Shown one piece after another: positions 1 to 64,000 of a stretch of 64,000 bases of DNA. Below the pieces are notes generated by a model. The model saw only the letters and a program-made list of their open reading frames with translations. It was not told the origin of the DNA and ran no database searches. Each line of letters begins with the position of its first letter. Position 1 is the first letter of the stretch. The stretch is from assembly GCF_001507535.1 (NCBI RefSeq), contig NZ_LQBN01000003.1, forward strand, positions 372,001 through 436,000. The letters run 5' to 3'. Both the position numbers and the translations under genes were made by a program. This DNA comes from Thiomicrospira sp. WB1 (GTDB taxonomy: Bacteria; Pseudomonadota; Gammaproteobacteria; Thiomicrospirales; Thiomicrospiraceae).

Positions 1-131
1 TGAATCGACTGAGCCCGCAACGGGTGTATCGAACCTTGCGTTATCAGCACCAGTCGGATGAAACCCGCCGCTATCTGGACAAGGTTCTGCAGGCCGAAGT
101 GCGTTATCGGGACCTACTGCAGACGGCTTAA
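1..131 (+). CDS. C-terminal end of an unrecognised protein (5' truncated by the window)
   Basis: The frame starting at base 3 is open from the window edge to the TAA at 129-131 and encodes about 42 residues rich in Arg, Gln and Leu, ending LLQTA. It is codirectional with the sugar genes and ends 30 bp before legB, so it may be the last gene of an upstream transcription unit. I do not recognise the family from this fragment. The alternative is chance open frame; codirectionality and the G+C similar to its neighbours favour a real gene end. Confidence 0.5.
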   Translation, partial: NRLSPQRVYRTLRYQHQSDETRRYLDKVLQAEVRYRDLLQTA

Positions 132-160
132 ATTCAATCAAGACAGGAGTCCGTGACCCC

Positions 161-1177
161 ATGACATCAGGTGCGCTGACAGCCCAACACTGGCAAGGCC
201 GCAATGTATTGGTGACCGGTGCGGACGGCTTTATCGGCTCCCACCTGGTGGAAGCCCTGGTTGACGCAGGGGCCAATGTCCGGGCGCTGGTGCTGTACAA
301 CTCCTTTAACAGCTGGGGGTGGCTGGATCACAGTGATGCCGCGGCGCATATTGACGTGGTCAGCGGAGATGTCCGTGACCCGTTTTTGTGTCAAAACATC
401 TGCCAAAACATCGACACCGTGTTTCATCTGGCGGCCCTGATTGCGATTCCATATTCCTATATCGCGCCCAACTCTTACGTGGAAACCAACGTTAATGGGA
501 CGCTGAATATGGTTCAGGCGGCAAAAGATCAAGGCGTACGCCGTTTTATGCATACGTCGACGTCCGAGACGTATGGCACAGCGCAACGGGTGCCGATTGA
601 TGAAGCGCATCCCATGCAGCCTCAGTCGCCCTACAGTGCCAGCAAAATCGGGGCGGACGCCATGGCGATGTCGTATTACCATGCGTTTGGTTTTCCGGTC
701 ACCATTGCTCGGCCATTCAATACCTATGGGCCGCGTCAATCCGCACGGGCCGTGATTCCCACAATCATCAGCCAAATTGCCAGCGGCATGACACACATTC
801 AACTGGGCGACACCTCTCCGACCCGTGATTTCAATTACGTCAGTGATACCTGCCAAGGGATGATGGCGCTGATGGGCACCGACCGGACCATCGGCGAGAG
901 CGTCAACATCAGCAGTAACTTTGAGGTGTCCATTCAGGACACGTTGAACACGATTAAGCGTCTGATGAAATCGAACGTTGAATTTGTGCAAGACCCGCAA
1001 CGACTGAGGCCCAAGGACTCGGAAGTGTTTCGGCTGTGGGGTGATAACCAAAAGCTGATTGAGCTGACCGGGTATCAACCGCAAACGTCCCTGGAAGCCG
1101 GGCTTCAGCAAACCATCGACTGGTTCACGCAGCCCGACAATCTCGCACGCTACAAAGCGGAGCAGTACAATGTCTGA
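161..1177 (+). CDS. legB: LegB-like NAD-dependent nucleotide-sugar 4,6-dehydratase
   Basis: 338-residue extended short-chain dehydrogenase. The Rossmann motif TGADGFIG lies at residues 19-26, and the catalytic YxxxK pair is Y158/K162 (SPYSASK), preceded by the TSTSE stretch around 132-136. By family knowledge, LegB dehydrates a GDP- or UDP-GlcNAc donor to the 4-keto-6-deoxy sugar, the first committed step of legionaminic acid synthesis. It overlaps the aminotransferase start by 8 bp, indicating translational coupling. The order legB-legC-legH-legI-legG makes this assignment much safer than the fold alone; an alternative is another 4,6-dehydratase such as a FlmA/PseB relative. The ATG is preceded by AGGAG near 144-148. 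Confidence 0.85.
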   Translation: MTSGALTAQHWQGRNVLVTGADGFIGSHLVEALVDAGANVRALVLYNSFNSWGWLDHSDAAAHIDVVSGDVRDPFLCQNICQNIDTVFHLAALIAIPYSYIAPNSYVETNVNGTLNMVQAAKDQGVRRFMHTSTSETYGTAQRVPIDEAHPMQPQSPYSASKIGADAMAMSYYHAFGFPVTIARPFNTYGPRQSARAVIPTIISQIASGMTHIQLGDTSPTRDFNYVSDTCQGMMALMGTDRTIGESVNISSNFEVSIQDTLNTIKRLMKSNVEFVQDPQRLRPKDSEVFRLWGDNQKLIELTGYQPQTSLEAGLQQTIDWFTQPDNLARYKAEQYNV

Positions 1178-2333
1178 TCGAGTGGATTGGGACCGACTGC
1201 AGGCATTGATCCGTGCGCATTATCGCCAGCCCGAAGGGCTGATTCCTCTCCACGCCCCTTGCTTTGATCAACTGGAAAAAGCCAGGGTAAGCGCCACCAT
1301 CGACTCCACCTTTGTGTCGTCGGTGGGCCCGGATGTCACCGAATTTGAACGTCAGGTTGCCGAGTATACCGGTGTCGAGCATGCGGTGGCCGTGGTCAAT
1401 GGCACCATGGGGTTGTATCTGGCGTTAAAAGTGGTTGGGATTGAACCGGGGGATCTGGTCGTGACCCAATCGCTTACTTTTGTGGCCACGCCCAATGCCA
1501 TCACCATGCATCAGTCTGAACCGGTGTTTGTGGACGTCGAGCGCGACACGCTTGGCATGTGCCCCCAGAGTCTGGAACAGTTTTTGACAACTCAGACCCA
1601 TCTTGAGGACGGCTGCTGTGTGCACACCGAAAGCGGTCGCAGGGTGCGTGCCTGTGTGCCCATGCATACGCTGGGTTTCCCCGTCAGGGTGGATGCACTC
1701 AAAACCCTCTGTGAACGCCATCATCTGGCATTGGTCGAGGACGCGGCCGAAAGTCTTGGCAGTTTTTATCAGGGCCAGCATACGGGCACGCTGGGAGACG
1801 TGGGCGTTATCAGCTTCAATGGCAATAAAATCCTGACCACCGGGGGTGGTGGCATGCTGCTGACTCATGATGCCGATCTAGCTGCGCGAGCGCGCCATTT
1901 GAGCACGACGGCCAAAGTTCCTCATGCCTGGCGTTTTGATCATGACGAGCACGCATACAATTTGCGCATGCCGAATTTGAATGCAGCCCTGGGTGTGGCG
2001 CAAATGCAGAAGCTGCCCATGTTTCTGGAAGTCAAGCGCGCCTGGGCGCATGACTTGCAGGCAGAGAACGTGCTTCCCATGTTGACGGCACCCCAAGATA
2101 CCAATCCCAATTTCTGGCTCAATGCCTTGTTGTGTGAGAACGCCGACGAGCGCGATGCGTTTCTGGCCTGGAGTCAGTCTGAGAATCTGCAGACCCGTCC
2201 TTTGTGGACGCCCATGCATCATTTGCCGATGTATCAACATTGTGAACACACCGAGCTGCCCCGGACAGAATGGCTGGCAGATCGAGTGGTTACGGTGCCA
2301 AGTGGTGTGCCCTGCGAGGTGTTGAGTGAGTGA
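1170..2333 (+). CDS. legC: LegC-like PLP-dependent sugar aminotransferase
   Basis: 387-residue DegT/DnrJ/EryC1-type aminotransferase. The PLP-binding lysine is K220 in NGNKILTTGGGG, and the cofactor-contacting acid is in EDAAESLGS at 190-198. In the legionaminic pathway LegC aminates the 4-keto intermediate made by LegB, using glutamate. The start overlaps legB and the stop overlaps the next gene's GTG, so the five leg genes appear to be one translationally coupled unit. The family call is firm; the substrate is inferred from the neighbours. Confidence 0.85.
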   Translation: MSDRVDWDRLQALIRAHYRQPEGLIPLHAPCFDQLEKARVSATIDSTFVSSVGPDVTEFERQVAEYTGVEHAVAVVNGTMGLYLALKVVGIEPGDLVVTQSLTFVATPNAITMHQSEPVFVDVERDTLGMCPQSLEQFLTTQTHLEDGCCVHTESGRRVRACVPMHTLGFPVRVDALKTLCERHHLALVEDAAESLGSFYQGQHTGTLGDVGVISFNGNKILTTGGGGMLLTHDADLAARARHLSTTAKVPHAWRFDHDEHAYNLRMPNLNAALGVAQMQKLPMFLEVKRAWAHDLQAENVLPMLTAPQDTNPNFWLNALLCENADERDAFLAWSQSENLQTRPLWTPMHHLPMYQHCEHTELPRTEWLADRVVTVPSGVPCEVLSE

Positions 2334-2979
2334 CACCGAATTACTGCTGATCGGCGGCGGCGGCCATGCCCGGTCGGTCATGGACGTGATTGAGCAACAC
2401 CCTCAGTTTTCTGTCGCTGGCGTGGTGGATGCGGACAATAGCTTCAAGACAGTCGGCGCCTACCCCGTATTGGGAGAGGATGCGGATCTACCAGGCCTGG
2501 TAAAAAAATGGCCTGACTGTCTGGTCACGCTGGGGCAGGTGGGGACCGGCGCCATGCGAGAGCGGCTGTATGAAAATGCGTGTGGACTGGGGGGGCGTTT
2601 TCCGGTCCTGAAGTCACCCTTGGCCTATGTCTCCCCTCTGGCCGCTCTGGGCAAGGGAACCGTGGTCATGCATCATGCGTTGGTGAATGCGGGGGCCCGG
2701 GTCGGGCGCAATGTCATTATCAACACCAAAGCGCTGGTAGAGCATGATGCCGTCATTGGCGATCACACCCATGTGGCCACCGGCGCCATTGTCAATGGCG
2801 AGGTGCGCATTGGTCAGCGGTGCCTGATCGGTAGCGGTGCTGTGATCAAGCAGGGCGTTCGCATTAACGATGACGTCACCATTGGCGCCGGTGCCCGCAT
2901 TGTCAAAGACATTCTCACCCCCGGTTGTTATCTGGATCTTGGGCAACCGTTGAACCCGCGAGCGCCTCACCATGTCTGA
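2326..2979 (+). CDS. legH: LegH/NeuD-like sugar O/N-acetyltransferase (left-handed beta helix)
   Basis: 217 residues with a GTG start overlapping the end of legC. The N-terminal part carries GGGGHARSVMDVI, the nucleotide/sugar-binding head typical of PglD/NeuD enzymes. From about residue 100 the hexapeptide repeats of a left-handed parallel beta helix are visible (for example AVIGDHTHVATGAIVNGEV). By family knowledge it transfers acetyl from acetyl-CoA to the 4-amino group, giving 2,4-diacetamido-2,4,6-trideoxyhexose. The gene contains one copy of the palindrome ACCAGGCCTGGT at 2490-2501, encoding PGLV. Confidence 0.82.
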   Translation: MSDTELLLIGGGGHARSVMDVIEQHPQFSVAGVVDADNSFKTVGAYPVLGEDADLPGLVKKWPDCLVTLGQVGTGAMRERLYENACGLGGRFPVLKSPLAYVSPLAALGKGTVVMHHALVNAGARVGRNVIINTKALVEHDAVIGDHTHVATGAIVNGEVRIGQRCLIGSGAVIKQGVRINDDVTIGAGARIVKDILTPGCYLDLGQPLNPRAPHHV

Positions 2980-3991
2980 ATGGACGCATGTGCCCTCTAC
3001 ATTCATCATTGCCGAAGCCGGGGTCAATCACAACGGATCACTCGATCAGGCCGTGCAGTTGATCGATGCCGCGGTGGCTGCCGGGGCCGATGCGGTCAAG
3101 TTTCAGACCTATCAGACCGAAGCGCTGGTGACGCAAACGGCCGAACAGGCAACCTATCAGGCCGATAACACAGGCGTCAGAGAAAGCCAGTTTGACATGC
3201 TCAAGCGGCTGGAACTTTCCAAGGCGGATCACGAGATTCTCTGGGCCCACTGTCAGCGCCAGGGAATCGAATTCATGTCCACCGCGTTTGATGCGCTCAG
3301 CATCGACTTTCTACACCAACTGGGCGTTCGGCGCTGGAAAATTCCTTCTGGTGAGCTGCTTTCGACGCCTTATTTGCGTCAAATCGCCGCCTTGAATCAA
3401 CCGACGATTCTATCAACGGGAATGGGCGCACTGGACGAAGTGGATGGGGCCATAAAGACGCTGCTTGAAGCCGGCCTGGTCAAAAATCAGTTAACCGTTC
3501 TGCATGCCACCTCAGCCTATCCAACGCCATTTGATGAAGTAAACTTGCGGGCCATGCACACGCTCAGGCAGCGTTATGGCGTCAGCGTGGGTCTGTCAGA
3601 TCATTCCCAGGGAATTGAGGTGCCGATTGCCGCGGTCGCACTGGGCGCGAGCGTGATTGAAAAGCATTTTACGCTGGACAAAACCATGCCTGGCCCCGAC
3701 CACAAAGCCAGTCTGGAACCGGGCGAGCTGAAACAAATGGTACAAAGCATCCGCCATATTGAGCGGGCGCTGGGATCGGGACAAAAAGCGCCGACGACTC
3801 AGGAAATGGCGACGCGCGATGTGGCGCGTAAGCGCATTGTTGCCCGAAGTCCCATTGCTTGCGGAGAGCGATTCAGTGAGGCTAATCTGACCTTGAAGCG
3901 GGCGAGCCAGGGCTGTTTTGCCGACCAGTGGGACCACCTCATCGGTCAGAAAGCAAAGCGGGCTTATCAACGCAATGAGGCCATTGATTGA
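2972..3991 (+). CDS. legI: LegI-like N,N'-diacetyllegionaminate synthase (NeuB family)
   Basis: 339 residues. The N-terminal TIM-barrel NeuB domain starts with FIIAEAGVNHNGSLDQA and contains VKFQTYQTE. The C-terminal region (about 280-339) is the small SAF/antifreeze-like domain. NeuB enzymes condense a 6-carbon amino sugar with phosphoenolpyruvate to give a nine-carbon nonulosonate; here the product is inferred to be legionaminic acid from LegB/C/H/G. It overlaps legH by 8 bp and legG by 4 bp. PseI or NeuB with a different hexose is the alternative, but no PseB/C/G set is present. Confidence 0.87.
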   Translation: MSEWTHVPSTFIIAEAGVNHNGSLDQAVQLIDAAVAAGADAVKFQTYQTEALVTQTAEQATYQADNTGVRESQFDMLKRLELSKADHEILWAHCQRQGIEFMSTAFDALSIDFLHQLGVRRWKIPSGELLSTPYLRQIAALNQPTILSTGMGALDEVDGAIKTLLEAGLVKNQLTVLHATSAYPTPFDEVNLRAMHTLRQRYGVSVGLSDHSQGIEVPIAAVALGASVIEKHFTLDKTMPGPDHKASLEPGELKQMVQSIRHIERALGSGQKAPTTQEMATRDVARKRIVARSPIACGERFSEANLTLKRASQGCFADQWDHLIGQKAKRAYQRNEAID

Positions 3992-5199
3992 TGATCGACC
4001 AGAACTCTGATGCAACCCTGACGATTGCGGTGGTGACGGCCACACGAGCCGAATTCGGCTTGATGCGACGTTTGATCGAAACCTTGCAGGCTCACCCGCG
4101 ATTCGATTGTAAATTGTGGGTAACGGGGGCGCACTTGGCACCGGAACAGGGGCTGACGGTGCACGAGATTGAACAAACCGGTTTGCGCATTGATGCGCGA
4201 GTGCCGATTGTCAAACCGGGGCAGGGCGACCGGGATTTGGACACCTCGCAGATTGCGGCCAACGCTCTGCAGGCGTTTGGTACCCTTTTTTGTCAGCATC
4301 GGCCACAACTGGTGGTGGTGTTGGGGGATCGTTACGAAATGTTGGCTGTTGCCTGTGCGGCCTTGTTTTCGCAGGTCCCGATTGCCCACTTGCATGGGGG
4401 CGAAGTCACTGAAGGGGCCATGGATGAGGCCATTCGGCACGCCCTGACCAAACTGGCCAGTCTGCACTTTGTCGCCGCAGAGCCCTACCGCCGCCGGGTC
4501 ATCCAGATGGGGGAGCCGCCAGAGCGTGTATGGAATGTGGGCGCGCCGGGGCTGGATGTGATCCGGCATACCGATTATCTGTCGAAAACGGCACTGAGTG
4601 AAGCGCTCAACTGGTCCTGGCAAGATCCTTTACTGGTGGTGACCTATCATCCCGTGACCTGGTCCGAGAATGAGCGCAAAGCCGCTGTGCAGCCTTTGCT
4701 GGACGCTCTGTCTCTTTTGCCGCAAGCCAGTATTTTGTGGACGTCCGCCAATCTGGACGCTGGCGGCAAGCAATTGAACCAGCAGATTGATCAGTGGGCC
4801 GAAACCACGCATCTCAACGTCAAGCGTGTCACATCTTTGGGGTCACAGCGCTATTTGAGTGCCTTGCGCTTGGCGGATGCCGTGGTCGGTAACTCGTCAA
4901 GTGGTATCATAGAGGCGCCCGCACTGGGTGTGCCAACTGTGAACATCGGGGCGCGCCAGGACGGGCGCTTACGGGCGCAGAGCATTGTTGACTGTGCCGC
5001 CCTTCCGGAGGCCATTTCTGAGGCATTAAACACAGCGTTGTCGCCCGATTTCCAGAAGCAGGCCCGTGAAGCGGAGTCTGTGTACGGATCCGGGCAGACG
5101 GCTGAGAGCGTTCGAGATGTGTTGCTTGAGGTTTTGACCCAATCGTCGGCCGAACTGGCGCACAAACGCTTTTATGATTTACCCGATTGGCCGTTATAA
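3988..5199 (+). CDS. legG: LegG/NeuC-like hydrolysing UDP-sugar 2-epimerase
   Basis: 403 residues, UDP-GlcNAc 2-epimerase fold. Visible motifs are VTATRAEFGLMRRL near the N-terminus, GDRYEMLA, LHGGEVTEGAMDE, and GNSSSGIIEAP in the C-terminal half, the last being the nucleotide-binding signature. NeuC/LegG enzymes invert C2 and hydrolyse the UDP bond, releasing the free 6-deoxy-ManNAc-type sugar used by LegI. The ATG overlaps the legI stop (ATGA). The reading frame of the next gene is also open upstream into this gene, but that upstream part has no ribosome-binding site. Confidence 0.85.
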   Translation: MMIDQNSDATLTIAVVTATRAEFGLMRRLIETLQAHPRFDCKLWVTGAHLAPEQGLTVHEIEQTGLRIDARVPIVKPGQGDRDLDTSQIAANALQAFGTLFCQHRPQLVVVLGDRYEMLAVACAALFSQVPIAHLHGGEVTEGAMDEAIRHALTKLASLHFVAAEPYRRRVIQMGEPPERVWNVGAPGLDVIRHTDYLSKTALSEALNWSWQDPLLVVTYHPVTWSENERKAAVQPLLDALSLLPQASILWTSANLDAGGKQLNQQIDQWAETTHLNVKRVTSLGSQRYLSALRLADAVVGNSSSGIIEAPALGVPTVNIGARQDGRLRAQSIVDCAALPEAISEALNTALSPDFQKQAREAESVYGSGQTAESVRDVLLEVLTQSSAELAHKRFYDLPDWPL

Positions 5200-5239
5200 C
5201 TTATATACACGAGCGCAGACATACAACAAAAGGATACGC

Positions 5240-6562
5240 ATGAGTTTTTTGATTCCCAAACCGACCCCCGTTGATTTGACAAAATTCGAAGTCCCGGAAG
5301 ATCAGTTGGAAACCAAATACGGCCTGCCCCGTGACGTCAAATTCTGTAAAAAATGCACCATCTCCAATCAACGTCCCAACTCGGCAGTTGAATACAAACA
5401 CACCAAAGACACCAAAAAAGCCACCATTAACTTTGATGACGAAGGCGTCTGTGATGCCTGTCGCGTGGCCGAAGAAAAAGAACATAGCATCGACTGGGGA
5501 ATGCGCGAAGAGGAATTGCAGGCCTTGTGTGACAAACACCGTTCCAAAGACGGTTCCTATGACTGTCTTCTGCCCGGCTCCGGCGGCAAGGACAGCTTTT
5601 ATGCCTCGCACATCCTCAAAGAAAAATACGGCATGCATCCGTTCACCGTCACCTGGGCCCCGCATATTTACACCGAATGGGGCTGGCGTAATTTTCAGAA
5701 ATGGATTCATGCCGGGTTTGATAATCAGTTGATGACGCCCAACGGGCGGGTTCATCGTTTGTTGACGCGTCTGTCGGTGGAAAAGCTGTTTCACCCGTTC
5801 CAGGCGTTTATGATCGGGCAAAAGGCCCTGGCGCCGAAAATGGCGGCGATGATGAACATTCCACTGGTGTTTTTCGGCGAAAACGAAGCCGAATACGGCA
5901 ATCCCAAAGGCGATACGGACAAAGCCCAGCGCGACTGGCAGTATTTCACCATGACCGACGAAGCTGAGATCAACATCGGCGGCGTGTCGATCAAGTCACT
6001 CAAAGACGATTTCGGGCTGGAAAAAGCTGACCTCGACCCTTACATGCCCGCTGATCCGCAAAAACTGCAAGACACCGGGGTGGAAGTGCACTATCTGGGC
6101 TACTATCTGAAATGGCACCCGCAAAGCTGTTATTACTATGCGCACGAACACGGTGGCTTCGAAGCTTCACCCGAGCGCACGCCCGGTACTTATTCCAAAT
6201 ACAATTCCATTGACGACAAGATCGACGATTTCCATTATTACACCACGGGCGTGAAATTCGGGATTGGCCGCGCTACCTACGATGCGGCACAGGAAATCCG
6301 CTCCGGCGACATCGAGCGCGAAGAAGGCGTCGCGCTGGTCAAACGCTTTGACATGGAGTTCCCCGAGCGTTTTGCCGAAGAGATTTTTCAATACCTGAGC
6401 ATCCCGGAAAAAGAATTCCCGATTGCCTCAAAGATGTTCGAACAGCCGATCATGGATCGTGAATACTTTGACACCCTCACCGACACCTTCCGCAGCCCGC
6501 ATCTCTGGAAAAAAGAAAACGGTGTCTGGAAGCAGCGTCATACGGTTTGGCAGGAAAGTTAA
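5240..6562 (+). CDS. N-acetyl-sugar amidotransferase (PseA/WbpG/PtmG-like)
   Basis: 440 residues from the ATG at 5240, chosen because AAAGGA lies 6-11 bp upstream; an in-frame start at 5174 would overlap legG and has none. Two CxxC pairs (C36/C39 and C71/C74) look like a zinc site. The PP-loop SGGKDS at 114-119 shows an ATP-pyrophosphatase that activates an acyl group. Family members, with HisF/HisH supplying ammonia, convert an acetamido to an acetamidino group on bacillosamine- or nonulosonate-type sugars. The next two genes are exactly such HisF and HisH proteins, so the pathway probably yields an acetamidino legionaminic acid. Confidence 0.82.
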   Translation: MSFLIPKPTPVDLTKFEVPEDQLETKYGLPRDVKFCKKCTISNQRPNSAVEYKHTKDTKKATINFDDEGVCDACRVAEEKEHSIDWGMREEELQALCDKHRSKDGSYDCLLPGSGGKDSFYASHILKEKYGMHPFTVTWAPHIYTEWGWRNFQKWIHAGFDNQLMTPNGRVHRLLTRLSVEKLFHPFQAFMIGQKALAPKMAAMMNIPLVFFGENEAEYGNPKGDTDKAQRDWQYFTMTDEAEINIGGVSIKSLKDDFGLEKADLDPYMPADPQKLQDTGVEVHYLGYYLKWHPQSCYYYAHEHGGFEASPERTPGTYSKYNSIDDKIDDFHYYTTGVKFGIGRATYDAAQEIRSGDIEREEGVALVKRFDMEFPERFAEEIFQYLSIPEKEFPIASKMFEQPIMDREYFDTLTDTFRSPHLWKKENGVWKQRHTVWQES

Positions 6563-6565
6563 CGT

Positions 6566-7342
6566 ATGATTCGTCTAATCCCTCGTCTTGATATTAAATC
6601 CAAGCATCTGATTAAGGGTGTGAAGCTGGAAGGCTTGCGTAAGATCGGCAATCCGAATGAATATGCGCGTCGGTATTACGAGCAGGGCGCCGATGAGTTA
6701 TTGTATATGGACGCGGTGGCCTCGCTGTACGGACGCAACAGCCTGACGGAGATTGTCAAAGAAACGGTGAAATCGGTGTTTATTCCGATCACTGTTGGCG
6801 GCGGGATCCGTTCGGTGGACGATGCGCGGGAGATTCTACGTTCCGGGGCCGATAAAGTGGCGATCAATACCGCGGCGGTGCAACGCCCGGAGTTAATTCG
6901 TGAGATGGCACAGGCTTTTGGTTCGCAATGCGTGGTTTTATCGGTGGAAGCGATTCAGCAGGCCGACGGTCAATGGCTGGCGTTTACCGACAACGGCCGG
7001 GAACACACGGGGCTGAATGTGGTCGAATGGGTCAAAAAAGCGGTCGATCTCGGTGCGGGCGAAGTGTTGTTGACCTCAGTGGACCGTGAGGGCGGGCGCA
7101 AAGGCTACGACCTGGCCTTGATCGAGGCGGTCTCAAAGGCCGTGTCGGTACCGTTGATAGCCTCCGGCGGCATGGGTGAAGCGATCCATGGCGTGGAAGC
7201 GGTGGAAGCCGGTGCCAATGCCGTGGCGATGGCGGACATTCTGCATTACCAGCGCGATAGTGTTTCCGGCATTCGTCAAGTGTGCCAGCAAAACGGTCTG
7301 ACGGTGCGTCCGCCTTCGGCGATTCGGGAGGCAGGCGCATGA
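6566..7342 (+). CDS. HisF-like cyclase subunit dedicated to sugar amidation
   Basis: 258-residue (beta/alpha)8 barrel of the HisF family. D9 (LIPRLDIKS) sits at the first catalytic aspartate position; ITVGGGIRS and IASGGMGE match the two phosphate-binding loops. It begins 3 bp after the amidotransferase and its stop overlaps the HisH ATG. Lack of any other histidine gene, and the neighbour, argue that it is a paralogue supplying ammonia to the amidotransferase rather than the histidine enzyme, as described for HisF2/HisH2 with WbpG in Pseudomonas O-antigen synthesis. Confidence 0.82.
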   Translation: MIRLIPRLDIKSKHLIKGVKLEGLRKIGNPNEYARRYYEQGADELLYMDAVASLYGRNSLTEIVKETVKSVFIPITVGGGIRSVDDAREILRSGADKVAINTAAVQRPELIREMAQAFGSQCVVLSVEAIQQADGQWLAFTDNGREHTGLNVVEWVKKAVDLGAGEVLLTSVDREGGRKGYDLALIEAVSKAVSVPLIASGGMGEAIHGVEAVEAGANAVAMADILHYQRDSVSGIRQVCQQNGLTVRPPSAIREAGA

Positions 7343-7971
7343 GTCAGGTCACGATCATTGATTATGGCGCGGGCAATCTGTTGAATGTGCAGCGCGCGTT
7401 TGAACACTGCGGGGCCGAGGTGGCGATTGCCACCACGCCCGAACAGATTGCCGCCGCAGACCGTCTGGTGTTTCCGGGGGTGGGCGCTTTTCCCGAGGCG
7501 ATGCAGCAATTGCAGGCACAAAACCTGGTGGCGGCCATTCAAGACTCAGCGAAAGATAAACCGTTTTTGGGGATTTGCCTGGGCATGCAAATGATGCTGA
7601 CGCAGGGCGAGGAATTTGAAACCACGCCCGGTCTGCAATTATTACCAGGCCTGGTAAAAAAGCTACCTGAGACGGCGTGTGATGGCAGCCCTATGACCAT
7701 CCCACATATGGGATGGGCGCGCATTCAGCCGGGGCCAGCCGGTTGGGCCGACAGCCTGCTTCAGGCGGTGTCGCAAGACAATGCGTTTTATTTTGTGCAT
7801 TCTTATTTTGCCGATCTGGCCGAAGCCTCGGATCAATTGGCGAGTTTTGATTTCGGTGGTCATGCCATTACCGCCGCCGTTCAACGTGACAATCTGATGG
7901 GCTGTCAGTTTCACCCTGAAAAATCGGGCGAGCTGGGCCTGCAGATCATTGACACGTTTTTAACCCTCTAG
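7339..7971 (+). CDS. HisH-like glutamine amidotransferase subunit
   Basis: 210 residues from the ATG at 7339, which overlaps the HisF stop and is preceded by GGGAGG; a longer open frame upstream is unlikely to be translated. Class I glutaminase triad: Cys80 in GICLGMQ, and His192/Glu194 in FHPEKS. It hydrolyses glutamine and channels ammonia to its HisF partner, here for the sugar amidotransferase at 5240-6562. The gene carries a palindrome copy at 7644-7655 (encoding PGLV). Function as the histidine enzyme is possible but not suggested by context. Confidence 0.82.
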   Translation: MSQVTIIDYGAGNLLNVQRAFEHCGAEVAIATTPEQIAAADRLVFPGVGAFPEAMQQLQAQNLVAAIQDSAKDKPFLGICLGMQMMLTQGEEFETTPGLQLLPGLVKKLPETACDGSPMTIPHMGWARIQPGPAGWADSLLQAVSQDNAFYFVHSYFADLAEASDQLASFDFGGHAITAAVQRDNLMGCQFHPEKSGELGLQIIDTFLTL

Positions 7972-7979
7972 GGCAGACT

Positions 7980-9044
7980 ATGAACCATTGGCATCGCATT
8001 CAACAAAACGGGCGACCGCTTTTTCTGCCGGACATCGGTACCTATTTCAATCAGGATATGCAGCAGGCACAAAAGCTGGTGGACGCGCTGGCCGAGGCTG
8101 GTGTGACCACCATTAAAGGTGAGATCCTGAACCATGCCGACATTTGTCTGGACGCGCAGTTGTCCGGCAATGAAAAATACTGGGGCCATCGCAGTGGCGA
8201 ACGCATTGAAGAAAATTACCGTGCCCTGATTGAGCGTAAAGTGGTGCCGCTGTCGGCCTATGAGAGCCTGTTTCGTTATGCTCAGTCGAAAGGCTTGGGC
8301 GTGGTGGTTTCGGTCTATGATTTTGACGGGGCCGAGTTTGCCCGGACGCTGAGGTGTGAGGCCATTAAGATTGCTTCGTCCAACATCACCCACCAGCCAT
8401 TGATCGAATACGTGGCACGTCAGGATCTGCCCATAATCCTTGATACGGGGCATGCCACCCTGGAGGAAGCGGCGCGAGCGGTCAACTGGATTCAGGACGC
8501 GTCACCGCGTGGCGAGCAGGCGGAGCTGTTGATCGAGCATAGCCCAAAAGGCCCGCCGGCGCCGGTGGCGGAACAGAATTTGCGCTTCATGCAGACACTG
8601 GGGCAGGCCGTTGGTTTGCCTTATGGGTTGTCGGATCATCACGGCGGCGATGAAATGCTGTTGGCGGCCACAGCACTGGGTGCGACGGTGTTGGAAAAGG
8701 GTGTCTGTCCGGACGACATGGGTGATGAGCAGGACGGTGGCCATGCCATGCCGATCAGTGACGTAGCGGAGGTGTTACAGCGTATTCATGCCATTGCCGA
8801 TGGATTGGGCAGCGGGATCAGAACCCTGCCCAGACAACGTGACAAATACATCTCGCGGATGGGGCTGGTGGCCAGGACCGATCTTCAGCCCGGCGATGAA
8901 TTAAATCTGGAAACCGTCCGGTTTGCCTTTCCGGCGTTGGGTGTCGGCACGGAATACTGGTCCGAGGTGGTGGGGGGTTCGGTTAAACAGTCGATTTCAG
9001 CTGGCGAGGTACTGGACTGGCCAGCGATCGATTTTGGCGGCTAG
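7980..9044 (+). CDS. Second NeuB-family protein with SAF domain
   Basis: 354 residues. The barrel domain resembles NeuB in the middle (IKIASSNITHQPLIEYVA, IILDTGHATLEEAARA, PYGLSDHHGG, ATALGATVLEKGV), and a SAF-like C-terminus follows (GLVARTDLQPGDELNLETVRFAFPA in shorter form). The N-terminus departs from true synthases: the AEAGVNHNG motif is replaced by LPDIGTYFNQD. Roles could be a second nonulosonate synthase or a modifying enzyme of the same sugar. It lies 8 bp after HisH, so it is cotranscribed with the amidation genes. Family is fairly sure, activity is not. Confidence 0.7.
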   Translation: MNHWHRIQQNGRPLFLPDIGTYFNQDMQQAQKLVDALAEAGVTTIKGEILNHADICLDAQLSGNEKYWGHRSGERIEENYRALIERKVVPLSAYESLFRYAQSKGLGVVVSVYDFDGAEFARTLRCEAIKIASSNITHQPLIEYVARQDLPIILDTGHATLEEAARAVNWIQDASPRGEQAELLIEHSPKGPPAPVAEQNLRFMQTLGQAVGLPYGLSDHHGGDEMLLAATALGATVLEKGVCPDDMGDEQDGGHAMPISDVAEVLQRIHAIADGLGSGIRTLPRQRDKYISRMGLVARTDLQPGDELNLETVRFAFPALGVGTEYWSEVVGGSVKQSISAGEVLDWPAIDFGG

Positions 9045-9046
9045 GA

Positions 9047-10117
9047 ATGGTCTGGTTGCCTGATTCGCCCGCTTTTGCAGGCATAAGACCCCCTGAGCTT
9101 GTGTGGGCAACCCTCAACCCTTCGGTCTTGATCAAGGCACACCCGGCCTGGCGGCAATTCCAAAACACCTTTCCTCAAGTGAGCGGGTCGGATCTTGTCA
9201 TTGAGCGTCTTCAAACAGCTCACAATGCGCCTTATGGGTTTTATCGTCTTCGGAGAGGTACCCATGACTGGTTTGTCAAGTTGGTGCCGACGCACGGTGC
9301 GCGACGCCAGGCGCAAGCTCAAGGCGTGGCTGATTTCCTGTCAGAGCAGGGGATTGCCGTGCCCAAACTGCTGGATGGGTTTCCGTGCGATTTGACCGAT
9401 CAGGTCTCGGCTTTGGGGTATGACTATTATCCCGGGCGTTTCAGTGATTACAGCCAGTCAGATTTGCGCCGCATTGGACACACCATCGGACAAGTGCACC
9501 GGGCACTGACATGTTTTCCTGAATCGGAGGTCGTCAAACAGGCAGCCATTCACCGCAAAACCATGCTGTGTGAACGCTGGCAGCGTCTGTTGCAGTGCCC
9601 GGATCAAATGCAGTCTTTGCCTGAAGCCGGTCAGGCGATTTTGCGAACGCATTCCCCCGAATGGTTATGGCATCTGATGGAAAACGGGCAAATGGTGCAT
9701 GGCGATCTGAATGTGGGCAATCTCTGGTTTGCCGATTCAGGCGAATTGATGGTGCTGGACTGGGAGGACAGTCTGACTGCCTGGTTTGACCCTCTGAAAG
9801 ATCTGGCGTTTGTGATCGAGCGGTTTGTCTTGACGGTGCATGATGCCTCTGAGCTGGCGCATCGCTCCCATGATCTGCTTGATGCCTACTTCGAGATCAA
9901 CCCTGTGACGATTCAATCCGATTCACGATTTGTGGATCTGTTGCAGGCTCTGGCGACCCGTTCTTTGTTGATTCTGGCCGAGAGTCAAGCCAGTGGAAAC
10001 GCAAAGCCGGCCGAATCCGAGTGGCAAAAATTCTGTTTTTTATATAAGCTAACTCAACAGTACGAAGAACCACTCAAACAAATCGCCGCGCCCTTTGTCG
10101 CGCGCCAGGACGGATAA
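9047..10117 (+). CDS. APH-family phosphotransferase (sugar or lipid-sugar kinase?)
   Basis: 356 residues of the aminoglycoside-phosphotransferase/choline-kinase fold. The catalytic loop is HGDLNVGNLWF and the metal-binding segment is VLDWEDS, both in the usual order in the C-terminal half. It is embedded two bases after the NeuB paralogue, so a substrate in surface-sugar metabolism is likelier than antibiotic resistance. I cannot name the substrate. The gene ends 11 bp before the best ATG of the next gene. Confidence 0.7.
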   Translation: MVWLPDSPAFAGIRPPELVWATLNPSVLIKAHPAWRQFQNTFPQVSGSDLVIERLQTAHNAPYGFYRLRRGTHDWFVKLVPTHGARRQAQAQGVADFLSEQGIAVPKLLDGFPCDLTDQVSALGYDYYPGRFSDYSQSDLRRIGHTIGQVHRALTCFPESEVVKQAAIHRKTMLCERWQRLLQCPDQMQSLPEAGQAILRTHSPEWLWHLMENGQMVHGDLNVGNLWFADSGELMVLDWEDSLTAWFDPLKDLAFVIERFVLTVHDASELAHRSHDLLDAYFEINPVTIQSDSRFVDLLQALATRSLLILAESQASGNAKPAESEWQKFCFLYKLTQQYEEPLKQIAAPFVARQDG

Positions 10118-10127
10118 CCCGTTTTTC

Positions 10128-11252
10128 ATGAATCTGATTGTGACGGCCAGAGACCCCGCGACGGCGGTGTCATTCGACAAATTATTGCCTGTGTTGGCAA
10201 AGCACCCTCAATTTCAACTGCGCGTTCTCTGTCAGCATCCGGCGTATGATATCCTCGCCATAACCCAGTCTTCGGCATCGTTCGATTTGATTGAAGTTAA
10301 CAATGATGAGTTCCGTGTGACGCTGGAAGACGACTTTATTCGCGAGCAGTTTTCCGATTTTCAACCGGATGCGGTGTTGACCGGTATATCCGGCCCGGAC
10401 ACGGGCATTGACGAAGCGGTTCTGCATTACGCACGTCAACGAAGCATTCAAAGTTACGCGCTGCAGAGTTTCTGGGGGGACATCAACCAGAAAGCGCGTG
10501 CCATTCCGGATACAGCATTTGTGTTGGATGAAGAGGCCGCTCGTGTCACCGAACAGCGTTATCCGCAAATTCGCAGTGTGCCCATCGGCTCGATCAAACA
10601 CATGGATTATTGCCACTACGCACCCTTGCCCGAACGTCAGCAAAAACGACCAGGCCTGGTGAAAACAGAAGAGGTGTTGGTGGGGTTTTACGGTCAGCCC
10701 ATTCCGGATATTCCTGGGTATCTGGAAACGATTCAGGGCTTGGCACGACAGTTGCGTCACTGGGATCGGGCCTTTAAAGTCATGGTGCGTCCGCATCCGA
10801 AAGAGTCGAGCGTACTGCGGGTCCAGACGTTGGCAATGTTGCGTGCGGAACTGGGCACGGAACGGGTGGTGACGGACCCATTCGATGACATCAAAGACAG
10901 TTTGGTGGTCTGCGATCTGGTTACCAGCGCTTTTTCCACCTGTGGATTTGATAACCTGTATTTGAATGAAATTGCGCCGCAAGCGTTCAGCACGAGCGTG
11001 TATCTCTGGTTTCAGCCCGAGTTGATTCAATGGTGGCGCGCCTACAGTCAATTAGAGCGTATGCCTTTGATTGAAGAGGGGCTCCTGCTGGCCGTTGAAA
11101 AAGAAGAGCAGATGCTAAAAGTGTTTGAAGAAGGGCTCAAGCCTTCCACTCAGGCCGAATTGCGACGTCGGGCGACCCGAAAATTGCCACGCCCTCAGGA
11201 TGCGATTGATTGCATCATTGACACTTGTTTGCGTGATTATCACAGGACTTAG
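10128..11252 (+). CDS. Probable GT-B-like glycosyltransferase/phosphotransferase in the glycan locus
   Basis: 374 residues from the ATG at 10128 (a TTG at 10095 would overlap the kinase gene). The N-terminal half looks like a Rossmann-type domain (TARDPATAVSFDKLLPVLA). The C-terminal half has MVRPHPKES, a motif shared by GT-B enzymes of the CDP-glycerol transferase and UDP-GlcNAc-epimerase superfamilies, followed by an acidic DLVTSAFSTCGFDNL segment. It could attach or modify the nonulosonate. No close family name is recognised. A palindrome copy at 10649-10660 lies within it, again encoding PGLV. Confidence 0.5.
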   Translation: MNLIVTARDPATAVSFDKLLPVLAKHPQFQLRVLCQHPAYDILAITQSSASFDLIEVNNDEFRVTLEDDFIREQFSDFQPDAVLTGISGPDTGIDEAVLHYARQRSIQSYALQSFWGDINQKARAIPDTAFVLDEEAARVTEQRYPQIRSVPIGSIKHMDYCHYAPLPERQQKRPGLVKTEEVLVGFYGQPIPDIPGYLETIQGLARQLRHWDRAFKVMVRPHPKESSVLRVQTLAMLRAELGTERVVTDPFDDIKDSLVVCDLVTSAFSTCGFDNLYLNEIAPQAFSTSVYLWFQPELIQWWRAYSQLERMPLIEEGLLLAVEKEEQMLKVFEEGLKPSTQAELRRRATRKLPRPQDAIDCIIDTCLRDYHRT

Positions 11253-11263
11253 CATACTTTATT

Positions 11264-11974
11264 ATGTCAAAACACATGCTTGCATTAATCCCGGCACGCG
11301 GCGGCTCAAAGGGGCTGGCGGGGAAAAACCTTTACCCGGTGCTGGACAAACCTTTGTTGCAGTACACGCTGGATCAGGCACAAAAAAGCGAGGCCATCCA
11401 TGAGTTGATGATGTCGAGCGAAGACCCGGAAATCAATGGGTTTGCCAGTGCGTTTGGGTTGAACGTTGAGTATGTGCGCCCGGCCAACCTGGCTGAGGAC
11501 CATACTACGACGGCCGAAGCCGTGCTGCACGCGCTGGACTGGCTGGAGGATAGAGGTCGTCTGCCGGATGCGATCATGTTGTTGCAGCCGACTTCGCCAT
11601 TGAGAACGGCCCGGGAAATGGACGCGGCGGCCGCGCGCTTCTGGCAAAGTGATAAGGCCTCACTGGTCAGTGTACAGAAGATGAAAGAACACCCTTTTAA
11701 GTGTGTATGTCAAAAAGATGGCGATTGGCGATACCTGGCTCAGCCGGAGACGTTTGTGTCACGACGTCAGGATTACAGCGAAGATTATTATGTGATTAAC
11801 GGCGCCATCTACATTGTGACGCCGCAATGGCTCAGAGAACATGGCGAATTCATTGCCGAAGGTGAGTCAGAGCTGTTTGAAATGGACCCGATCTCCGGCG
11901 TGGACATCGATGACCTGGCCGATGTCTTTCAGGTGGAAGCATTGCTGAAAATGCGTCAACATCAACTGGGCTGA
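11264..11974 (+). CDS. legF: LegF-like CMP-nonulosonate cytidylyltransferase (NeuA family)
   Basis: 236 residues. The NTP-binding signature ARGGSKGLAGKN is at 11-22, followed by LQPTSPLR, both typical of CMP-sialic/legionaminic/pseudaminic acid synthetases. The enzyme activates the free nonulosonate with CTP for transfer by the Maf protein encoded downstream. It sits 11 bp after the preceding gene. The particular sugar is inferred from LegB/C/H/I/G in the same locus. Confidence 0.85.
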   Translation: MSKHMLALIPARGGSKGLAGKNLYPVLDKPLLQYTLDQAQKSEAIHELMMSSEDPEINGFASAFGLNVEYVRPANLAEDHTTTAEAVLHALDWLEDRGRLPDAIMLLQPTSPLRTAREMDAAAARFWQSDKASLVSVQKMKEHPFKCVCQKDGDWRYLAQPETFVSRRQDYSEDYYVINGAIYIVTPQWLREHGEFIAEGESELFEMDPISGVDIDDLADVFQVEALLKMRQHQLG

Positions 11975-11987
11975 AAAGGCAAAGCGT

Positions 11988-13049
11988 ATGGATTTATTTG
12001 ATTGGCAATCGATTTCGGTGCCGCACGAGGCGAACATTCGAGATGCTTTGACCGTGCTGGATCAGCAGGCCATGCAGATTGTCCTGATGGTGTCCCCTGA
12101 CAATCGATTGCTGGGTACCGTGACGGACGGCGACATTCGGCGGGGCCTGTTGCGTGGGGAAGCACTGGATAGTCCGGTTGAGCGAGTGGCCAACCAGACC
12201 CCGACGGTCGGTTACGACGATGAAACGGAGATCGTCTGGCAACAGCACATCAAACGCAAATCCCTTCGCCATTTGCCGATTCTGAACCGCCAGAAGCAAT
12301 TGGTCGGTCTGTATTACCACAAAACGCGCCAAACGCCCCGTCGAAAAAATCCGGTCGTGTTGATGCTGGGAGGGCTGGGAATGAGGCTGCGCCCATTGAC
12401 CGAGACGGTACCCAAGCCGATGCTACCAGTGGGCAACCAGCCAATTTTGGAGACGATCGTCAAGCACATCGCCGAACAGGGGTTTACCGAATTTTACTTT
12501 TGCATTAATTACTTAGGTGAAAAAATCCGCGCGTACTTTGGTGATGGGTCGGATTGGGGGGTGCACATCACCTATGTGGAAGAACCCAAGCCCTTGGGCA
12601 CGGCGGGGGCGTTAAGTCTGTTGCCGGAGGCGGCCATTCAATCCAATCAGCCCATGATTGTGATGAATGGTGATTTGTTGACCAAGATTGATTTTCGCTC
12701 ATTGCTCGACTTTCATCAAAGCCACGGCAACGGCATCACCACCTGCGTTCGAGAGTATTCTCATCAGGTGCCATACGGTGTGATTGAGCTGGAGGATTCG
12801 ACGATTTCCCAGCTGGTGGAAAAGCCAACCTACCGTTATTTCGTTAATGCAGGGATTTATTGCCTGTCGCCTCAGATGGTTGCATCGGTGCCGGTCGGTC
12901 AGTTTTATGACATGCCGGAACTGATCGAAACCGAAATGGCCGGAGGCACTAAAATGGGGGGCTTTCCCCTGGCGGAATATTGGATGGACATTGGCCATAT
13001 CCCGGATTATGAGCAGGCCCAGGCCGATTATGAAGTGTATTTCAAATAA
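11988..13049 (+). CDS. ptmE: PtmE-like sugar-1-phosphate nucleotidyltransferase with CBS pair
   Basis: 353 residues. An N-terminal CBS-domain pair spans about 1-110 (LGTVTDGDIRRGLL, LRHLPILNRQKQLVGLYY). The nucleotidyltransferase domain begins at about 123 with LGGLGMRLRPLT and KPMLPVGN. In Campylobacter the homologous PtmE makes the GDP-amino-sugar that starts the legionaminic route, so this enzyme may provide the donor used by LegB. The CBS pair suggests regulation by an adenine nucleotide. Alternative: a generic hexose-1-P guanylyl/thymidylyltransferase. Confidence 0.78.
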   Translation: MDLFDWQSISVPHEANIRDALTVLDQQAMQIVLMVSPDNRLLGTVTDGDIRRGLLRGEALDSPVERVANQTPTVGYDDETEIVWQQHIKRKSLRHLPILNRQKQLVGLYYHKTRQTPRRKNPVVLMLGGLGMRLRPLTETVPKPMLPVGNQPILETIVKHIAEQGFTEFYFCINYLGEKIRAYFGDGSDWGVHITYVEEPKPLGTAGALSLLPEAAIQSNQPMIVMNGDLLTKIDFRSLLDFHQSHGNGITTCVREYSHQVPYGVIELEDSTISQLVEKPTYRYFVNAGIYCLSPQMVASVPVGQFYDMPELIETEMAGGTKMGGFPLAEYWMDIGHIPDYEQAQADYEVYFK

Positions 13050-13074
13050 ACGTTTTAAGGATTAGGCAGCGACT

Positions 13075-15546
13075 ATGAGCAACTCTTTTGAACTTGGACC
13101 CATGCGAACGAGCCCGTTTGGTGAACGTTACTTCCAGTCCGTCAATGCGCTGGCCTTTGAAAAAGAGCCCTCAACCGAACTGTTTAAACGGCATTTACCC
13201 CAATTACGTTCGCGTAATGAGTATCTTTTTATTATTGTGGGAACGGATTCCTTTTTGTTGCCTGCCTATTTGGCGGAGGTGCATGAACCGGATTCGCACA
13301 ACCGTTATATCTTTATTGAACTCGATTCGGTGCTGGCCGAGTTACCGGAGGCGTTCAAAGACGATGAGCGTTTTGATTTTCTCAGCGACCCCGCGGAATT
13401 GACCGCGTTGCTGAATGAAAAGAAAAACGAAAGCTATCTGATCCGTCAGCGTATGGACCTCGTCAAATCGCTATCCGTGACCGATGCCTCCGTCAATTCA
13501 GTTTACATGCAGCTTTGGGATCAGGCGCATGAGGCCTTTCATGGTTTCATGACCTGGCACGTCATCGGCCAGAACTCGCGTCAGTTTGAAGACGCTCGCC
13601 TGATGAATGCCGCTGATAATCTGGTACCCATTGAAGCCTGTCGGGGTGACTTGAAAGGGGCGACCGCTGTGATTCTGGGGGGCGGGCCCACGCTGGATGA
13701 CGCCATCGACTGGATCAAAGCCCAGCAGGACAAGTTGGTGCTGTTTTCGGCCGCTCGGATCGCGCGGCGCCTGGTGAATGAAGGCATTGTGCCCGACTTT
13801 TTTGTGTCGGTGGATCCGCATGACGTCAGTTTTGATAACTCAAAAGGCATCTACACCTATGTGGATTCGTCGATTCTGCTACATAGTTATCATGTCAATC
13901 CGAAGCTGCTGGGACAATGGTCAGGGCTTGCCGCCTATACCGGCCAGCGTTTCGGCTGGCAGAGCAAAGATCAGGTGATCAACATCGACTCGCCGGGTCC
14001 CAACGTCATCAATACCACGGTGCACCTGGCGCAAGCGCTGGGCTGCCAGCAGATTATTTTCAGTGGGGTGGATTTCTGTTTCGCCGATGGTCGCACACAC
14101 GAATCCAGCAGTGACGAAGCCAAGTATTCGGCCAACATCCTGAATCAGGATAAAACCGTGGTGGAAAACAATGCCGGTCAGATCACGCCGACCACCAGCC
14201 GCTATCTGAAAGGTCAGCAAGCCATGCAGACGCAGGTGGCGCATTATAAAAAACAGAACCCGGAATTGTCTTTTATCAGTACAGGGCGCCTGTCGGCCAA
14301 AATGGAGAACGTGGCCTACCAGCCGGTGGATGACATTCGCTTGAATGACGTCGATAAATCGCTCCACCTGATTCATTTCCGTGAAAAACTGGCCATGCCC
14401 TGTGACAAAAAGGTCAAACACATCGCTGCAATCGTTAAGCAGTTGGAGAAACAAAAGAAGCGGTTTTATGACCTTAAGAAACTGGCCAAAGAAGGTTTGG
14501 ACCTCTTGCCGAAAATGTTTGTCAATGGCGAGGAAAAACCGAATGTGTCCAAAAAAGTGATCAAGGCCAAGAACAAAATTGAGCGTCTGGTCGGCGACGA
14601 TGGTGACTTCATTTTTAACTACAATGCCGCATTTTTCTCGGATACGTTCAAGCCTGTCTCAGACGATGCGATGTCTCAGGATGAAATCGTGCAGCAATTA
14701 AAAGCCTTTTTCCAAGGCGTCTTTGATTTGTCCGATCATTATCGTAATCAATTGATCAAAAGTCTTGAACGTGCCAAATTGCGCACCGAAGAACTCAAGC
14801 ATACCCAACCACTTTCGGCTTTGTATGATAAATGGCAAAGCATGCATGAATTCGGACGTTTTCGGACCTGGCAGCAATGCCTGGATCGTGCGCCTTCCGA
14901 ACAAGAACGTCAGATTCTGGAACAGGCGCATGAAGCCTTTGAAACCGAAGTGGGTAAACAAGACACGCAGCAAGTGGAACAACTGAAGTCGCAAACCCAC
15001 AACATTGCGCGTCTGGTTTCCAAGGCCATTCTGGCTGCGGACCAAAAAGATGTGGCCGCGATCGAAGAAATCGAAACGCATGCACAGGAACTGGAAAACG
15101 AGGCCAACCGCCATTCATTGCAGAAGCTGGCTCAGGGGATGGTGGCAGAAGTCAAAGAGGAATATGATTCGGCGATTGAAGCCTACAGTTATGTGGACGT
15201 TCCTCAGCTGAAGGAAACGGCGCTCAAGCGTGCCTTTGCCATCACCATGGAACAAAAGCAATTCCAGAATTCGCTGATGATTCTGGAGGCTTTGTGTCAA
15301 TTCTCGCTGGATTATATGGTGCCTTATTCTGACCTGTTGCACTTGCATCAGCAGGATCAAAGTTCGGTGGAAGTGCTTCAGATGTATTTGCAACAAAAGC
15401 CGGAAAATTTGGGGGCACGATTCAAGCTGATTGATCGGTTGATCGGGTTGGAGAAAGCACAGCAAGCGCGTGAACACATTGACTGGATTCTCGAAAGAGA
15501 TCCAGACAATCAAGCCGCAAAAAACTTGCTGGCCAAGCTGTCCTAA
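13075..15546 (+). CDS. maf: Motility accessory factor (Maf/DUF115) glycosyltransferase
   Basis: 823 residues. The central MAF domain includes AVILGGGPTLDDAIDWI at about 200, FFVSVDPHD, and IFSGVDFCFADGRTH, the usual signatures of the family that transfers nonulosonates to flagellin. The C-terminal third is helical, with coiled-coil and TPR-like stretches, and is longer than in many homologues. Position between the CMP-sugar synthesis genes and the flagellin cluster fits flagellin O-glycosylation in the cytoplasm before export. A strong terminator follows the stop. Substrate identity is inferred. Confidence 0.85.
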   Translation: MSNSFELGPMRTSPFGERYFQSVNALAFEKEPSTELFKRHLPQLRSRNEYLFIIVGTDSFLLPAYLAEVHEPDSHNRYIFIELDSVLAELPEAFKDDERFDFLSDPAELTALLNEKKNESYLIRQRMDLVKSLSVTDASVNSVYMQLWDQAHEAFHGFMTWHVIGQNSRQFEDARLMNAADNLVPIEACRGDLKGATAVILGGGPTLDDAIDWIKAQQDKLVLFSAARIARRLVNEGIVPDFFVSVDPHDVSFDNSKGIYTYVDSSILLHSYHVNPKLLGQWSGLAAYTGQRFGWQSKDQVINIDSPGPNVINTTVHLAQALGCQQIIFSGVDFCFADGRTHESSSDEAKYSANILNQDKTVVENNAGQITPTTSRYLKGQQAMQTQVAHYKKQNPELSFISTGRLSAKMENVAYQPVDDIRLNDVDKSLHLIHFREKLAMPCDKKVKHIAAIVKQLEKQKKRFYDLKKLAKEGLDLLPKMFVNGEEKPNVSKKVIKAKNKIERLVGDDGDFIFNYNAAFFSDTFKPVSDDAMSQDEIVQQLKAFFQGVFDLSDHYRNQLIKSLERAKLRTEELKHTQPLSALYDKWQSMHEFGRFRTWQQCLDRAPSEQERQILEQAHEAFETEVGKQDTQQVEQLKSQTHNIARLVSKAILAADQKDVAAIEEIETHAQELENEANRHSLQKLAQGMVAEVKEEYDSAIEAYSYVDVPQLKETALKRAFAITMEQKQFQNSLMILEALCQFSLDYMVPYSDLLHLHQQDQSSVEVLQMYLQQKPENLGARFKLIDRLIGLEKAQQAREHIDWILERDPDNQAAKNLLAKLS

Positions 15547-15565
15547 GCCATGCCTTTTAGCTTGA

Positions 15566-15589
15566 AACCCCGCCCCGGCGGGGTTTTTT
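15566..15589 (+). terminator. Rho-independent terminator after maf
   Basis: G+C-rich inverted repeat CCCCGCC/GGCGGGG followed by TTTTTT. The same sequence recurs at 18595-18617 because it lies in the duplicated flagellin segment. Confidence 0.85.
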
Positions 15590-15608
15590 GTGCCCGGAAG
15601 AAAAAAAC

Positions 15609-15634
15609 TAAAGAATCCCGGTTGCGGTCGTTAA
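15609..15634 (+). promoter_or_regulatory. Sigma-28 (FliA) promoter of flagellin gene 1
   Basis: TAAAGAAT, 10-bp spacer, GTCGTTAA, close to the FliA pattern (TAAAGTTT then GCCGATAA). It lies about 95 bp before the ATG of the first flagellin and is repeated exactly at 18639-18664. Confidence 0.7.
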
Positions 15635-15730
15635 CGTTATTGAAGGCGCAAAAGATGCCTCACATACAAAAACGATAAAAAGACGTGCTGCCACACACAG
15701 CACACACAAGCAACACAAGGGAGAAATATC

Positions 15731-16561
15731 ATGGCAATGGTAATCAATACCAATATGGCCGCGATCAATGCGGTCCGCATCCTCGATTCCACCAAATCCG
15801 AGCAATCCACGGCAATGGAACGTCTGACCTCCGGTCTTCGCATCAACAAAGCGGCGGATGATGCCGCGGGCTTGGCGGTGACCACCGGGATGACCACCCA
15901 GATTCGCGGCACCGATGTCGCCATTCGTAACGCCAACGACGGCATCTCACTGGTTCAGACCCTGGATGGGGCCAGCGAAGAGATCGTGAGCATGATGCAA
16001 CGGATGCGTGAGCTGTCGGTTCAGGCGTTGAACGGCACCTACAGTGACATGAACCGTCAGCAGATGAACGAGGAGTTCACGCAACTACAGACTGAGATCC
16101 AACGTGTGTCGGACACCACCAAATTCAATGAGACGCCATTGATGAATGGCTCGGTTGCCAGTGTTAATTTGCACATTGGTTGGGAAGCGGGTTCCACCAA
16201 CAAACTGTACATTTCAACCTACAACTTCAGTCAGGGTAATCTGAGTGCAGGGTTGGGGAATGCGACCATCAGTACGGTGGCCACGGCTAGCGCAGCGATC
16301 TCTGCAATCACCAAGGATCTGTCCACCATCAACGTCAACCGTGCGAAATGGGGTGCGATCCAGAACCGTCTGGAATCCACTGTGTCGAACCTGGCGAACG
16401 TGAATGAAAACATGAACGCGGCACGTTCACGGATTCTGGATGCGGACTTTGCGGCGGAAAGTGCGGCGCTGGCACGTACCCAGGTGTTGCAGCAGGCCGG
16501 TATGAGCATGCTCAGTCAGGCCAACCAGCAGTCACAGAATGTGATGCAGTTGCTGCAGTAG
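15731..16561 (+). CDS. Flagellin 1
   Basis: 276 residues: only the conserved N- and C-terminal D0/D1 helices are present, with a very short middle, so the surface domains D2/D3 are lacking. The N-terminus MAMVINTNMAAINAVRILDS and C-terminus ending QSQNVMQLLQ are typical. GGGAGA precedes the ATG. It differs from flagellins 2, 3, 5 and 6 (which read NANRILDKT) but is almost identical to flagellin 4. It is exported through the flagellar type III apparatus and is the likely substrate of Maf glycosylation at Ser/Thr in the middle part. Confidence 0.95.
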   Translation: MAMVINTNMAAINAVRILDSTKSEQSTAMERLTSGLRINKAADDAAGLAVTTGMTTQIRGTDVAIRNANDGISLVQTLDGASEEIVSMMQRMRELSVQALNGTYSDMNRQQMNEEFTQLQTEIQRVSDTTKFNETPLMNGSVASVNLHIGWEAGSTNKLYISTYNFSQGNLSAGLGNATISTVATASAAISAITKDLSTINVNRAKWGAIQNRLESTVSNLANVNENMNAARSRILDADFAAESAALARTQVLQQAGMSMLSQANQQSQNVMQLLQ

Positions 16562-16571
16562 AAGAGCCATC

Positions 16572-16601
16572 GCCTTTTTCACCAGGCCTGGTGAAAAAGG
16601 C
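16572..16601 (+). terminator. Perfect 30-bp palindrome after flagellin 1 (terminator-like, contains ACCAGGCCTGGT)
   Basis: GCCTTTTT, C, ACCAGGCCTGGT, G, AAAAAGGC: a perfect palindrome with T- and A-tracts in the arms, able to act in both directions. Duplicated at 19602-19631 and closely matched at 29330-29359. Confidence 0.65.
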
Positions 16602-16733
16602 ATTCAATCGACGAAAGACTTAGATTTATAACAACGAGGAAGAAGAAAAGGGCAGGCTTTTTTACCAACGTTCTGAGGTGTTTTTTGCCTGAGAATGCTG
16701 GCCAAAGAGGCTTTTGAAAGTTCCCTTGTGTTT

Positions 16734-16757
16734 AGCCGCTTTTTAGCGGCTTTTTTT
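16734..16757 (+). terminator. Second terminator after flagellin 1
   Basis: AGCCGCT, TTTT loop, AGCGGCT stem followed by a seven-T run. It is also present after flagellin 4 (about 19764-19788) as part of the duplication. Confidence 0.85.
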
Positions 16758-16790
16758 GTTTTGCAACGGCAAAAAAGTCAAAAAAAAAGC

Positions 16791-16816
16791 TCAATAAAAA
16801 TCAGGGGCGCCGATAA
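16791..16816 (+). promoter_or_regulatory. Sigma-28 promoter of flagellin gene 2
   Basis: TCAATAAA, 10-bp spacer, and a perfect GCCGATAA -10 element at 16809-16816. The -35 is weaker than the -10. Confidence 0.7.
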
Positions 16817-16875
16817 CTTCATTGAGTGATAAGAATAACAAGACAAACATCACACACAAGAAAAGGAGAGACATC

Positions 16876-17703
16876 ATGGCAATGGTGATTAACACAAACA
16901 TGGCGGCCCTTAACGCCAACCGGATTCTGGATAAAACCAGCGTTGAGCAGTCTACGGCAATGGAGCGTCTGACGTCCGGTCAGCGTATCAACTCTGCCGC
17001 CGATGATGCGGCGGGTCTGGCGGTCGCCACCGGCATGACTTCACAGATTCGTGGGACCGAACAAGCGATTCGAAATGCTAATGACGGCATGGCGATGATT
17101 CAGACTGTGGATGGCGCGACCGAAGAGGTGGTCGGAATGATGCAGCGCATGCGTGAGCTGGCGGTGCAATCCATGAACGGCACCTATAACGCTGAAAACC
17201 GCACACAGATGGACGAAGAATTCACTCAGTTGCAGAACGAGATCGACCGGATCGCGAAGACCACCAAATTTAACGAAACGTCTTTGATGAACGGTTCCAA
17301 TGCTGCGATCAGCTTGCACGTTGGCTGGGAAACCGGTGCCGACAACAAGATCACCGTTTCGTTGGAAGGGTTCAGTCTGGGATCGTTGAACACATCAACC
17401 GCTGTGGCCATTGATGATGCCGGTTCGGCGTCCAATGCGATTACACAGATCGATGCCGATCTCTCCAATATCAATACGTTTCGAGCCAAGTGGGGTGCGT
17501 TGCAGAACCGTCTGGAATCGACCGTTTCCAACTTGGCAAACGTGAACGAAAACATGAATTCGGCCCGTTCTCAGATTCAGGATGCCGACTTCGCCCGTGA
17601 AAGTGCCAACCTGGCGCGGACGCAGGTATTGCAGCAGGCTGGTATGAGCATGCTCAGCCAGGCTAACCAGCAATCGCAGAACGTGCTTTCATTGTTGAGA
17701 TAA
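16876..17703 (+). CDS. Flagellin 2
   Basis: 275 residues from the ATG at 16876, which has AGGAGAG just upstream; an in-frame GTG at 16822 would add 18 residues foreign to flagellins. D0/D1-only flagellin with NANRILDKTSVEQ near the N-terminus and QNVLSLLR at the C-terminus. The middle (residues about 170-205) is the only divergent part. It is closest to flagellin 6 through much of its length. Only 45 bp separate it from flagellin 3, suggesting cotranscription. Confidence 0.95.
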   Translation: MAMVINTNMAALNANRILDKTSVEQSTAMERLTSGQRINSAADDAAGLAVATGMTSQIRGTEQAIRNANDGMAMIQTVDGATEEVVGMMQRMRELAVQSMNGTYNAENRTQMDEEFTQLQNEIDRIAKTTKFNETSLMNGSNAAISLHVGWETGADNKITVSLEGFSLGSLNTSTAVAIDDAGSASNAITQIDADLSNINTFRAKWGALQNRLESTVSNLANVNENMNSARSQIQDADFARESANLARTQVLQQAGMSMLSQANQQSQNVLSLLR

Positions 17704-17748
17704 CGTTGATTGATTAAGAACACACACTAGCAAAAAGGGAGAGACATC

Positions 17749-18573
17749 ATGGCAATGGTGATTAACACAAACATGGCGGCGATGAATGCCAATCGAATTC
17801 TGGATAAAACCAGTGTGGAACAGTCCACAGCAATGGAACGTCTGACGTCCGGTCAACGCATCAACTCCGCCGCCGATGACGCGGCGGGTCTGGCGGTCGC
17901 CACCGGCATGACTTCACAGATTCGTGGGACGGATCAATCCATCCGAAACGCCAATGACGGCATGGCTCTGATTCAGACCCAGGACGGCGCCATGGAAGAG
18001 GTCGTCAACATGATGCAGCGCATGCGTGAGTTGGCGGTTCAATCCATGAACGGTACTTACAACGACGAAAACCGTCAACAAATGGAAGAAGAGTACGGTC
18101 AGCTGGCAGCTGAAATCGATCGCGTAGGCGACACCACCAAGTTCAATGAAATTGAACTCATGGACGGTACCAACACCGTGATCAGTTTGCATGTGGGCTG
18201 GGAAAACGGTTCGGTCAATAAAATTAATATTTCCACCGTCGATGTGACCTCGGTTGCGGGGGATCTGGATGGTCTGACCATTAGTACCGTGGCCAATGCT
18301 TCAACGGTGGTGGGGTCAATTGATGGGGCCATCAGCTCGATCAACTTGGAACGTGCCAAATGGGGTGCGTTGCAGAACCGTCTGGAATCGACCGTTTCCA
18401 ACCTGGCAAACGTGAACGAAAACATGAATTCGGCCCGTTCTCAGATTCAGGATGCCGACTTCGCCCGTGAAAGTGCCAACCTGGCGCGGACGCAGGTGTT
18501 GCAGCAGGCTGGTATGAGCATGCTCAGCCAGGCTAACCAGCAATCGCAGAACGTGTTGTCGCTGTTGCGATAA
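17749..18573 (+). CDS. Flagellin 3
   Basis: 274 residues, D0/D1-only. No separate sigma-28 site is evident in the 45 bp before it, so it probably shares the promoter of flagellin 2. It resembles flagellin 5 in the central part (NKINISTVDVTSV), while its 3' end is nearly identical at DNA level to that of flagellin 2, which looks like gene conversion. A terminator follows at 18595. Confidence 0.95.
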   Translation: MAMVINTNMAAMNANRILDKTSVEQSTAMERLTSGQRINSAADDAAGLAVATGMTSQIRGTDQSIRNANDGMALIQTQDGAMEEVVNMMQRMRELAVQSMNGTYNDENRQQMEEEYGQLAAEIDRVGDTTKFNEIELMDGTNTVISLHVGWENGSVNKINISTVDVTSVAGDLDGLTISTVANASTVVGSIDGAISSINLERAKWGALQNRLESTVSNLANVNENMNSARSQIQDADFARESANLARTQVLQQAGMSMLSQANQQSQNVLSLLR

Positions 18574-18594
18574 AGCGCACGCATTATCTGCTCA

Positions 18595-18619
18595 AACCCC
18601 GCCCCGGCGGGGTTTTTTG
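18595..18619 (+). terminator. Terminator after flagellin 3
   Basis: Same CCCCGCC/GGCGGGG hairpin and T-run as after maf; it forms the left part of the duplicated block carrying flagellin 4. Confidence 0.85.
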
Positions 18620-18638
18620 TGCCCGGAAGAAAAAAAGC

Positions 18639-18664
18639 TAAAGAATCCCGGTTGCGGTCGTTAA
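18639..18664 (+). promoter_or_regulatory. Sigma-28 promoter of flagellin gene 4
   Basis: TAAAGAAT, 10-bp spacer, GTCGTTAA; identical to the promoter of flagellin 1. Confidence 0.7.
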
Positions 18665-18760
18665 CGTTATTGAAGGCGCAAAAGATGCCTCACATACAAA
18701 AACGATAAAAAGACGTGCTGCCACACACAGCACACACAAGCAACACAAGGGAGAAATATC

Positions 18761-19591
18761 ATGGCAATGGTAATCAATACCAATATGGCCGCGATCAATG
18801 CGGTCCGCATCCTCGATTCCACCAAATCCGAGCAATCCACGGCAATGGAACGTCTGACCTCCGGTCTTCGCATCAACAAAGCGGCGGATGATGCCGCGGG
18901 CTTGGCGGTGACCACCGGGATGACCACCCAGATTCGCGGCACCGATGTCGCCATTCGTAACGCCAACGACGGCATCTCACTGGTTCAGACCCTGGATGGG
19001 GCCAGCGAAGAGATCGTCAGCATGATGCAGCGGATGCGTGAGCTCTCGGTTCAGGCGTTGAACGGCACCTACAGTGACATGAACCGTCAGCAGATGAATG
19101 AAGAATTTCAGCAGTTGCAGCGCGAAATTCAGCGTGTGTCGGACACCACCAAATTTAATGAGACACCGTTGATGAACGGCTCCATTGCCAGTGTTGGCCT
19201 GCACATTGGTTGGGAAGCGGGTTCCACCAACAAACTGTACATTTCAACCTACAACTTCAGTCAGGGTAACCTGAGCGCCGGGTTGAGCAATGCCAGCATT
19301 GGCAATATCAGTGCAGCGAGTGCGGCGATCTCTGCGATCACAAATGACCTGTCCACCATCAACGTCAACCGTGCGAAATGGGGTGCGATCCAGAACCGTT
19401 TGGAATCCACTGTGTCGAACCTGGCGAACGTGAACGAAAACATGAACGCGGCACGTTCACGGATTCTGGATGCGGACTTTGCGGCGGAAAGTGCGGCGCT
19501 GGCACGTACCCAGGTGTTGCAGCAGGCCGGTATGAGCATGCTCAGTCAGGCCAACCAGCAGTCACAGAATGTGATGCAGTTGCTGCAGTAG
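18761..19591 (+). CDS. Flagellin 4 (near-identical copy of flagellin 1)
   Basis: 276 residues. Promoter region, leader and roughly the first 290 coding bases match flagellin 1 at DNA level. Differences are clustered in the middle (for example EEFQQLQREIQ instead of EEFTQLQTEIQ, and a different stretch around 175-195), and the 3' end and both downstream terminators match again. This is a recent segmental duplication, or one maintained by conversion, with only the central part free to vary. Confidence 0.95.
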   Translation: MAMVINTNMAAINAVRILDSTKSEQSTAMERLTSGLRINKAADDAAGLAVTTGMTTQIRGTDVAIRNANDGISLVQTLDGASEEIVSMMQRMRELSVQALNGTYSDMNRQQMNEEFQQLQREIQRVSDTTKFNETPLMNGSIASVGLHIGWEAGSTNKLYISTYNFSQGNLSAGLSNASIGNISAASAAISAITNDLSTINVNRAKWGAIQNRLESTVSNLANVNENMNAARSRILDADFAAESAALARTQVLQQAGMSMLSQANQQSQNVMQLLQ

Positions 19592-19601
19592 AAGAGCCAT
19601 C

Positions 19602-19631
19602 GCCTTTTTCACCAGGCCTGGTGAAAAAGGC
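19602..19631 (+). terminator. Perfect 30-bp palindrome after flagellin 4
   Basis: Identical to 16572-16601; contains ACCAGGCCTGGT flanked by T5 and A5 tracts. Confidence 0.65.
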
Positions 19632-19826
19632 ATTCAATCGACGAAAGACTTAGATTTATAACAACGAGGAAGAAGAAAAGGGCAGGCTTTTTTACCAACG
19701 TTCTGAGGTGTTTTTTGCCTGAGAATGCTGGCCAAAGAGGCTTTTGAAAGTTCCCTTGTGTTTAGCCGCTTTTTAGCGGCTTTTTTTTGTATGCAACATT
19801 CGGAAACGAAAAAATAAAAAAATTCC

Positions 19827-19852
19827 TAAAGTGTCGGGCAAAGAGCCGTTAA
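19827..19852 (+). promoter_or_regulatory. Sigma-28 promoter of flagellin gene 5
   Basis: TAAAGTGT, 10-bp spacer, GCCGTTAA: one of the best FliA matches in the window, about 67 bp before the ATG. Confidence 0.78.
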
Positions 19853-19918
19853 CGATACTAGAGAGATAAGATTTGGGAAAACCCAAACAAACACACAAAG
19901 CCAAAAAGGAGAGACATC

Positions 19919-20743
19919 ATGGCAATGGTGATTAACACAAACATGGCGGCGATGAATGCCAACCGAATTCTGGATAAAACCGGCGTCGAGCAGTCTACGG
20001 CAATGGAGCGTCTGACGTCCGGTCAGCGTATCAACTCTGCCGCCGATGACGCGGCGGGTCTGGCGGTCGCCACGGGCATGACCTCACAAATCCGTGGTAC
20101 GGACCAATCCATCCGAAACGCCAATGACGGCATGGCCCTGATTCAGACCCAGGACGGCGCGATCGACGAAGTGGTCAACATGATGCAGCGTATGCGTGAG
20201 CTGGCGGTACAGTCCCTGAACGGTACCTATAACGCTGAAAACCGCACGCAAATGCAGGAAGAATATGGTCAGTTGGCAGCTGAAATTAACCGAGTAGGCA
20301 ACACCACCAAATTTAACGAAGTGGCCTTGATGGACGGAACCACTACCACGGTCAGTCTGCACGTTGGCTGGGAAAACGGTTCAGTGAACAAGATCAACAT
20401 TTCGACGGTGGACGTCACGTCTGTGGGTGGGGCCTTGTCCAATGCCAGTATTGCTAAAGTCTCCAAAGCGTCGGTTGCTGTGGGTTCAATTGACGGCGCG
20501 ATCAGCTCGATCAACTTGGAGCGCGCCAAATGGGGTGCCTTGCAGAACCGTCTGGAATCAACCGTTTCCAACTTGGCGAACGTGAACGAAAACATGAACG
20601 GTGCGCGTTCTCAGATCCAGGACGCCGACTTTGCCCGCGAAAGTGCCAACCTGGCGCGAACTCAGGTGTTGCAGCAGGCCGGTATGAGTATGCTCAGTCA
20701 GGCTAACCAGCAATCACAGAATGTTCTCTCGCTTTTGAGATAA
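19919..20743 (+). CDS. Flagellin 5
   Basis: 274 residues, D0/D1-only, closest to flagellin 3 in the central segment (VNKINISTVDVTSV). AAAGGAGAG lies just before the ATG. It is followed 39 bp later by flagellin 6 without an evident promoter, so the two are likely one transcript. Confidence 0.95.
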   Translation: MAMVINTNMAAMNANRILDKTGVEQSTAMERLTSGQRINSAADDAAGLAVATGMTSQIRGTDQSIRNANDGMALIQTQDGAIDEVVNMMQRMRELAVQSLNGTYNAENRTQMQEEYGQLAAEINRVGNTTKFNEVALMDGTTTTVSLHVGWENGSVNKINISTVDVTSVGGALSNASIAKVSKASVAVGSIDGAISSINLERAKWGALQNRLESTVSNLANVNENMNGARSQIQDADFARESANLARTQVLQQAGMSMLSQANQQSQNVLSLLR

Positions 20744-20782
20744 CGAGCGTTTCATAAAGAATCTTGAAAAAGGAGAGACATC

Positions 20783-21610
20783 ATGGCAATGGTGATTAAC
20801 ACAAACATGGCGGCGATGAACGCCAACCGAATTCTGGATAAAACCAGTGTGGAACAGTCCACGGCAATGGAACGTCTGACGTCCGGCCAGCGTATCAACT
20901 CCGCCGCTGATGATGCGGCGGGTCTGGCGGTCGCCACCGGCATGAGTTCACAGATTCGTGGGACGGATCAATCCATCCGAAATGCCAATGACGGCATGGC
21001 GATGATTCAGACTGTGGATGGGGCGACCGAAGAGGTGGTCGGGATGATGCAGCGCATGCGTGAGCTGGCGGTGCAGGCGATGAACGGTACTTACAATGCT
21101 GAAAACCGCACTCAGATGGATGAAGAATTCACCCAGCTGCAGAACGAAATCGACCGGATTGCGAAGACCACCAAGTTTAACGAAACGTCTTTGATGAACG
21201 GTTCCAATGCTGCAATTAGCTTGCACGTGGGCTGGGAAAATGGCACGGATAACAAGATCACGGTGTCGTTGGAAGGTTTCAGTGCTGGCAGTCTGCAAAC
21301 CAGTACCGGTACAGACATCACCACAGCAGGCAATGCCTCTCAAGCGGTGAGTAATATTGAAAAAGATCTGTCCAACATCAACACCTTCCGTGCGAAATGG
21401 GGTGCGTTGCAGAACCGTCTGGAATCGACCGTTTCCAACCTGGCAAACGTGAACGAAAACATGAGTTCAGCCCGTTCACAGATTGAAGACGCCGACTTTG
21501 CGCGTGAAAGTGCCAATCTGGCGCGGACTCAGGTATTGCAGCAGGCCGGTATGAGCATGCTCAGTCAGGCCAACCAGCAGTCGCAGAACGTGTTGTCGTT
21601 GTTACGTTAA
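20783..21610 (+). CDS. Flagellin 6
   Basis: 275 residues, D0/D1-only, closest to flagellin 2 (TVDGATEEVVGMMQRM, NKITVSLEGFS). It carries the same AAAGGAGAGACATC leader as flagellins 2, 3 and 5. Twenty-six bases separate it from the first FlaG gene, so flagellins 5-6 and both flaG genes may be read together. Confidence 0.95.
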   Translation: MAMVINTNMAAMNANRILDKTSVEQSTAMERLTSGQRINSAADDAAGLAVATGMSSQIRGTDQSIRNANDGMAMIQTVDGATEEVVGMMQRMRELAVQAMNGTYNAENRTQMDEEFTQLQNEIDRIAKTTKFNETSLMNGSNAAISLHVGWENGTDNKITVSLEGFSAGSLQTSTGTDITTAGNASQAVSNIEKDLSNINTFRAKWGALQNRLESTVSNLANVNENMSSARSQIEDADFARESANLARTQVLQQAGMSMLSQANQQSQNVLSLLR

Positions 21611-21636
21611 ACGTGATTACGATTAGGAGGTGAGAT

Positions 21637-22044
21637 ATGGAAATTCAACCCATGTCGCCTTCTGTGCCACAAGCGGCGGAAACCAGCGCAAAGGGACCTA
21701 GTTCTCAAGCGACGGTTTCCACGACCGTGATACAGAACCGACCAGCTGAATCTGCTGTCCAGACGAAAGAGGTTTCTATAGAGGACTTAACCGCAACCGC
21801 AGACACATTGAATAATGCGATGCAGTTGGCGGGGCAGTCTCTGGCTTTTTCGGTGGATGAGGAGACTCAGTCACAAGTGGTCAAGGTGATCGATACGAAT
21901 ACGGATGAAGTCATTCGGCAGTTTCCATCTGATCAGGCACTGCAACAGATGGAGCATATCAATAATTATTTGAACAGCCTGCAGCAGTCAGGCCAAACGA
22001 CACAGGAAAATTTGACAGGCGCCTTATTCAGTGAAATCATATAG
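21637..22044 (+). CDS. flaG: FlaG family protein 1
   Basis: 135 residues. A disordered Ser/Thr/Gln-rich N-terminus is followed by the FlaG domain (about 60-125) with LAFSVDEETQSQVVKVID and EVIRQFPSDQAL, the conserved IRQ-P signature. FlaG proteins influence filament length in polar flagella. AGGAGGTGA precedes the ATG. A second FlaG gene follows 28 bp later. Confidence 0.85.
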   Translation: MEIQPMSPSVPQAAETSAKGPSSQATVSTTVIQNRPAESAVQTKEVSIEDLTATADTLNNAMQLAGQSLAFSVDEETQSQVVKVIDTNTDEVIRQFPSDQALQQMEHINNYLNSLQQSGQTTQENLTGALFSEII

Positions 22045-22072
22045 ATATTGCTGAAGGCGGGAGGTTAGGGTG

Positions 22073-22543
22073 ATGAGTGAGAACATCAACATTCAGCCCG
22101 GACAGTACAACCAGACATCATTGCGGAATCAATCTGCCGAACGAAGCGTGCCAGCTCAAGATGAGTTGGTGCGTTCTTCAGGCGTGACTGGCTCAGAAAC
22201 CGTGCGAGCGATGATTAAAGAGCCTGTATTGACCGATCCCGTCGTGGCGTCCGAGTCAAAGCCGTCGATTGACACTGACCCCAAAATGTTTGAACAGACC
22301 ATGGAAGGTTTGAATCAAACATTGCAACAGACAAAAAGTGCATTACAGTTTGCCATGCACAAAGAATATGGCAAAATGGTGATTAAAGTGAAGGATGAGT
22401 CGTCGGGTGAAGTGATCCGACAAATTCCTTCCGACCAGTTTTTGGCAATGGCTGAAAACATCACTCAATTTCTGGAGAGGTCCCGGTCCCTGCCGGGAGA
22501 GGCCTCTCCGCTCACAGGCCTGTTTGCGAATGAGCAGGCCTGA
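22073..22543 (+). CDS. FlaG family protein 2
   Basis: 156 residues from the ATG at 22073 (GTG three bases earlier is also possible). FlaG domain at about 80-145 with LQFAMHKEYGKMVIKVKD and EVIRQIPSDQF. The N-terminus differs completely from that of the neighbouring FlaG, so this is an old paralogue rather than a fresh duplication. A terminator follows. Confidence 0.82.
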   Translation: MSENINIQPGQYNQTSLRNQSAERSVPAQDELVRSSGVTGSETVRAMIKEPVLTDPVVASESKPSIDTDPKMFEQTMEGLNQTLQQTKSALQFAMHKEYGKMVIKVKDESSGEVIRQIPSDQFLAMAENITQFLERSRSLPGEASPLTGLFANEQA

Positions 22544-22562
22544 CCAGTTCCCTTGTGTGTTT

Positions 22563-22588
22563 AGCGGTCATTGTGGCCGCTTTTTTTC
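22563..22588 (+). terminator. Terminator after flaG2
   Basis: AGCGGTCA, TTG loop and TGGCCGCT (one G-T wobble), followed by seven T bases. Confidence 0.8.
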
Positions 22589-22602
22589 TTATTCCCTTTC
22601 TT

Positions 22603-22628
22603 TAAGTTTTTACAAACGTGGCCGATAA
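22603..22628 (+). promoter_or_regulatory. Sigma-28 promoter of fliD
   Basis: TAAGTTTT, 10-bp spacer, perfect GCCGATAA, about 90 bp before the fliD ATG. Confidence 0.78.
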
Positions 22629-22717
22629 CGTTATTAAAATATAGATTATGGCATTGCTTGTGCTTTTCAGGTTTGATTGGATCACCAGCACACGCCGTTT
22701 GAGACCAGGAGAACATC

Positions 22718-24739
22718 ATGGCGAATGAAATCGGTACCACACTGCTGAATGGCTTGACCAACAGTTCGTTTAATTTGGGCGAAATGTCCAAAACCTTGGC
22801 GGAGGCAGAAGTCGCCGGCAAGCGCTCATTTATTGAGCAAAAACAAGAAAAGACGAACACTGAACTGGATGCCATCAAATACCTGAAGACGAACCTGACT
22901 GCTTTTCAGTCTTATGTGACCGATCTGGCCAGTCCGGACCTGTTTACACAAAAAAGTGCGACCAGTTCCAATGAGAGCATCGTTACCGTAACAGCATCTG
23001 AAGGTGCATCGCCAGCTTCTTACAATATTGAATCCAAACAGCTGGCTCAAGTTCATACCGAAGTGTCTGATCAGTTGTATGCAAGCTCTGCGTCCACCAT
23101 TACAGATGGAACGCTAACCATTGATGTGGCAGGTCAAAGTCACAGCATTACAGTATCTTCGGCTGAAGGGAACAACACACTTGAAGGCCTGCGCAACTAT
23201 ATCAATAGCGGTGATTATGGGGTGAATGCTTCCATTGTTAATAATGGTGGCAACTATCAGATGATGTTTACTTCTAAAACCCAGGGGGCTGCAGGGCAAG
23301 TTACCCTTGGTGGCACAACGGACGTTGCTTCCAGTACGACGACGACGTCCATGGGACAAGATGCCCAGATGGTGCTGAATGGTTTAACACTGTCAAGTAG
23401 TACCAATACGTTTGATGAAGCGATTGAAGGGGTAACGTTTCAGTTGCAGACGGCGTCGCCGGGAACGCAAAATACGGTCAGTGTTTCTCAGGATACCTCG
23501 AACATCAAGGACACCATTAATCAGTTTGTGGACGTCTATAACCAGCTTCATACAATCACCGATGAGCTGGGTTCCTATGATAAAAGCGATTTGACGCAGG
23601 AAGAACTGGAGTCCGAAGAGTATCAATACTATGGTGATTTGGCTGGCAGTAGCTTGTTGCGTTCGGTCGAGTCTCAGTTGCGAAGCTCGCTGAGCGGCGC
23701 CATTGATGAGCTTGAAACCAACTTCAGCTCTTTGTCGATGATTGGTGTGAGCTTTGATCGTGAAGGCAAGCTGGAAGTGGATGCGGCCGAACTGGATAAC
23801 GCCATCAATAACAATCTGGATAAAGTGGCAAGCTTATTTGCGAAAGGTGGCAGTAGTGATGATAACTTGGTTAATGTTTTGTCAGGATCGGATAAAACCG
23901 TCACCGGCAATTATGACCTCAACATCACTCAGACGGCTACGCGTGCGGCAATCGACGGCGGTGCGGCCAATTTGGTTGATGATGGAACAGGAACCATGGT
24001 GGTGGATTTGGGCGCGGACGCAACGTTCGATATCAGTGTCGATGGTTCCACCGCAAGTACAGTGACCATTGGTGCAGGGCAGTATACATTGGATGAACTG
24101 GCCAGCACCATGACCACAGCCATTAACAATCTGGATGCGGTAAAAAATTCCGGTGCCAGTGTTTCCGTCACCAACGACGGATCGAAGCTCAGTATTGCCT
24201 CTGAAAAATTTGGGGGGAATTCCGCCATTGATTTGAGTGCCGTCACCAATTTTGCCGATTCTGGGTTAACGGCCGCTTCGGCAACCGGCCAGAATGTGGA
24301 CGGCACTTTAACCGATAAAGACGGTGTATCGATTAACATTGGTGCCTATGTTGACCCGGAAGACGGGCGCAAGATTGAAATCAGTGACTTTGCCTCCAAG
24401 GATGGTGAGTTTGTCAGTATGCGCGGTTTGTCGTTTGAGGTTTTGGGCGGCGCCACGGGTGATCGTGGCACCATTACCTTTGCCCAAGGGTTTGCCAGCC
24501 GTCTCAATGAGACAGTCAATACGTTGTTTGATACCGACAACGGGTTGATTTCTAAACGCATGGAATCGCTTAACAATAAACTGGATGACTATCAGGAACA
24601 GTCAACAGAACTGGACGATCGTTATCAAATGTTGCTACAAAAATATCAGATGCAGTTTTCTTCTCTGCAGTCGATTCTGTCGAGTACAGAACAGACTCGC
24701 AGTTTCCTGACTCAACGATTTGGTGGTGACAGCAATTAA
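22718..24739 (+). CDS. fliD: FliD flagellar filament cap (HAP2)
   Basis: 673 residues, longer than the common 450-500, owing to expanded central surface domains rich in Thr/Ser/Gly. The N-terminal coiled coil includes NGLTNSSFNLGEMSKTLAEA, and the C-terminal coiled coil ends RSFLTQRFGG. The protein caps the growing filament and folds flagellin monomers. The upstream FliA promoter and AGGAGA ribosome site are clear; fliS follows 17 bp later. Confidence 0.92.
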   Translation: MANEIGTTLLNGLTNSSFNLGEMSKTLAEAEVAGKRSFIEQKQEKTNTELDAIKYLKTNLTAFQSYVTDLASPDLFTQKSATSSNESIVTVTASEGASPASYNIESKQLAQVHTEVSDQLYASSASTITDGTLTIDVAGQSHSITVSSAEGNNTLEGLRNYINSGDYGVNASIVNNGGNYQMMFTSKTQGAAGQVTLGGTTDVASSTTTTSMGQDAQMVLNGLTLSSSTNTFDEAIEGVTFQLQTASPGTQNTVSVSQDTSNIKDTINQFVDVYNQLHTITDELGSYDKSDLTQEELESEEYQYYGDLAGSSLLRSVESQLRSSLSGAIDELETNFSSLSMIGVSFDREGKLEVDAAELDNAINNNLDKVASLFAKGGSSDDNLVNVLSGSDKTVTGNYDLNITQTATRAAIDGGAANLVDDGTGTMVVDLGADATFDISVDGSTASTVTIGAGQYTLDELASTMTTAINNLDAVKNSGASVSVTNDGSKLSIASEKFGGNSAIDLSAVTNFADSGLTAASATGQNVDGTLTDKDGVSINIGAYVDPEDGRKIEISDFASKDGEFVSMRGLSFEVLGGATGDRGTITFAQGFASRLNETVNTLFDTDNGLISKRMESLNNKLDDYQEQSTELDDRYQMLLQKYQMQFSSLQSILSSTEQTRSFLTQRFGGDSN

Positions 24740-24756
24740 TACACACGGGGTGGCGC

Positions 24757-25191
24757 ATGACCATGATGATGAATAATAACTTTGCTCAACAATATGCCAA
24801 TAACTATGTGGAAACGGCGATTTCAGAAGCCACGCCGCATAAGCTGGTTGATATGCTGTATGAAGGGGCGGTCAAGAATTTGACGCTGGTAAAAGTTTTT
24901 ATTGAACAAAAAAATTATGCAAAAAAGGCTGAGCATGTGAATAAGGCATTGTCGATCATCAGCAATTTGCGGGACGGCTTGGAGCTGGAAAAGGGCGGTG
25001 AAGTCGCACAAAATCTGTTTGGTTTATACGACTTTGCGTACCGTCGGTTGTTTGAAGCCTCTGCCAAAAACGACCTGTCCATGGTGGATGAGGTGCTGGA
25101 TGTGATTAAGCCCATTCGCGAAGCATGGAATGACATGCCCGATAATTTCAAGCGGGCATCACGTGATCAGCTGCAAAAGCTGGGGGCATAA
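24757..25191 (+). CDS. fliS: FliS flagellin export chaperone
   Basis: 144 residues, all-helical. It starts with a Met/Asn-rich segment and YANNYVETAISEATPHKLVDMLYEGA, the typical FliS signature. FliS binds the flagellin C-terminus in the cytoplasm and prevents early polymerisation; with six flagellins it must recognise their shared C-terminal sequence. Its stop overlaps the next gene's ATG. Confidence 0.92.
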   Translation: MTMMMNNNFAQQYANNYVETAISEATPHKLVDMLYEGAVKNLTLVKVFIEQKNYAKKAEHVNKALSIISNLRDGLELEKGGEVAQNLFGLYDFAYRRLFEASAKNDLSMVDEVLDVIKPIREAWNDMPDNFKRASRDQLQKLGA

Positions 25192-25484
25192 TGTCGGCGG
25201 ATTTACGCACCACCAGAATGCGTTTGCTGTCGCATTCTAAAAACATGGTCAATGCAGCCCAGTCACATGACTGGGAGGCATTTGAGATGCTCAATTCCGC
25301 ATGGCCAGAAATGCTTGAACACGCCAATGAGCAGTTTGGTTCGGATTTGATCGATCTTCAGTCCGAGTTACTTGAAGATAATCAGCAGATTCAAGCTTCC
25401 ATTGAGCAAGCCCAAACAGACTTGACCAAAGAGCTTCAAAGCAACACACAACGATTTCACCGTCTCCAAGCCTATCTCAAGTAA
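25191..25484 (+). CDS. fliT: FliT-like flagellar chaperone
   Basis: 97-residue helical protein directly after and overlapping fliS by one base (TAATG). Size, position and helical heptad content fit FliT, the chaperone for FliD. Sequence similarity within this family is weak, so the call depends mainly on gene order. Confidence 0.6.
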   Translation: MSADLRTTRMRLLSHSKNMVNAAQSHDWEAFEMLNSAWPEMLEHANEQFGSDLIDLQSELLEDNQQIQASIEQAQTDLTKELQSNTQRFHRLQAYLK

Positions 25485-25602
25485 TATTTTCCTCTATTTA
25501 CGCCGGTTTCAACACGGTTTTTGAAAAAACTCTGCCAAATTTTTGACATCACGTAAAAAAACGAATATAACGTCTGCAGTTACGGTCAAAAACGGCGGCA
25601 CT

Positions 25603-26715
25603 ATGGACGATACCCCTCTCGCATCTCTGGTCGGTGACGGTCAGGCCATGCAACAGGTCAAAACCTTGATTCAACAAGTCGCACACACGGATGCGACCGT
25701 GTTGATTCTGGGTGAATCCGGCACGGGCAAAGAAGTGGTGGCCCAGGCGTTGCACGCCGTTTCCAATCGCAAAGAACGACCTTTTGTCCCCATTAACTGT
25801 GGCGCGATTCCAGGAGAACTGCTGGAATCTGAACTCTTCGGGCACGAAAAAGGCGCATTTACTGGGGCCATCACGGCGAGAAAAGGGCGTTTTGAACTGG
25901 CGGAGAAGGGCTCGATTTTTCTGGATGAAATCGGTGATATGCCTTTGCCCATGCAAGTGAAATTGTTGCGCGTGCTTCAGGAGCGGATGTATGAGCGTGT
26001 CGGGGGCAATAAAAGCTTTGAGTGCGATGTACGGGTGATTGCGGCCACGCATCGCCAGTTGGAAGATAATATTGAAGAAGGCACGTTTCGCGAAGATCTT
26101 TTTTATCGACTCAACGTTTTCCCCATTGAAATGCCTGCTCTGCGAGAGCGGCCGGAAGACATTCCTGCCTTACTTGACTTTATGTTTGCCAAAATGCGGG
26201 ACCAGCAACGCCCGATCCCTGACATGACAGAAGAGGCGTTGATTGCGCTGCAACACTATCATTGGCCGGGCAACGTTCGGGAGCTCGGTAACCTGGCAGA
26301 GCGGCTGTCGATTCTATTCCCGGATACGTCCGTCGGATATGATGATTTGCCGGAAAAATATCAGGTCGACATCTCTGAATCGACCGGATTGAAGACGCCT
26401 GTCCCGAATGTTTCGGAGCCCGGATCTCAGCCGGAAACAGAGGTTGAGAAAGCGACAGAGCTTCCCGAGGAACCTCAAGCAAGCCAAGTGGAAACACCCA
26501 AAAATGCGGTGTCAGACATTAATATGACCGTCGAGACGATGGAACCGGATTTGTCGTCGGGTCTTAATTTGAAGTCGTACCTCGTGGACATGGAGGTGCA
26601 ACTCATTCAGAAAGCGCTGGCGGAAACCGAGGGCAATGTCAGTCAGGCCGCCAAACTATTGCAAACCAATCGCACCACATTGGTCGAAAAAATCCGTAAG
26701 TTCAATTTAAACTGA
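25603..26715 (+). CDS. Sigma-54 activator, FleQ-like but without receiver domain
   Basis: 370 residues from the ATG at 25603; a TTG at 25543 would extend it by 20 residues without family support. The AAA+ core contains GESGTGKE (Walker A, about residue 37), the sigma-54-contacting GAFTGA loop and FLDEIGDMP (Walker B). A Fis-type HTH lies at the C-terminus ([21 protein letters not shown]). FleQ normally has an extra N-terminal FleQ/REC-like domain of about 120 residues, absent here. A linker of about 70 residues rich in Pro/Glu separates core and HTH. It probably activates flagellar class II genes. Confidence 0.82.
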
Positions 26716-26759
26716 GGGTTGGTGACATCAAGGTGTTGGACAGGGGATAAGGAGACCGA

Positions 26760-27941
26760 ATGATCAATGAGGTCGAACAGAAGCGACTGGAGGAGTTGGA
26801 AGAGGCGTTTGAACTGTTTAATCAAACCTCGACTCAGCTGACCCGAGCATATGAGTCCCTGCAGCATGAAGTCATTGAGCTGAAGCAAAAGCTGGCCCAA
26901 AGCAACAAAGAAAAACACCGTGTGGGTGAACGACTGGATCAGCTGCTGGCTTTGTTGCCGGCCGCAGTTCTGGTGTTGGACGAGCAGGATCGTATCACCG
27001 ATATGAACCCGGCAGCGGCTAAAATCCTCGGAAAAGACGCGATGGGGCGCCAGTGGTCGGTGGTGGTGCGCAATGCGTTTTTGACGCACAATGCAGCCAG
27101 TGAATTGATTACCCATGACCAGACCATCTATCAGCTGTCAGAAACATCACTGAACTTGTCTCAGACAGATCACAGCCTGAAGGGCAAAATTCTGCTGATC
27201 CAGGACGTGACCGATGCGCGAACCCTGCGGGACCACATCAGTCGCCATCAACGACTGAGCTCCATGGGTGAAATGGCTGCTTCCTTGGCGCACCAGATTC
27301 GCACGCCCCTGGCCTCGGCACTGCTGTATGTGTCGCAAATGTCGTCCAAAGCATTAAGCGAAGAAAAGCGGGACAAATTTACCAGTAAGACATTAAGCAG
27401 TCTGCGCCATCTGGAAGCGCTGGTTGAGGACATGCTGCAATACGCACGCGGCGGCAAAGCCAAAGACCAGCCAGTGGACGTGTCGCAGTTGTTGACGCAA
27501 TTGGCGGCTTCTGTGGAGCCGAAAGTGTTTCAAACTCGCAGTGTGATCGCTTATGATGAGGTCAAGCCCGGATTGGTGGTCATGGGAGATCAGGACGCAT
27601 TACTGACGGCCCTGCAGAATTTGGTCAGTAATTCGATTGATGTGGTGGGGGAGCACGCTGACATTCAGGTGCGCGTCACAACGTCTGAGCCGTTCCCCCA
27701 AGAAGATTCCAGTGTGAGCATCAGTGTCAAAGATCAAGGGCCAGGGTTGACCGAAACATTGCACGAAAAGATTTTTGAACCGTTTTTTACCAGCCGGGCC
27801 AAAGGAACAGGCCTGGGCTTGGCGGTGGTCCGTGCCGTCGCACAGGCACACGACGGGGATGTCTGGGTGCATTCGATTCCGGGCCAAGGCGCGGAATTCG
27901 GGTTGCGCCTGCCGCTGGCGGTGGAAAAGGAGCAGGCATGA
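26760..27941 (+). CDS. fleS: FleS-like sensor histidine kinase
   Basis: 393 residues. An N-terminal coiled coil (1-60) leads to a PAS-like domain (about 60-150), the HisKA H-box SLAHQIRTPL with phospho-His near 178, and an HATPase domain with DQGPGL and GTGLGLAVV. There are no transmembrane segments, so it is a cytoplasmic kinase as expected for FleS/FlrB. AAGGAG precedes the ATG. The stop overlaps fleR (ATGA), showing a coupled two-component pair. Confidence 0.88.
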   Translation: MINEVEQKRLEELEEAFELFNQTSTQLTRAYESLQHEVIELKQKLAQSNKEKHRVGERLDQLLALLPAAVLVLDEQDRITDMNPAAAKILGKDAMGRQWSVVVRNAFLTHNAASELITHDQTIYQLSETSLNLSQTDHSLKGKILLIQDVTDARTLRDHISRHQRLSSMGEMAASLAHQIRTPLASALLYVSQMSSKALSEEKRDKFTSKTLSSLRHLEALVEDMLQYARGGKAKDQPVDVSQLLTQLAASVEPKVFQTRSVIAYDEVKPGLVVMGDQDALLTALQNLVSNSIDVVGEHADIQVRVTTSEPFPQEDSSVSISVKDQGPGLTETLHEKIFEPFFTSRAKGTGLGLAVVRAVAQAHDGDVWVHSIPGQGAEFGLRLPLAVEKEQA

Positions 27942-29317
27942 GTATCGCTAAAATATTAGTGGTGGAAGACGACAAAGAGCTGCAGGAAGCACTGGTTGAC
28001 ACACTGGAGCTGAATGAGTTCGAAGTCGAGGCCGTGAGCTCGGCCGAAGATGCCCTGGTGGCGCTGGACGATGAAATTGCCATGGTGTTCAGTGACATTC
28101 GTATGGATGGCATGGACGGCTACGACCTGATGAAGCGGATCCGGGCGATCAAACCTTATTTGCCGGTGGTGCTGATGACGGCGTATGGCACGGTCGAACA
28201 GGCTGTGGACGCGATGAAAGCCGGTGCAGTGGATTACATTTTAAAACCTTTTGAGGCCGATGAGTTGGTGGACAAGGCCAAAGCCTATTTTTACCGCGAT
28301 GCCTCCAGTGATGAAGACTTTGTGGTGGCCGACCCCGCCACGGTTAAGCTGAAGGCCATGGCCAAAAAGGTTGCCGAAAGCGAAGCCACCGTCATGATTA
28401 CAGGCGAGAGCGGGACGGGCAAAGAAGTGCTGGCCCGCTACATTCATAATCAGTCGCCGCGTCGTCAGAAGCCGTTTGTCGCCATCAACTGCGCCGCCAT
28501 TCCCGAAAACATGCTCGAAGCGACCCTGTTCGGTTATGAAAAAGGGGCGTTTACCGGGGCCATGAAAGCCATGCCCGGCAAGTTTGAACAGGCCCATGGC
28601 GGCACACTGTTTTTGGATGAAATCGGGGAAATGCGTGCCGATCTCCAGGCCAAGCTGTTGCGTGTGCTTCAGGAAAAAGAAGTCGAGCGTCTGGGCAGCA
28701 CCAAAACCCAAAAATTGGACGTTCGGGTGCTGAGCGCCTCCAACATCGATATGAAAAAAGCCATTGAGAACGGCGATTTTCGGGAAGATTTGTTTTATCG
28801 TTTGAATGTGTTCCCGATGCGCCTGCCGCCCTTGCGTGAACGCCCGCGTGACATCGCAGCGATCACGGATCGTTTGTTGCAGCGTCATTGCGGTCGGCAG
28901 CGAGTTGAGCCCATGATCGCTGCGCCCGCAATGAAAGCACTGATCGAGTGCCCCTGGCCCGGAAATATCCGAGAGTTGGACAACGTGATTCAACGAGCGC
29001 TGGTGATGATGTCGGGCGATACCATCCATTCCGAAGATCTGATGTTCGACACGTCCGTCAGCGCTGAAGAAGAAAAGAGGGCACCACACGCCGCCGAGAC
29101 GGACCATGACCCTATAGCGAGCACAACTGCCACACGGGACAATGAGCCCGATCGGGAAATTACCGATCTGAAAGAACGCGAAGCGCATATTATTTTAAAA
29201 ACTCTGAAAGCCAACGACGGCCACCGTCAAAAAACCGCCGAGGCTTTAAATATCAGCCCGCGTACGTTACGCTATAAACTGGCCAAATTTAAAGAACAGG
29301 GCTTGGATGTGGTCTGA
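27938..29317 (+). CDS. fleR: FleR-like sigma-54 response regulator
   Basis: 459 residues: receiver domain (1-120, phospho-acceptor D53 in SDIRMDG), AAA+ domain with GESGTGKE and [14 protein letters not shown], and a C-terminal Fis-type HTH ([16 protein letters not shown]). It is phosphorylated by FleS and activates sigma-54 promoters of class III genes; one such promoter lies just downstream, ahead of fliE. A terminator-like palindrome follows the stop by 12 bp. Confidence 0.9.
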
Positions 29318-29329
29318 TGTCGTCGGCAT

Positions 29330-29359
29330 GCCTTTTTAACCAGGCCTGGTTAAAAAGGC
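29330..29359 (+). terminator. Perfect 30-bp palindrome after fleR
   Basis: GCCTTTTTA, ACCAGGCCTGGT, TAAAAAGGC: perfect palindrome, same core as those after flagellins 1 and 4 but with different bases next to the core. Confidence 0.65.
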
Positions 29360-29376
29360 TCTTGAGCGATCAGTGA

Positions 29377-29392
29377 TGGCACTGAATTTGCT
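29377..29392 (+). promoter_or_regulatory. Sigma-54 promoter upstream of fliE
   Basis: TGGCAC, five bases, TTGCT: both the -24 GG and the -12 GC are present at the right spacing. It lies about 130 bp before fliE and after the fleR terminator, and probably drives the fliE-to-fliN unit under FleR or the FleQ-like activator. Confidence 0.82.
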
Positions 29393-29522
29393 AGTAAAAC
29401 GCAATCAAAAAGGGCGCTGCCAGGCCCCTGAAACGTTGGCTCAGGCTGGCTGAAACCAACAAACACAGGCCCTGTGTTTAGGGGCCTGACACGCTAACCG
29501 GGTTAAAAAAGGTAACGGATTA

Positions 29523-29864
29523 ATGACAAATTCCGTCGACACGCAAAGCTTGATGTTGCAGATGCGCTCGCTCGCAGCCGAAGCCGCTTCACAGAACAAA
29601 CCGACCCAGGTCGCGGCTGAGCCGACCAAGGGGATTGAAGCGGCGGAAAGTTTTTCCGATTTGATGAACCAGTCCATCAATGCGGTGGCGCGTGAAAGCA
29701 ACAAATCCGGTGACATGAAAAAGGCGTTTGAACGCGGTGAGGACATTGAACTGACCGAAGTCATGTTGCAAGCTCAAAAAGCCAGTTTGTCATTTGAGGC
29801 CATGAAAGAAGTGCGCAATAAGCTGGTGGAAGCATACAAAGACATCAAGAACATGCCGATTTAA
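29523..29864 (+). CDS. fliE: FliE hook-basal body protein
   Basis: 113 residues. The C-terminal half has the conserved FliE pattern ([30 protein letters not shown] in family form), joining the MS ring to the rod. First gene of the basal-body run, with the sigma-54 promoter upstream. Confidence 0.92.
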
Positions 29865-29984
29865 TTGGCCATTTGGACTGAGCGGCCTCAAACCGGCAAG
29901 CTCATTGAATAACATGCCTGTTTTCGGCACATAATCGAGTCATCGGTTGGTGCTGATTGACTTGACTGAGAGACGAACAACTAC

Positions 29985-31673
29985 ATGGCAGAACAACCCA
30001 CACTGGACCAAAGCGTTTCACCTGAAAAGAACACCAGTGCGTCCGCGTTGTTTCGAAATCTGACGTCTCTGCCGGTCGCCAAGCAGGTCAGTCTGGTCAT
30101 TGCACTGGCTGCGACACTGGCGCTGGGGATCGGCATTGTCATGTGGTCACAGACCACAAATTACGCCCTTCTGTTTGCCAACATGGAACCCCAGGATCTG
30201 TCGGAAGTGATGCAGAACCTGGATGCTCAGCAAATTCCCTATGAAATCAATGAAGCCACAGGCGCCTTGATGGTGCCGGAAGACCGGGTGCACAAACTGC
30301 GTCTGAACCTGGCGGCCGAAGGCTACCCCAAACAAGCCCCGAGCGGCTACCAGATTCTCGACATCGACCAGGGCTTTGGCATTTCTCAATTTCGGGAAAC
30401 CAAACGCTACCAGCGAGCGATTGAAGGGGAGTTGGCCAAGTCGGTTTCCAGCATCAATTCGGTTGAATCCGCCCGGGTTCTGATTGGTATGCCGCAAAAA
30501 ACGGTGTTTGTGCGCAAGCAAAAGGAACCCACGGCGTCGGTGACGGTCAAGCTTCATTCCGGGCGCTCATTGAGTGATGAGCAGGTCAGCGCCATCGTGT
30601 ACTTGGTCTCTTCCAGCGTGCCGAATATGAAACCGGACGGGGTGACGGTGGTCGATCAAAACGGCAACCTGCTTACCCAGGACGACAACTCGGGCATGAT
30701 GAACGTCAGCCTGAAACAGCTTGAATACACACGTCAGGTCGAAAACACGCTGTCTGATCGGATTGTTCGGCTTCTGGCACCTGTGGCAGGTGGCCTGCAT
30801 AAGGTTCGGGCACAAGTGACGGCCGAGTTGGACTTTACCCAGCAGGAACAAACCCGTGAGAATTATGAACCCGATCCGGATGCGGTGCGATCCGAGCAGG
30901 CCATTCGTGAAATCAACCGAGAGAATGGCCCGGCTGGTATTCCGGGTGCCTTAACCAACCAGCCACCTCGTGCGGGGATAGCGCCTGAGGAAGGCTATGA
31001 TCCGGGGCAGGACCCCAACCTGAAAAATTCCAAGGAAAAAACCACCAAAAACTATGAGATTGACCGCACCGTCAGTCACATCAAAAATTCGGTGGGAAGC
31101 ATTCGTCGTCTATCTGTGGCGGTGGTGATCGATGATAAGGTCACGGTCGCCGACAACGGCGACATCACGCGCACGCCCTACACGCAGGAAGAAATCGATC
31201 GCTATCGCTCGCTGGTGAGTGATGCCACAGGTCTTGATCCGGCGCGGGGCGACACGCTCAGCATTGTGAATGCGTCGTTTGTTGAAGAGAAAACCGACGA
31301 TTATGAACCGCCACCGATCTGGGAAGAATCCTGGTTCTGGACGCTGGTCAAACAAGTTCTGGCCGGGCTGGCTGTGTTGATCATTATCTTTGGTGTCATC
31401 CGCCCGATGATCCGAGACCTGAGCAAGCATGAAGAGATCAAGCTGGAATACCCGGAAGATGTGGATGAAGAAGAGGAAGAACTGGAAAACGCCGAGGAAA
31501 TCTCCAAAGCGCTTGAGCAGATGAACGAAGACGTCGAGCAGCAGGCGGAAGAGGACGATGAAACCTCAGAGCAGGACAAGGAAACGCTTGAGAAAGTCAA
31601 AGCGCTGGTGTCCGCCGATCCGAAGCTGGCGTCCCACATCATCAAACAATGGATGGCAAAAGACAAGAAGTAG
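29985..31673 (+). CDS. fliF: FliF MS-ring protein
   Basis: 562 residues with an N-terminal membrane segment (about 35-55), RBM/secretin-like domains, and a second membrane segment near 450-470 (VLAGLAVLIIIFGVIRP). The acidic cytoplasmic tail (EDVDEEEEELEN) contacts FliG. Signature GLLFANMEPQDL-like start of the first domain is visible (ALLFANMEPQDLSEV). It ends 3 bp before fliG. Confidence 0.95.
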   Translation: MAEQPTLDQSVSPEKNTSASALFRNLTSLPVAKQVSLVIALAATLALGIGIVMWSQTTNYALLFANMEPQDLSEVMQNLDAQQIPYEINEATGALMVPEDRVHKLRLNLAAEGYPKQAPSGYQILDIDQGFGISQFRETKRYQRAIEGELAKSVSSINSVESARVLIGMPQKTVFVRKQKEPTASVTVKLHSGRSLSDEQVSAIVYLVSSSVPNMKPDGVTVVDQNGNLLTQDDNSGMMNVSLKQLEYTRQVENTLSDRIVRLLAPVAGGLHKVRAQVTAELDFTQQEQTRENYEPDPDAVRSEQAIREINRENGPAGIPGALTNQPPRAGIAPEEGYDPGQDPNLKNSKEKTTKNYEIDRTVSHIKNSVGSIRRLSVAVVIDDKVTVADNGDITRTPYTQEEIDRYRSLVSDATGLDPARGDTLSIVNASFVEEKTDDYEPPPIWEESWFWTLVKQVLAGLAVLIIIFGVIRPMIRDLSKHEEIKLEYPEDVDEEEEELENAEEISKALEQMNEDVEQQAEEDDETSEQDKETLEKVKALVSADPKLASHIIKQWMAKDKK

Positions 31674-31676
31674 CAT

Positions 31677-32693
31677 ATGGCCAAGAGTGAAATCGAAGAA
31701 ATTCAGGGCGAAATGACCGGTTTGGAGAAAACCTCCATTCTGTTGCTGGCGCTGGGCAAAGAAACCGCTTCCAAGGTGTTGTCGCATTTGAATCCGCGTG
31801 AAGTGCAACAGATCGGGACCGCCATGACCGGGGTCTCGGAAGTGACACGCAACCAGATGCACGCGGTGCTGGATGGGTTTCTGAGTGAGCTGGGCGACGA
31901 CGCGCTGGGCATTAATCCGACCGAGTATGCGCAATCCCTGATGGTGGATGCGTTGGGTGAAGGCGGCGGCGGCCTGATGGACGCGGCCATGCTTGGTGAT
32001 CAGGTCAAAGGCTTGGAAGCGCTTAAATGGATGCACCCAGCGACCATTTCCAATATGCTGCGCAATGAGCACCCGCAGGTCGTGGCAATCGTCCTGTCGT
32101 ATTTTGAACCCGATCTGGCGGCGGAAATTCTTGCCGGCATTCCGGAGCGCTTTCAGTCGGAAGTCATTTACCGGATTGCGACCTTGACCACCATTCAGCC
32201 GCGCGCCCTGTTCGATTTGAACGATGTGCTGGAACATGCCTCCAGTGATGGCGAAGGTGGCAAACTGGCCACCATCGGAGGGGAGAAGCGCGCGGCCGAA
32301 ATCCTCAACATGGTTGGCGGCGGTGTTGATACCCGAGTGTTGGAAGACATTTCGGTTGAGCACGACGACATCGCCAAAGCGATTCAGGACAAAATGTTTG
32401 TCTTTGAGGACATCAGTGGTATTGAGCCGCGAGGCATTCAGACCATACTGGGTGAAGTGCCCAATGATGTGCTTAAAGTGGCCCTCAAAGGCGCGGACGA
32501 TGACATGAAAGAGCTGTTCCTGTCTAATATGTCCAAACGTCAGGCCGAGATGCTGAAAGAGGAACTGGAAATGTCCGGTCCGGTCAAACTCAGCGACGTC
32601 GAAGACGCCCAGCGTACGATTGTTCAGACGGTGCGCCGTCTGGCCGACGAAGAGAAGGTTATGATGCCTGGCGGGGCCGAAGAATTTGTCTAA
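31677..32693 (+). CDS. fliG: FliG rotor/switch protein
   Basis: 338 residues. N-terminal FliF-binding part, the central MHPATISN and EHPQ motifs, and a C-terminal torque helix with LKGADDDMKELFLSNMSKR. The charged residues that face MotA are in that helix. Overlaps nothing; fliH follows with its Shine-Dalgarno immediately after the stop. Confidence 0.95.
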   Translation: MAKSEIEEIQGEMTGLEKTSILLLALGKETASKVLSHLNPREVQQIGTAMTGVSEVTRNQMHAVLDGFLSELGDDALGINPTEYAQSLMVDALGEGGGGLMDAAMLGDQVKGLEALKWMHPATISNMLRNEHPQVVAIVLSYFEPDLAAEILAGIPERFQSEVIYRIATLTTIQPRALFDLNDVLEHASSDGEGGKLATIGGEKRAAEILNMVGGGVDTRVLEDISVEHDDIAKAIQDKMFVFEDISGIEPRGIQTILGEVPNDVLKVALKGADDDMKELFLSNMSKRQAEMLKEELEMSGPVKLSDVEDAQRTIVQTVRRLADEEKVMMPGGAEEFV

Positions 32694-32705
32694 AGGAGGT
32701 CGCCC

Positions 32706-33533
32706 TTGGTTATGAACAAGCAAGGGGTGGACGTCACTCCGGAAAGCCCCAAGGATGAAAACCTGCCTGTTGCAACCGTATTGCCTGCGGAAGAAGTACC
32801 TGAACCTGACATCAAAGCCTGGCAGTTTACTGACTTTGAGCAGGAGGCGCAGCAACAGGCCAAAGAGCACAAAGTCGAAGTCACCCAGCAGTTGCGTCGG
32901 GAAATCGAGCCGCGGATCCGAAAGGAAACGCAGCTTCTGAAAAAAGAGGCGTATGATTCGGCCAAAAAAGAAGGCTACGACGCCGGGTTCGAACAAGGCC
33001 AGCAGGAAGGGCGTCAACAGGCGTTCGATCAGGCCAAACAGGAAGCCGATGCCGCTCTGGCACCCAAAGTTGAGTCGCTTTCGACTTTGCTGGAAACCAT
33101 GGCCGCTCCGTATCAGTCGCTTTCGAATCAGGTCTTTGAAACCCTGGCTGATTTGTCCATTGAGCTTGCCTCGCGTCTCGTGGCGCTGGAAGTGGATCAA
33201 CACCAGGCCTGGTTAAAACAGGCCATCGAAGAGGCGGTGGCTCAGCTCCCGGAAGACGATGCCCGCATTGAAGTTCATCTCAACCCCCAAGATTATGACA
33301 CCGTGGCCGAGCAGGTTGACCTGAGCACTCGCAATTGGACCCTCAAATCGGTGGAGCGGATTGAGCCGGGCACTTGTGAAGTCAAGCAAAACAATTCCAT
33401 TGTGGTCAATGATTGGCGTACGCGCCTTGAGCAACTGCTCGGTGATACCCAGGCGCTGGCAGCGCAACTGGCTGGCCACAAAAATTCTGAATCCGTCCAA
33501 GACGCCGCCTCCGAGGATCGGGGCGCATCATGA
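32706..33533 (+). CDS. fliH: FliH export-ATPase regulator
   Basis: 275 residues from the TTG at 32706, which lies five bases after AAGGAGGT; an ATG at 32712 is the alternative. The middle holds a long charged Glu/Gln/Lys-rich helix with glycine-containing repeats (EGYDAGFEQGQQEGRQQAF), typical of FliH, followed by the conserved C-terminal domain. It holds FliI at the export gate. A palindrome copy lies at 33202-33213 in a different reading phase (HQAWLK). Its stop overlaps fliI. Confidence 0.9.
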   Translation: MVMNKQGVDVTPESPKDENLPVATVLPAEEVPEPDIKAWQFTDFEQEAQQQAKEHKVEVTQQLRREIEPRIRKETQLLKKEAYDSAKKEGYDAGFEQGQQEGRQQAFDQAKQEADAALAPKVESLSTLLETMAAPYQSLSNQVFETLADLSIELASRLVALEVDQHQAWLKQAIEEAVAQLPEDDARIEVHLNPQDYDTVAEQVDLSTRNWTLKSVERIEPGTCEVKQNNSIVVNDWRTRLEQLLGDTQALAAQLAGHKNSESVQDAASEDRGAS

Positions 33534-34870
33534 ATGCCGATCACCTCAATCAAGCCCTCCTGAACAAAACAACCCAGCTGCGTGAACGTTTGCCTGACAA
33601 AAAGCCCTTGGCGATCCAGGGTAAGCTGGTGCGTATGGTCGGCATGACGCTGGAAGTAGTCGGCACTTATGCCCCGGTTGGCGCCCGCTGTCGTATACTG
33701 CCCAAAAATCAGGAACCGGTCGAAGCAGAAGTCATCGGGTTTTACAACGATAAGCTTTATCTGATGCCCATTGGCAAAGTACATGGCATTGAGCCCAATG
33801 CCACGGTGATGCCTCTGTCTGGCGGGGTGAAAGTGGGCGTGTCCAATGCCCTCTTAGGACGAGTGATCGATGGTGCAGGCAATGCTCTGGATGGCAAAGG
33901 GCCCGTGCACTATGATGAATATGTCTCGCTCAACGGTGAAAAAATCAACCCGTTGCACCGTGCGCCGATTGACACCCCTTTGGATGTGGGCATTAAGGCC
34001 ATCAATGGATTGTTGACTTTGGGGCGCGGTCAGCGGGTTGGACTCTTGGCAGGCACAGGCGTGGGTAAAAGTGTGTTGCTGGGGATGATGACCCGCTTTA
34101 CCGAAGCGGAAATCGTGGTGGTCGGTCTGGTCGGCGAACGAGGCCGGGAAGTGAACGATTTCGTGCGCAACAATCTGGGGGAAGAAGGGCTTGCTCGCTC
34201 GGTGGTGGTGGCCACCCCGGCAGATGACCCGCCATTGATGCGCTTGCATGGCGCCATGCTTGCCACATCCATTGCAGAGTATTTCCGTGATCAGGGCAAG
34301 AATGTTCTCTTGTTGATGGATTCTCTGACTCGTTTCGCTCAGGCCCAGCGAGAGATTGCGCTGGCCGTGGGCGAGCCGCCTGCAAGCAAAGGCTATCCGC
34401 CGTCGGTCTTTGCCAAGTTGCCGCAATTGGTGGAACGGGCGGGCAACGGCACTCGTGAGGCCGGGTCGATTACCGCCATCTATACCGTTTTGGCTGAGGG
34501 GGATGACCAAAATGATCCGGTGGTCGATTCGGCACGTGGCGTTTTGGATGGTCACATTCTGTTGTCCCGTCAAATTGCCGATGCGGGGCGCTACCCGGCG
34601 ATTGATGTGGAATCTTCCATCAGTCGGGTCATGATTGATGTGGTGTCGGAAAAACAAACGCGTCTGGCGCGTCGCTTCAAACAGGTGTATGCCACCTACC
34701 AACAAAATCAGGACCTGATTAATGTGGGGGCGTATCGAAAAGGTTCCGATGCCAGCATTGATGAGGCGATCAATCGTTATCCGCGTTTGACTGAATTTTT
34801 GTCCCAGCCGATGAATCAGCCCTTTGATTTGGACAGCAGTCTTAAGGCACTGGAAAAAGCCGTCCGATGA
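33530..34870 (+). CDS. fliI: FliI flagellar export ATPase
   Basis: 446 residues, F1-beta-like. Walker A is GTGVGKSVLLG, and the family signature PPASKGYPPSVFAKLPQLVE is in the C-terminal half (seen as PPASKGYPPSV). It powers or primes flagellar protein export. Overlaps fliH by 4 bp and is followed 20 bp later by fliJ. Confidence 0.95.
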   Translation: MNADHLNQALLNKTTQLRERLPDKKPLAIQGKLVRMVGMTLEVVGTYAPVGARCRILPKNQEPVEAEVIGFYNDKLYLMPIGKVHGIEPNATVMPLSGGVKVGVSNALLGRVIDGAGNALDGKGPVHYDEYVSLNGEKINPLHRAPIDTPLDVGIKAINGLLTLGRGQRVGLLAGTGVGKSVLLGMMTRFTEAEIVVVGLVGERGREVNDFVRNNLGEEGLARSVVVATPADDPPLMRLHGAMLATSIAEYFRDQGKNVLLLMDSLTRFAQAQREIALAVGEPPASKGYPPSVFAKLPQLVERAGNGTREAGSITAIYTVLAEGDDQNDPVVDSARGVLDGHILLSRQIADAGRYPAIDVESSISRVMIDVVSEKQTRLARRFKQVYATYQQNQDLINVGAYRKGSDASIDEAINRYPRLTEFLSQPMNQPFDLDSSLKALEKAVR

Positions 34871-34890
34871 GGACGGCAATGGACGCGTAA

Positions 34891-35334
34891 ATGGCAAATG
34901 ATCGCATTGAACGCATTCGCATGCTGGTTGAACTGGCAGAAAAAGAGCTTGAAACCGCCCAAAGCTATCTGGCCGCACAGGAACAGACCTATCATCAGCA
35001 TAAAGAACAACTGGATTCCCTGACTGACTATCAGAAAGGCTATCTGGAAGCCTTGAGTCGCCCCTCGGACACCAACACCACACAAATTCATACCAATCAA
35101 GCGTTTTTGACCAAAGTCAACGAAGCCATTGTGACGCAGCGTCACCAAGTGGCGGCACTGGAAGATTCGCGCGAAGAAGCCCGTCAACACTGGATTCAAA
35201 AGCGAGCGCATCATCAAGCACTGAATCGACTGTTGGAAAAACTCGAAAAGAACGAAACCCGCCGCCTAGATAAACAGGAACAGAAAATGCTGGATGAATT
35301 GGCGTCGCAGGCGGGCAGTCGACGCCTCTTTTAG
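34891..35334 (+). CDS. fliJ: FliJ export chaperone
   Basis: 147 residues, almost entirely a Glu/Gln/Leu/Lys-rich coiled coil, as in FliJ. Position directly after fliI and length fit. It acts as the central stalk in the FliI hexamer and escorts chaperones. Confidence 0.85.
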   Translation: MANDRIERIRMLVELAEKELETAQSYLAAQEQTYHQHKEQLDSLTDYQKGYLEALSRPSDTNTTQIHTNQAFLTKVNEAIVTQRHQVAALEDSREEARQHWIQKRAHHQALNRLLEKLEKNETRRLDKQEQKMLDELASQAGSRRLF

Positions 35335-35500
35335 ATCCTCCGCATTACTCATACCCCAGAAAAATCAATGAGTTTAAATGCTGCCCGGCCAAAGTTGGCT
35401 TGTATGTTGCTAAATCATTTCCACACAAGGGTTCTGCGTCGATTGGATTCACCCTCCAAACGGGCAGAAAAGCTAGAAAATCGCGTATGGAACTGACACG

Positions 35501-37363
35501 ATGATGGAAAAAACAACGCTTAACAATCTGCTGGTCAGTGCTCAAGGAGCGGATAAAACCGATTCGCGGCAATCTTTGCCGAAAGGCGCATCCGGTTTTG
35601 CGGCTCTGATGAACCGTCTGGCAGAGACGTCTGATTTGGAGATGTCGGACATCAAAAAAGGGCAATGGTTGCAGGCGCTCAAAGGCGAAGCGTCTTTATC
35701 CGACATCGGGCTGGACAAAGAGGCCTTGTCTCAACTTGATTTAAACATGGATGAGTTGCTCAGTGATGACATGGCTCAAAATCTTCAAGCCGTGTTACAG
35801 CAGATCGAGCATAAAATGCCGGGTGTGTCGTTCAAAGAGGCGCTTTCCGAACTGGATTTGGATGCAGAAACGCGTGATTGGTTGACGTCGTTGAATGACA
35901 CCTTAGCCCAGTTGAATCTACCAGGCCTGATGCCAGCCTCTCAGGAGGAGGTCGGGAGAACGCCCTCGTTAGAGAGCGAGACGCCAGAAGCCGCCATCGA
36001 AAAAGTGCTTGAAAAGCTTCAAGCGTTGTTGGAGAACACCTCTCAGCATGGCAAGGCGGATCCCAGTGCCAAAGATCACCCAATAGAAAATGATTCGAAT
36101 GGGCAGCTCCGTTCACTAACGCAATCGCTTGAAAAGGCGATGGAAGCCATTGAACAAGTATTACAAAAGATTGAGGGGCAAAGCGCTGCGTCACCAAATA
36201 AAGGTGAAGGCGTTCAAGTTGATACAGAAAAGGCCAAACCTGGGATCGTGGCGTTGCAAAAACTGGCGGACAAACTGGAACAGCTGGCGCAGGTGGTGAA
36301 GTCGGCGCAATCCGGAGAAGCCAGTCAGGCCACAACAAGCAATGCATCGTCGGAAAAACCTTTGCAGGTTTTGGCAGAACGCCTGGCTGCCTTGACGGGC
36401 ACGACGGACGGACGGAACTCAGCCGCTCAGTCGGCAGAGGCGCGAGGAACAAATGCCGAGCGTGACCGAGCCTCTAGCATTAATGGCGTTAACCCGAGTC
36501 AATTAAACTCAGACACCAAATTGAATGAAGAAGCGGCCAAACGTCGACAGGAAACGGAGGCCAAACCGACCTTTAAAGTCGATGGCCGTGACATGAAGGT
36601 GGAAACCACACGTTGGGCGGAAGCCAAAACCGAACTGAAGCAAGAGTTGCGCGCAGAGATGCAGCAAGCCGGTTCATCTGGTAGCGGTCAGAGCGGTGGC
36701 CAGTCAGGCCAAAATCATCAGTCCATGGCCCAGCAGCTGGCACAGCAGCAATGGCAGCAAAACCAGCAGCAGCGTCAGCTTGCTCAATGGCAACAGCAGG
36801 CCACCAAAATGGCGAATGAGGGGGCCGTGACGGAAGAGCAGAAAGCCGAACGCGTTGAAAAACTGTTGGGCAGCTTGGGTATGGACAGCAAAAACGGTCT
36901 GCCCGCTCAACTGCAGACTCTGTCACAGCCCAGCCGAAGCCCCAACTGGAGCCAGGCACTGGGTCATCGTGTTTTGTACATGGCCAACCATAAGCTGCAG
37001 GAAGCAAAAATTACGCTGAACCCCGAAAAACTGGGGTCCATTCAAGTGAAATTGAATGTGGACAAAGATCAAATGGTCCATGTGTCCATGGTCACACAAC
37101 AGGGGACAACCCGGGAAGCCATTGAACAGGCGATGCCGAAGTTGAAAGAAATGCTTGAAAACGCTGGCATGAAATTTGGTTCGATGGATGTGGCGGATGA
37201 ACGTCAGCCAGCCTCGGAAGGCAAAGCCGATCAGGAATCACCTGACCAGCATGGTTTGGCGCATTCATCCGGTGCAATGAGTGATGGCGTCGACGAGGAT
37301 AATCCGGCCTCGGCGCAATCAATATTAGCCGCTTCCAATAATTTAGTAGACTATTACGCTTAA
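35501..37363 (+). CDS. fliK: FliK hook-length control protein
   Basis: 620 residues. A long, low-complexity N-terminal ruler rich in Gln, Ser, Ala and Glu (including a Gln-rich run near 410-440) leads to the conserved Flg_hook domain (about 480-570; LNPEKLGSIQVKLNVD). It measures hook length and switches export specificity. The 166 bp before it hold no gene. An ATG three bases later is equally possible as start. A degenerate palindrome copy sits at 35920-35930. Confidence 0.9.
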   Translation: MMEKTTLNNLLVSAQGADKTDSRQSLPKGASGFAALMNRLAETSDLEMSDIKKGQWLQALKGEASLSDIGLDKEALSQLDLNMDELLSDDMAQNLQAVLQQIEHKMPGVSFKEALSELDLDAETRDWLTSLNDTLAQLNLPGLMPASQEEVGRTPSLESETPEAAIEKVLEKLQALLENTSQHGKADPSAKDHPIENDSNGQLRSLTQSLEKAMEAIEQVLQKIEGQSAASPNKGEGVQVDTEKAKPGIVALQKLADKLEQLAQVVKSAQSGEASQATTSNASSEKPLQVLAERLAALTGTTDGRNSAAQSAEARGTNAERDRASSINGVNPSQLNSDTKLNEEAAKRRQETEAKPTFKVDGRDMKVETTRWAEAKTELKQELRAEMQQAGSSGSGQSGGQSGQNHQSMAQQLAQQQWQQNQQQRQLAQWQQQATKMANEGAVTEEQKAERVEKLLGSLGMDSKNGLPAQLQTLSQPSRSPNWSQALGHRVLYMANHKLQEAKITLNPEKLGSIQVKLNVDKDQMVHVSMVTQQGTTREAIEQAMPKLKEMLENAGMKFGSMDVADERQPASEGKADQESPDQHGLAHSSGAMSDGVDEDNPASAQSILAASNNLVDYYA

Positions 37364-37381
37364 CTTAGTAAAGGATCCTGC

Positions 37382-38386
37382 ATGAGAATCGCAACGCAAC
37401 TTTTGCCACTATTTGGATTGCTTGGTCTGGCAGCCCCAAGCTACGCGTCTTCGATTGCCGGTCTGCCGACCACGGGGGTCGTCCTGATTGCCCTGGGCGT
37501 TGGCGGCGTGGTCGCAGGTGCATTGGTTTATTTGCTGTGGTGCAATAAGTCAGGGGCCTGTGAGCAAAGTCAGTTGAATGCGGCTTTGAAAGAAAAATTG
37601 GACGCAGGCGATTATTCGCCCACGTTTCGAGCGGAAGGCACCGATCCCAAAGTCATTAAAACCTTGAACCGTTTGTTCGAACAGATGGACTCGGCCTTAA
37701 GCGAAAAAGCCTCTGAAGTGGAATCAGCCAATCAGCAGGCGTTGTCGCTACAGGAAGAGGTGGCTCAGTTGAATGATCGACTGACTGAACAGAGCAGCTT
37801 TTCAAATGAAGATGCCGCTTTGCCTGAGCCGTCTTACGGGTTTGATAACACCGAGCTGGTTTCGCTTTCTGAGCAGCTCTCTGGTGTGGTTGACCGCATG
37901 AGCCAGGGCACCGACGAAGGCATGTCCTCGGTCGAGAGTGTGATTTCAGAAGTGTCGGGCTTGACCGACGAGGTCACGCATGCCTCCAGTGTGATCAAAA
38001 AACTGGAAGAGGACAGCAGCAACATCGGCACCGTTCTGGTTTTGATTCGAGACATTGCCGAACAGACTAACTTGCTGGCTTTGAATGCGGCCATTGAAGC
38101 GGCGCGTGCCGGTGAGCATGGTCGTGGTTTTGCGGTGGTGGCGGATGAAGTTCGTGTACTGGCTGGCAAAACGCAACAGGCAACGACTGAAATTCAAACC
38201 ATTATTGAAGAACTTCAGGGGCGTGCGCAGAACGCCGTGGAAGTGATGGAAAACGGACAGGAGCGCGTGGAGACGACTCAGAGCCAGGCGGGCAAAGTGA
38301 ATGAGTTTTTGCATGATATTGAAGCCAATCTGGCAGAGTTGAAGTCCGCGCAAAAAGCGCTGTCTCAAGCGGTTGAACAGGCCTGA
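37382..38386 (+). CDS. Methyl-accepting signalling protein without a ligand domain
   Basis: 334 residues. A signal-like first segment (5-24) and a second hydrophobic segment (30-52) anchor it, and the loop between them is too short for a sensor domain. A coiled coil leads to the MCP signalling tip, [20 protein letters not shown] and [10 protein letters not shown]. It lies between fliK and motA, unusual for a chemoreceptor gene, so it may sense something intracellular or associate with the stator. No methylation-helix analysis was possible here. Confidence 0.8.
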
Positions 38387-38453
38387 GCCCGCTCTGAAAC
38401 AGGGATGGGTGCAAACCAAAACGTGTGGTAAAAAATAACAATAAGGTTCAATT

Positions 38454-39305
38454 ATGAAAGCAATTATCGGCACAGTGGTGGTGTTCGGGTCCCTGTTAGG
38501 GGGCTATCTGCCACATGGCAGCATTGGCATTTTGATCCAGCCACTGGAAGTCTTGATCATTTGTGGCGGGGCGCTGGGTGCTTTCATTATTGCGAACCCA
38601 GGCTGGGTGGTGAAAAAAAGTTTTTCCAGCGCCTTTGGGCTGGTTAAGTCGCCCGGGTATGACAAAGACATGTACATGGAAATGATTGGCCTGATGTTTC
38701 GTCTGTTCAACAAAGCGCGTCGTGAAGGCCTAATGGCGATCGAGCAGGACGTTGAAGAGCCTGAAAACAGCGAGCTGTTTAACATGTTCCCCAAAATTGC
38801 CGCCGACCATCACATTGTTGACTTTATCTGTGATTACCTGCGTTTGATGATCAGTGGGGCCAGCAATCCATACCAGCTTGAAGATCTAATGATTGCCGAA
38901 CTGGACGTGCATCACCACGAAGCCATGGCGCCCAGTGAAGCGATTGGTAAAGTGGCCGAAGCGCTACCGGGGTTTGGTATCGTGGCTGCGGTGCTGGGGA
39001 TTATTGTGACCATGAGTTACCTGGACGCGGGGCCGCTGGAAATTGCCCATCACATGTCCGTGGCTTTGGTGGGCACCTTTTTGGGGATTCTGGTGGCTTA
39101 CGGGGTTGTTGGGCCGATTTCGGCTGATCTTGGTAACCGAGCTCACGCGGAAAGTGCGTTTTATGGCGCGATTAAAGCCTGTTTGATGGCCAATCTAAAT
39201 GGTTACCCGCCTCAAGTGGCGATGGAGTTCGGGCGCAAGTCGATCCCTGGTAAAGAACGTCCGAGCTTCCAGGAAGTGGACGAATACCTGCAAACGCAGA
39301 AATAA
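38454..39305 (+). CDS. motA: MotA stator protein
   Basis: 283 residues with four membrane segments. The N-terminus (IGTVVVFGSLLGGYLPHG) and the last two helices (LPGFGIVAAVLGIIVTMSY; VALVGTFLGILVAYG) match MotA/TolQ/ExbB proteins. The cytoplasmic loop carries charged residues that contact FliG. Together with motB it forms the torque unit; whether the ion is H+ or Na+ is not settled by inspection. Confidence 0.93.
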   Translation: MKAIIGTVVVFGSLLGGYLPHGSIGILIQPLEVLIICGGALGAFIIANPGWVVKKSFSSAFGLVKSPGYDKDMYMEMIGLMFRLFNKARREGLMAIEQDVEEPENSELFNMFPKIAADHHIVDFICDYLRLMISGASNPYQLEDLMIAELDVHHHEAMAPSEAIGKVAEALPGFGIVAAVLGIIVTMSYLDAGPLEIAHHMSVALVGTFLGILVAYGVVGPISADLGNRAHAESAFYGAIKACLMANLNGYPPQVAMEFGRKSIPGKERPSFQEVDEYLQTQK

Positions 39306-39337
39306 TCGGTTGATCGAATAGGCCTAAGGATGCGCGC

Positions 39338-40207
39338 ATGAGCGATGAACAATCCATCATCATAAAACGGGTTCAGAAATGCCCGCACGTCGCCCATGGT
39401 GGTGCGTGGAAAGTCGCGTTTGCCGATTTTATGACCGCGGCGATGGCGTTCTTCCTGATGCTGTGGATTCTGGGGGGCTCCAACCAAGAAGAAATGAAAC
39501 GCATGGCGGAATTCTTCCGGGACCCCACGGTGATTGAGGCCTCCCCCAATGTGCTGGTCAAGTCGGAAGAGTCAGGCCGTTCCTCTGATTCCATGATTGA
39601 CATGGGTGGGTTCAAAGACTCGCCCAAAGGCGATGGCGATAAAATTGAAGAAGAACGCAAGGAAATGGAACAGCTCAAGCAACAGATTGAGCAAAAAATT
39701 ACAAACACACCGACGTTGCAGGACCTGAAAGAACAACTCAAACTTGATATCACGCCCAACGGTTTACAGGTACAGGTACTGGATGACCGCAAACGCCCGA
39801 TGTTTGGAACCGGTGTGGATTTGCCCAAAGCCTATGCACAAAGATTGTTGCAGGAAGTGGGAAGCATTTTAGCGCAGACGGATAACCGTATCAGCATTGC
39901 CGGTCACACAGATTCCTCCGGTTATCAGGCTAATGCTGAGTACACCAACTGGGAATTGTCGGCCGATCGAGCGAATGCGGCCCGACGGATGCTGTTGCGT
40001 GGCGGCGTCGATTCTGACAGTATTGCACAAGTTGTGGGACTGGCCGATACCATCCCGTTTGATAAGGAAAACCCTTATAATCCCCGTAACCGGCGCATCA
40101 GTATCATCGTCCTCAATCAGCAGGCGGAAGAACGTCTCAAGAGTTTGAGTGATGCGCCGGGGATGGAAGATCTGTCAAAGCAGATGGTGAATCCTACAAA
40201 TCAATAG
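39338..40207 (+). CDS. motB: MotB stator protein
   Basis: 289 residues. A single membrane helix near residue 30-48 contains the ion-binding aspartate in FADFMTAAMAFFLMLWI. The OmpA-like peptidoglycan-binding domain is at about 170-270 (GHTDSSGYQ, NPRNRRISI). It anchors the stator to the cell wall. It follows motA by 32 bp. Confidence 0.93.
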   Translation: MSDEQSIIIKRVQKCPHVAHGGAWKVAFADFMTAAMAFFLMLWILGGSNQEEMKRMAEFFRDPTVIEASPNVLVKSEESGRSSDSMIDMGGFKDSPKGDGDKIEEERKEMEQLKQQIEQKITNTPTLQDLKEQLKLDITPNGLQVQVLDDRKRPMFGTGVDLPKAYAQRLLQEVGSILAQTDNRISIAGHTDSSGYQANAEYTNWELSADRANAARRMLLRGGVDSDSIAQVVGLADTIPFDKENPYNPRNRRISIIVLNQQAEERLKSLSDAPGMEDLSKQMVNPTNQ

Positions 40208-40238
40208 ATGAAAAAATTAAAAACAGAAGGGGCTTTGC

Positions 40239-40802
40239 ATGGCTGAAGAAAATCAGGAAGAACAAAAATCCGCTGGCAAAGGGTTGATGATCGCGCTGAT
40301 CGTGGTCATTTTGCTGTTGGTCATTGGCATCGGTGTGATGACGTTCCTGTTGCTCAGTGGTGGGGACAGTAAAGACAATGGCAATGGCCAGCAGGCTAAC
40401 GCCCAGGAGCAGACCATTGATGATGGTGTGCCACGTGAATTTTCGCCAAAATTCAAGCAGTATGAACCACCTGAGCCAGGTGCACCGCCGCAGTATTTCG
40501 CCATGGAGCCGTTTGTGGTGAACTTTAAGGGTGAAGGTCAGGCAAAATACTTGGCCGTTACATTGAAGTTCATGTCTCATTACCCACAGCTGGTTCAGGA
40601 CATGGAAAACTACCGACCTATCTTGCGTAATGACATCACTGCGTTATTGCGCAAGCAAACCTATAGTGAAATGAATTTGGACAATGGTCCGGATATTCTG
40701 CGAGAGCGTATTCTGACGAAAGCACGTGGCGTACTCGAGAAGCACGGAATCTATCCGGACATACTTGAAGATGTGTTCTTTGAACGCTTTGTCATGCAAT
40801 AA
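40239..40802 (+). CDS. fliL: FliL basal-body associated protein
   Basis: 187 residues, one N-terminal membrane helix (about 16-38), a flexible linker, and the FliL periplasmic domain (VVNFKGEGQAKYLAVTLKF). It supports the stator. It directly follows motB and precedes fliM, matching the usual fliLMN order. Confidence 0.9.
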   Translation: MAEENQEEQKSAGKGLMIALIVVILLLVIGIGVMTFLLLSGGDSKDNGNGQQANAQEQTIDDGVPREFSPKFKQYEPPEPGAPPQYFAMEPFVVNFKGEGQAKYLAVTLKFMSHYPQLVQDMENYRPILRNDITALLRKQTYSEMNLDNGPDILRERILTKARGVLEKHGIYPDILEDVFFERFVMQ

Positions 40803-40816
40803 GGACGACCAGACGC

Positions 40817-41836
40817 ATGGATGATATTCTCAGCCAGGACGAAGTCGATGCCCTGCTCAAAGGCATGGGTGGCGGCGACGTTGAGACCGAAGACGACGAT
40901 TCAGGCGAATCCACGGTTGCCAAAGTCTATGACTTTACCAACCAGGAGCGGATCGTACGTGGTCGCCTGCCTGCTCTGGATATCATCAATGAGCGCTTTG
41001 CCCGTGGGTTTCAACGTCATTTCAATGAAATGATCATGTCCAGTGTGGAGGTGACGGCGGGGGAAGTCAAAATCATCAAGATGATTGACTACCTGCGCAA
41101 CCTCTTCGTCCCGACCAGCTTGAATATCTACCGCATCAATCCGCTGAATGGGGTAGCGCTGTTTACGCTGGATTCCAAACTGATCTTTACGGCAGTGGAC
41201 ATGTATTTCGGTGGCACGGGGCTGTTGCCGTTCAAGATTGAAGGGCGGGAGTATACCCCGGTGGAAATGTCGATGGTACGAAGCATTCTCGACATGTCTT
41301 CCGAAAATTTGCGCAAGGCCTGGGCGCCGGTCATGGACATTGAAATTGACTACATGCATTCGGAAATGAACCCGAAGTTTGCCAGCATCGTCGATGCCAC
41401 AGATATGATTGTGGTCAGTCCGATCAATGTCCGATTTGAAGGCGTTGAAGGCCGGGTCGACATTGTGATGCCGTATTCGATGCTGGAGCCGGTTCGCGAC
41501 AAGCTGGAAGAGGGTATGTCCAACCTTCAGGGTGAGTCCGACAATCGTTGGTCTCGAACCCTGCGCGAAGAAGCGAAAAACATCGAAGTGGAGCTCACGG
41601 TCAATCTGGCCGAGCTGCAAATGCAGGTGGATGATTTGATGCGCATGGAAAAAGGCGACATCATCCCATTTGAAATGCCTGAGCAGGTCACGGTCAAAGC
41701 CGAAGGCATCGGAATTGCTAAAGGCAAGCTGGGCGAAAGTCAGGATAAAAAAGCCGTCAAGCTCAAAGAGATTCTGAGACATCCGGCTTATCAAGAGAAA
41801 ATGGTCGATAACACAAAGGATTGGTACGATGAGTGA
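40817..41836 (+). CDS. fliM: FliM switch protein
   Basis: 339 residues. The N-terminal CheY-P binding peptide LSQDEVDALLKG is exact; the middle CheC-like domain and the C-terminal SpoA-like domain follow. It couples chemotaxis signals to the C-ring. Its stop overlaps fliN. Confidence 0.95.
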   Translation: MDDILSQDEVDALLKGMGGGDVETEDDDSGESTVAKVYDFTNQERIVRGRLPALDIINERFARGFQRHFNEMIMSSVEVTAGEVKIIKMIDYLRNLFVPTSLNIYRINPLNGVALFTLDSKLIFTAVDMYFGGTGLLPFKIEGREYTPVEMSMVRSILDMSSENLRKAWAPVMDIEIDYMHSEMNPKFASIVDATDMIVVSPINVRFEGVEGRVDIVMPYSMLEPVRDKLEEGMSNLQGESDNRWSRTLREEAKNIEVELTVNLAELQMQVDDLMRMEKGDIIPFEMPEQVTVKAEGIGIAKGKLGESQDKKAVKLKEILRHPAYQEKMVDNTKDWYDE

Positions 41837-42290
41837 AGAAGATGACATGAGCGCGTGGGGCGATGCCCTGAACGAACAAAAAGAAGCCGAAGGCAATGAA
41901 AGCGAAGATCAGGGCGCCGAGGATGATCCTTGGGCGGCGGCCCTGAACGAGCAGGCTGAAGCCACCGACGAAGAAGTCAGCCAGGCCTCTCTGGATGAAC
42001 TGCAGGAAGGGCGCGGCGGCGGAACGGATAAGGTGGACTTGGATGTCCTGATGGACATTCCGGTCACGCTTCAGCTCGAAATCGGTCGTGCGACCGTCTC
42101 GATTCGAAATCTATTGTCTTACACTCAGGGCAGTGTGATTGAAATGGATCGTTTGGCGGGCGAGCCTCTGGATTTGCTGGTCAATGGAACCTTGATTGCT
42201 CACGGTGAGGTGGTGGTCATCAATGACAAGTTCGGGGTTCGCTTAACTGATGTGGTCAGCCCACAGGAGCGTATTAAAAAGCTCAAATGA
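41829..42290 (+). CDS. fliN: FliN switch protein
   Basis: 153 residues. An acidic N-terminal extension (1-75) precedes the conserved SpoA domain: LMDIPVTLQLEIGRATVSI and KFGVRLTDVVSPQERI. It completes the C-ring with FliM. It is the last flagellar gene of the window; fliO, fliP, fliQ and fliR, which often follow it, are absent. Confidence 0.93.
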   Translation: MSEEDDMSAWGDALNEQKEAEGNESEDQGAEDDPWAAALNEQAEATDEEVSQASLDELQEGRGGGTDKVDLDVLMDIPVTLQLEIGRATVSIRNLLSYTQGSVIEMDRLAGEPLDLLVNGTLIAHGEVVVINDKFGVRLTDVVSPQERIKKLK

Positions 42291-42312
42291 TCCCATGCTT
42301 TTGGAGCTTTGA

Positions 42313-42561
42313 TTGGCGTTGTCGGCCTCGGCGGCCTCGTCACGTCAGCTTCAGGCGTTTATGTTATCTTCCGCTCACCTTCACGGCGCCTTCTCGATGG
42401 CGTCGTTTTTATTTCAAGCGCTATTTTTCCCTCCCTTTTACGGATTAACACTTAAATTTATTGAGCAGAATGCCCCCTCATACGTTCCTGCTATTGTTGC
42501 GCTTGTGGTCGGTGTTGTGGCCAGTGTGGTGGGAACGAAAATGCTCAATAAAGCGGCGTGA
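42313..42561 (+). CDS. Possible small membrane protein after fliN
   Basis: An open frame of 82 codons starts with TTG (an ATG at 42361 would give 66 residues). It has a hydrophobic segment near the C-terminus (VPAIVALVVGVVASVVGTKML). It does not resemble FliO, lacking that protein's usual N-terminal helix and basic tail. No convincing ribosome-binding site is seen. It may be the decayed remainder of a gene broken when the locus was rearranged. Confidence 0.3.
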   Translation: MALSASAASSRQLQAFMLSSAHLHGAFSMASFLFQALFFPPFYGLTLKFIEQNAPSYVPAIVALVVGVVASVVGTKMLNKAA

Positions 42562-42660
42562 CCAGCCGGGTGGCTGCGTTGAACAGAAAGATCAGATGTG
42601 CGTTGGATGGAACTGCTGAGCCATCCTGAAAGCATCACTCATTGTGTTGACAGAGTAACT

Positions 42661-42712
42661 CAGCATAAAAACTGGTGGAGCTGGGGGACTAAGTAGAACC
42701 CCCCATCCGGAG
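42661..42712 (-). other. Degenerate copy of a tmRNA (ssrA) 3' end
   Basis: Read on the minus strand, CCCCCAGCTCCACCA (complement of 42673-42687) is the 3' terminal sequence typical of tmRNA. An imperfect T-arm-like hairpin, GGGGGG/CCCCC with an 11-base loop, lies beside it. The same 15 bases recur at 43930-43944. The canonical T loop is missing, so this is a relic, not a functional RNA. Confidence 0.5.
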
Positions 42713-42789
42713 AAAAGTGGGTGTCCTGTTTCTGTTTTTTTCTTTGTAAACTTATCACATAGTTTGATGTGCAGTTTTAAAAAAAATAA

Positions 42790-43788
42790 TTATTCATAGA
42801 TTGCCGCGATGGCGTTTTTTCCTTGTTTCTTGGCTGAATACATCGCCTTATCAACTCGAGTAATCATGGAGTCAATGGTATCGTTTTTTTGAAACAGGGT
42901 TGCGCCAATACTTGAGGACAGTGAGCCGAAATCGTACATCTGCTTGCGCTCAAGCTGCTGTTTTAGCGTTTGTGCAAGCACCATTAGAGCCTGCTTGCAG
43001 CTGTTAGGCATAATCAGTAAAAACTCATCCCCACCCCAGCGGCCAACGATATCGGTTTTGCGCACAGATTGTTTTAGGACTTTTGCGAGCTCCATAAGCG
43101 CCTGACCTCCAATATAGTGGCCGTAGGAGTCGTTAATCTTTTTGAAATTATCAATATCCATTAAAATCAGACCAAAGCTATTCTCATAACGCCTGGCAAG
43201 TTCGATTTCCTTTTCCAGCTCTTCATCGAGTTTGTGGCGATTATAGAGTTTGGTTAGCTTATCGTATTTGGAAATTCTTTCCATTTCACTAAGCGCAAGC
43301 CTGAGCTCTTCGGTTCTTTTTTCAACTTCCTGCTCAAGCTGTTCATTGGTAAAAAGCAGTTGTTCCTCAATGCGTTTGAGCTCGGTTATATCTCGAGAAA
43401 TTCCGAAAATGCGCTCTTCGCCGGTATCAGGATCAATAACCGGTAAAATTTTGGTTAACCAATATCTCGGCAAGCCGGACGAGTCAATGACGTGTGACTC
43501 TTCATAGGTTATCGGAGTATTTTCTGACAGACATTCATTATAACGTGCTGAAATAGCATTATAGGCATCCGCTGGCAAGTGCTGTTTTAAAGAGCTGTTT
43601 GAGGCTTGCTCAGGCGTGAGGTTAAAAAGACGTATTAACGAAGGATTGGTGCGTTCAGTAATAAAATCACCATCTGGAGCTTTTCGCACCACAAACAAGT
43701 TATCGTCCGAATGATTCCATAGGGCCCTGAAAAGCTCGAGCTTGCCCTGATTAATAATCGCTTGCGTTTTCTTTTTCGCGCTGGTCAT
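42790..43788 (-). CDS. PAS-GGDEF diguanylate cyclase
   Basis: 332 residues. A PAS domain (about 15-140, ending with the PAC-like FGISRDITELKRIEEQL) is followed by a coiled-coil linker and a GGDEF domain (about 175-332) with the intact active-site RWGGDEF and the DNFKKINDSYGH metal/substrate motif. It should make cyclic di-GMP, which controls motility against biofilm growth; this suits its position beside the flagellar genes. It lies between two copies of the tmRNA 3'-end sequence. Confidence 0.9.
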   Translation of the reverse strand: MTSAKKKTQAIINQGKLELFRALWNHSDDNLFVVRKAPDGDFITERTNPSLIRLFNLTPEQASNSSLKQHLPADAYNAISARYNECLSENTPITYEESHVIDSSGLPRYWLTKILPVIDPDTGEERIFGISRDITELKRIEEQLLFTNEQLEQEVEKRTEELRLALSEMERISKYDKLTKLYNRHKLDEELEKEIELARRYENSFGLILMDIDNFKKINDSYGHYIGGQALMELAKVLKQSVRKTDIVGRWGGDEFLLIMPNSCKQALMVLAQTLKQQLERKQMYDFGSLSSSIGATLFQKNDTIDSMITRVDKAMYSAKKQGKNAIAAIYE

Positions 43789-43883
43789 GCTAGCTGAGGA
43801 ATCGCATAAATCATTTCCTCATTTTGTAACCATTTAGGGTGTTTAGCAACTTTTTATTTATTTTGCTTTACAAAATTAAGATA

Positions 43884-43922
43884 TAAAAAAAGCCAAGTTG
43901 TTTATGCTCAACAACTTAGCTT
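43884..43922 (-). terminator. Minus-strand terminator, probably the original ssrA terminator
   Basis: Inverted repeat AAGCCAAGTTGTT (43890-43902) and AACAACTTAGCTT (43910-43922) pairs at 12 of 13 positions with a seven-base loop, followed on the minus strand by a T run. It stands directly after the tmRNA-like 3' end (43930-43952). Confidence 0.75.
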
Positions 43923-43929
43923 TAATATT

Positions 43930-43952
43930 TGGTGGAGCTGGGGGGAATCGAC
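43930..43952 (-). other. Attachment site (att): ssrA 3' end at the left edge of the island
   Basis: Minus-strand sequence GTCGATTCCCCCCAGCTCCACCA (23 bases; key parts CGATTCCCCCC and AGCTCCACCA) matches the T-arm and acceptor end of tmRNA. Nothing like the rest of ssrA lies upstream (to the right), as expected when an element integrates into the 3' end and displaces the terminal segment. Confidence 0.75.
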
Positions 43953-44007
43953 TTACCCTTCAAATCCAACGTTTTTACGGGCTTTTGGGTTACTTAAAAG
44001 TACCCTG

Positions 44008-44025
44008 TGGTCCCTCTATGGTCCC
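44008..44025 (+). repeat. Two TGGTCCC repeats, possible integrase arm sites
   Basis: TGGTCCC at 44008-44014 and 44019-44025, 11 bp apart (one helical turn), about 60 bp inside the island from the att core. This is the position of arm-type integrase sites; function is inferred. Confidence 0.4.
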
Positions 44026-44277
44026 AATTATTTTCGCCTTTTAAACTAAAGTTCCGAGTTCATCTTACTCGATTTTTCTCAGGCGGACCATATCCTTCCC
44101 ACAATAAATTATTTAGCTAACATGGAGCTGAATTAAAAAATTCTAATTATATGGAAGCTGCAAAAATTGAAAGTGCTGCTAGGAAGAAAGTTGAGTAGAT
44201 TCCTTGGAGAATCATTGAGGTGGATCTCGATAAGGCGACAGGCAATGAAAATGCTAAAAGGTTTGCTTATATTAAAA

Positions 44278-44330
44278 GCCGCCATAGCTAGTAGATTGGA
44301 GCGGTAAATATTGACTCCACTTATGGCGGC
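44278..44330. repeat. Inverted repeat GCCGCCATA/TATGGCGGC
   Basis: Nine perfectly complementary bases at 44278-44286 and 44322-44330, with a smaller nested TGGAG/CTCCA pair in the loop. It lies just downstream of the AlpA-like gene (minus strand) and could end its transcript or be a structured RNA. The rest of 43,953-44,352 shows no gene. Confidence 0.45.
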
Positions 44331-44352
44331 GATGAGTAATGAAAAGATAGAC

Positions 44353-44526
44353 TCAGCTTAGTGAATCTAGCCAGTCCTCAATTTCGGACTGTTTCCATCC
44401 AACCCTCCTAGCGGAAAGCCTTACTTGGCTAGGGAATTCGCCATTACTAATTCTTCGGTATATAGTTGCCTTTGATAATCCTGTTATTTCAACCAGTTGA
44501 CTAATTTTAAGTAATTTGATCATCAT
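44353..44526 (-). CDS. AlpA-family excisionase/regulator (57 residues)
   Basis: Small gene on the minus strand, ATG at 44526 (or 44523) with AAGGAG just upstream, stop TGA at 44353-44355. The translation begins MMIKLLKISQLVEITGLSKA and continues with TIYRRISNGEFPSQVRL and WKQSEIEDWL. That is the winged-helix pattern of AlpA/Xis-like proteins of P4-type elements, which regulate integrase excision. It fits the P4-type integrase at the other end of the island. Confidence 0.85.
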   Translation of the reverse strand: MMIKLLKISQLVEITGLSKATIYRRISNGEFPSQVRLSARRVGWKQSEIEDWLDSLS

Positions 44527-44860
44527 TTCTCCTTGAGTGAGTATTGTTAGGTCACTTAGTTCACAATGTTCAGGATTGTATTTCTGCGAGTGACTTCATT
44601 TTTTAACCTTGCCAATTCAACTTGGCCTACTTGGTATTACACAAAAAACCGACCCCCGTTTTTGAAACAACCATGCCTTTTTTCGCATGGTTAATTATTT
44701 TTTGGACTTTTTTCCAAAAAAATACAGATTCCAGTGATTTGGAGTGCATCGTCAGATACTTGTTTGCCTGAAGTTGTCATTTCAAACAGAGCTCACTCTC
44801 TCTCCTGACCAAGTTGCAACTGACTAGAGAGGAGTAAATGCCTAAAACCAGCGCCCTTTA
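44527..44860. other. Intergenic stretch with one hairpin
   Basis: No gene seen. AACCATGC/GCATGGTT (44669-44676 and 44685-44692) followed by an A/T-rich run is a terminator-like hairpin. T-rich segments on both sides of it would suit promoters for AlpA, read leftward. Confidence 0.4.
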
Positions 44861-45907
44861 TTAAATGAGCAGGAAATTGTCAGTCACAAGGTTGTTGTTT
44901 GGGTGAGTGGTCCTGATGAACCAGGTGTTCGCTTTGGTTTTGAGCTTTGTCACCTTGCCAATACGAGCATTGTTGCTACGAAAGCGCTCATTAGCCCGTT
45001 CTTTCTTTTGATGAACTGTCAGAGCTTCTCTAAGAGCTGGGAACTTAAAAGACACTGTGAAGTAGAGAGTGTTCGTTTTAGTGCTTTTGCGTTGAGCTTC
45101 TTTGCAATAGATTCGTGGATGCGTTCCTAGGCTCCATAAAAGGGTCTGCACAATTTGCATGGTTGCTTGATCTGAAAAATGTAAATAACTCACCCCTAAA
45201 GTCCCTCGCTCAATATCACGAGGTTCAACCGAGCCGCTTGCGTCTACTAAACCAGCCAATAATGCCAGTCGCTCTTGAAAGGTGCTCTCAAAGAGATAAG
45301 TTTGAATGACTGGGCTGTCAAAGCGTTTATTCTCCAAAAAGTTAATTAATTCATCTTGGCCAGGGAGGTGAGATGGATCGATACGGATGCCTTTTTTAAA
45401 ACGTTCCGCTTTGATGGCGTAGCTTAAAATCAGCTTATCCAGGACAGTCTCGTTTAAATGTTTTAACCAAATACACCCATTTTCATACGTAGCGTTATTC
45501 ATAAAAACACCAAGAGCGTAGGGCGTGAGCTTATTTTCAAGAGAGCTCTCAGGTCCAAAATCCACTTTCGGGGCCATCAATGCGATTCGGTTCTTGTAAT
45601 AGGATTTTTCCTGCAGTTTCGCAATTTCGGCAACGGTGAGAATTTTTTCCCCTTGCCAGCGTGACGAATGGCAGCGAAGCAAATGGCTTTCACCCAAAAT
45701 GACAGACCGCTCAGTTAAGGCAGGGAATGAGTGGCGGCTTTTCGATTGAATCAGGTCCAGCTTATAAAGAACCTCTGGCCCTTGAAGTTTCTTGCTGATT
45801 AAGTGGTTTGGATTTTCATCTGGCGAGGCCAATCCCTCTCCAAGTTGTAATTCTGCTGGATCTTTCGCCTTTCCATCCAGCGTTAAGATTTTGAAATTTG
45901 AAGTCAT
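44861..45907 (-). CDS. Free-standing intein-like (Hint/LAGLIDADG) protein, degenerate
   Basis: 348 residues, AGGAGA before the ATG. The order of parts is that of an intein with nothing around it. Block A-like KILTLDGKAKDPAELQLGEG is at 6-25, block B-like LGESHLLRCH at 71-80 and a first LAGLIDADG-like helix LTPYALGVFMNNAT at 127-140 (catalytic Asp lost). A second, LALLAGLVDASGSV at 214-227, keeps its Asp. Block F-like NNNLVTDNFLLI ends the protein at 348, exactly where the His-Asn of an intein would come. The N-terminal Cys/Ser and C-terminal HN are missing, so splicing should be impossible. Likely a DNA-binding or former homing protein. Confidence 0.72.
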   Translation of the reverse strand: MTSNFKILTLDGKAKDPAELQLGEGLASPDENPNHLISKKLQGPEVLYKLDLIQSKSRHSFPALTERSVILGESHLLRCHSSRWQGEKILTVAEIAKLQEKSYYKNRIALMAPKVDFGPESSLENKLTPYALGVFMNNATYENGCIWLKHLNETVLDKLILSYAIKAERFKKGIRIDPSHLPGQDELINFLENKRFDSPVIQTYLFESTFQERLALLAGLVDASGSVEPRDIERGTLGVSYLHFSDQATMQIVQTLLWSLGTHPRIYCKEAQRKSTKTNTLYFTVSFKFPALREALTVHQKKERANERFRSNNARIGKVTKLKTKANTWFIRTTHPNNNLVTDNFLLI

Positions 45908-46079
45908 CGCTTTCTCCTGTTTTTTCTATAAGCACCCCCTTTTTCAGTTGATCTGGCGTTCTCGCCAGAGGGTTAAAAATTCAATTTCGATGATTTAATT
46001 CTATCCACAGCGCAAAATTTTTTTGAAACAAAGGCACCTTTTTTTACGTAATTAAATTTTTTTTGAAATTGGTGTAGGA

Positions 46080-46121
46080 GGGCAAGAAGGCGGCCCCCTT
46101 AAAGGGCCCGCCTTCTTGCCC
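46080..46121. repeat. Strong 14-bp perfect hairpin upstream of the RepA-like gene
   Basis: GGGCAAGAAGGCGG (46080-46093) and CCGCCTTCTTGCCC (46108-46121) are perfectly complementary with a 14-base loop that itself partly pairs (CCCTT/AAGGG). No T run follows. It stands in an otherwise A+T-rich 537-bp gap (45,908-46,444) and could be an origin element, an attenuator or a bidirectional terminator. Confidence 0.6.
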
Positions 46122-46444
46122 CCTTACCCCCAAATCACAAAACGATGATATCCCGACCTCAAAAAGCTTGTGAAAACAAACCACCCTAATTTTGACGGTT
46201 TAATTAATTTTCAACGCTACGGTGATTGATTCAAACCACCAGAAACGGCATGAGCACTGAGTTTGACCTAGATCCTTTTCCTTGGCCAAGGAGAAAAAAA
46301 CTGTCGATTTCTTAAAAATTGGCAAAAAACTATTAATCACGCAAAAAAAGCGCTGTTTGTTTTATTTTTCGATTCAAAACTCGAGCACAATTTCAAATGT
46401 GTGGCGACGTTGCCATGATCCATTTAAAAAAAGAGGAGAAAAAA

Positions 46445-47422
46445 ATGGGAAAAGTTAAAGAACTTTGGATAAGACTATTTCGGAAATTTGCTCCAGAAGA
46501 GCTTATTTTTGACATTCCACAAGAACGTGAAATGCTAGTTTCAGGCACAGTGCCGAGTGATGGGGTTGGCGCCTTATTGGGTGTCAGTTATGCAGGAAAA
46601 ACCACTGTAAGTCTGAATTTAGCTCATTGTGTATCAAGTGGTGCTAATACGTTTCTTGGCAAGTCGATTAATTATCATGGCGACTGTCTTTATATTTCTG
46701 GAGAAGGTTTATCAAAGGCAATTAAGGATTTCAACATCTACAAAGCCATGACACCATCCAAGCATCAGATTTTCTTTTATAAACCTGAGAACAAAACCTT
46801 GCATGATCCACAAACTGTGGATGAGATCATTAACCAGTTTAAAGGGATTCGTTTTGAACTCATCGTAATCGACACGATGCAATCTTGCTCGCTTGGTGCA
46901 AATGAAAACAGCAACGATGACTCTACAGCATTCGCTGAAAATGCTGACAGGCTCAGGGAAGAATTGGGTGGGACAGTTCTAATAACTCACCACATAGGTA
47001 AGAACGACGCCAAAAAAAATGAAATAATCCCTCGAGGTGGAACGGGGCTTACCGATCGAGCTGACTTTACGTTGGGGTTGTTAAAAGACAAAGACGATGA
47101 AAACAAGCGATTGCTGGTTTCACCTAAAAGTCGCAATCAGCCGGTTGATGAAGAAACGGAGTTTTGGCTAACGAACCACGAAGTCTATTTGGAAATCCAA
47201 CACCCTTTGAAAAAAATCAAACGTACAATTGATTCGAGCATAACAATTCCTCGTTCTTTTGAAGAATATGAGCATTTCAAAAATGTAGGGCGCTTTGATT
47301 TTTCGAAAGATACTCCGTGTCATCACCCGAACAAGCTAAAAGCGACAGCCGAAGGGCAGGATCAGGAAAAAGAATTAAGCCCGAATCGCTCTGTGCACCT
47401 TGTTGACAATAGTGCGGCTTAA
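46445..47422 (+). CDS. RepA-like AAA ATPase (plasmid-type replicative helicase family)
   Basis: 325 residues from the ATG at 46445, which follows AGAGGAG; an earlier ATG at 46397 lacks one. RecA-like core: Walker A GVSYAGKTT at 46-54, ISGEG at 85-89, Walker B-like IVIDTMQ at 140-146, then THHIGKN and RGGTGLTDRAD. This is the pattern of RSF1010 RepA-type and AAA_25 proteins common in mobile elements. A basic, poorly conserved tail follows. It may drive replication of the excised element. Confidence 0.8.
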   Translation: MGKVKELWIRLFRKFAPEELIFDIPQEREMLVSGTVPSDGVGALLGVSYAGKTTVSLNLAHCVSSGANTFLGKSINYHGDCLYISGEGLSKAIKDFNIYKAMTPSKHQIFFYKPENKTLHDPQTVDEIINQFKGIRFELIVIDTMQSCSLGANENSNDDSTAFAENADRLREELGGTVLITHHIGKNDAKKNEIIPRGGTGLTDRADFTLGLLKDKDDENKRLLVSPKSRNQPVDEETEFWLTNHEVYLEIQHPLKKIKRTIDSSITIPRSFEEYEHFKNVGRFDFSKDTPCHHPNKLKATAEGQDQEKELSPNRSVHLVDNSAA

Positions 47423-47510
47423 GCTAGTCTAGAATGTGCGAACTCATTTCAAAAGGAGGTGAGATCTAGAACTAAAGAACCTAGTCATGGGTTATTAAAG
47501 AGAAACGCTT

Positions 47511-47600
47511 ATGAATTGGCCCGGCGCAGGAAATGGTGTCGGAATTTTAATTGCTTACACATTTTTTAAGTCAATCATCAAACTCTTACAGTTCGACTGA
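47511..47600 (+). CDS. Possible 29-residue hydrophobic peptide
   Basis: ATG at 47511, stop TGA at 47598-47600, encoding MNWPGAGNGVGILIAYTFFK plus nine more residues, with a short membrane-like segment. AAAGAG precedes it by about ten bases. Very small, so coding is uncertain. A hairpin AGCGGGG/CCCCGCT follows at 47621-47638. Confidence 0.28.
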   Translation: MNWPGAGNGVGILIAYTFFKSIIKLLQFD

Positions 47601-47766
47601 ACTATATGGGCATATATCACAGCGGGGAATGCCCCGCTATACCTTCCTAATTTCAGCCTGCCTATCAATCTCCTGAAAATTTGTTCGTCACTCTCACCAA
47701 GGTTATTGACAAATTTGAAAAGTGTACTAAATTCAAGTTGCACATAACAAAAAAGGAGAAATGTGT

Positions 47767-48159
47767 ATGGGAAATAGTAACTACAGCTTTGCAAAAGACT
47801 TTCAAGTAGAAAAGATGGATACCCCCCTGCCAAGGGGCGAGTGGAGTATATCCATTTCGTTCATGGTGAGGGTGTTTGCGGACATGGGTGAGGAGAGAAA
47901 ACTGCTGATGCAATTCATGTTGCATTACGTGCAATATCCGAACAAAAAAATTAAGCCGGAACAGAGAATTATCTATCAGGCCGAAGGAGTCAACCCGGAA
48001 GAATGCATTAAAGCGTTCAAAGAGTATGAGCATTCTGTCTTGAGCCTGGAAGACAGGTCCAATTCAATTCTGCATTTAGAAAGTGCTTTGTGTGAACCTA
48101 GAAGCGTGGAGTATTCAGCTGGTGAGCTACCAGAAGACCTCAAACTCCGCTTGCAATGA
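47767..48159 (+). CDS. Hypothetical protein of the island
   Basis: 130 residues from the ATG at 47767 (or 132 from 47761; AAGGAG at 47752-47757 suits 47767). Soluble and slightly acidic, no recognised motif. Codirectional with the RepA-like gene and 340 bp after it. A terminator (AAAAGCCAC/GTGGCTTTT) follows at 48275-48297. Function unknown. Confidence 0.65.
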   Translation: MGNSNYSFAKDFQVEKMDTPLPRGEWSISISFMVRVFADMGEERKLLMQFMLHYVQYPNKKIKPEQRIIYQAEGVNPEECIKAFKEYEHSVLSLEDRSNSILHLESALCEPRSVEYSAGELPEDLKLRLQ

Positions 48160-48274
48160 GCAACATAAGCAATCCAGCTCGATCATGAGTCGGGATTAAC
48201 CTTTGTGAGGCTGGTAAGGGTTCGTTGTTATCTTGATCAGCCCTCAACGAGTAAGCCGAAATCGCAACAACAAT

Positions 48275-48297
48275 AAAAGCCACTGTATGTGGCTTTT
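48275..48297 (+). terminator. Terminator with A/T flanks
   Basis: AAAAGCCAC (48275-48283), five-base loop, GTGGCTTTT (48289-48297). It can act in both directions and closes the block before the repeat region. Confidence 0.75.
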
Positions 48298-48478
48298 CCC
48301 GTCCCAGAAAAACCAGCGAAGGAATCTTCCATTCCAATGAACCAGGCCCCATCAAACATCCCCAAAAGGCTTTGTAATTCAGTTGACGATGGAATACAAG
48401 GAGCCCCGTTTTTTTAGGCCTGTGGATCGCCCTGAGACGATAGTTCTGATTTTTGAAATAATTCTACATTAATTATCT

Positions 48479-48696
48479 ATATGTAGAATTTTTGCAAAAA
48501 TTCTACCACTTAAAGAATGCACACGACTTTTCCCTTATATATGTAGAATTTTTTGAAAAAAATCGCCCTCTTCGGGCGTGTTTGGCGAATTCCTTAGTAT
48601 ATGTAGAATTTTTTTCCAAATTTCATCTGTAACAGGATTCAACCAAAGCACTGGCGAAACCCCTTAGTATATGTAGAAAGTTTTGAAAAAACTGAA
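48479..48696 (+). repeat. Four ATATGTAGAA direct repeats at 60-70 bp steps
   Basis: The core ATGTAGAA starts at 48481, 48541, 48601 and 48671 (steps 60, 60 and 70). Copies 2-4 share the preceding TTA(G)TAT and most have a following T-run with GAAAAA. The first copy is also part of an inverted pair: GTAGAATTTTTGCAAAAATTCTAC (centre 48495). A further inverted copy, ATTCTACAT, lies at 48461-48469. The region lacks genes. Iterons or operators are the natural suggestions. Confidence 0.7.
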
Positions 48697-48711
48697 GAAA
48701 AGGGCGTTTCA

Positions 48712-48739
48712 GGTGTAGCCAAATAAAAAATTTTTGCTA
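48712..48739 (+). repeat. 28-bp box, copy 1 (GGTGTAGCC ... TTGCTA)
   Basis: GGTGTAGCCAAATAAAAA followed by an A/T run and TTGCTA. It differs by one base from copy 2 at 49173-49200. Could be a promoter or origin box. Confidence 0.6.
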
Positions 48740-48863
48740 TGCTTAAGCAGCGAATTAAGAAAACCGTAACAGAATTCGAGCACCTTGATTCGCATTTTGG
48801 GGCAGGCCTTTCCTCCCTTTTGGCCTGCTCACTTTTTTCCAGTTTCTTCCGATGTGCAAAAAC

Positions 48864-48969
48864 GTGCATATATGCACACTTATGCACGCATCTTCTTCAG
48901 ATTTCCAGATTTTCCGCAAATTCAGACACAGGGTGTGCATAAATGCACAGATATGCACGTTTATGCACA
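48864..48969. repeat. Helically phased ATGCAC array
   Basis: ATGCAC occurs at 48872 and 48882, then at 48943, 48953 and 48963, each 10 bp apart inside its cluster. Each cluster opens with a 14-bp palindrome-like GTGCATAtATGCAC or GTGCATAaATGCAC (48864-48877; 48935-48948). Regular one-turn spacing suggests cooperative protein binding on one DNA face. Confidence 0.7.
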
Positions 48970-49172
48970 CTTTGCCTGAATGGCCATGTTTTCCCTGACT
49001 TCAAAGCGCAACGTTTTGTCCGATCGGCTGTGTTGGATGGGGTCAAAGGCCCAGTCATATAACCCAAGACGGCCCCTAGGACCCTGAATATCGCCTCTAA
49101 AGCGCCTATGAGGAGCTTTTTCCTGCCTCTTTGGCATTTATTTTCAACAAAATCGCCTTTTTCTGCTCTCAG

Positions 49173-49200
49173 GGTGTAGCCAAATAAAAATTTTTTGCTA
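49173..49200 (+). repeat. 28-bp box, copy 2
   Basis: 27 of 28 bases identical to 48712-48739; it stands immediately upstream of the GGTACGTACC operators and the KfrA-like gene. Confidence 0.6.
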
Positions 49201-49205
49201 GCTTT

Positions 49206-49229
49206 GGTACGTACCAGACGGTACGTACC
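49206..49229. promoter_or_regulatory. Two GGTACGTACC palindromes, likely operator
   Basis: Perfect 10-bp palindromes at 49206-49215 and 49220-49229 (14-bp centre spacing), 40 bp before the KfrA-like start. Autoregulation by KfrA-type proteins is known, so these are the natural operator. Confidence 0.65.
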
Positions 49230-49270
49230 GTTTCTGGTATCAGTAGATAACATCAACCAAGGAGGTGCCT

Positions 49271-50236
49271 ATGGAGAAAGCCAAGCGAGGAGCAAAGGTT
49301 ACACAGGAGGACTTTGATCAGGCCATTGAAAGCTTGCAAGCGAAAGGAAAGAAAATTACCAAAGCCAACGTCAGAGAGGAAATTGGCCGGGGCAGCAACA
49401 CGTCGATCATGAGGTTTTTAGCAGCATATCGGGCTGAAAGTTCGAACGTAGTCGACATCGATGTGACCCAAACCGCTGATGGCATCAGAAACAAGGTGGT
49501 GGAGATGATGAACAGCGAGTTGAACCGCATTAAGAAAAGCCATCTTGACCGGTATTCAGCTTTGGCTGAAGTGGAAGCTGAACTACGTGAGGAGTACGAA
49601 GACTTAACCTCCCAGTTCGATAAGCTTGAAAACCTCAAAACACAACTGCAAACGCAATTGGACAAAGCGGAGTCGATCAGAGACAGCAAAGCGGATGAAT
49701 TGCATGATACGAAAGAGCGTCTAAAGCAGGTGGAGCGGGAATTAACCACGTCTCAACACAATGAAATCATCGCCAAAGACGAAGCCCAAAAACACATCGA
49801 TCAGGTCGCAACCATCCAAAGTGCGCATCACCAGGAGATGAATGCCATCCAGGATAAGCTTGAAGCGCAGCAGCGTCAGCATCAGGATGACCTGAATCAA
49901 CTCAAAGATCAGCTTCATGATAGCGAAGTGGAGAAAGCCAGGGCTCAAACCAAGCTGGCTGATCTAGAGAAGCAAGCCGATGACCTCAAAAGCCAGCTTG
50001 AAAAAACCGAGAATGTGCTTGATTTAAGAGTCGATCATGAAGTGCTGGAGGCAAAAGAGCAAATCATTACTGGCCAGGAAAAACGCATCAATGAGCTAAG
50101 TCAGCAAGTTGAGAGGTTAACGGCTCAGATGGATTCACTTCGGGCCGAACACAAAAAAGAGCTGGCACAGGCAAGGGCTAACCGAAAGTTATCAAGCGCT
50201 CATCAACCCTCGGCACAGGAAAGCGTCAGTTCATAG
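49271..50236 (+). CDS. KfrA-like DNA-binding coiled-coil protein
   Basis: 321 residues from the ATG at 49271, preceded by AAGGAGG; the GTG at 49265 overlaps that site. An N-terminal HTH domain (about 1-60; VTQEDFDQAIESLQAKGKKI, EIGRGSNTSIMRFL) is followed by a coiled coil of some 230 residues. That is the layout of KfrA, a plasmid regulator and stability factor. It lies between the repeat region and the restriction operon and probably governs both itself and the replication-like region. A GGCGACAG/CTGTCGCC hairpin follows. Confidence 0.82.
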   Translation: MEKAKRGAKVTQEDFDQAIESLQAKGKKITKANVREEIGRGSNTSIMRFLAAYRAESSNVVDIDVTQTADGIRNKVVEMMNSELNRIKKSHLDRYSALAEVEAELREEYEDLTSQFDKLENLKTQLQTQLDKAESIRDSKADELHDTKERLKQVERELTTSQHNEIIAKDEAQKHIDQVATIQSAHHQEMNAIQDKLEAQQRQHQDDLNQLKDQLHDSEVEKARAQTKLADLEKQADDLKSQLEKTENVLDLRVDHEVLEAKEQIITGQEKRINELSQQVERLTAQMDSLRAEHKKELAQARANRKLSSAHQPSAQESVSS

Positions 50237-50256
50237 TTCTCTAATCCGGTCTAAAC

Positions 50257-50275
50257 GGCGACAGGCCCTGTCGCC
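50257..50275 (+). terminator. Hairpin after the KfrA-like gene
   Basis: GGCGACAG, GCC loop, CTGTCGCC: a perfect stem 21 bp after the stop; only a weak T/A run follows. Confidence 0.6.
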
Positions 50276-50345
50276 TTAAAACCAATAATTATCCGAAAAT
50301 GCCATGGTTTAATCTAAAAATAATTAGAATTTTTGAGTACACTGT

Positions 50346-52340
50346 GTGGCAAAAGATAAGACAAAGATTATAAGGGACTCCATGCAAAATTTTTCAGCAT
50401 TGGCCTCGATGGTCTGGTCAACCGCTGACCTGCTAAGAGGCGAATACAAACAATCCAGTTACGGCAAAGTCATCTTGCCGTTTACGCTTTTAAGACGCCT
50501 TGAGTGCGTGTTGGAAGCAACCAAGGACGATGTCCTGTCGGAATACGAAGCCAAGAAAGACCTGGGCGTGCCATTGAATGTGTTTTTGACCTCCAAATCC
50601 GGCCACCAGTTTTACAACGTCTCCAAGTATAACTTGAAGGCTCTGCTCGCTGATTCCGACAACCTGCTGCAAAATCTCGAGCATTACATCTCCTCGTTCA
50701 GTGAAAACGTGAGCGACATCTTTGAGAAGTACAAATTCAATGAGCAGTTGGAGTTTTTGGACGAGGCAAACTTACTTTATGAAGTGGTCAAGAAATTCTC
50801 CAACGTTGACCTTTCTGTGGAAGCTGTCTCCAATCACACCATGGGGGCTGTGTTTGAGGAGCTGATTCGGCGTTTTGCTGAAGTCTCAAATGAAACCGCT
50901 GGGGAGCACTTCACACCCAGAGATGCGGTGCGCCTGGCCACCTCACTGTTGTTGTGTCCGGATGATGATGTCCTGGCAGGGGAAGGGGTGGTTCGCAGCC
51001 TTTATGACCCAACGGCTGGGACAGGTGGATTTTTGACGTCCGGGACCGAGTATGTCGCTGAAATCAACCCGACTGCCAAGCTTGTAACCTTTGGTCAGGA
51101 ACTTAATGGCGAGTCTTACGCCATCTGTAAAGCTGACATGATGATCAAAGGCGAAAACGTTGATCACATCAAACACGGCAATACCCTCTCGGATGACCAG
51201 CTGAGTGATTACCACTTCTCCTACAGCCTTTCGAATCCACCCTTCGGTGTCGAGTGGAAAAAGGTCGAGAAGATCGTCAAGCAGGAGCACACTCAAAAAG
51301 GCTTTGCAGGGCGCTTTGGGCCTGGATTGCCTCGGGTCTCTGACGGCTCACTGTTATTTTTGTTGCACCTGATTTCAAAAATGGAATCCGTTGACAACGG
51401 TGGTGGTCGTATTGGCATCATTCTCAATGGTTCACCGTTGTTCACCGGTGGGGCTGGATCAGGTGAGTCGGAGATACGCCGCTACATTCTTGAAAATGAC
51501 CTGCTTGAAACCATTGTGGCCCTGCCCACGGACATGTTCTTCAACACCGGCATTGCCACCTACATCTGGATTCTCTCCAATAAAAAACGAGAGGAATACC
51601 AAGGCCAGGTCCAGTTAATCAATGCTACGGACATGTATGTGCCGATGCGAAAATCCTTGGGCTCCAAGCGTCGGGAAATCAGTGAAGCGCAAATTGAAGA
51701 TATCACCCGCATTTACGGTGAATTTGAGGAGTCCAAAGTCTCGAAGATTTTCGATAATGAAGACTTCGGCTTCAGACGCATCACGGTTGAAAGACCTTTG
51801 CAGCTCGCCTTCTATCCGCATGAGGAAGAGCGAATCGAGAGCCTCAAGGCTGATAAAGGGTTTGTGAAGTGGAAGGATGAACTCAAAGGTGAGGTGCTGT
51901 CGGCTTTGGACAAAATGCCGGATGATGAATACCTGGATCGAGAGGCATTCCGGGCTGACTTTAGTGTCAAGCTGACCGCAGCGCAGTTCAAAGTGATTCA
52001 AAAGCATATTGCAGAGCACAATGACCAAGCGGTTCTATGTCGGGACAAAAAGGGCAATCTGGAGGCCAACCCAGATCTGCGTGATTATGAAAATGTCCCG
52101 CTCAAAGAAGACATCTACGAATACTTTGAGAGAGAAGTTCTGCCTCACGTTCCAGATGCCTGGATTGACGAAAAGAAAACCGATGAAAGAGACGGTGAAG
52201 TGGGCATTGTTGGTTACGAGATTCCCTTTAATCGTCACTTCTATGAGTACAAGCCGCCACGTCCGTTGGAAGAGATTGATGCGGACCTAGATGCCGTTAC
52301 GGCTGACATCCTGGAGATTTTGCAGGAGGTTAAGGCTTGA
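50346..52340 (+). CDS. hsdM: Type I restriction-modification methyltransferase subunit HsdM
   Basis: 664 residues from a GTG at 50346; an ATG at 50382 preceded by AAGGGA is a possible alternative. Adenine-N6 methyltransferase with DPTAGTGG (221-228, AdoMet binding) and NPPF (297-300, catalytic). The N-terminal HsdM bundle has ADLLRGEY. The C-terminal 250 residues contain a long helical part that contacts HsdS and HsdR. Stop and hsdS start overlap by one base (TGATG). It methylates host DNA in the HsdM2S complex. Confidence 0.95.
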   Translation: MAKDKTKIIRDSMQNFSALASMVWSTADLLRGEYKQSSYGKVILPFTLLRRLECVLEATKDDVLSEYEAKKDLGVPLNVFLTSKSGHQFYNVSKYNLKALLADSDNLLQNLEHYISSFSENVSDIFEKYKFNEQLEFLDEANLLYEVVKKFSNVDLSVEAVSNHTMGAVFEELIRRFAEVSNETAGEHFTPRDAVRLATSLLLCPDDDVLAGEGVVRSLYDPTAGTGGFLTSGTEYVAEINPTAKLVTFGQELNGESYAICKADMMIKGENVDHIKHGNTLSDDQLSDYHFSYSLSNPPFGVEWKKVEKIVKQEHTQKGFAGRFGPGLPRVSDGSLLFLLHLISKMESVDNGGGRIGIILNGSPLFTGGAGSGESEIRRYILENDLLETIVALPTDMFFNTGIATYIWILSNKKREEYQGQVQLINATDMYVPMRKSLGSKRREISEAQIEDITRIYGEFEESKVSKIFDNEDFGFRRITVERPLQLAFYPHEEERIESLKADKGFVKWKDELKGEVLSALDKMPDDEYLDREAFRADFSVKLTAAQFKVIQKHIAEHNDQAVLCRDKKGNLEANPDLRDYENVPLKEDIYEYFEREVLPHVPDAWIDEKKTDERDGEVGIVGYEIPFNRHFYEYKPPRPLEEIDADLDAVTADILEILQEVKA

Positions 52341-53602
52341 TGAGTAAATACAAACCTTATCCAGCTTATAAAGATTCGGGGATTGAGTGGCTTGGGGAGA
52401 TTCCGGAGCATTGGGAGATAAAAAAACTTCGGTACTTTTTCCGGTTTTCTAAAGGATTGACCATAACCCGAGCAAATTTGGTCGAAGAAGGTATTCCGTG
52501 CGTTAGTTACGGTGAAGTGCATTCAAAATTCGGTTTTCAAGTAGACCCATGTAAAGACGATTTAAAATGTGTTCCAAAGGATTATTTGACGTCCTCTCCA
52601 AGCGCCTTGTTAAATAAAAACGATTTTATATTTGCTGATACATCAGAAGACTTAGAGGGAGCTGGGAATTTCACACAATTAATTTCTTATGAGCCAACTT
52701 TTGCTGGCTACCACACGATTATTGCCAGAATTGAGGATGATTACCATAGCAGATATGTAGCCTACCTGTTCGATTCACAAGAATTCAGGAGCCAGATTCA
52801 ACTCGCTGTAAAAGGTGTAAAGGTTTTTAGTATTACGCAGGTGTTACTAAGAAACTCTTTAGGTTGGTTGCCAACGTTGAAAGAGCAAAAAGAAATAGCC
52901 AACTTCCTCGACCAAGAAACCACCAAAATCGACACCCTAATCGAAAAACAACAAAAGCTAATCGAGTTGTTGAAAGAAAAAATAGTTGCACTAGCAATGA
53001 GAGAGCAAATCAATGGTGAAGGAATAGAAGAGCGTTTAAGGCATTTGGTAGAAGTTATAAGTCGCCCCGTCACTATTGAAGAGGGCATAGAGTATGAGTC
53101 ATTAGGGCTTTACAACAGAGGCCGGGGCCTGTTTCATAAACCCAAAAAACCGGGCAGCGACATGGGAGATTCAGAATTTTTTTATGTTGAGGAAGGTGAC
53201 TTAATTATTAGTGGCCAGTTCGCATGGGAAGGTGCTGTCACAATGGCTACCGAAAAAGAGAGTGGCTGTGTAGTTTCTCATCGTTATCCAGTAGTAAGAG
53301 GGAAAAAAATTGATACGGAATACCTTCTTGCACTTTTATTTACCGAATATGGCGGGTTTTTATTGAATGAGTCCTCTAGAGGGTCAGCGGGAAGGAATAG
53401 ACCTTTAAATTTGAAACTTTTACTTAACGAAAAAATAAGAATTCCTTCACTGCAAGTACAGAGTGAACTCAAGCGGCTGGTCAAAATCTTATCAACTGCT
53501 GAATTAAAAGCTCAGCAAGCTATAGACTTACTTAAAGAGCGAAAAACCGCCCTGATCTCGGCTGCTGTAACCGGTAAGATTGATGTAAGAGACTGTGCTT
53601 AG
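52340..53602 (+). CDS. hsdS: Type I specificity subunit HsdS
   Basis: 420 residues from the ATG at 52340 (AGGAGGT upstream; overlaps hsdM). Two target-recognition domains are separated by conserved helices: IEWLGEIPEHWE opens the first half, and EQKEIANFLDQETTKIDTLI is the central spacer. The second helical repeat near the end is TAELKAQQAIDLLKERKTAL. The TRDs set the bipartite recognition sequence, which cannot be read from the gene. The base composition is more A+T-rich than hsdM and hsdR, as usual for the variable subunit. Confidence 0.95.
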   Translation: MSKYKPYPAYKDSGIEWLGEIPEHWEIKKLRYFFRFSKGLTITRANLVEEGIPCVSYGEVHSKFGFQVDPCKDDLKCVPKDYLTSSPSALLNKNDFIFADTSEDLEGAGNFTQLISYEPTFAGYHTIIARIEDDYHSRYVAYLFDSQEFRSQIQLAVKGVKVFSITQVLLRNSLGWLPTLKEQKEIANFLDQETTKIDTLIEKQQKLIELLKEKIVALAMREQINGEGIEERLRHLVEVISRPVTIEEGIEYESLGLYNRGRGLFHKPKKPGSDMGDSEFFYVEEGDLIISGQFAWEGAVTMATEKESGCVVSHRYPVVRGKKIDTEYLLALLFTEYGGFLLNESSRGSAGRNRPLNLKLLLNEKIRIPSLQVQSELKRLVKILSTAELKAQQAIDLLKERKTALISAAVTGKIDVRDCA

Positions 53603-53621
53603 CTAAAGAACTGAGGAATTC

Positions 53622-56600
53622 ATGAAACATACAGAGAACGTTTTTGAAACTGAGATTGTAGATAGCCTGCTAAGCACGCACGATTGGGTTGAGGGCAACT
53701 CTCAAGGCTATGACAGGGCGTTAGCTTTGTACCCCGATGACATGCTCGCTTACATCAAAACAACCCAGCCTGAGCAGTATAAGAAGTTCCAAAAGCGTTA
53801 TCCAAAAGACACAGACCAGGCACTGGTCCGTTTTGTTGCTAAGCAGATGGATCAATACGGTTCCCTGTACTGTCTGCGCAACGAACTAAAAAACGTCAAC
53901 ATTCGTTTCAAACTCTGTCAGTTCAAGCCGGATCTGGAAACTGCACAGCTCATGGAGCCCTACAGACAAAACATCCTGAGAGTGGTTCGTCAGGTCTATT
54001 ACTCTGAAAACAACAAGAACTCGATCGACCTTGTTCTGTTCCTGAACGGGGTGCCCGTTGCCACCCTTGAGCTCAAAACGGATTTCACCCAAAACGTTTG
54101 GGATGCCGTCGAGCAGTATCGCCAAGCCCGTCAGCCGAGAGATCCCGCAACCAACAAAGAAGAACCGCTGTTGGCGTTTAAAAAAAGGGCAATGGTCCAT
54201 TTCGCTGTCAGTACCGATGAAGTTTACATGTGTACCCACCTGAAAGGCCATAAATCGCACTTCCTGCCTTTTAACAAAGGAAATGAGGGCGGGGCAGGCA
54301 ATCCGCCTAATCCGAATGGCTATGCCACTTCTTATCTCTGGGAAGACATCTTTCAAAAGGACACACTGCTTCGCATTATCGGTAAGTTCATTCATCTGGA
54401 GAAAAAGGATAAAGAAGACGCTCAGGGTAGGAAGCACAAGAGTGAAACACTGATCTTTCCGAGGTATCACCAGGTCGATGCGGTCAGAAAAATCATCGAA
54501 GACGTGTATCAAAGTGGTCCGGGCAAGAATTACCTGGTCCAGCACTCAGCCGGTTCCGGGAAATCCAACTCCATTGCCTGGTCGGCCCACCAGCTCTCAT
54601 CGCTCCATGACAAAGACAACAACCGAATTTTCGACAGCATCATAGTCGTCACTGACCGCAACGTACTCGACTCCCAGCTTCAGGAAACCATATCTCAGTT
54701 CGAACGCACCAAAGGGGTGGTGCAGACCATCAATCGAACTGAATCCGGTGGCAGCAAATCCGCCAAGCTTTCCGAAGCACTTCAGGAAGGGGCCTCAATC
54801 ATTGTGGTCACCATTCAAACCTTCCCATATGTGCTCGAAGACATTCAAAAATCAATGTCTCTGAGAGAGAAATCCTTTGCCATCATCGCAGATGAGGCTC
54901 ACTCATCGCAGACAGGTTCCACGGCCAAACAACTCAAAAAGGTATTGACCTCCGAGCAGATTGAAGAAGGCGAAGAGCTAACCGTGGACGACATTCTGGC
55001 CTACGCAGTGCAAGAGGAAGACACCTCAAACATCAGTCATTTTGCGTTTACAGCCACCCCAAAAGACAAAACCATCCAGATGTTTGGAACGCTTCCTGAT
55101 CCAGAGTCACCACCCTCATCAGAAAACATCCCAGCGCCTTTTCATACCTACACCATGCGCCAGGCGATCGAAGAGGGCTTTATTCTGGATGTGCTCAAGC
55201 ACTACACCACCTATGACGTCCTGCACAAACTCTCATCGCATGACCATTCTGAGGTAGAAGAGCGAAGGGCAAAAGCTCAGATCACCAAATGGGTCAAACT
55301 CCATCCTTACAACATAGCGCAGAAAGTGCATATCATCATTGAACATTTCAAAGAGAACGTCATGCACCTGCTCGATGGCCAGGCCAAAGCCATGGTGGTC
55401 ACCAGCTCCAGGAAACAAGCGGTGCGCTACAAACAGGCCTTCGATAAATATGTCATGAATGCAGGTTATGAAGGCATTCAGGCGATGGTGGCATTTTCAG
55501 GCTCACTCGTTGATGAAGATCAAAATGGCCAGACAAGAGAATTCACAGAAGGCAACATGAACCCCGGTCTCAAGGGGCGTGAGATGCGTAAGGCATTTGA
55601 TACCGATGAGTACCAGGTCATGATTGTGGCCAATAAGTTCCAGACCGGTTTTGACCAGCCGAAACTTTGCGCAATGTACGTCGATAAGAAGCTGAGTGGT
55701 GTGGATGCCGTGCAGACTCTGGCTCGTTTGAACCGCATCTACCCTGGCAAGGAAGATGTGTTCATCATCGACTTCATGAACAAGCCGGAAGAAATCAAAG
55801 AGGCCTTCAGCCCCTTTTATGAGACGACGATGCTTTCGGACGTCACCGACCCCAACATCATCTTTGAGATGCAGTACCAGCTTGAAGAGGAAGGGATCTT
55901 TACAATCAAAGAGGTCGACGATTTCGCTGATGCTTATTTTGATCCCAATGGTAAACAGGAAAAAATGTCAGCGGCTGTGAAGCCCGCTACAGACCGTTTT
56001 AAGACCCGTTATAAAGCGGCGGTGACTGAGATCAAAACCATCCTAGACAGACAAATTGAAGCCATTAACGATGGTGATGAGACGGCGATTCACAATACCG
56101 GCGTTGAGCTGAAAACCGCAAAAGAATACAAAAACGCACTGGACCGGTTCAAAAAGCGACTCACTCAGTTTGTGCGAATGTATGAGTTCCTTTCACAAAT
56201 CCAATCCTATGAAGACACGGAGCTCGAGAAGCTCTCAGCCTTTTGCCGAGGGCTGGCACCAAACCTTGCCACACTTCGAGAAGACGACCAGATTGACTTG
56301 ACGGATGTTGAGTTGACTCACTACAGCATCAAGAACAGAAAGACGCATAAAATCGATCTGAAAAGTGAAAAGCTCGACCCTTCCCAGGCTGGTACGGCTG
56401 GGGCAACCGAACCGAAAACCGATACCATTGAAAACATCGTCAAACAGCTCAATGACGCCTTTGCCGGGGAGTTAACCGATGATGACATGGTCAACTATGC
56501 TCGAACCATAGCCGACAAGGTGTTAGAGGATACGACCACGAAAACACAGCTGAAGAATAATCCTCGTGATCAAGCACAGTTATCCGACTTTCCACAGGTG

Positions 56601-56732
56601 CTCCTTAAGTCGGTGGCGGAGTCCATGGACAGGCATAATGAGATGGCCTCTCAGATCTTGTCCAATGACCGAACCAAGGCGTTATTTACCGAAATTGTAC
56701 TGGACATGATTTACCAGCGAGGCAACCTGTGA
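53622..56732 (+). CDS. hsdR: Type I restriction subunit HsdR
   Basis: 1036 residues. The nuclease domain has D136 with E150 and K152 (IDLVLFLNGVPVATLELK), the PD-ExK site. The helicase has Walker A SAGSGKS (309-315), DEAH (424-427) and FTATP (near 478). It translocates DNA and cuts it when hemimethylation is absent. The gene starts 19 bp after hsdS. Its TGA stop joins the stop of the facing serine recombinase gene to form TGATCA. Confidence 0.95.
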   Translation: MKHTENVFETEIVDSLLSTHDWVEGNSQGYDRALALYPDDMLAYIKTTQPEQYKKFQKRYPKDTDQALVRFVAKQMDQYGSLYCLRNELKNVNIRFKLCQFKPDLETAQLMEPYRQNILRVVRQVYYSENNKNSIDLVLFLNGVPVATLELKTDFTQNVWDAVEQYRQARQPRDPATNKEEPLLAFKKRAMVHFAVSTDEVYMCTHLKGHKSHFLPFNKGNEGGAGNPPNPNGYATSYLWEDIFQKDTLLRIIGKFIHLEKKDKEDAQGRKHKSETLIFPRYHQVDAVRKIIEDVYQSGPGKNYLVQHSAGSGKSNSIAWSAHQLSSLHDKDNNRIFDSIIVVTDRNVLDSQLQETISQFERTKGVVQTINRTESGGSKSAKLSEALQEGASIIVVTIQTFPYVLEDIQKSMSLREKSFAIIADEAHSSQTGSTAKQLKKVLTSEQIEEGEELTVDDILAYAVQEEDTSNISHFAFTATPKDKTIQMFGTLPDPESPPSSENIPAPFHTYTMRQAIEEGFILDVLKHYTTYDVLHKLSSHDHSEVEERRAKAQITKWVKLHPYNIAQKVHIIIEHFKENVMHLLDGQAKAMVVTSSRKQAVRYKQAFDKYVMNAGYEGIQAMVAFSGSLVDEDQNGQTREFTEGNMNPGLKGREMRKAFDTDEYQVMIVANKFQTGFDQPKLCAMYVDKKLSGVDAVQTLARLNRIYPGKEDVFIIDFMNKPEEIKEAFSPFYETTMLSDVTDPNIIFEMQYQLEEEGIFTIKEVDDFADAYFDPNGKQEKMSAAVKPATDRFKTRYKAAVTEIKTILDRQIEAINDGDETAIHNTGVELKTAKEYKNALDRFKKRLTQFVRMYEFLSQIQSYEDTELEKLSAFCRGLAPNLATLREDDQIDLTDVELTHYSIKNRKTHKIDLKSEKLDPSQAGTAGATEPKTDTIENIVKQLNDAFAGELTDDDMVNYARTIADKVLEDTTTKTQLKNNPRDQAQLSDFPQVLLKSVAESMDRHNEMASQILSNDRTKALFTEIVLDMIYQRGNL

Positions 56733-57302
56733 TCATTGGACCGGGCCAGATTCTGGTTCATTGAGGTACTTGTTGAGCGTGACCCGAGAGACTCCGTAAT
56801 CCTTGGCCACTTCGGTTTTGGTGATGTGAGGGTCTTTGAGCAATGCTCTGATTTTGCGAACGTCAGAGCGACTCAGTGAGCGACGTCGGCCACCTTTGCG
56901 GCCTCTGGCCCTGGCGGCTTTAAGACCGGCTTTAGTGCGCTCAGAGATCAGATTGCGTTCGAATTCGGCCAAAGAGGCAAAGATGTGAAACACCAGCTTG
57001 CCTGTTGGCGAGGTGGTATCAATCGATTCTTTGAGGCTTTTGAATCCAATGCCTCGTTTTTCGAGGTCAGATACGATCTCAACCAGATCTTTTAAATTGC
57101 GGCCTAACCGATCTAACCGAAAGACGACAAACGAATCGCCTTTCCTGAGACTTTTAAGGGCATTGTTGAGTTCAGGACGGTCTCGGTGCTTACCACTCCA
57201 TGTTTCGGAGTAGATGACTTCGCATCCGGCATCTTGTAATGCATCAACCTGCAAATCATAGCTTTGATCTTCTGTACTGACTCTCGCATACCCTATATCC
57301 AT
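56733..57302 (-). CDS. Serine recombinase (Pin/Tn3 resolvase type)
   Basis: 189 residues. The catalytic serine is S9 in YARVSTEDQ; the arginines of VVFRLDRLGRNLKDL follow, and a C-terminal Hin-type HTH (ITKTEVAKDYGVSRVTLNKYL) completes it. It could resolve, invert or transpose DNA. Gene convergent with hsdR and immediately adjoining it. No obvious invertible segment is seen in hsdS, though this family sometimes acts there. Confidence 0.9.
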   Translation of the reverse strand: MDIGYARVSTEDQSYDLQVDALQDAGCEVIYSETWSGKHRDRPELNNALKSLRKGDSFVVFRLDRLGRNLKDLVEIVSDLEKRGIGFKSLKESIDTTSPTGKLVFHIFASLAEFERNLISERTKAGLKAARARGRKGGRRRSLSRSDVRKIRALLKDPHITKTEVAKDYGVSRVTLNKYLNEPESGPVQ

Positions 57303-57680
57303 TTACACCCCGCCGTTTTGTTTACGTAGAAAAGTTAACGGCTATATTTACACAATTTGCTCAGAAATCAATAGATCGGCGGCCAGGCAGCAAGACGTAA
57401 AGAAAACGGTCGTTTAATTCAGGAGCATATGAAACGGTTTTCCTTAATTATCAGATCAAGGATAAAATGGCTATTTTGGTTATACAAATTAATAGACTGT
57501 TTATAGAATTAAATTTCAAATAACCCCATATGTTTATTGTGGGGTGAGCTTATATTTAATTATTGGTTTAAATATTACATCTATAACGAATGATAAATTG
57601 TATTAAACTTTCTAAAACATAAATAATTTTTATTAAATTAAAAATCTAATACAAATTATTAAAAAGGTTTTAAGATTATT
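57303..57680. other. A+T-rich gap before the membrane/TIR gene group
   Basis: 378 bp without a convincing gene. The part near 57,303-57,420 is the likely promoter and possible crossover site of the recombinase. The rest is very A+T-rich and leads into the next gene, whose ATG has AAAAAGG about 12 bp upstream. Confidence 0.35.
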
Positions 57681-58937
57681 ATGACGTTAGAAGAAATGGA
57701 AAAGTTTTCCAGTTCATTGAAAAGAAATGACGTGAAATATCCGTCAAATTTGACTGACTATTTTGGGGAAAGAATTGAATTTACAACACTTGGAGAGCTT
57801 GTTTCCTTTCTGAGTTCTGAATATAAGTTTTGGTTTGAAAAATTATCAAATATTCCTAACCAGAATAGTGGGCTCTTAAGCCAAATTAAAAATACAAGTC
57901 TGAATCACATCAAGAAATTCATTCAAGGCGCTGAAAATGCTGTATCAAATGAGCAAAAAACAAACTTAATTTCACAACTTCAAAGGCTATATAAATCCGA
58001 ACTTATTTCTTTAGGGCAAAAATGGATTCAAAGAAATGACACATCTGTCGATATAATATTAGAAATTAATGAAAAATATAACAATAATATTTTAGATACT
58101 TTTTTATCTATTTTAAAAAACCCTGATCAGAACCATCCTATAAATAATTCAAATCAGTTGATTGCTTTCTTTGAATATTACAAGTTCAAAGGGTATGAAT
58201 CAAATGGATTATTTGATTTCGCCAAAAGTTCAGAAGAGTCCATTAACCAGATTCGTTCTGAATTGAGGGAATCTTCAAATCAGCTTTTTGAAAGTATACG
58301 TATAAAACATCAAGACATAGATCAGTATTTTCAAGATCAAATTGAGCAATTTGAAAAAGAGAAAGAATCTCAGGCAACACAGCATGAGAAACAAGCATCA
58401 GGCCAGTCTTCAAAATTTGATGGGAAGATGGAGGAGTGGCAACAAAGAGCTAAAGAGTTTGAGGAGGAATATAAGGAAAAATTAAGATTTAAAGGTCCTG
58501 CTCAATATTGGCAACAGGCAGCTAATACCCATATTTTTTGGTCTATGACATGGGGCACGTTTTTATTAATGATTATTGTCTTTGGGCTCATGGAAATATC
58601 AGTTTTCTTTAAAATCTGGCTGCAAGGAAAAGAACTTCCTGTTCAACTAGATACTTTGCAAGGCGCTGCATTGCTTTTAGCATTCGCTTCTGCTTATGCA
58701 TTTATTATTTCAGTTCTTGCAAAACTCACTTTGAGCTCTGTACATCTATACCGTGATGCAAGAGAAAGAGAGCAGCTTACGCATTTGTACTTGTCACTTG
58801 CTAATAAAACAGATTTTGACAACGAAACACGGAAAATTGTCCTCCAGTCTTTATTTAGCCGATCAGATTCAGGCTTATTGGGAAAAGACGGAGGTGTGCC
58901 AGTAATGCCTGTTATTGATATTTTTAAGAAAAACTAA
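57681..58937 (+). CDS. Coiled-coil membrane protein of the TIR group (DUF6161-like)
   Basis: 418 residues. Residues 1-180 are a mixed helical domain, 180-275 form a charged coiled coil, and two membrane helices follow at about 287-309 and 326-349. The C-terminal 65 residues (HLYRDAREREQLTHLYLSLA and LQSLFSRSDSGLL) recall proteins labelled DUF6161; this recollection is not checked. DNA composition is far more A+T-rich than the flagellar part. With the TIR gene next to it, it could be a sensor or membrane effector of a defence unit. Function unknown. Confidence 0.75.
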   Translation: MTLEEMEKFSSSLKRNDVKYPSNLTDYFGERIEFTTLGELVSFLSSEYKFWFEKLSNIPNQNSGLLSQIKNTSLNHIKKFIQGAENAVSNEQKTNLISQLQRLYKSELISLGQKWIQRNDTSVDIILEINEKYNNNILDTFLSILKNPDQNHPINNSNQLIAFFEYYKFKGYESNGLFDFAKSSEESINQIRSELRESSNQLFESIRIKHQDIDQYFQDQIEQFEKEKESQATQHEKQASGQSSKFDGKMEEWQQRAKEFEEEYKEKLRFKGPAQYWQQAANTHIFWSMTWGTFLLMIIVFGLMEISVFFKIWLQGKELPVQLDTLQGAALLLAFASAYAFIISVLAKLTLSSVHLYRDAREREQLTHLYLSLANKTDFDNETRKIVLQSLFSRSDSGLLGKDGGVPVMPVIDIFKKN

Positions 58938-59035
58938 CATTTTTTAATGTTGACAACAAGAAAATCCATAATAATTGTTTGGATCAAATTGTTGAGTGGG
59001 ATAAATCTTGTAGTTAACCGAATTTCTATATCTTT

Positions 59036-59683
59036 ATGATAAAGTTACCTTCATCACAAACAGATCATGATGACTCAGAAGAACTCAAATTATCGCACTT
59101 AGTCAGTGCTGGTATTGGATCCGTTTTTTTTCGTAATCCTGTAGGTTTGGTGGCTGGGTTGGTTATCGGATCCCTTTTAGATGAATTTTTTGGAGATGAT
59201 ATGCCAAAAGTGCCCGTTTTTTACAGCTTTCATTATGCTAAGGACGTAATGCGAACAAGTCTTATCAGAAACATTGGGGCATTAGACGGTAATCCTCCAA
59301 CTTCTACTGCTGATTGGGAAAAAATCAAGCAGTCAGAAACTGGCATTAAACGTTGGATCGACAACAATATGAAATACAAAAGGTGTTTAGTTGTTCTTAT
59401 TGGAGAAGACACGCACCAAAGAAAATGGATTAACTACGAAATAGAAAAAGCTTGGAAAGACAAAAAAGCCATAATAGGCATACATATTCACAATATAAGA
59501 TGTCCACGCACAGGATTTTCAAAAAAAGGCAAGAATCCTTTCGATAATTTTTATTTTGATAATGGTACCTTGCTTTCCTCATATATAAAGGTTTATGACC
59601 CTGATCCTAGAGATGCATATAATCAAATACGACTTAATATAAGTCGGTGGATCCATGAAGCTATCCAAGATAAAAGGGCTTAA
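59036..59683 (+). CDS. TIR-like (ThsB/DUF1863-type) protein with N-terminal hydrophobic segment
   Basis: 215 residues. From residue 58 it has VPVFYSFHYAKDV, DWEKIKQSETGIKRWID, CLVVLIGEDTHQRKWINYEI and AIIGIHIHNI, the pattern of TIR-like proteins such as ThsB of Thoeris. The Glu in WINYEIEKAW is at the position expected for the catalytic or conserved acid. A glycine-rich hydrophobic stretch at 22-52 precedes it and may anchor it to the membrane. The next gene, 3 bp after its stop, encodes a small membrane protein. Confidence 0.82.
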   Translation: MIKLPSSQTDHDDSEELKLSHLVSAGIGSVFFRNPVGLVAGLVIGSLLDEFFGDDMPKVPVFYSFHYAKDVMRTSLIRNIGALDGNPPTSTADWEKIKQSETGIKRWIDNNMKYKRCLVVLIGEDTHQRKWINYEIEKAWKDKKAIIGIHIHNIRCPRTGFSKKGKNPFDNFYFDNGTLLSSYIKVYDPDPRDAYNQIRLNISRWIHEAIQDKRA

Positions 59684-59686
59684 AAA

Positions 59687-60133
59687 ATGCCGCAAAGTGA
59701 AGCAGAAATCTTTCCTGAAACCCAGTCTATACAAACCCACCTAGGAATTATTCAGAGTGTAATTCAAAGGATGGCAACAAACAGCACAAATTCAAAAGCG
59801 TGGTGTGTCAGTCTAGTCGCAGCTATTCTAGTAATAGTAGCCGATAAAGGGAATCCAGACTATGCTTGGATTGCTTTAATGCCCACAATAATTTTTGCTT
59901 TTTTGGATGCCTACTACCTTGCTTTAGAAAAAGGATTTCGTGAATCCTATAACAATTTTATTTCTAAGGTTCATCAAAAAAATCTTACAGAAGATGATTT
60001 ATTTTCAGTAAGGCCTGCCGGAAGCATGTCCAGGCACCAAATGGAAGCATTAAAATCCTTCTCCATTTGGGGGTTTTATTTCTCTATGGCTTTTTTAATA
60101 TTCATTACGAAGGAAATTGCATTAGCCACTTAA
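59687..60133 (+). CDS. Small three-helix membrane protein coupled to the TIR gene
   Basis: 148 residues. Hydrophobic helices are at about 37-52, 58-80 and 124-142. A soluble stretch between helices 2 and 3 (81-123) has EKGFRESYNNFISK. No enzymatic motif. The tight spacing to the TIR gene suggests that the two proteins work together; a membrane-disrupting effector or an anchor is a reasonable guess, not shown by the sequence. Confidence 0.75.
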   Translation: MPQSEAEIFPETQSIQTHLGIIQSVIQRMATNSTNSKAWCVSLVAAILVIVADKGNPDYAWIALMPTIIFAFLDAYYLALEKGFRESYNNFISKVHQKNLTEDDLFSVRPAGSMSRHQMEALKSFSIWGFYFSMAFLIFITKEIALAT

Positions 60134-60477
60134 TTATGGCTAGTTTGATCAATAATTTTCACTTTGCCGCTTTAGGTTTAGAGCTAAGTTCATTAGAAAA
60201 GGATTTCTTCATACTCGAATTCAGGTGCCAAGACTTGATAAATATTGATTTGTGCCACTGCCTCAAAAAAGGCTAGCTCACAAACAAATAATATAGCCAA
60301 CAGCTACAGATTCTAGAGTCAAAACAGTTTACTGTTACGGTCAACCAAAATCGGACACGTTTTCCGTTAAGTTATCCTCAGCGATACCGCCGCTGAGTTC
60401 ATGCGTGGAGGATTTAGGTGTGTTAAGATCAATCGTCATAGCTGAGATATTACAAAGTTAAATGGCGTGGTGTAAAA
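60134..60477. other. Intergenic stretch with a hairpin
   Basis: No convincing gene. An inverted repeat CTCAGCG/CGCTGAG is at 60377-60397. The part before it (about 60,345-60,365, GGTCAACCAAAATCGGACAC) looks like the end of a lost insertion sequence, but I cannot support that without a search. Confidence 0.3.
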
Positions 60478-60924
60478 GTGGGCGACGAGTACGAAACAGA
60501 AAAAGAGCGTGATGAGAAAAATGTCAGAAAATTCGGGAAAGCGGTCGCTAACGAATTCATATTAAGTCAATATCCGGGTCAACCATTTTCCCTGGTAAAT
60601 GAAATAATCGACATTGGAATTCGTATTCCACCCTACATCGAAGAATTAAGAAATCAATACCCAACCCCCCGTGAATTTGTAGAGAAAGTCATTTGCATAG
60701 AAGAAATTAGTATTACTGAAGAGTATAGGGGTATGGGTGCATTTAGAAGTGTCTTGAGAGAGCTAGCAAGCAAAGATTTCGATTATATTGTTGTAGGGCA
60801 CGTCACTCAGGAATACATGATTTCAATCCTTGAAAAAAATGGCTGGACCCGGTTTGAAGAGTTTTTCAACCCTCTTCCAACTTTTTATATGAGTTCAAAG
60901 GAGCTTTTAAAAAAATTGCCTTAG
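60478..60924 (+). CDS. GNAT-like acetyltransferase, unknown substrate
   Basis: 148 residues from a GTG. The central part (EEISITEEYRGMGAFRSVLREL) has the GNAT acetyl-CoA binding pattern (R/Q-x-x-G-x-G/A), then YIVVGHVTQEYMISILEKNGW follows as strand and helix of the fold. The start is uncertain, with no good ribosome site. Stand-alone gene; could be a toxin-like or metabolic acetyltransferase. No DNA-binding antitoxin gene is adjacent. Confidence 0.6.
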   Translation: MGDEYETEKERDEKNVRKFGKAVANEFILSQYPGQPFSLVNEIIDIGIRIPPYIEELRNQYPTPREFVEKVICIEEISITEEYRGMGAFRSVLRELASKDFDYIVVGHVTQEYMISILEKNGWTRFEEFFNPLPTFYMSSKELLKKLP

Positions 60925-61097
60925 TTATCAGCGTCTTCAGAAAACTTTTAAAGGCTCCAATACTCTCCCTGAGCGGCTTTTTGCTCATAAAGTTTCAAAG
61001 ACATACAGATTATTGATTGCTGTAACCAAAATAAAAATAGCTACGGTAAGACCGGTTATCCACCAGCGCTGTGAAAAAAAGACAACCGCCTTTTAGA

Positions 61098-61836
61098 TTA
61101 TTTGATCCATACGTCAAACACACCGGTCTTTTGCACCCGCTGAATGCGGTTAATCAGCTGCAATTCTTCTTCAGAAACCGGATCTCTCTTTTCCCATTTT
61201 TCGAACAGGACTAGCTGTCGCTTGGAGTAAGTGACGCCGTACGTTAGATTCATGTACTTGGCAATGCGGGCAATATCGCCTCTGATGGATTGGTCAGGGA
61301 TAATAACCCGGCTGGCAAAGACCACTTTCTTGCCATTTCCTCGGAAAGTACGTTTGTCTTCGCCTGAAATCGTCTCTGAGAATGGCTTGTTGCCACGAAA
61401 AGCGTTGATTTGACCAACTGCGGGTCCTAAGGTTAATTAAGTCGTTGTGAGCGGCTCTATAGCTCTCATCGTGATCTTGGCAATAGTCCCTGGGGGAAAC
61501 GCCGGTGATTTGCTTGGCTTTGTAATAGCAGCTTCGATATTCGCCGTTGACCTTGTACATCCAGGACGCAGGAATGACATGCTCCGCTTCTGTTCGCTTG
61601 GCTCGTTTGGAATACTTCTTCTCGAAAGCGTTTTCTAGGCCGCAACCCACAAGATCTACCGTCTTCTTTTCCCAGGAGCAGTTAACATAGAACGTGTCGC
61701 CTTTATTCCCATAGACGTCCTTGTACATCTTCTTCTTGGCTTGATAGTAAGATCCGCTAACGTCAGCTTGTGAGCATCCGGTCAGACCAAAGAAAAAAAA
61801 TAAAAAGATAATATTTTTTCGGCATGAGCTTTCCAT
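61098..61836 (-). pseudogene. Endonuclease I (EndA-like) lipoprotein gene with a one-base frameshift
   Basis: Minus strand. The first part (61836 leftward) encodes a lipobox LTGC, then EAEHVIPASWM and the motif HNDLINL. The frame then shifts: removing one T at about 61428 lets it run on as GPAVGQINAFRGNKPFSETI and so to VVFASRVIIPDQSIRGDIAR and the usual EndA C-terminus, in all about 245 residues. The later frame is open to 61098. So a single-base insertion near codon 136 inactivated it, unless it is a sequencing error. The signal suggests a secreted or periplasmic nuclease. Confidence 0.85.
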
Positions 61837-62128
61837 CGTTCATAACTGGGCTTAATGATACTGTATTTAGCTTGAAAGCTAACAGTTCAGGGATTTGGAG
61901 TGGCTCCGATTCGATCATGGATCAGCGTATGACTGTTTGTTCAGACCCGTTGTGAAGGGTGTAGACTAAATAGAAAGTTTATGGATAATGATCTCAGGTG
62001 CGAAACGGTTGGTTTATTTCGGATTCTTAGAGAAAAAACTGCAATAGCATATCGCCCATTGCAGCTTTGGTTTTGCTTCTGTCTAGTGTATTTGACTCAA
62101 AACAAGAAGCGGTAGGTATAACAAACTT
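61837..62128. other. Intergenic stretch without recognisable gene
   Basis: 292 bp between the endA relic and the next minus-strand gene. I see no gene, repeat or RNA here. Confidence 0.3.
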
Positions 62129-62506
62129 TTATTTGTCAGCTTTTTCTTTTGCAGGGGGTTCAACACTCGACTCGTTATTGTTTTCATCCTCTGCAACTCC
62201 CTCGGGTTTTTTGTCGAGAGTAAACAAGGCATCAGCAGCCTCTTCTACAATGCGATCAAGTTCAGCCATTGCTGCTATCAGATGCTGAGTTTCTTCTTCA
62301 GAAGGGCCTTCAACCATTACAGAAAAGCCGGTGCATTGATAGCGAATGATTAAATAATTTTTGATCGATTGCGAGAGTGTAGAACAAGCCTTCCATAATT
62401 GAATCTTTTTTTCACGCTTTTCTTCAATGTTTTCAGCATTGTCATCAGTATCACGTAAGCTGGAATTTAACCAATATAAATCTTTTTTTATTGTATTACT
62501 TATCAT
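62129..62506 (-). CDS. Hypothetical protein, mostly helical, acidic tail
   Basis: 125 residues, minus strand, ATG at 62506. Helical with charged residues; the last 25 residues (ENNNESSVEPPAKEKADK) look disordered. No family recognised. AGGAAC may serve as ribosome site. The neighbour at 62677 is divergent, so the two may share a promoter region (62,507-62,676, very A+T-rich). Confidence 0.55.
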   Translation of the reverse strand: MISNTIKKDLYWLNSSLRDTDDNAENIEEKREKKIQLWKACSTLSQSIKNYLIIRYQCTGFSVMVEGPSEEETQHLIAAMAELDRIVEEAADALFTLDKKPEGVAEDENNNESSVEPPAKEKADK

Positions 62507-62676
62507 TTTTGTTCCTTCTTTTGTGTCGACCCTATGCGACGTTATGATGTGTCAAAGCACCATTGCCCTGCCACAAGTAAATAATATGGATTTATTGGTT
62601 TTATATTTAGATTAACTATATCTTTTTTTTGATGTTTAATTATTTTTTAATATTTTTATTTAAAGGTTAATTTTTA

Positions 62677-63027
62677 ATGGATTTTGACAACTTGGAGTAC
62701 GAAGAAGTAGAGTGGGTTAAGCTAGAAATGTTTGAATTTCAAATGATGTTAACTTTCTATTTAGATGGGGTTTTTTTCGATGGTCAGGCTGATAAACACT
62801 CCCTTAGAATGGCCATTGAAGCATTAGAGCGAAACTTTGATGTCATTGAGGATGATATGTTTTTTGAGCGTACTCTTAATATGATTCCTGGTGAGGATGA
62901 ATATATGCATCTTGTTAAAGATGAAGAGGCCGCAGAATATGCTCAAAAGTTATACTCTTTGCTTAAATCTGGCTTAAGAATTAAGCGCTCGGGCATTACA
63001 GAAGTTCTCAAAGGAGGGAAAAGCTGA
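62677..63027 (+). CDS. Hypothetical small acidic protein
   Basis: 116 residues, rich in Glu/Asp/Met/Leu, helical; ends with a basic segment (RIKRSGITEVLKGGKS). No motif recognised. Start ATG lacks an evident Shine-Dalgarno. Accessory-region gene of unknown function. Confidence 0.5.
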   Translation: MDFDNLEYEEVEWVKLEMFEFQMMLTFYLDGVFFDGQADKHSLRMAIEALERNFDVIEDDMFFERTLNMIPGEDEYMHLVKDEEAAEYAQKLYSLLKSGLRIKRSGITEVLKGGKS

Positions 63028-63403
63028 CAGTCTAGCCAGCGTTCGTGATGAGATGAGGCTTGCAGCAATGGATGGTAGTTTGTGTCATATTGTGTCACCA
63101 ATCGAGTCTTTTTGTCCCAAAATCGAGCATGTGAGGGTGCGAACCAGTATGATCTAAGCTGTTGATAATAAACGAATATTCGTCTTGTAGGGGTAGGGTG
63201 GCTCAACTTGATCTCCCCACTCATAATGATGGGGTCGTTGTGGGTGGAACGGTTCATTCCTTCTTTCCGTGCATTAAGGCTTGTTAATATTAATAAATTC
63301 GAATGGATTCTATTACTAGTTACACCTGATAATGGATTGTTTCAGTAGAAAGGAAGTCGTGCACTATCTGTTCCAACACGGCTTCCCCAGTGAGAAGTCT
63401 TGA
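63028..63403. other. Intergenic stretch before the integrase C-terminus
   Basis: No gene recognised. A 12-bp palindrome ACGAATATTCGT is at 63172-63183. The remainder shows nothing I can support. Confidence 0.3.
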
Positions 63404-64000
63404 TCAAGCTGCTTGGCCCATGTTGTTTAGAAGGCTGTCGATGTAATCACTCCAGTATTGCATCATTTGACGTCGTTCTTCTATGCGATGCGCTTTGTTG
63501 TAAATTCCTCGTATTCCAGGGAGTCGATGGTGAAGTTGCAATTCAGTTAATTCGGATGGAAAGCCTTTCTCTGTTAAAAAAGTAGTGGCGGTGTGGCGGA
63601 GTCCATGGATTGTAATGTCATTTTGGTTCCATCCAAGCCTAAGTTTTGTTTTGTTAAGACTTCTTTCCGATATATGACCACACTTTGAACGCTTGCTTTC
63701 GAAAATAAATTCTTGTGGCTTTGTAAGCTCTATATGTTGGTCAATAATCTCAAAGGCTTGATCCGAAAGAGGAATTTTATAGTCGCAATGCCCGCTTTTC
63801 ATTTCCTCTTTCGGTATTTGGAGCTCTCTCTTCTCTCGATCGAAGTGTTTAAGCTTTAATGAAATTAAGTTCCCCGTCCTTAAAAATAAGTGTAGCGCTA
63901 AATTAAGAGCAGCGGCAACAGATATCCCTGCCTTGACAGAGTTAACGTCTTGTACGAACTGTTTGAATTGTTTTTCCCCCTGACTAGTTGATAAATCTAA
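63404..64000 (-). CDS. int: P4-type tyrosine integrase, C-terminal part (continues past the window)
   Basis: Minus strand; the frame stays open from the stop near 63404 to the right edge (198 codons visible), so the gene begins beyond 64000. Visible catalytic features are an Arg in LFLRTGNLISLKL, the HGLRHTATTFL box (His-x-x-Arg-His) and the tyrosine segment GIRGIYNKAHRIEERRQMMQ. This is the P4/CP4-57 integrase group, which commonly uses tRNA or ssrA 3' ends. It should catalyse integration and excision of the island with the AlpA-like protein. Confidence 0.85.
   Translation of the reverse strand, partial: LDLSTSQGEKQFKQFVQDVNSVKAGISVAAALNLALHLFLRTGNLISLKLKHFDREKRELQIPKEEMKSGHCDYKIPLSDQAFEIIDQHIELTKPQEFIFESKRSKCGHISERSLNKTKLRLGWNQNDITIHGLRHTATTFLTEKGFPSELTELQLHHRLPGIRGIYNKAHRIEERRQMMQYWSDYIDSLLNNMGQAA

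Follow-up and report, generated by a model that had tools for sequence, protein, structure and literature searches.

The window that we analyzed, a stretch of 64,000 nucleotides from Thiomicrospira sp. WB1, contains on its reverse strand an open reading frame (ORF; 44861..45907) whose product is very likely an extein-free, catalytically dead derivative of a class 3 intein. The best explanation we can offer for the finding as a whole is that a domesticated intein has been reused as a DNA-binding regulator of the ssrA island in which it lies; such regulatory recruitment is plausible, but we would put it at somewhat less than an even bet.

The assignment of the 348-residue product as a free-standing, class 3 intein-derived protein is supported by blastp, profile search, alignment and structure modeling. 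The gene has its own start and stop instead of being in frame within a host protein, and a ribosome-binding site, AGGAG, can be read on the same strand (45914..45918), 6 nt before the ATG. Across the same interval the remaining five frames hold 18-26 stops, compared with none in the 348 codons of the ORF, so the open frame is not an effect of composition. The ORF ends at the position of the former C-terminal splice junction, and its start lies a few residues at most from the N-terminal junction. We also considered whether extein fragments survive beside the gene and rejected the idea, since tblastn searches of the surroundings for extein similarity gave nothing above chance (best E 0.04). Thus, the original prediction of a complete intein order in a separate 348-residue protein with a ribosome site is borne out, and the homology goes beyond chance.

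Descent from class 3 inteins is most evident when the protein is compared with in-frame inteins directly. A profile of 62 such relatives, from which the query was left out, matched query residues 4-346 with an E-value of 5e-24 (per million sequences), and blastp against in-frame phage inteins gave E-values from 3e-15 to 7e-6. None of the curated family collections gives the protein a name: Pfam LAGLIDADG_3 matched at 5e-4, under Pfam's own cut-off, the Hom_end match was likewise sub-threshold, PHROG returned a single chance-level match, and there was no match in NCBIfam or PADLOC. A relation to Hint and LAGLIDADG proteins, which the original prediction had proposed to check by profile search, is therefore present, with the intein profile giving the stronger match and LAGLIDADG_3 the sub-threshold one. 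Class 3 inteins are defined by a Trp-Cys-Thr signature (PMC3196547, PMC7664689). The close relatives of the ORF protein carry this signature, lack an N-terminal Cys/Ser and begin with Ala or other residues. The full-length match, the absence of an N-terminal nucleophile and the retention of the block B histidine (His75, position B:10; 45683-45685) together place the protein in the class 3 lineage by descent. The first Cys/Ser had been counted among the lost residues; because the relatives are class 3 inteins, which have no N-terminal Cys, there was nothing to lose.

All relatives that we inspected reside inside long host frames, and the ORF product alone is free-standing. A tblastn search of phage sequences returned 218 records, and in 105 a single place spans 80% or more of the query; the usual annotations are helicase, terminase or intein-containing protein. 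In 16 phage records that we read closely, a large ORF surrounds the match, which in most cases starts directly past the GK of the Walker A motif and ends with THN followed by T/S. A profile search yielded 37 viral and 53 bacterial loci; the match is inside a long open frame in every locus and the THN-T/S junction is present in nearly all. The insertion site of the relatives is thus the point between GK and T/S in the Walker A motif of phage and bacterial ATPases. Matches were found in 37 of 369 genomes of the class and in 18 of 398 genomes of the phylum, the window's own genome included in both counts, and the frames are at least 633 residues long except for the 354-residue frame of the window itself; since profile searches lean on motifs partly lost in the query, equally degenerate free-standing relatives could be missed by them. 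Our searches of genomes from the order and class revealed no orthologue, single-sequence scans of viral and genome contigs revealed no relative, and no other class 3 intein turned up in the genome of Thiomicrospira sp. WB1. One of the 16 closely read phage records deserves a separate remark: in Salmonella phage vB_SalM_SA002 (L008:2900-3000), the helicase that bears the class 3 intein is split into two annotated CDSs, and at the DNA level the frame seems to shift close to where the intein begins, perhaps through a sequencing error.

The alignment and the structural model divide the protein into the N-terminal part of the Hint (splicing) domain (residues 1-118; 45554..45907), a LAGLIDADG domain (residues about 119-310; 44978..45553), also indicated by Pfam and by structure matches, and the C-terminal part of the Hint domain, defined by alignment (residues 311-348; 44864..44977), all on the reverse strand, as are the codons given below. 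According to the alignment, every residue of the class 3 signature has been replaced. The tryptophan at B:12 has become L77 (45677-45679), the cysteine at F:4 has become F330 (44918-44920) and the threonine at G:5 has become I348, whereas W, C and T are present in 33/33 relatives. The terminal His-Asn, noted earlier as missing, is replaced exactly by the stop, which stands in place of the His codon (44861-44863), and thus no His-Asn followed by a C-extein nucleophile is present. The nuclease has fared no better. It had been noted that one LAGLIDADG acid is changed to Asn, and this is correct for N138 in FMNNAT (45494-45496), but both acids are gone, the second having become S224 in LVDASG (45236-45238). 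Consequently, neither motif ends in the acid typical of an active LAGLIDADG homing endonuclease. In addition, the block D lysine is replaced with P199 (45311-45313). The LAGLIDADG acids and the block D lysine serve in catalysis in PI-SceI, and in the relatives of the ORF protein these positions are 97-100% conserved (97% for the lysine). With the splicing triad, His-Asn, the nuclease acids and the block D lysine all lost, neither splicing nor cutting is expected; judging by its sequence, the ORF protein should do neither. That it might nevertheless still function as a stand-alone homing endonuclease, by way of an altered active site, or as a nickase, is very improbable given these replacements, even though the LAGLIDADG architecture is kept and the free-standing yeast proteins HO and WHO do cut DNA (PMC7282813).

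The losses extend beyond catalytic residues. Among 33 relatives that share less than 60% identity with one another, 54 columns reach at least 80% conservation; the query keeps 24/54 and the relatives 38 to 54 of about 55. Glycines and hydrophobic core positions, several structural glycines and leucines included, often persist in the query. The fewest conserved columns among the relatives (38/55) are found in the TerL intein of Aeromonas phage D3 (L015:649-1653), an in-frame intein with a decaying nuclease, in which the splicing residues are kept and the first LAGLIDADG motif is degenerate (FTAGD).

An AlphaFold2 model of the protein, computed from an alignment of 40 rows taken from the window and fetched loci, has a mean pLDDT of 91 and a pTM of 0.89, although the model follows its alignment, would not reveal a destabilized protein and is no proof of stability. 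VIA-align matches the model to PI-SceI with DNA (Z 26.8, 328 residues, 3.1 A), class 3 DnaB inteins (Z about 15), I-Tsp061I (Z 13.8) and WhiA (Z 11.6-11.7); Foldseek agrees with these matches. The modeled fold, together with the PI-SceI and I-Tsp061I matches, indicates a two-motif LAGLIDADG domain.

Does the gene represent a functional protein or a relic? The main rival to recruitment, and a possible one, is a late-stage intein pseudogene, in which the host gene has been deleted, the insert has stayed open by chance and its residues are decaying without function. A published precedent exists: Arth_1007, a class 3 intein with 66 extein residues, lacks Cys F:4 and His B:10 and is unable to splice (PMC3196547). 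Several of our observations point the same way. The query retains only 24/54 conserved columns, fewer than any relative (38/55 or more), which counts against recruitment and also fits relaxed constraint; its end branch is long, at 3.17 changes per column where the median is 0.68; and no orthologue emerged from the genomes and contigs searched. In the tree, the query is nearest by path to DnaB inteins, its placement being unsure. On the other hand, 348 codons have, despite the long branch, remained without a stop or frameshift, the start is clean and preceded by a ribosome-binding site, both ends coincide with the former splice junctions, no extein remnant was detected nearby and the predicted fold is intact. 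Neutral simulation on the ORF's own codons likewise disfavors a pseudogene. At 0.05 substitutions per site, the frame stayed free of stops with a chance of 0.13, and from 0.2 upward with a chance of 0.001 or less. Loss of W and C in a stop-free frame had a joint chance that never exceeded about 1.5e-3, whatever the divergence, and for five catalytic sites the figure was about 2e-5. These values are a guide rather than a test, as they concern the features for which the finding was chosen, and some divergence may have arisen before the host protein was lost. The nuclease could also have decayed earlier, under selection for splicing, which would leave the two-residue figure of about 1.5e-3. Taken together, the intact frame and the catalytic losses are not readily explained by neutral decay. 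The intact frame similarly weakens the case for a decayed homing endonuclease, the alternative named in the original prediction.

The gene lies in an island of about 21 kb integrated into the 3′ end of ssrA (tmRNA; 43929-64000 of the window plus L121:1-1931). The left attachment repeat (43929..43946) matches the 3′ end of ssrA at all 18 nt; the right-hand copy lies just past the window (L121:1914-1931), and ssrA and a tyrosine integrase (L121:405-1613) lie at and just past the window end. Hence the earlier view of a splicing-dead intein relative in an integrative element holds, with homology, fold, the lost class 3 set and an island bounded by integrase and ssrA all in agreement. Downstream of the intein ORF and on the same strand is the gene for an AlpA-type excisionase/regulator (44353..44526; Pfam Phage_AlpA, 1e-17), and divergent from the intein ORF is the gene for a RepA-like AAA_25 helicase (46397..47422, forward strand). 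On the excised circle the intein ORF, alpA, att and int would share one strand, with repA divergent. The other island genes encode a KfrA_N protein, HsdM-HsdS-HsdR, a resolvase, an AbiZ/DUF6161 protein and a ThsB-TIR protein with a small PDC-M50A-like partner. The type I restriction-modification system, the ThsB-TIR protein with its partner and AbiZ/DUF6161 make this a defence island. Upstream of the KfrA_N gene there are two sets of spaced short repeats (48470-48684 and 48852-48972), ATATGTAGAATTTTT occurring four times at 60-70-nt steps and palindromic repeats resembling TGCATATATGCAC; they are possible replication or partition sites. The island integrase has one relative at 41% within the genus. 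For the neighboring RepA, by which we sought to learn what stands at this place in sister islands, we found no close relatives, and a search of 62 genomes of the order returned none. An Rfam search of the island returned nothing.

A DNA-binding or regulatory role is suggested by the position of the gene and its retained fold. In staphylococcal islands, the Stl gene holds the same arrangement, and by analogy a gene divergent from repA and co-oriented with alpA and the circle's int would occupy the place of a Stl-type regulator. Stl is the master repressor of those islands (PMC6695447). Among the island proteins scanned, we found no CI-like, Stl-like or other phage-type repressor. The candidate operator is the divergent intergenic region between the intein ORF and repA (45908..46396), which holds an inverted repeat (46059-46142) with 42-nt arms that are 79% complementary, an RNA fold z of -7.2 and no second copy in the genome. 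We propose that an ancestral class 3 intein with a LAGLIDADG domain lost its host protein and became a gene of its own, and that its LAGLIDADG saddle may still bind DNA. Acting from the intergenic region, the protein might regulate the island, setting the balance between its excision module (alpA, int) and its replication module (repA).

Two other roles can be envisaged from the same surroundings. As a target-site occupier, the dead LAGLIDADG protein would bind Walker A coding DNA at the GK-T point, for example in repA, and block homing by active class 3 inteins. Relatives do occupy such sites in many ATPases, and the adjoining repA site is uninterrupted (the insertion point would be after 46600); yet the genome contains no other class 3 intein that we could find and the large inverted repeat nearby is unlike the repA site, making this role improbable. 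When tried as a copy of the repA homing site, the repeat gave a best match of 7/16, a value reached by all shuffles. Alternatively, the protein might have a structural or protein-binding role without DNA, for instance as a partner of RepA or the integrase. The gene adjoins repA and alpA, the model retains the Hint fold and nothing specific speaks against such a role, which we nonetheless regard as unlikely.

An intein that is free of exteins and has lost both activities, yet keeps its frame and predicted fold, would show that in bacteria the entire Hint-LAGLIDADG body can be taken over for a new task. In the usual view, inteins survive by homing and splicing, and a decayed insert at a dispensable site should disappear. 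The ORF also offers a single-gene system in which recruitment could be addressed by binding and reporter assays. Our search of open-access papers for free-standing or extein-less bacterial inteins returned nothing relevant, which does not imply their absence.

How does the ORF protein compare with known systems? With its relatives, the class 3 inteins at the Walker A of DnaB, TerL, SNF2 and other ATPases of phages, Streptomyces and others, it shares full-length homology, the order of Hint and LAGLIDADG domains, the block B His and the lack of an N-terminal Cys/Ser; unlike it, they are in frame with exteins, end with THN then T/S, keep W, C and T and retain nearly all nuclease acids. The Arthrobacter FB24 pseudogene Arth_1007 also belongs to the class 3 lineage, has almost no extein and has lost splicing residues; however, it has short exteins, lacks His B:10 and keeps Asp123 and Asp219 (PMC3196547), whereas the ORF protein has no extein, keeps His B:10 and has lost the nuclease acids. 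The yeast proteins HO and WHO are stand-alone, intein-derived, free of exteins and non-splicing (PMC7282813), and the ORF protein shares these traits, its lack of splicing being predicted here. Unlike it, they resemble the VDE intein, cut DNA and possess a C-terminal zinc finger (PMC7282813); the ORF protein ends at the Hint domain. Like WhiA/DUF199, it is bacterial and combines the LAGLIDADG fold with the absence of catalytic residues. WhiA binds DNA mostly via an added helix-turn-helix (HTH) and is without a Hint domain. The ORF protein has no C-terminal HTH and no Pfam HTH match, and since WhiA relies mainly on this absent element, the comparison counts against a DNA-binding reading. Still, WhiA is a LAGLIDADG-derived transcription factor that has lost catalysis (PMC3781837), and together with HO and WHO it offers a precedent for recruitment. 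We suggest, while allowing that the odds are slightly against it, that an extein-free class 3 intein, dead in both splicing and nuclease activity, regulates a mobile defence island and represents a prokaryotic counterpart of HO in its origin and of WhiA in its fate.
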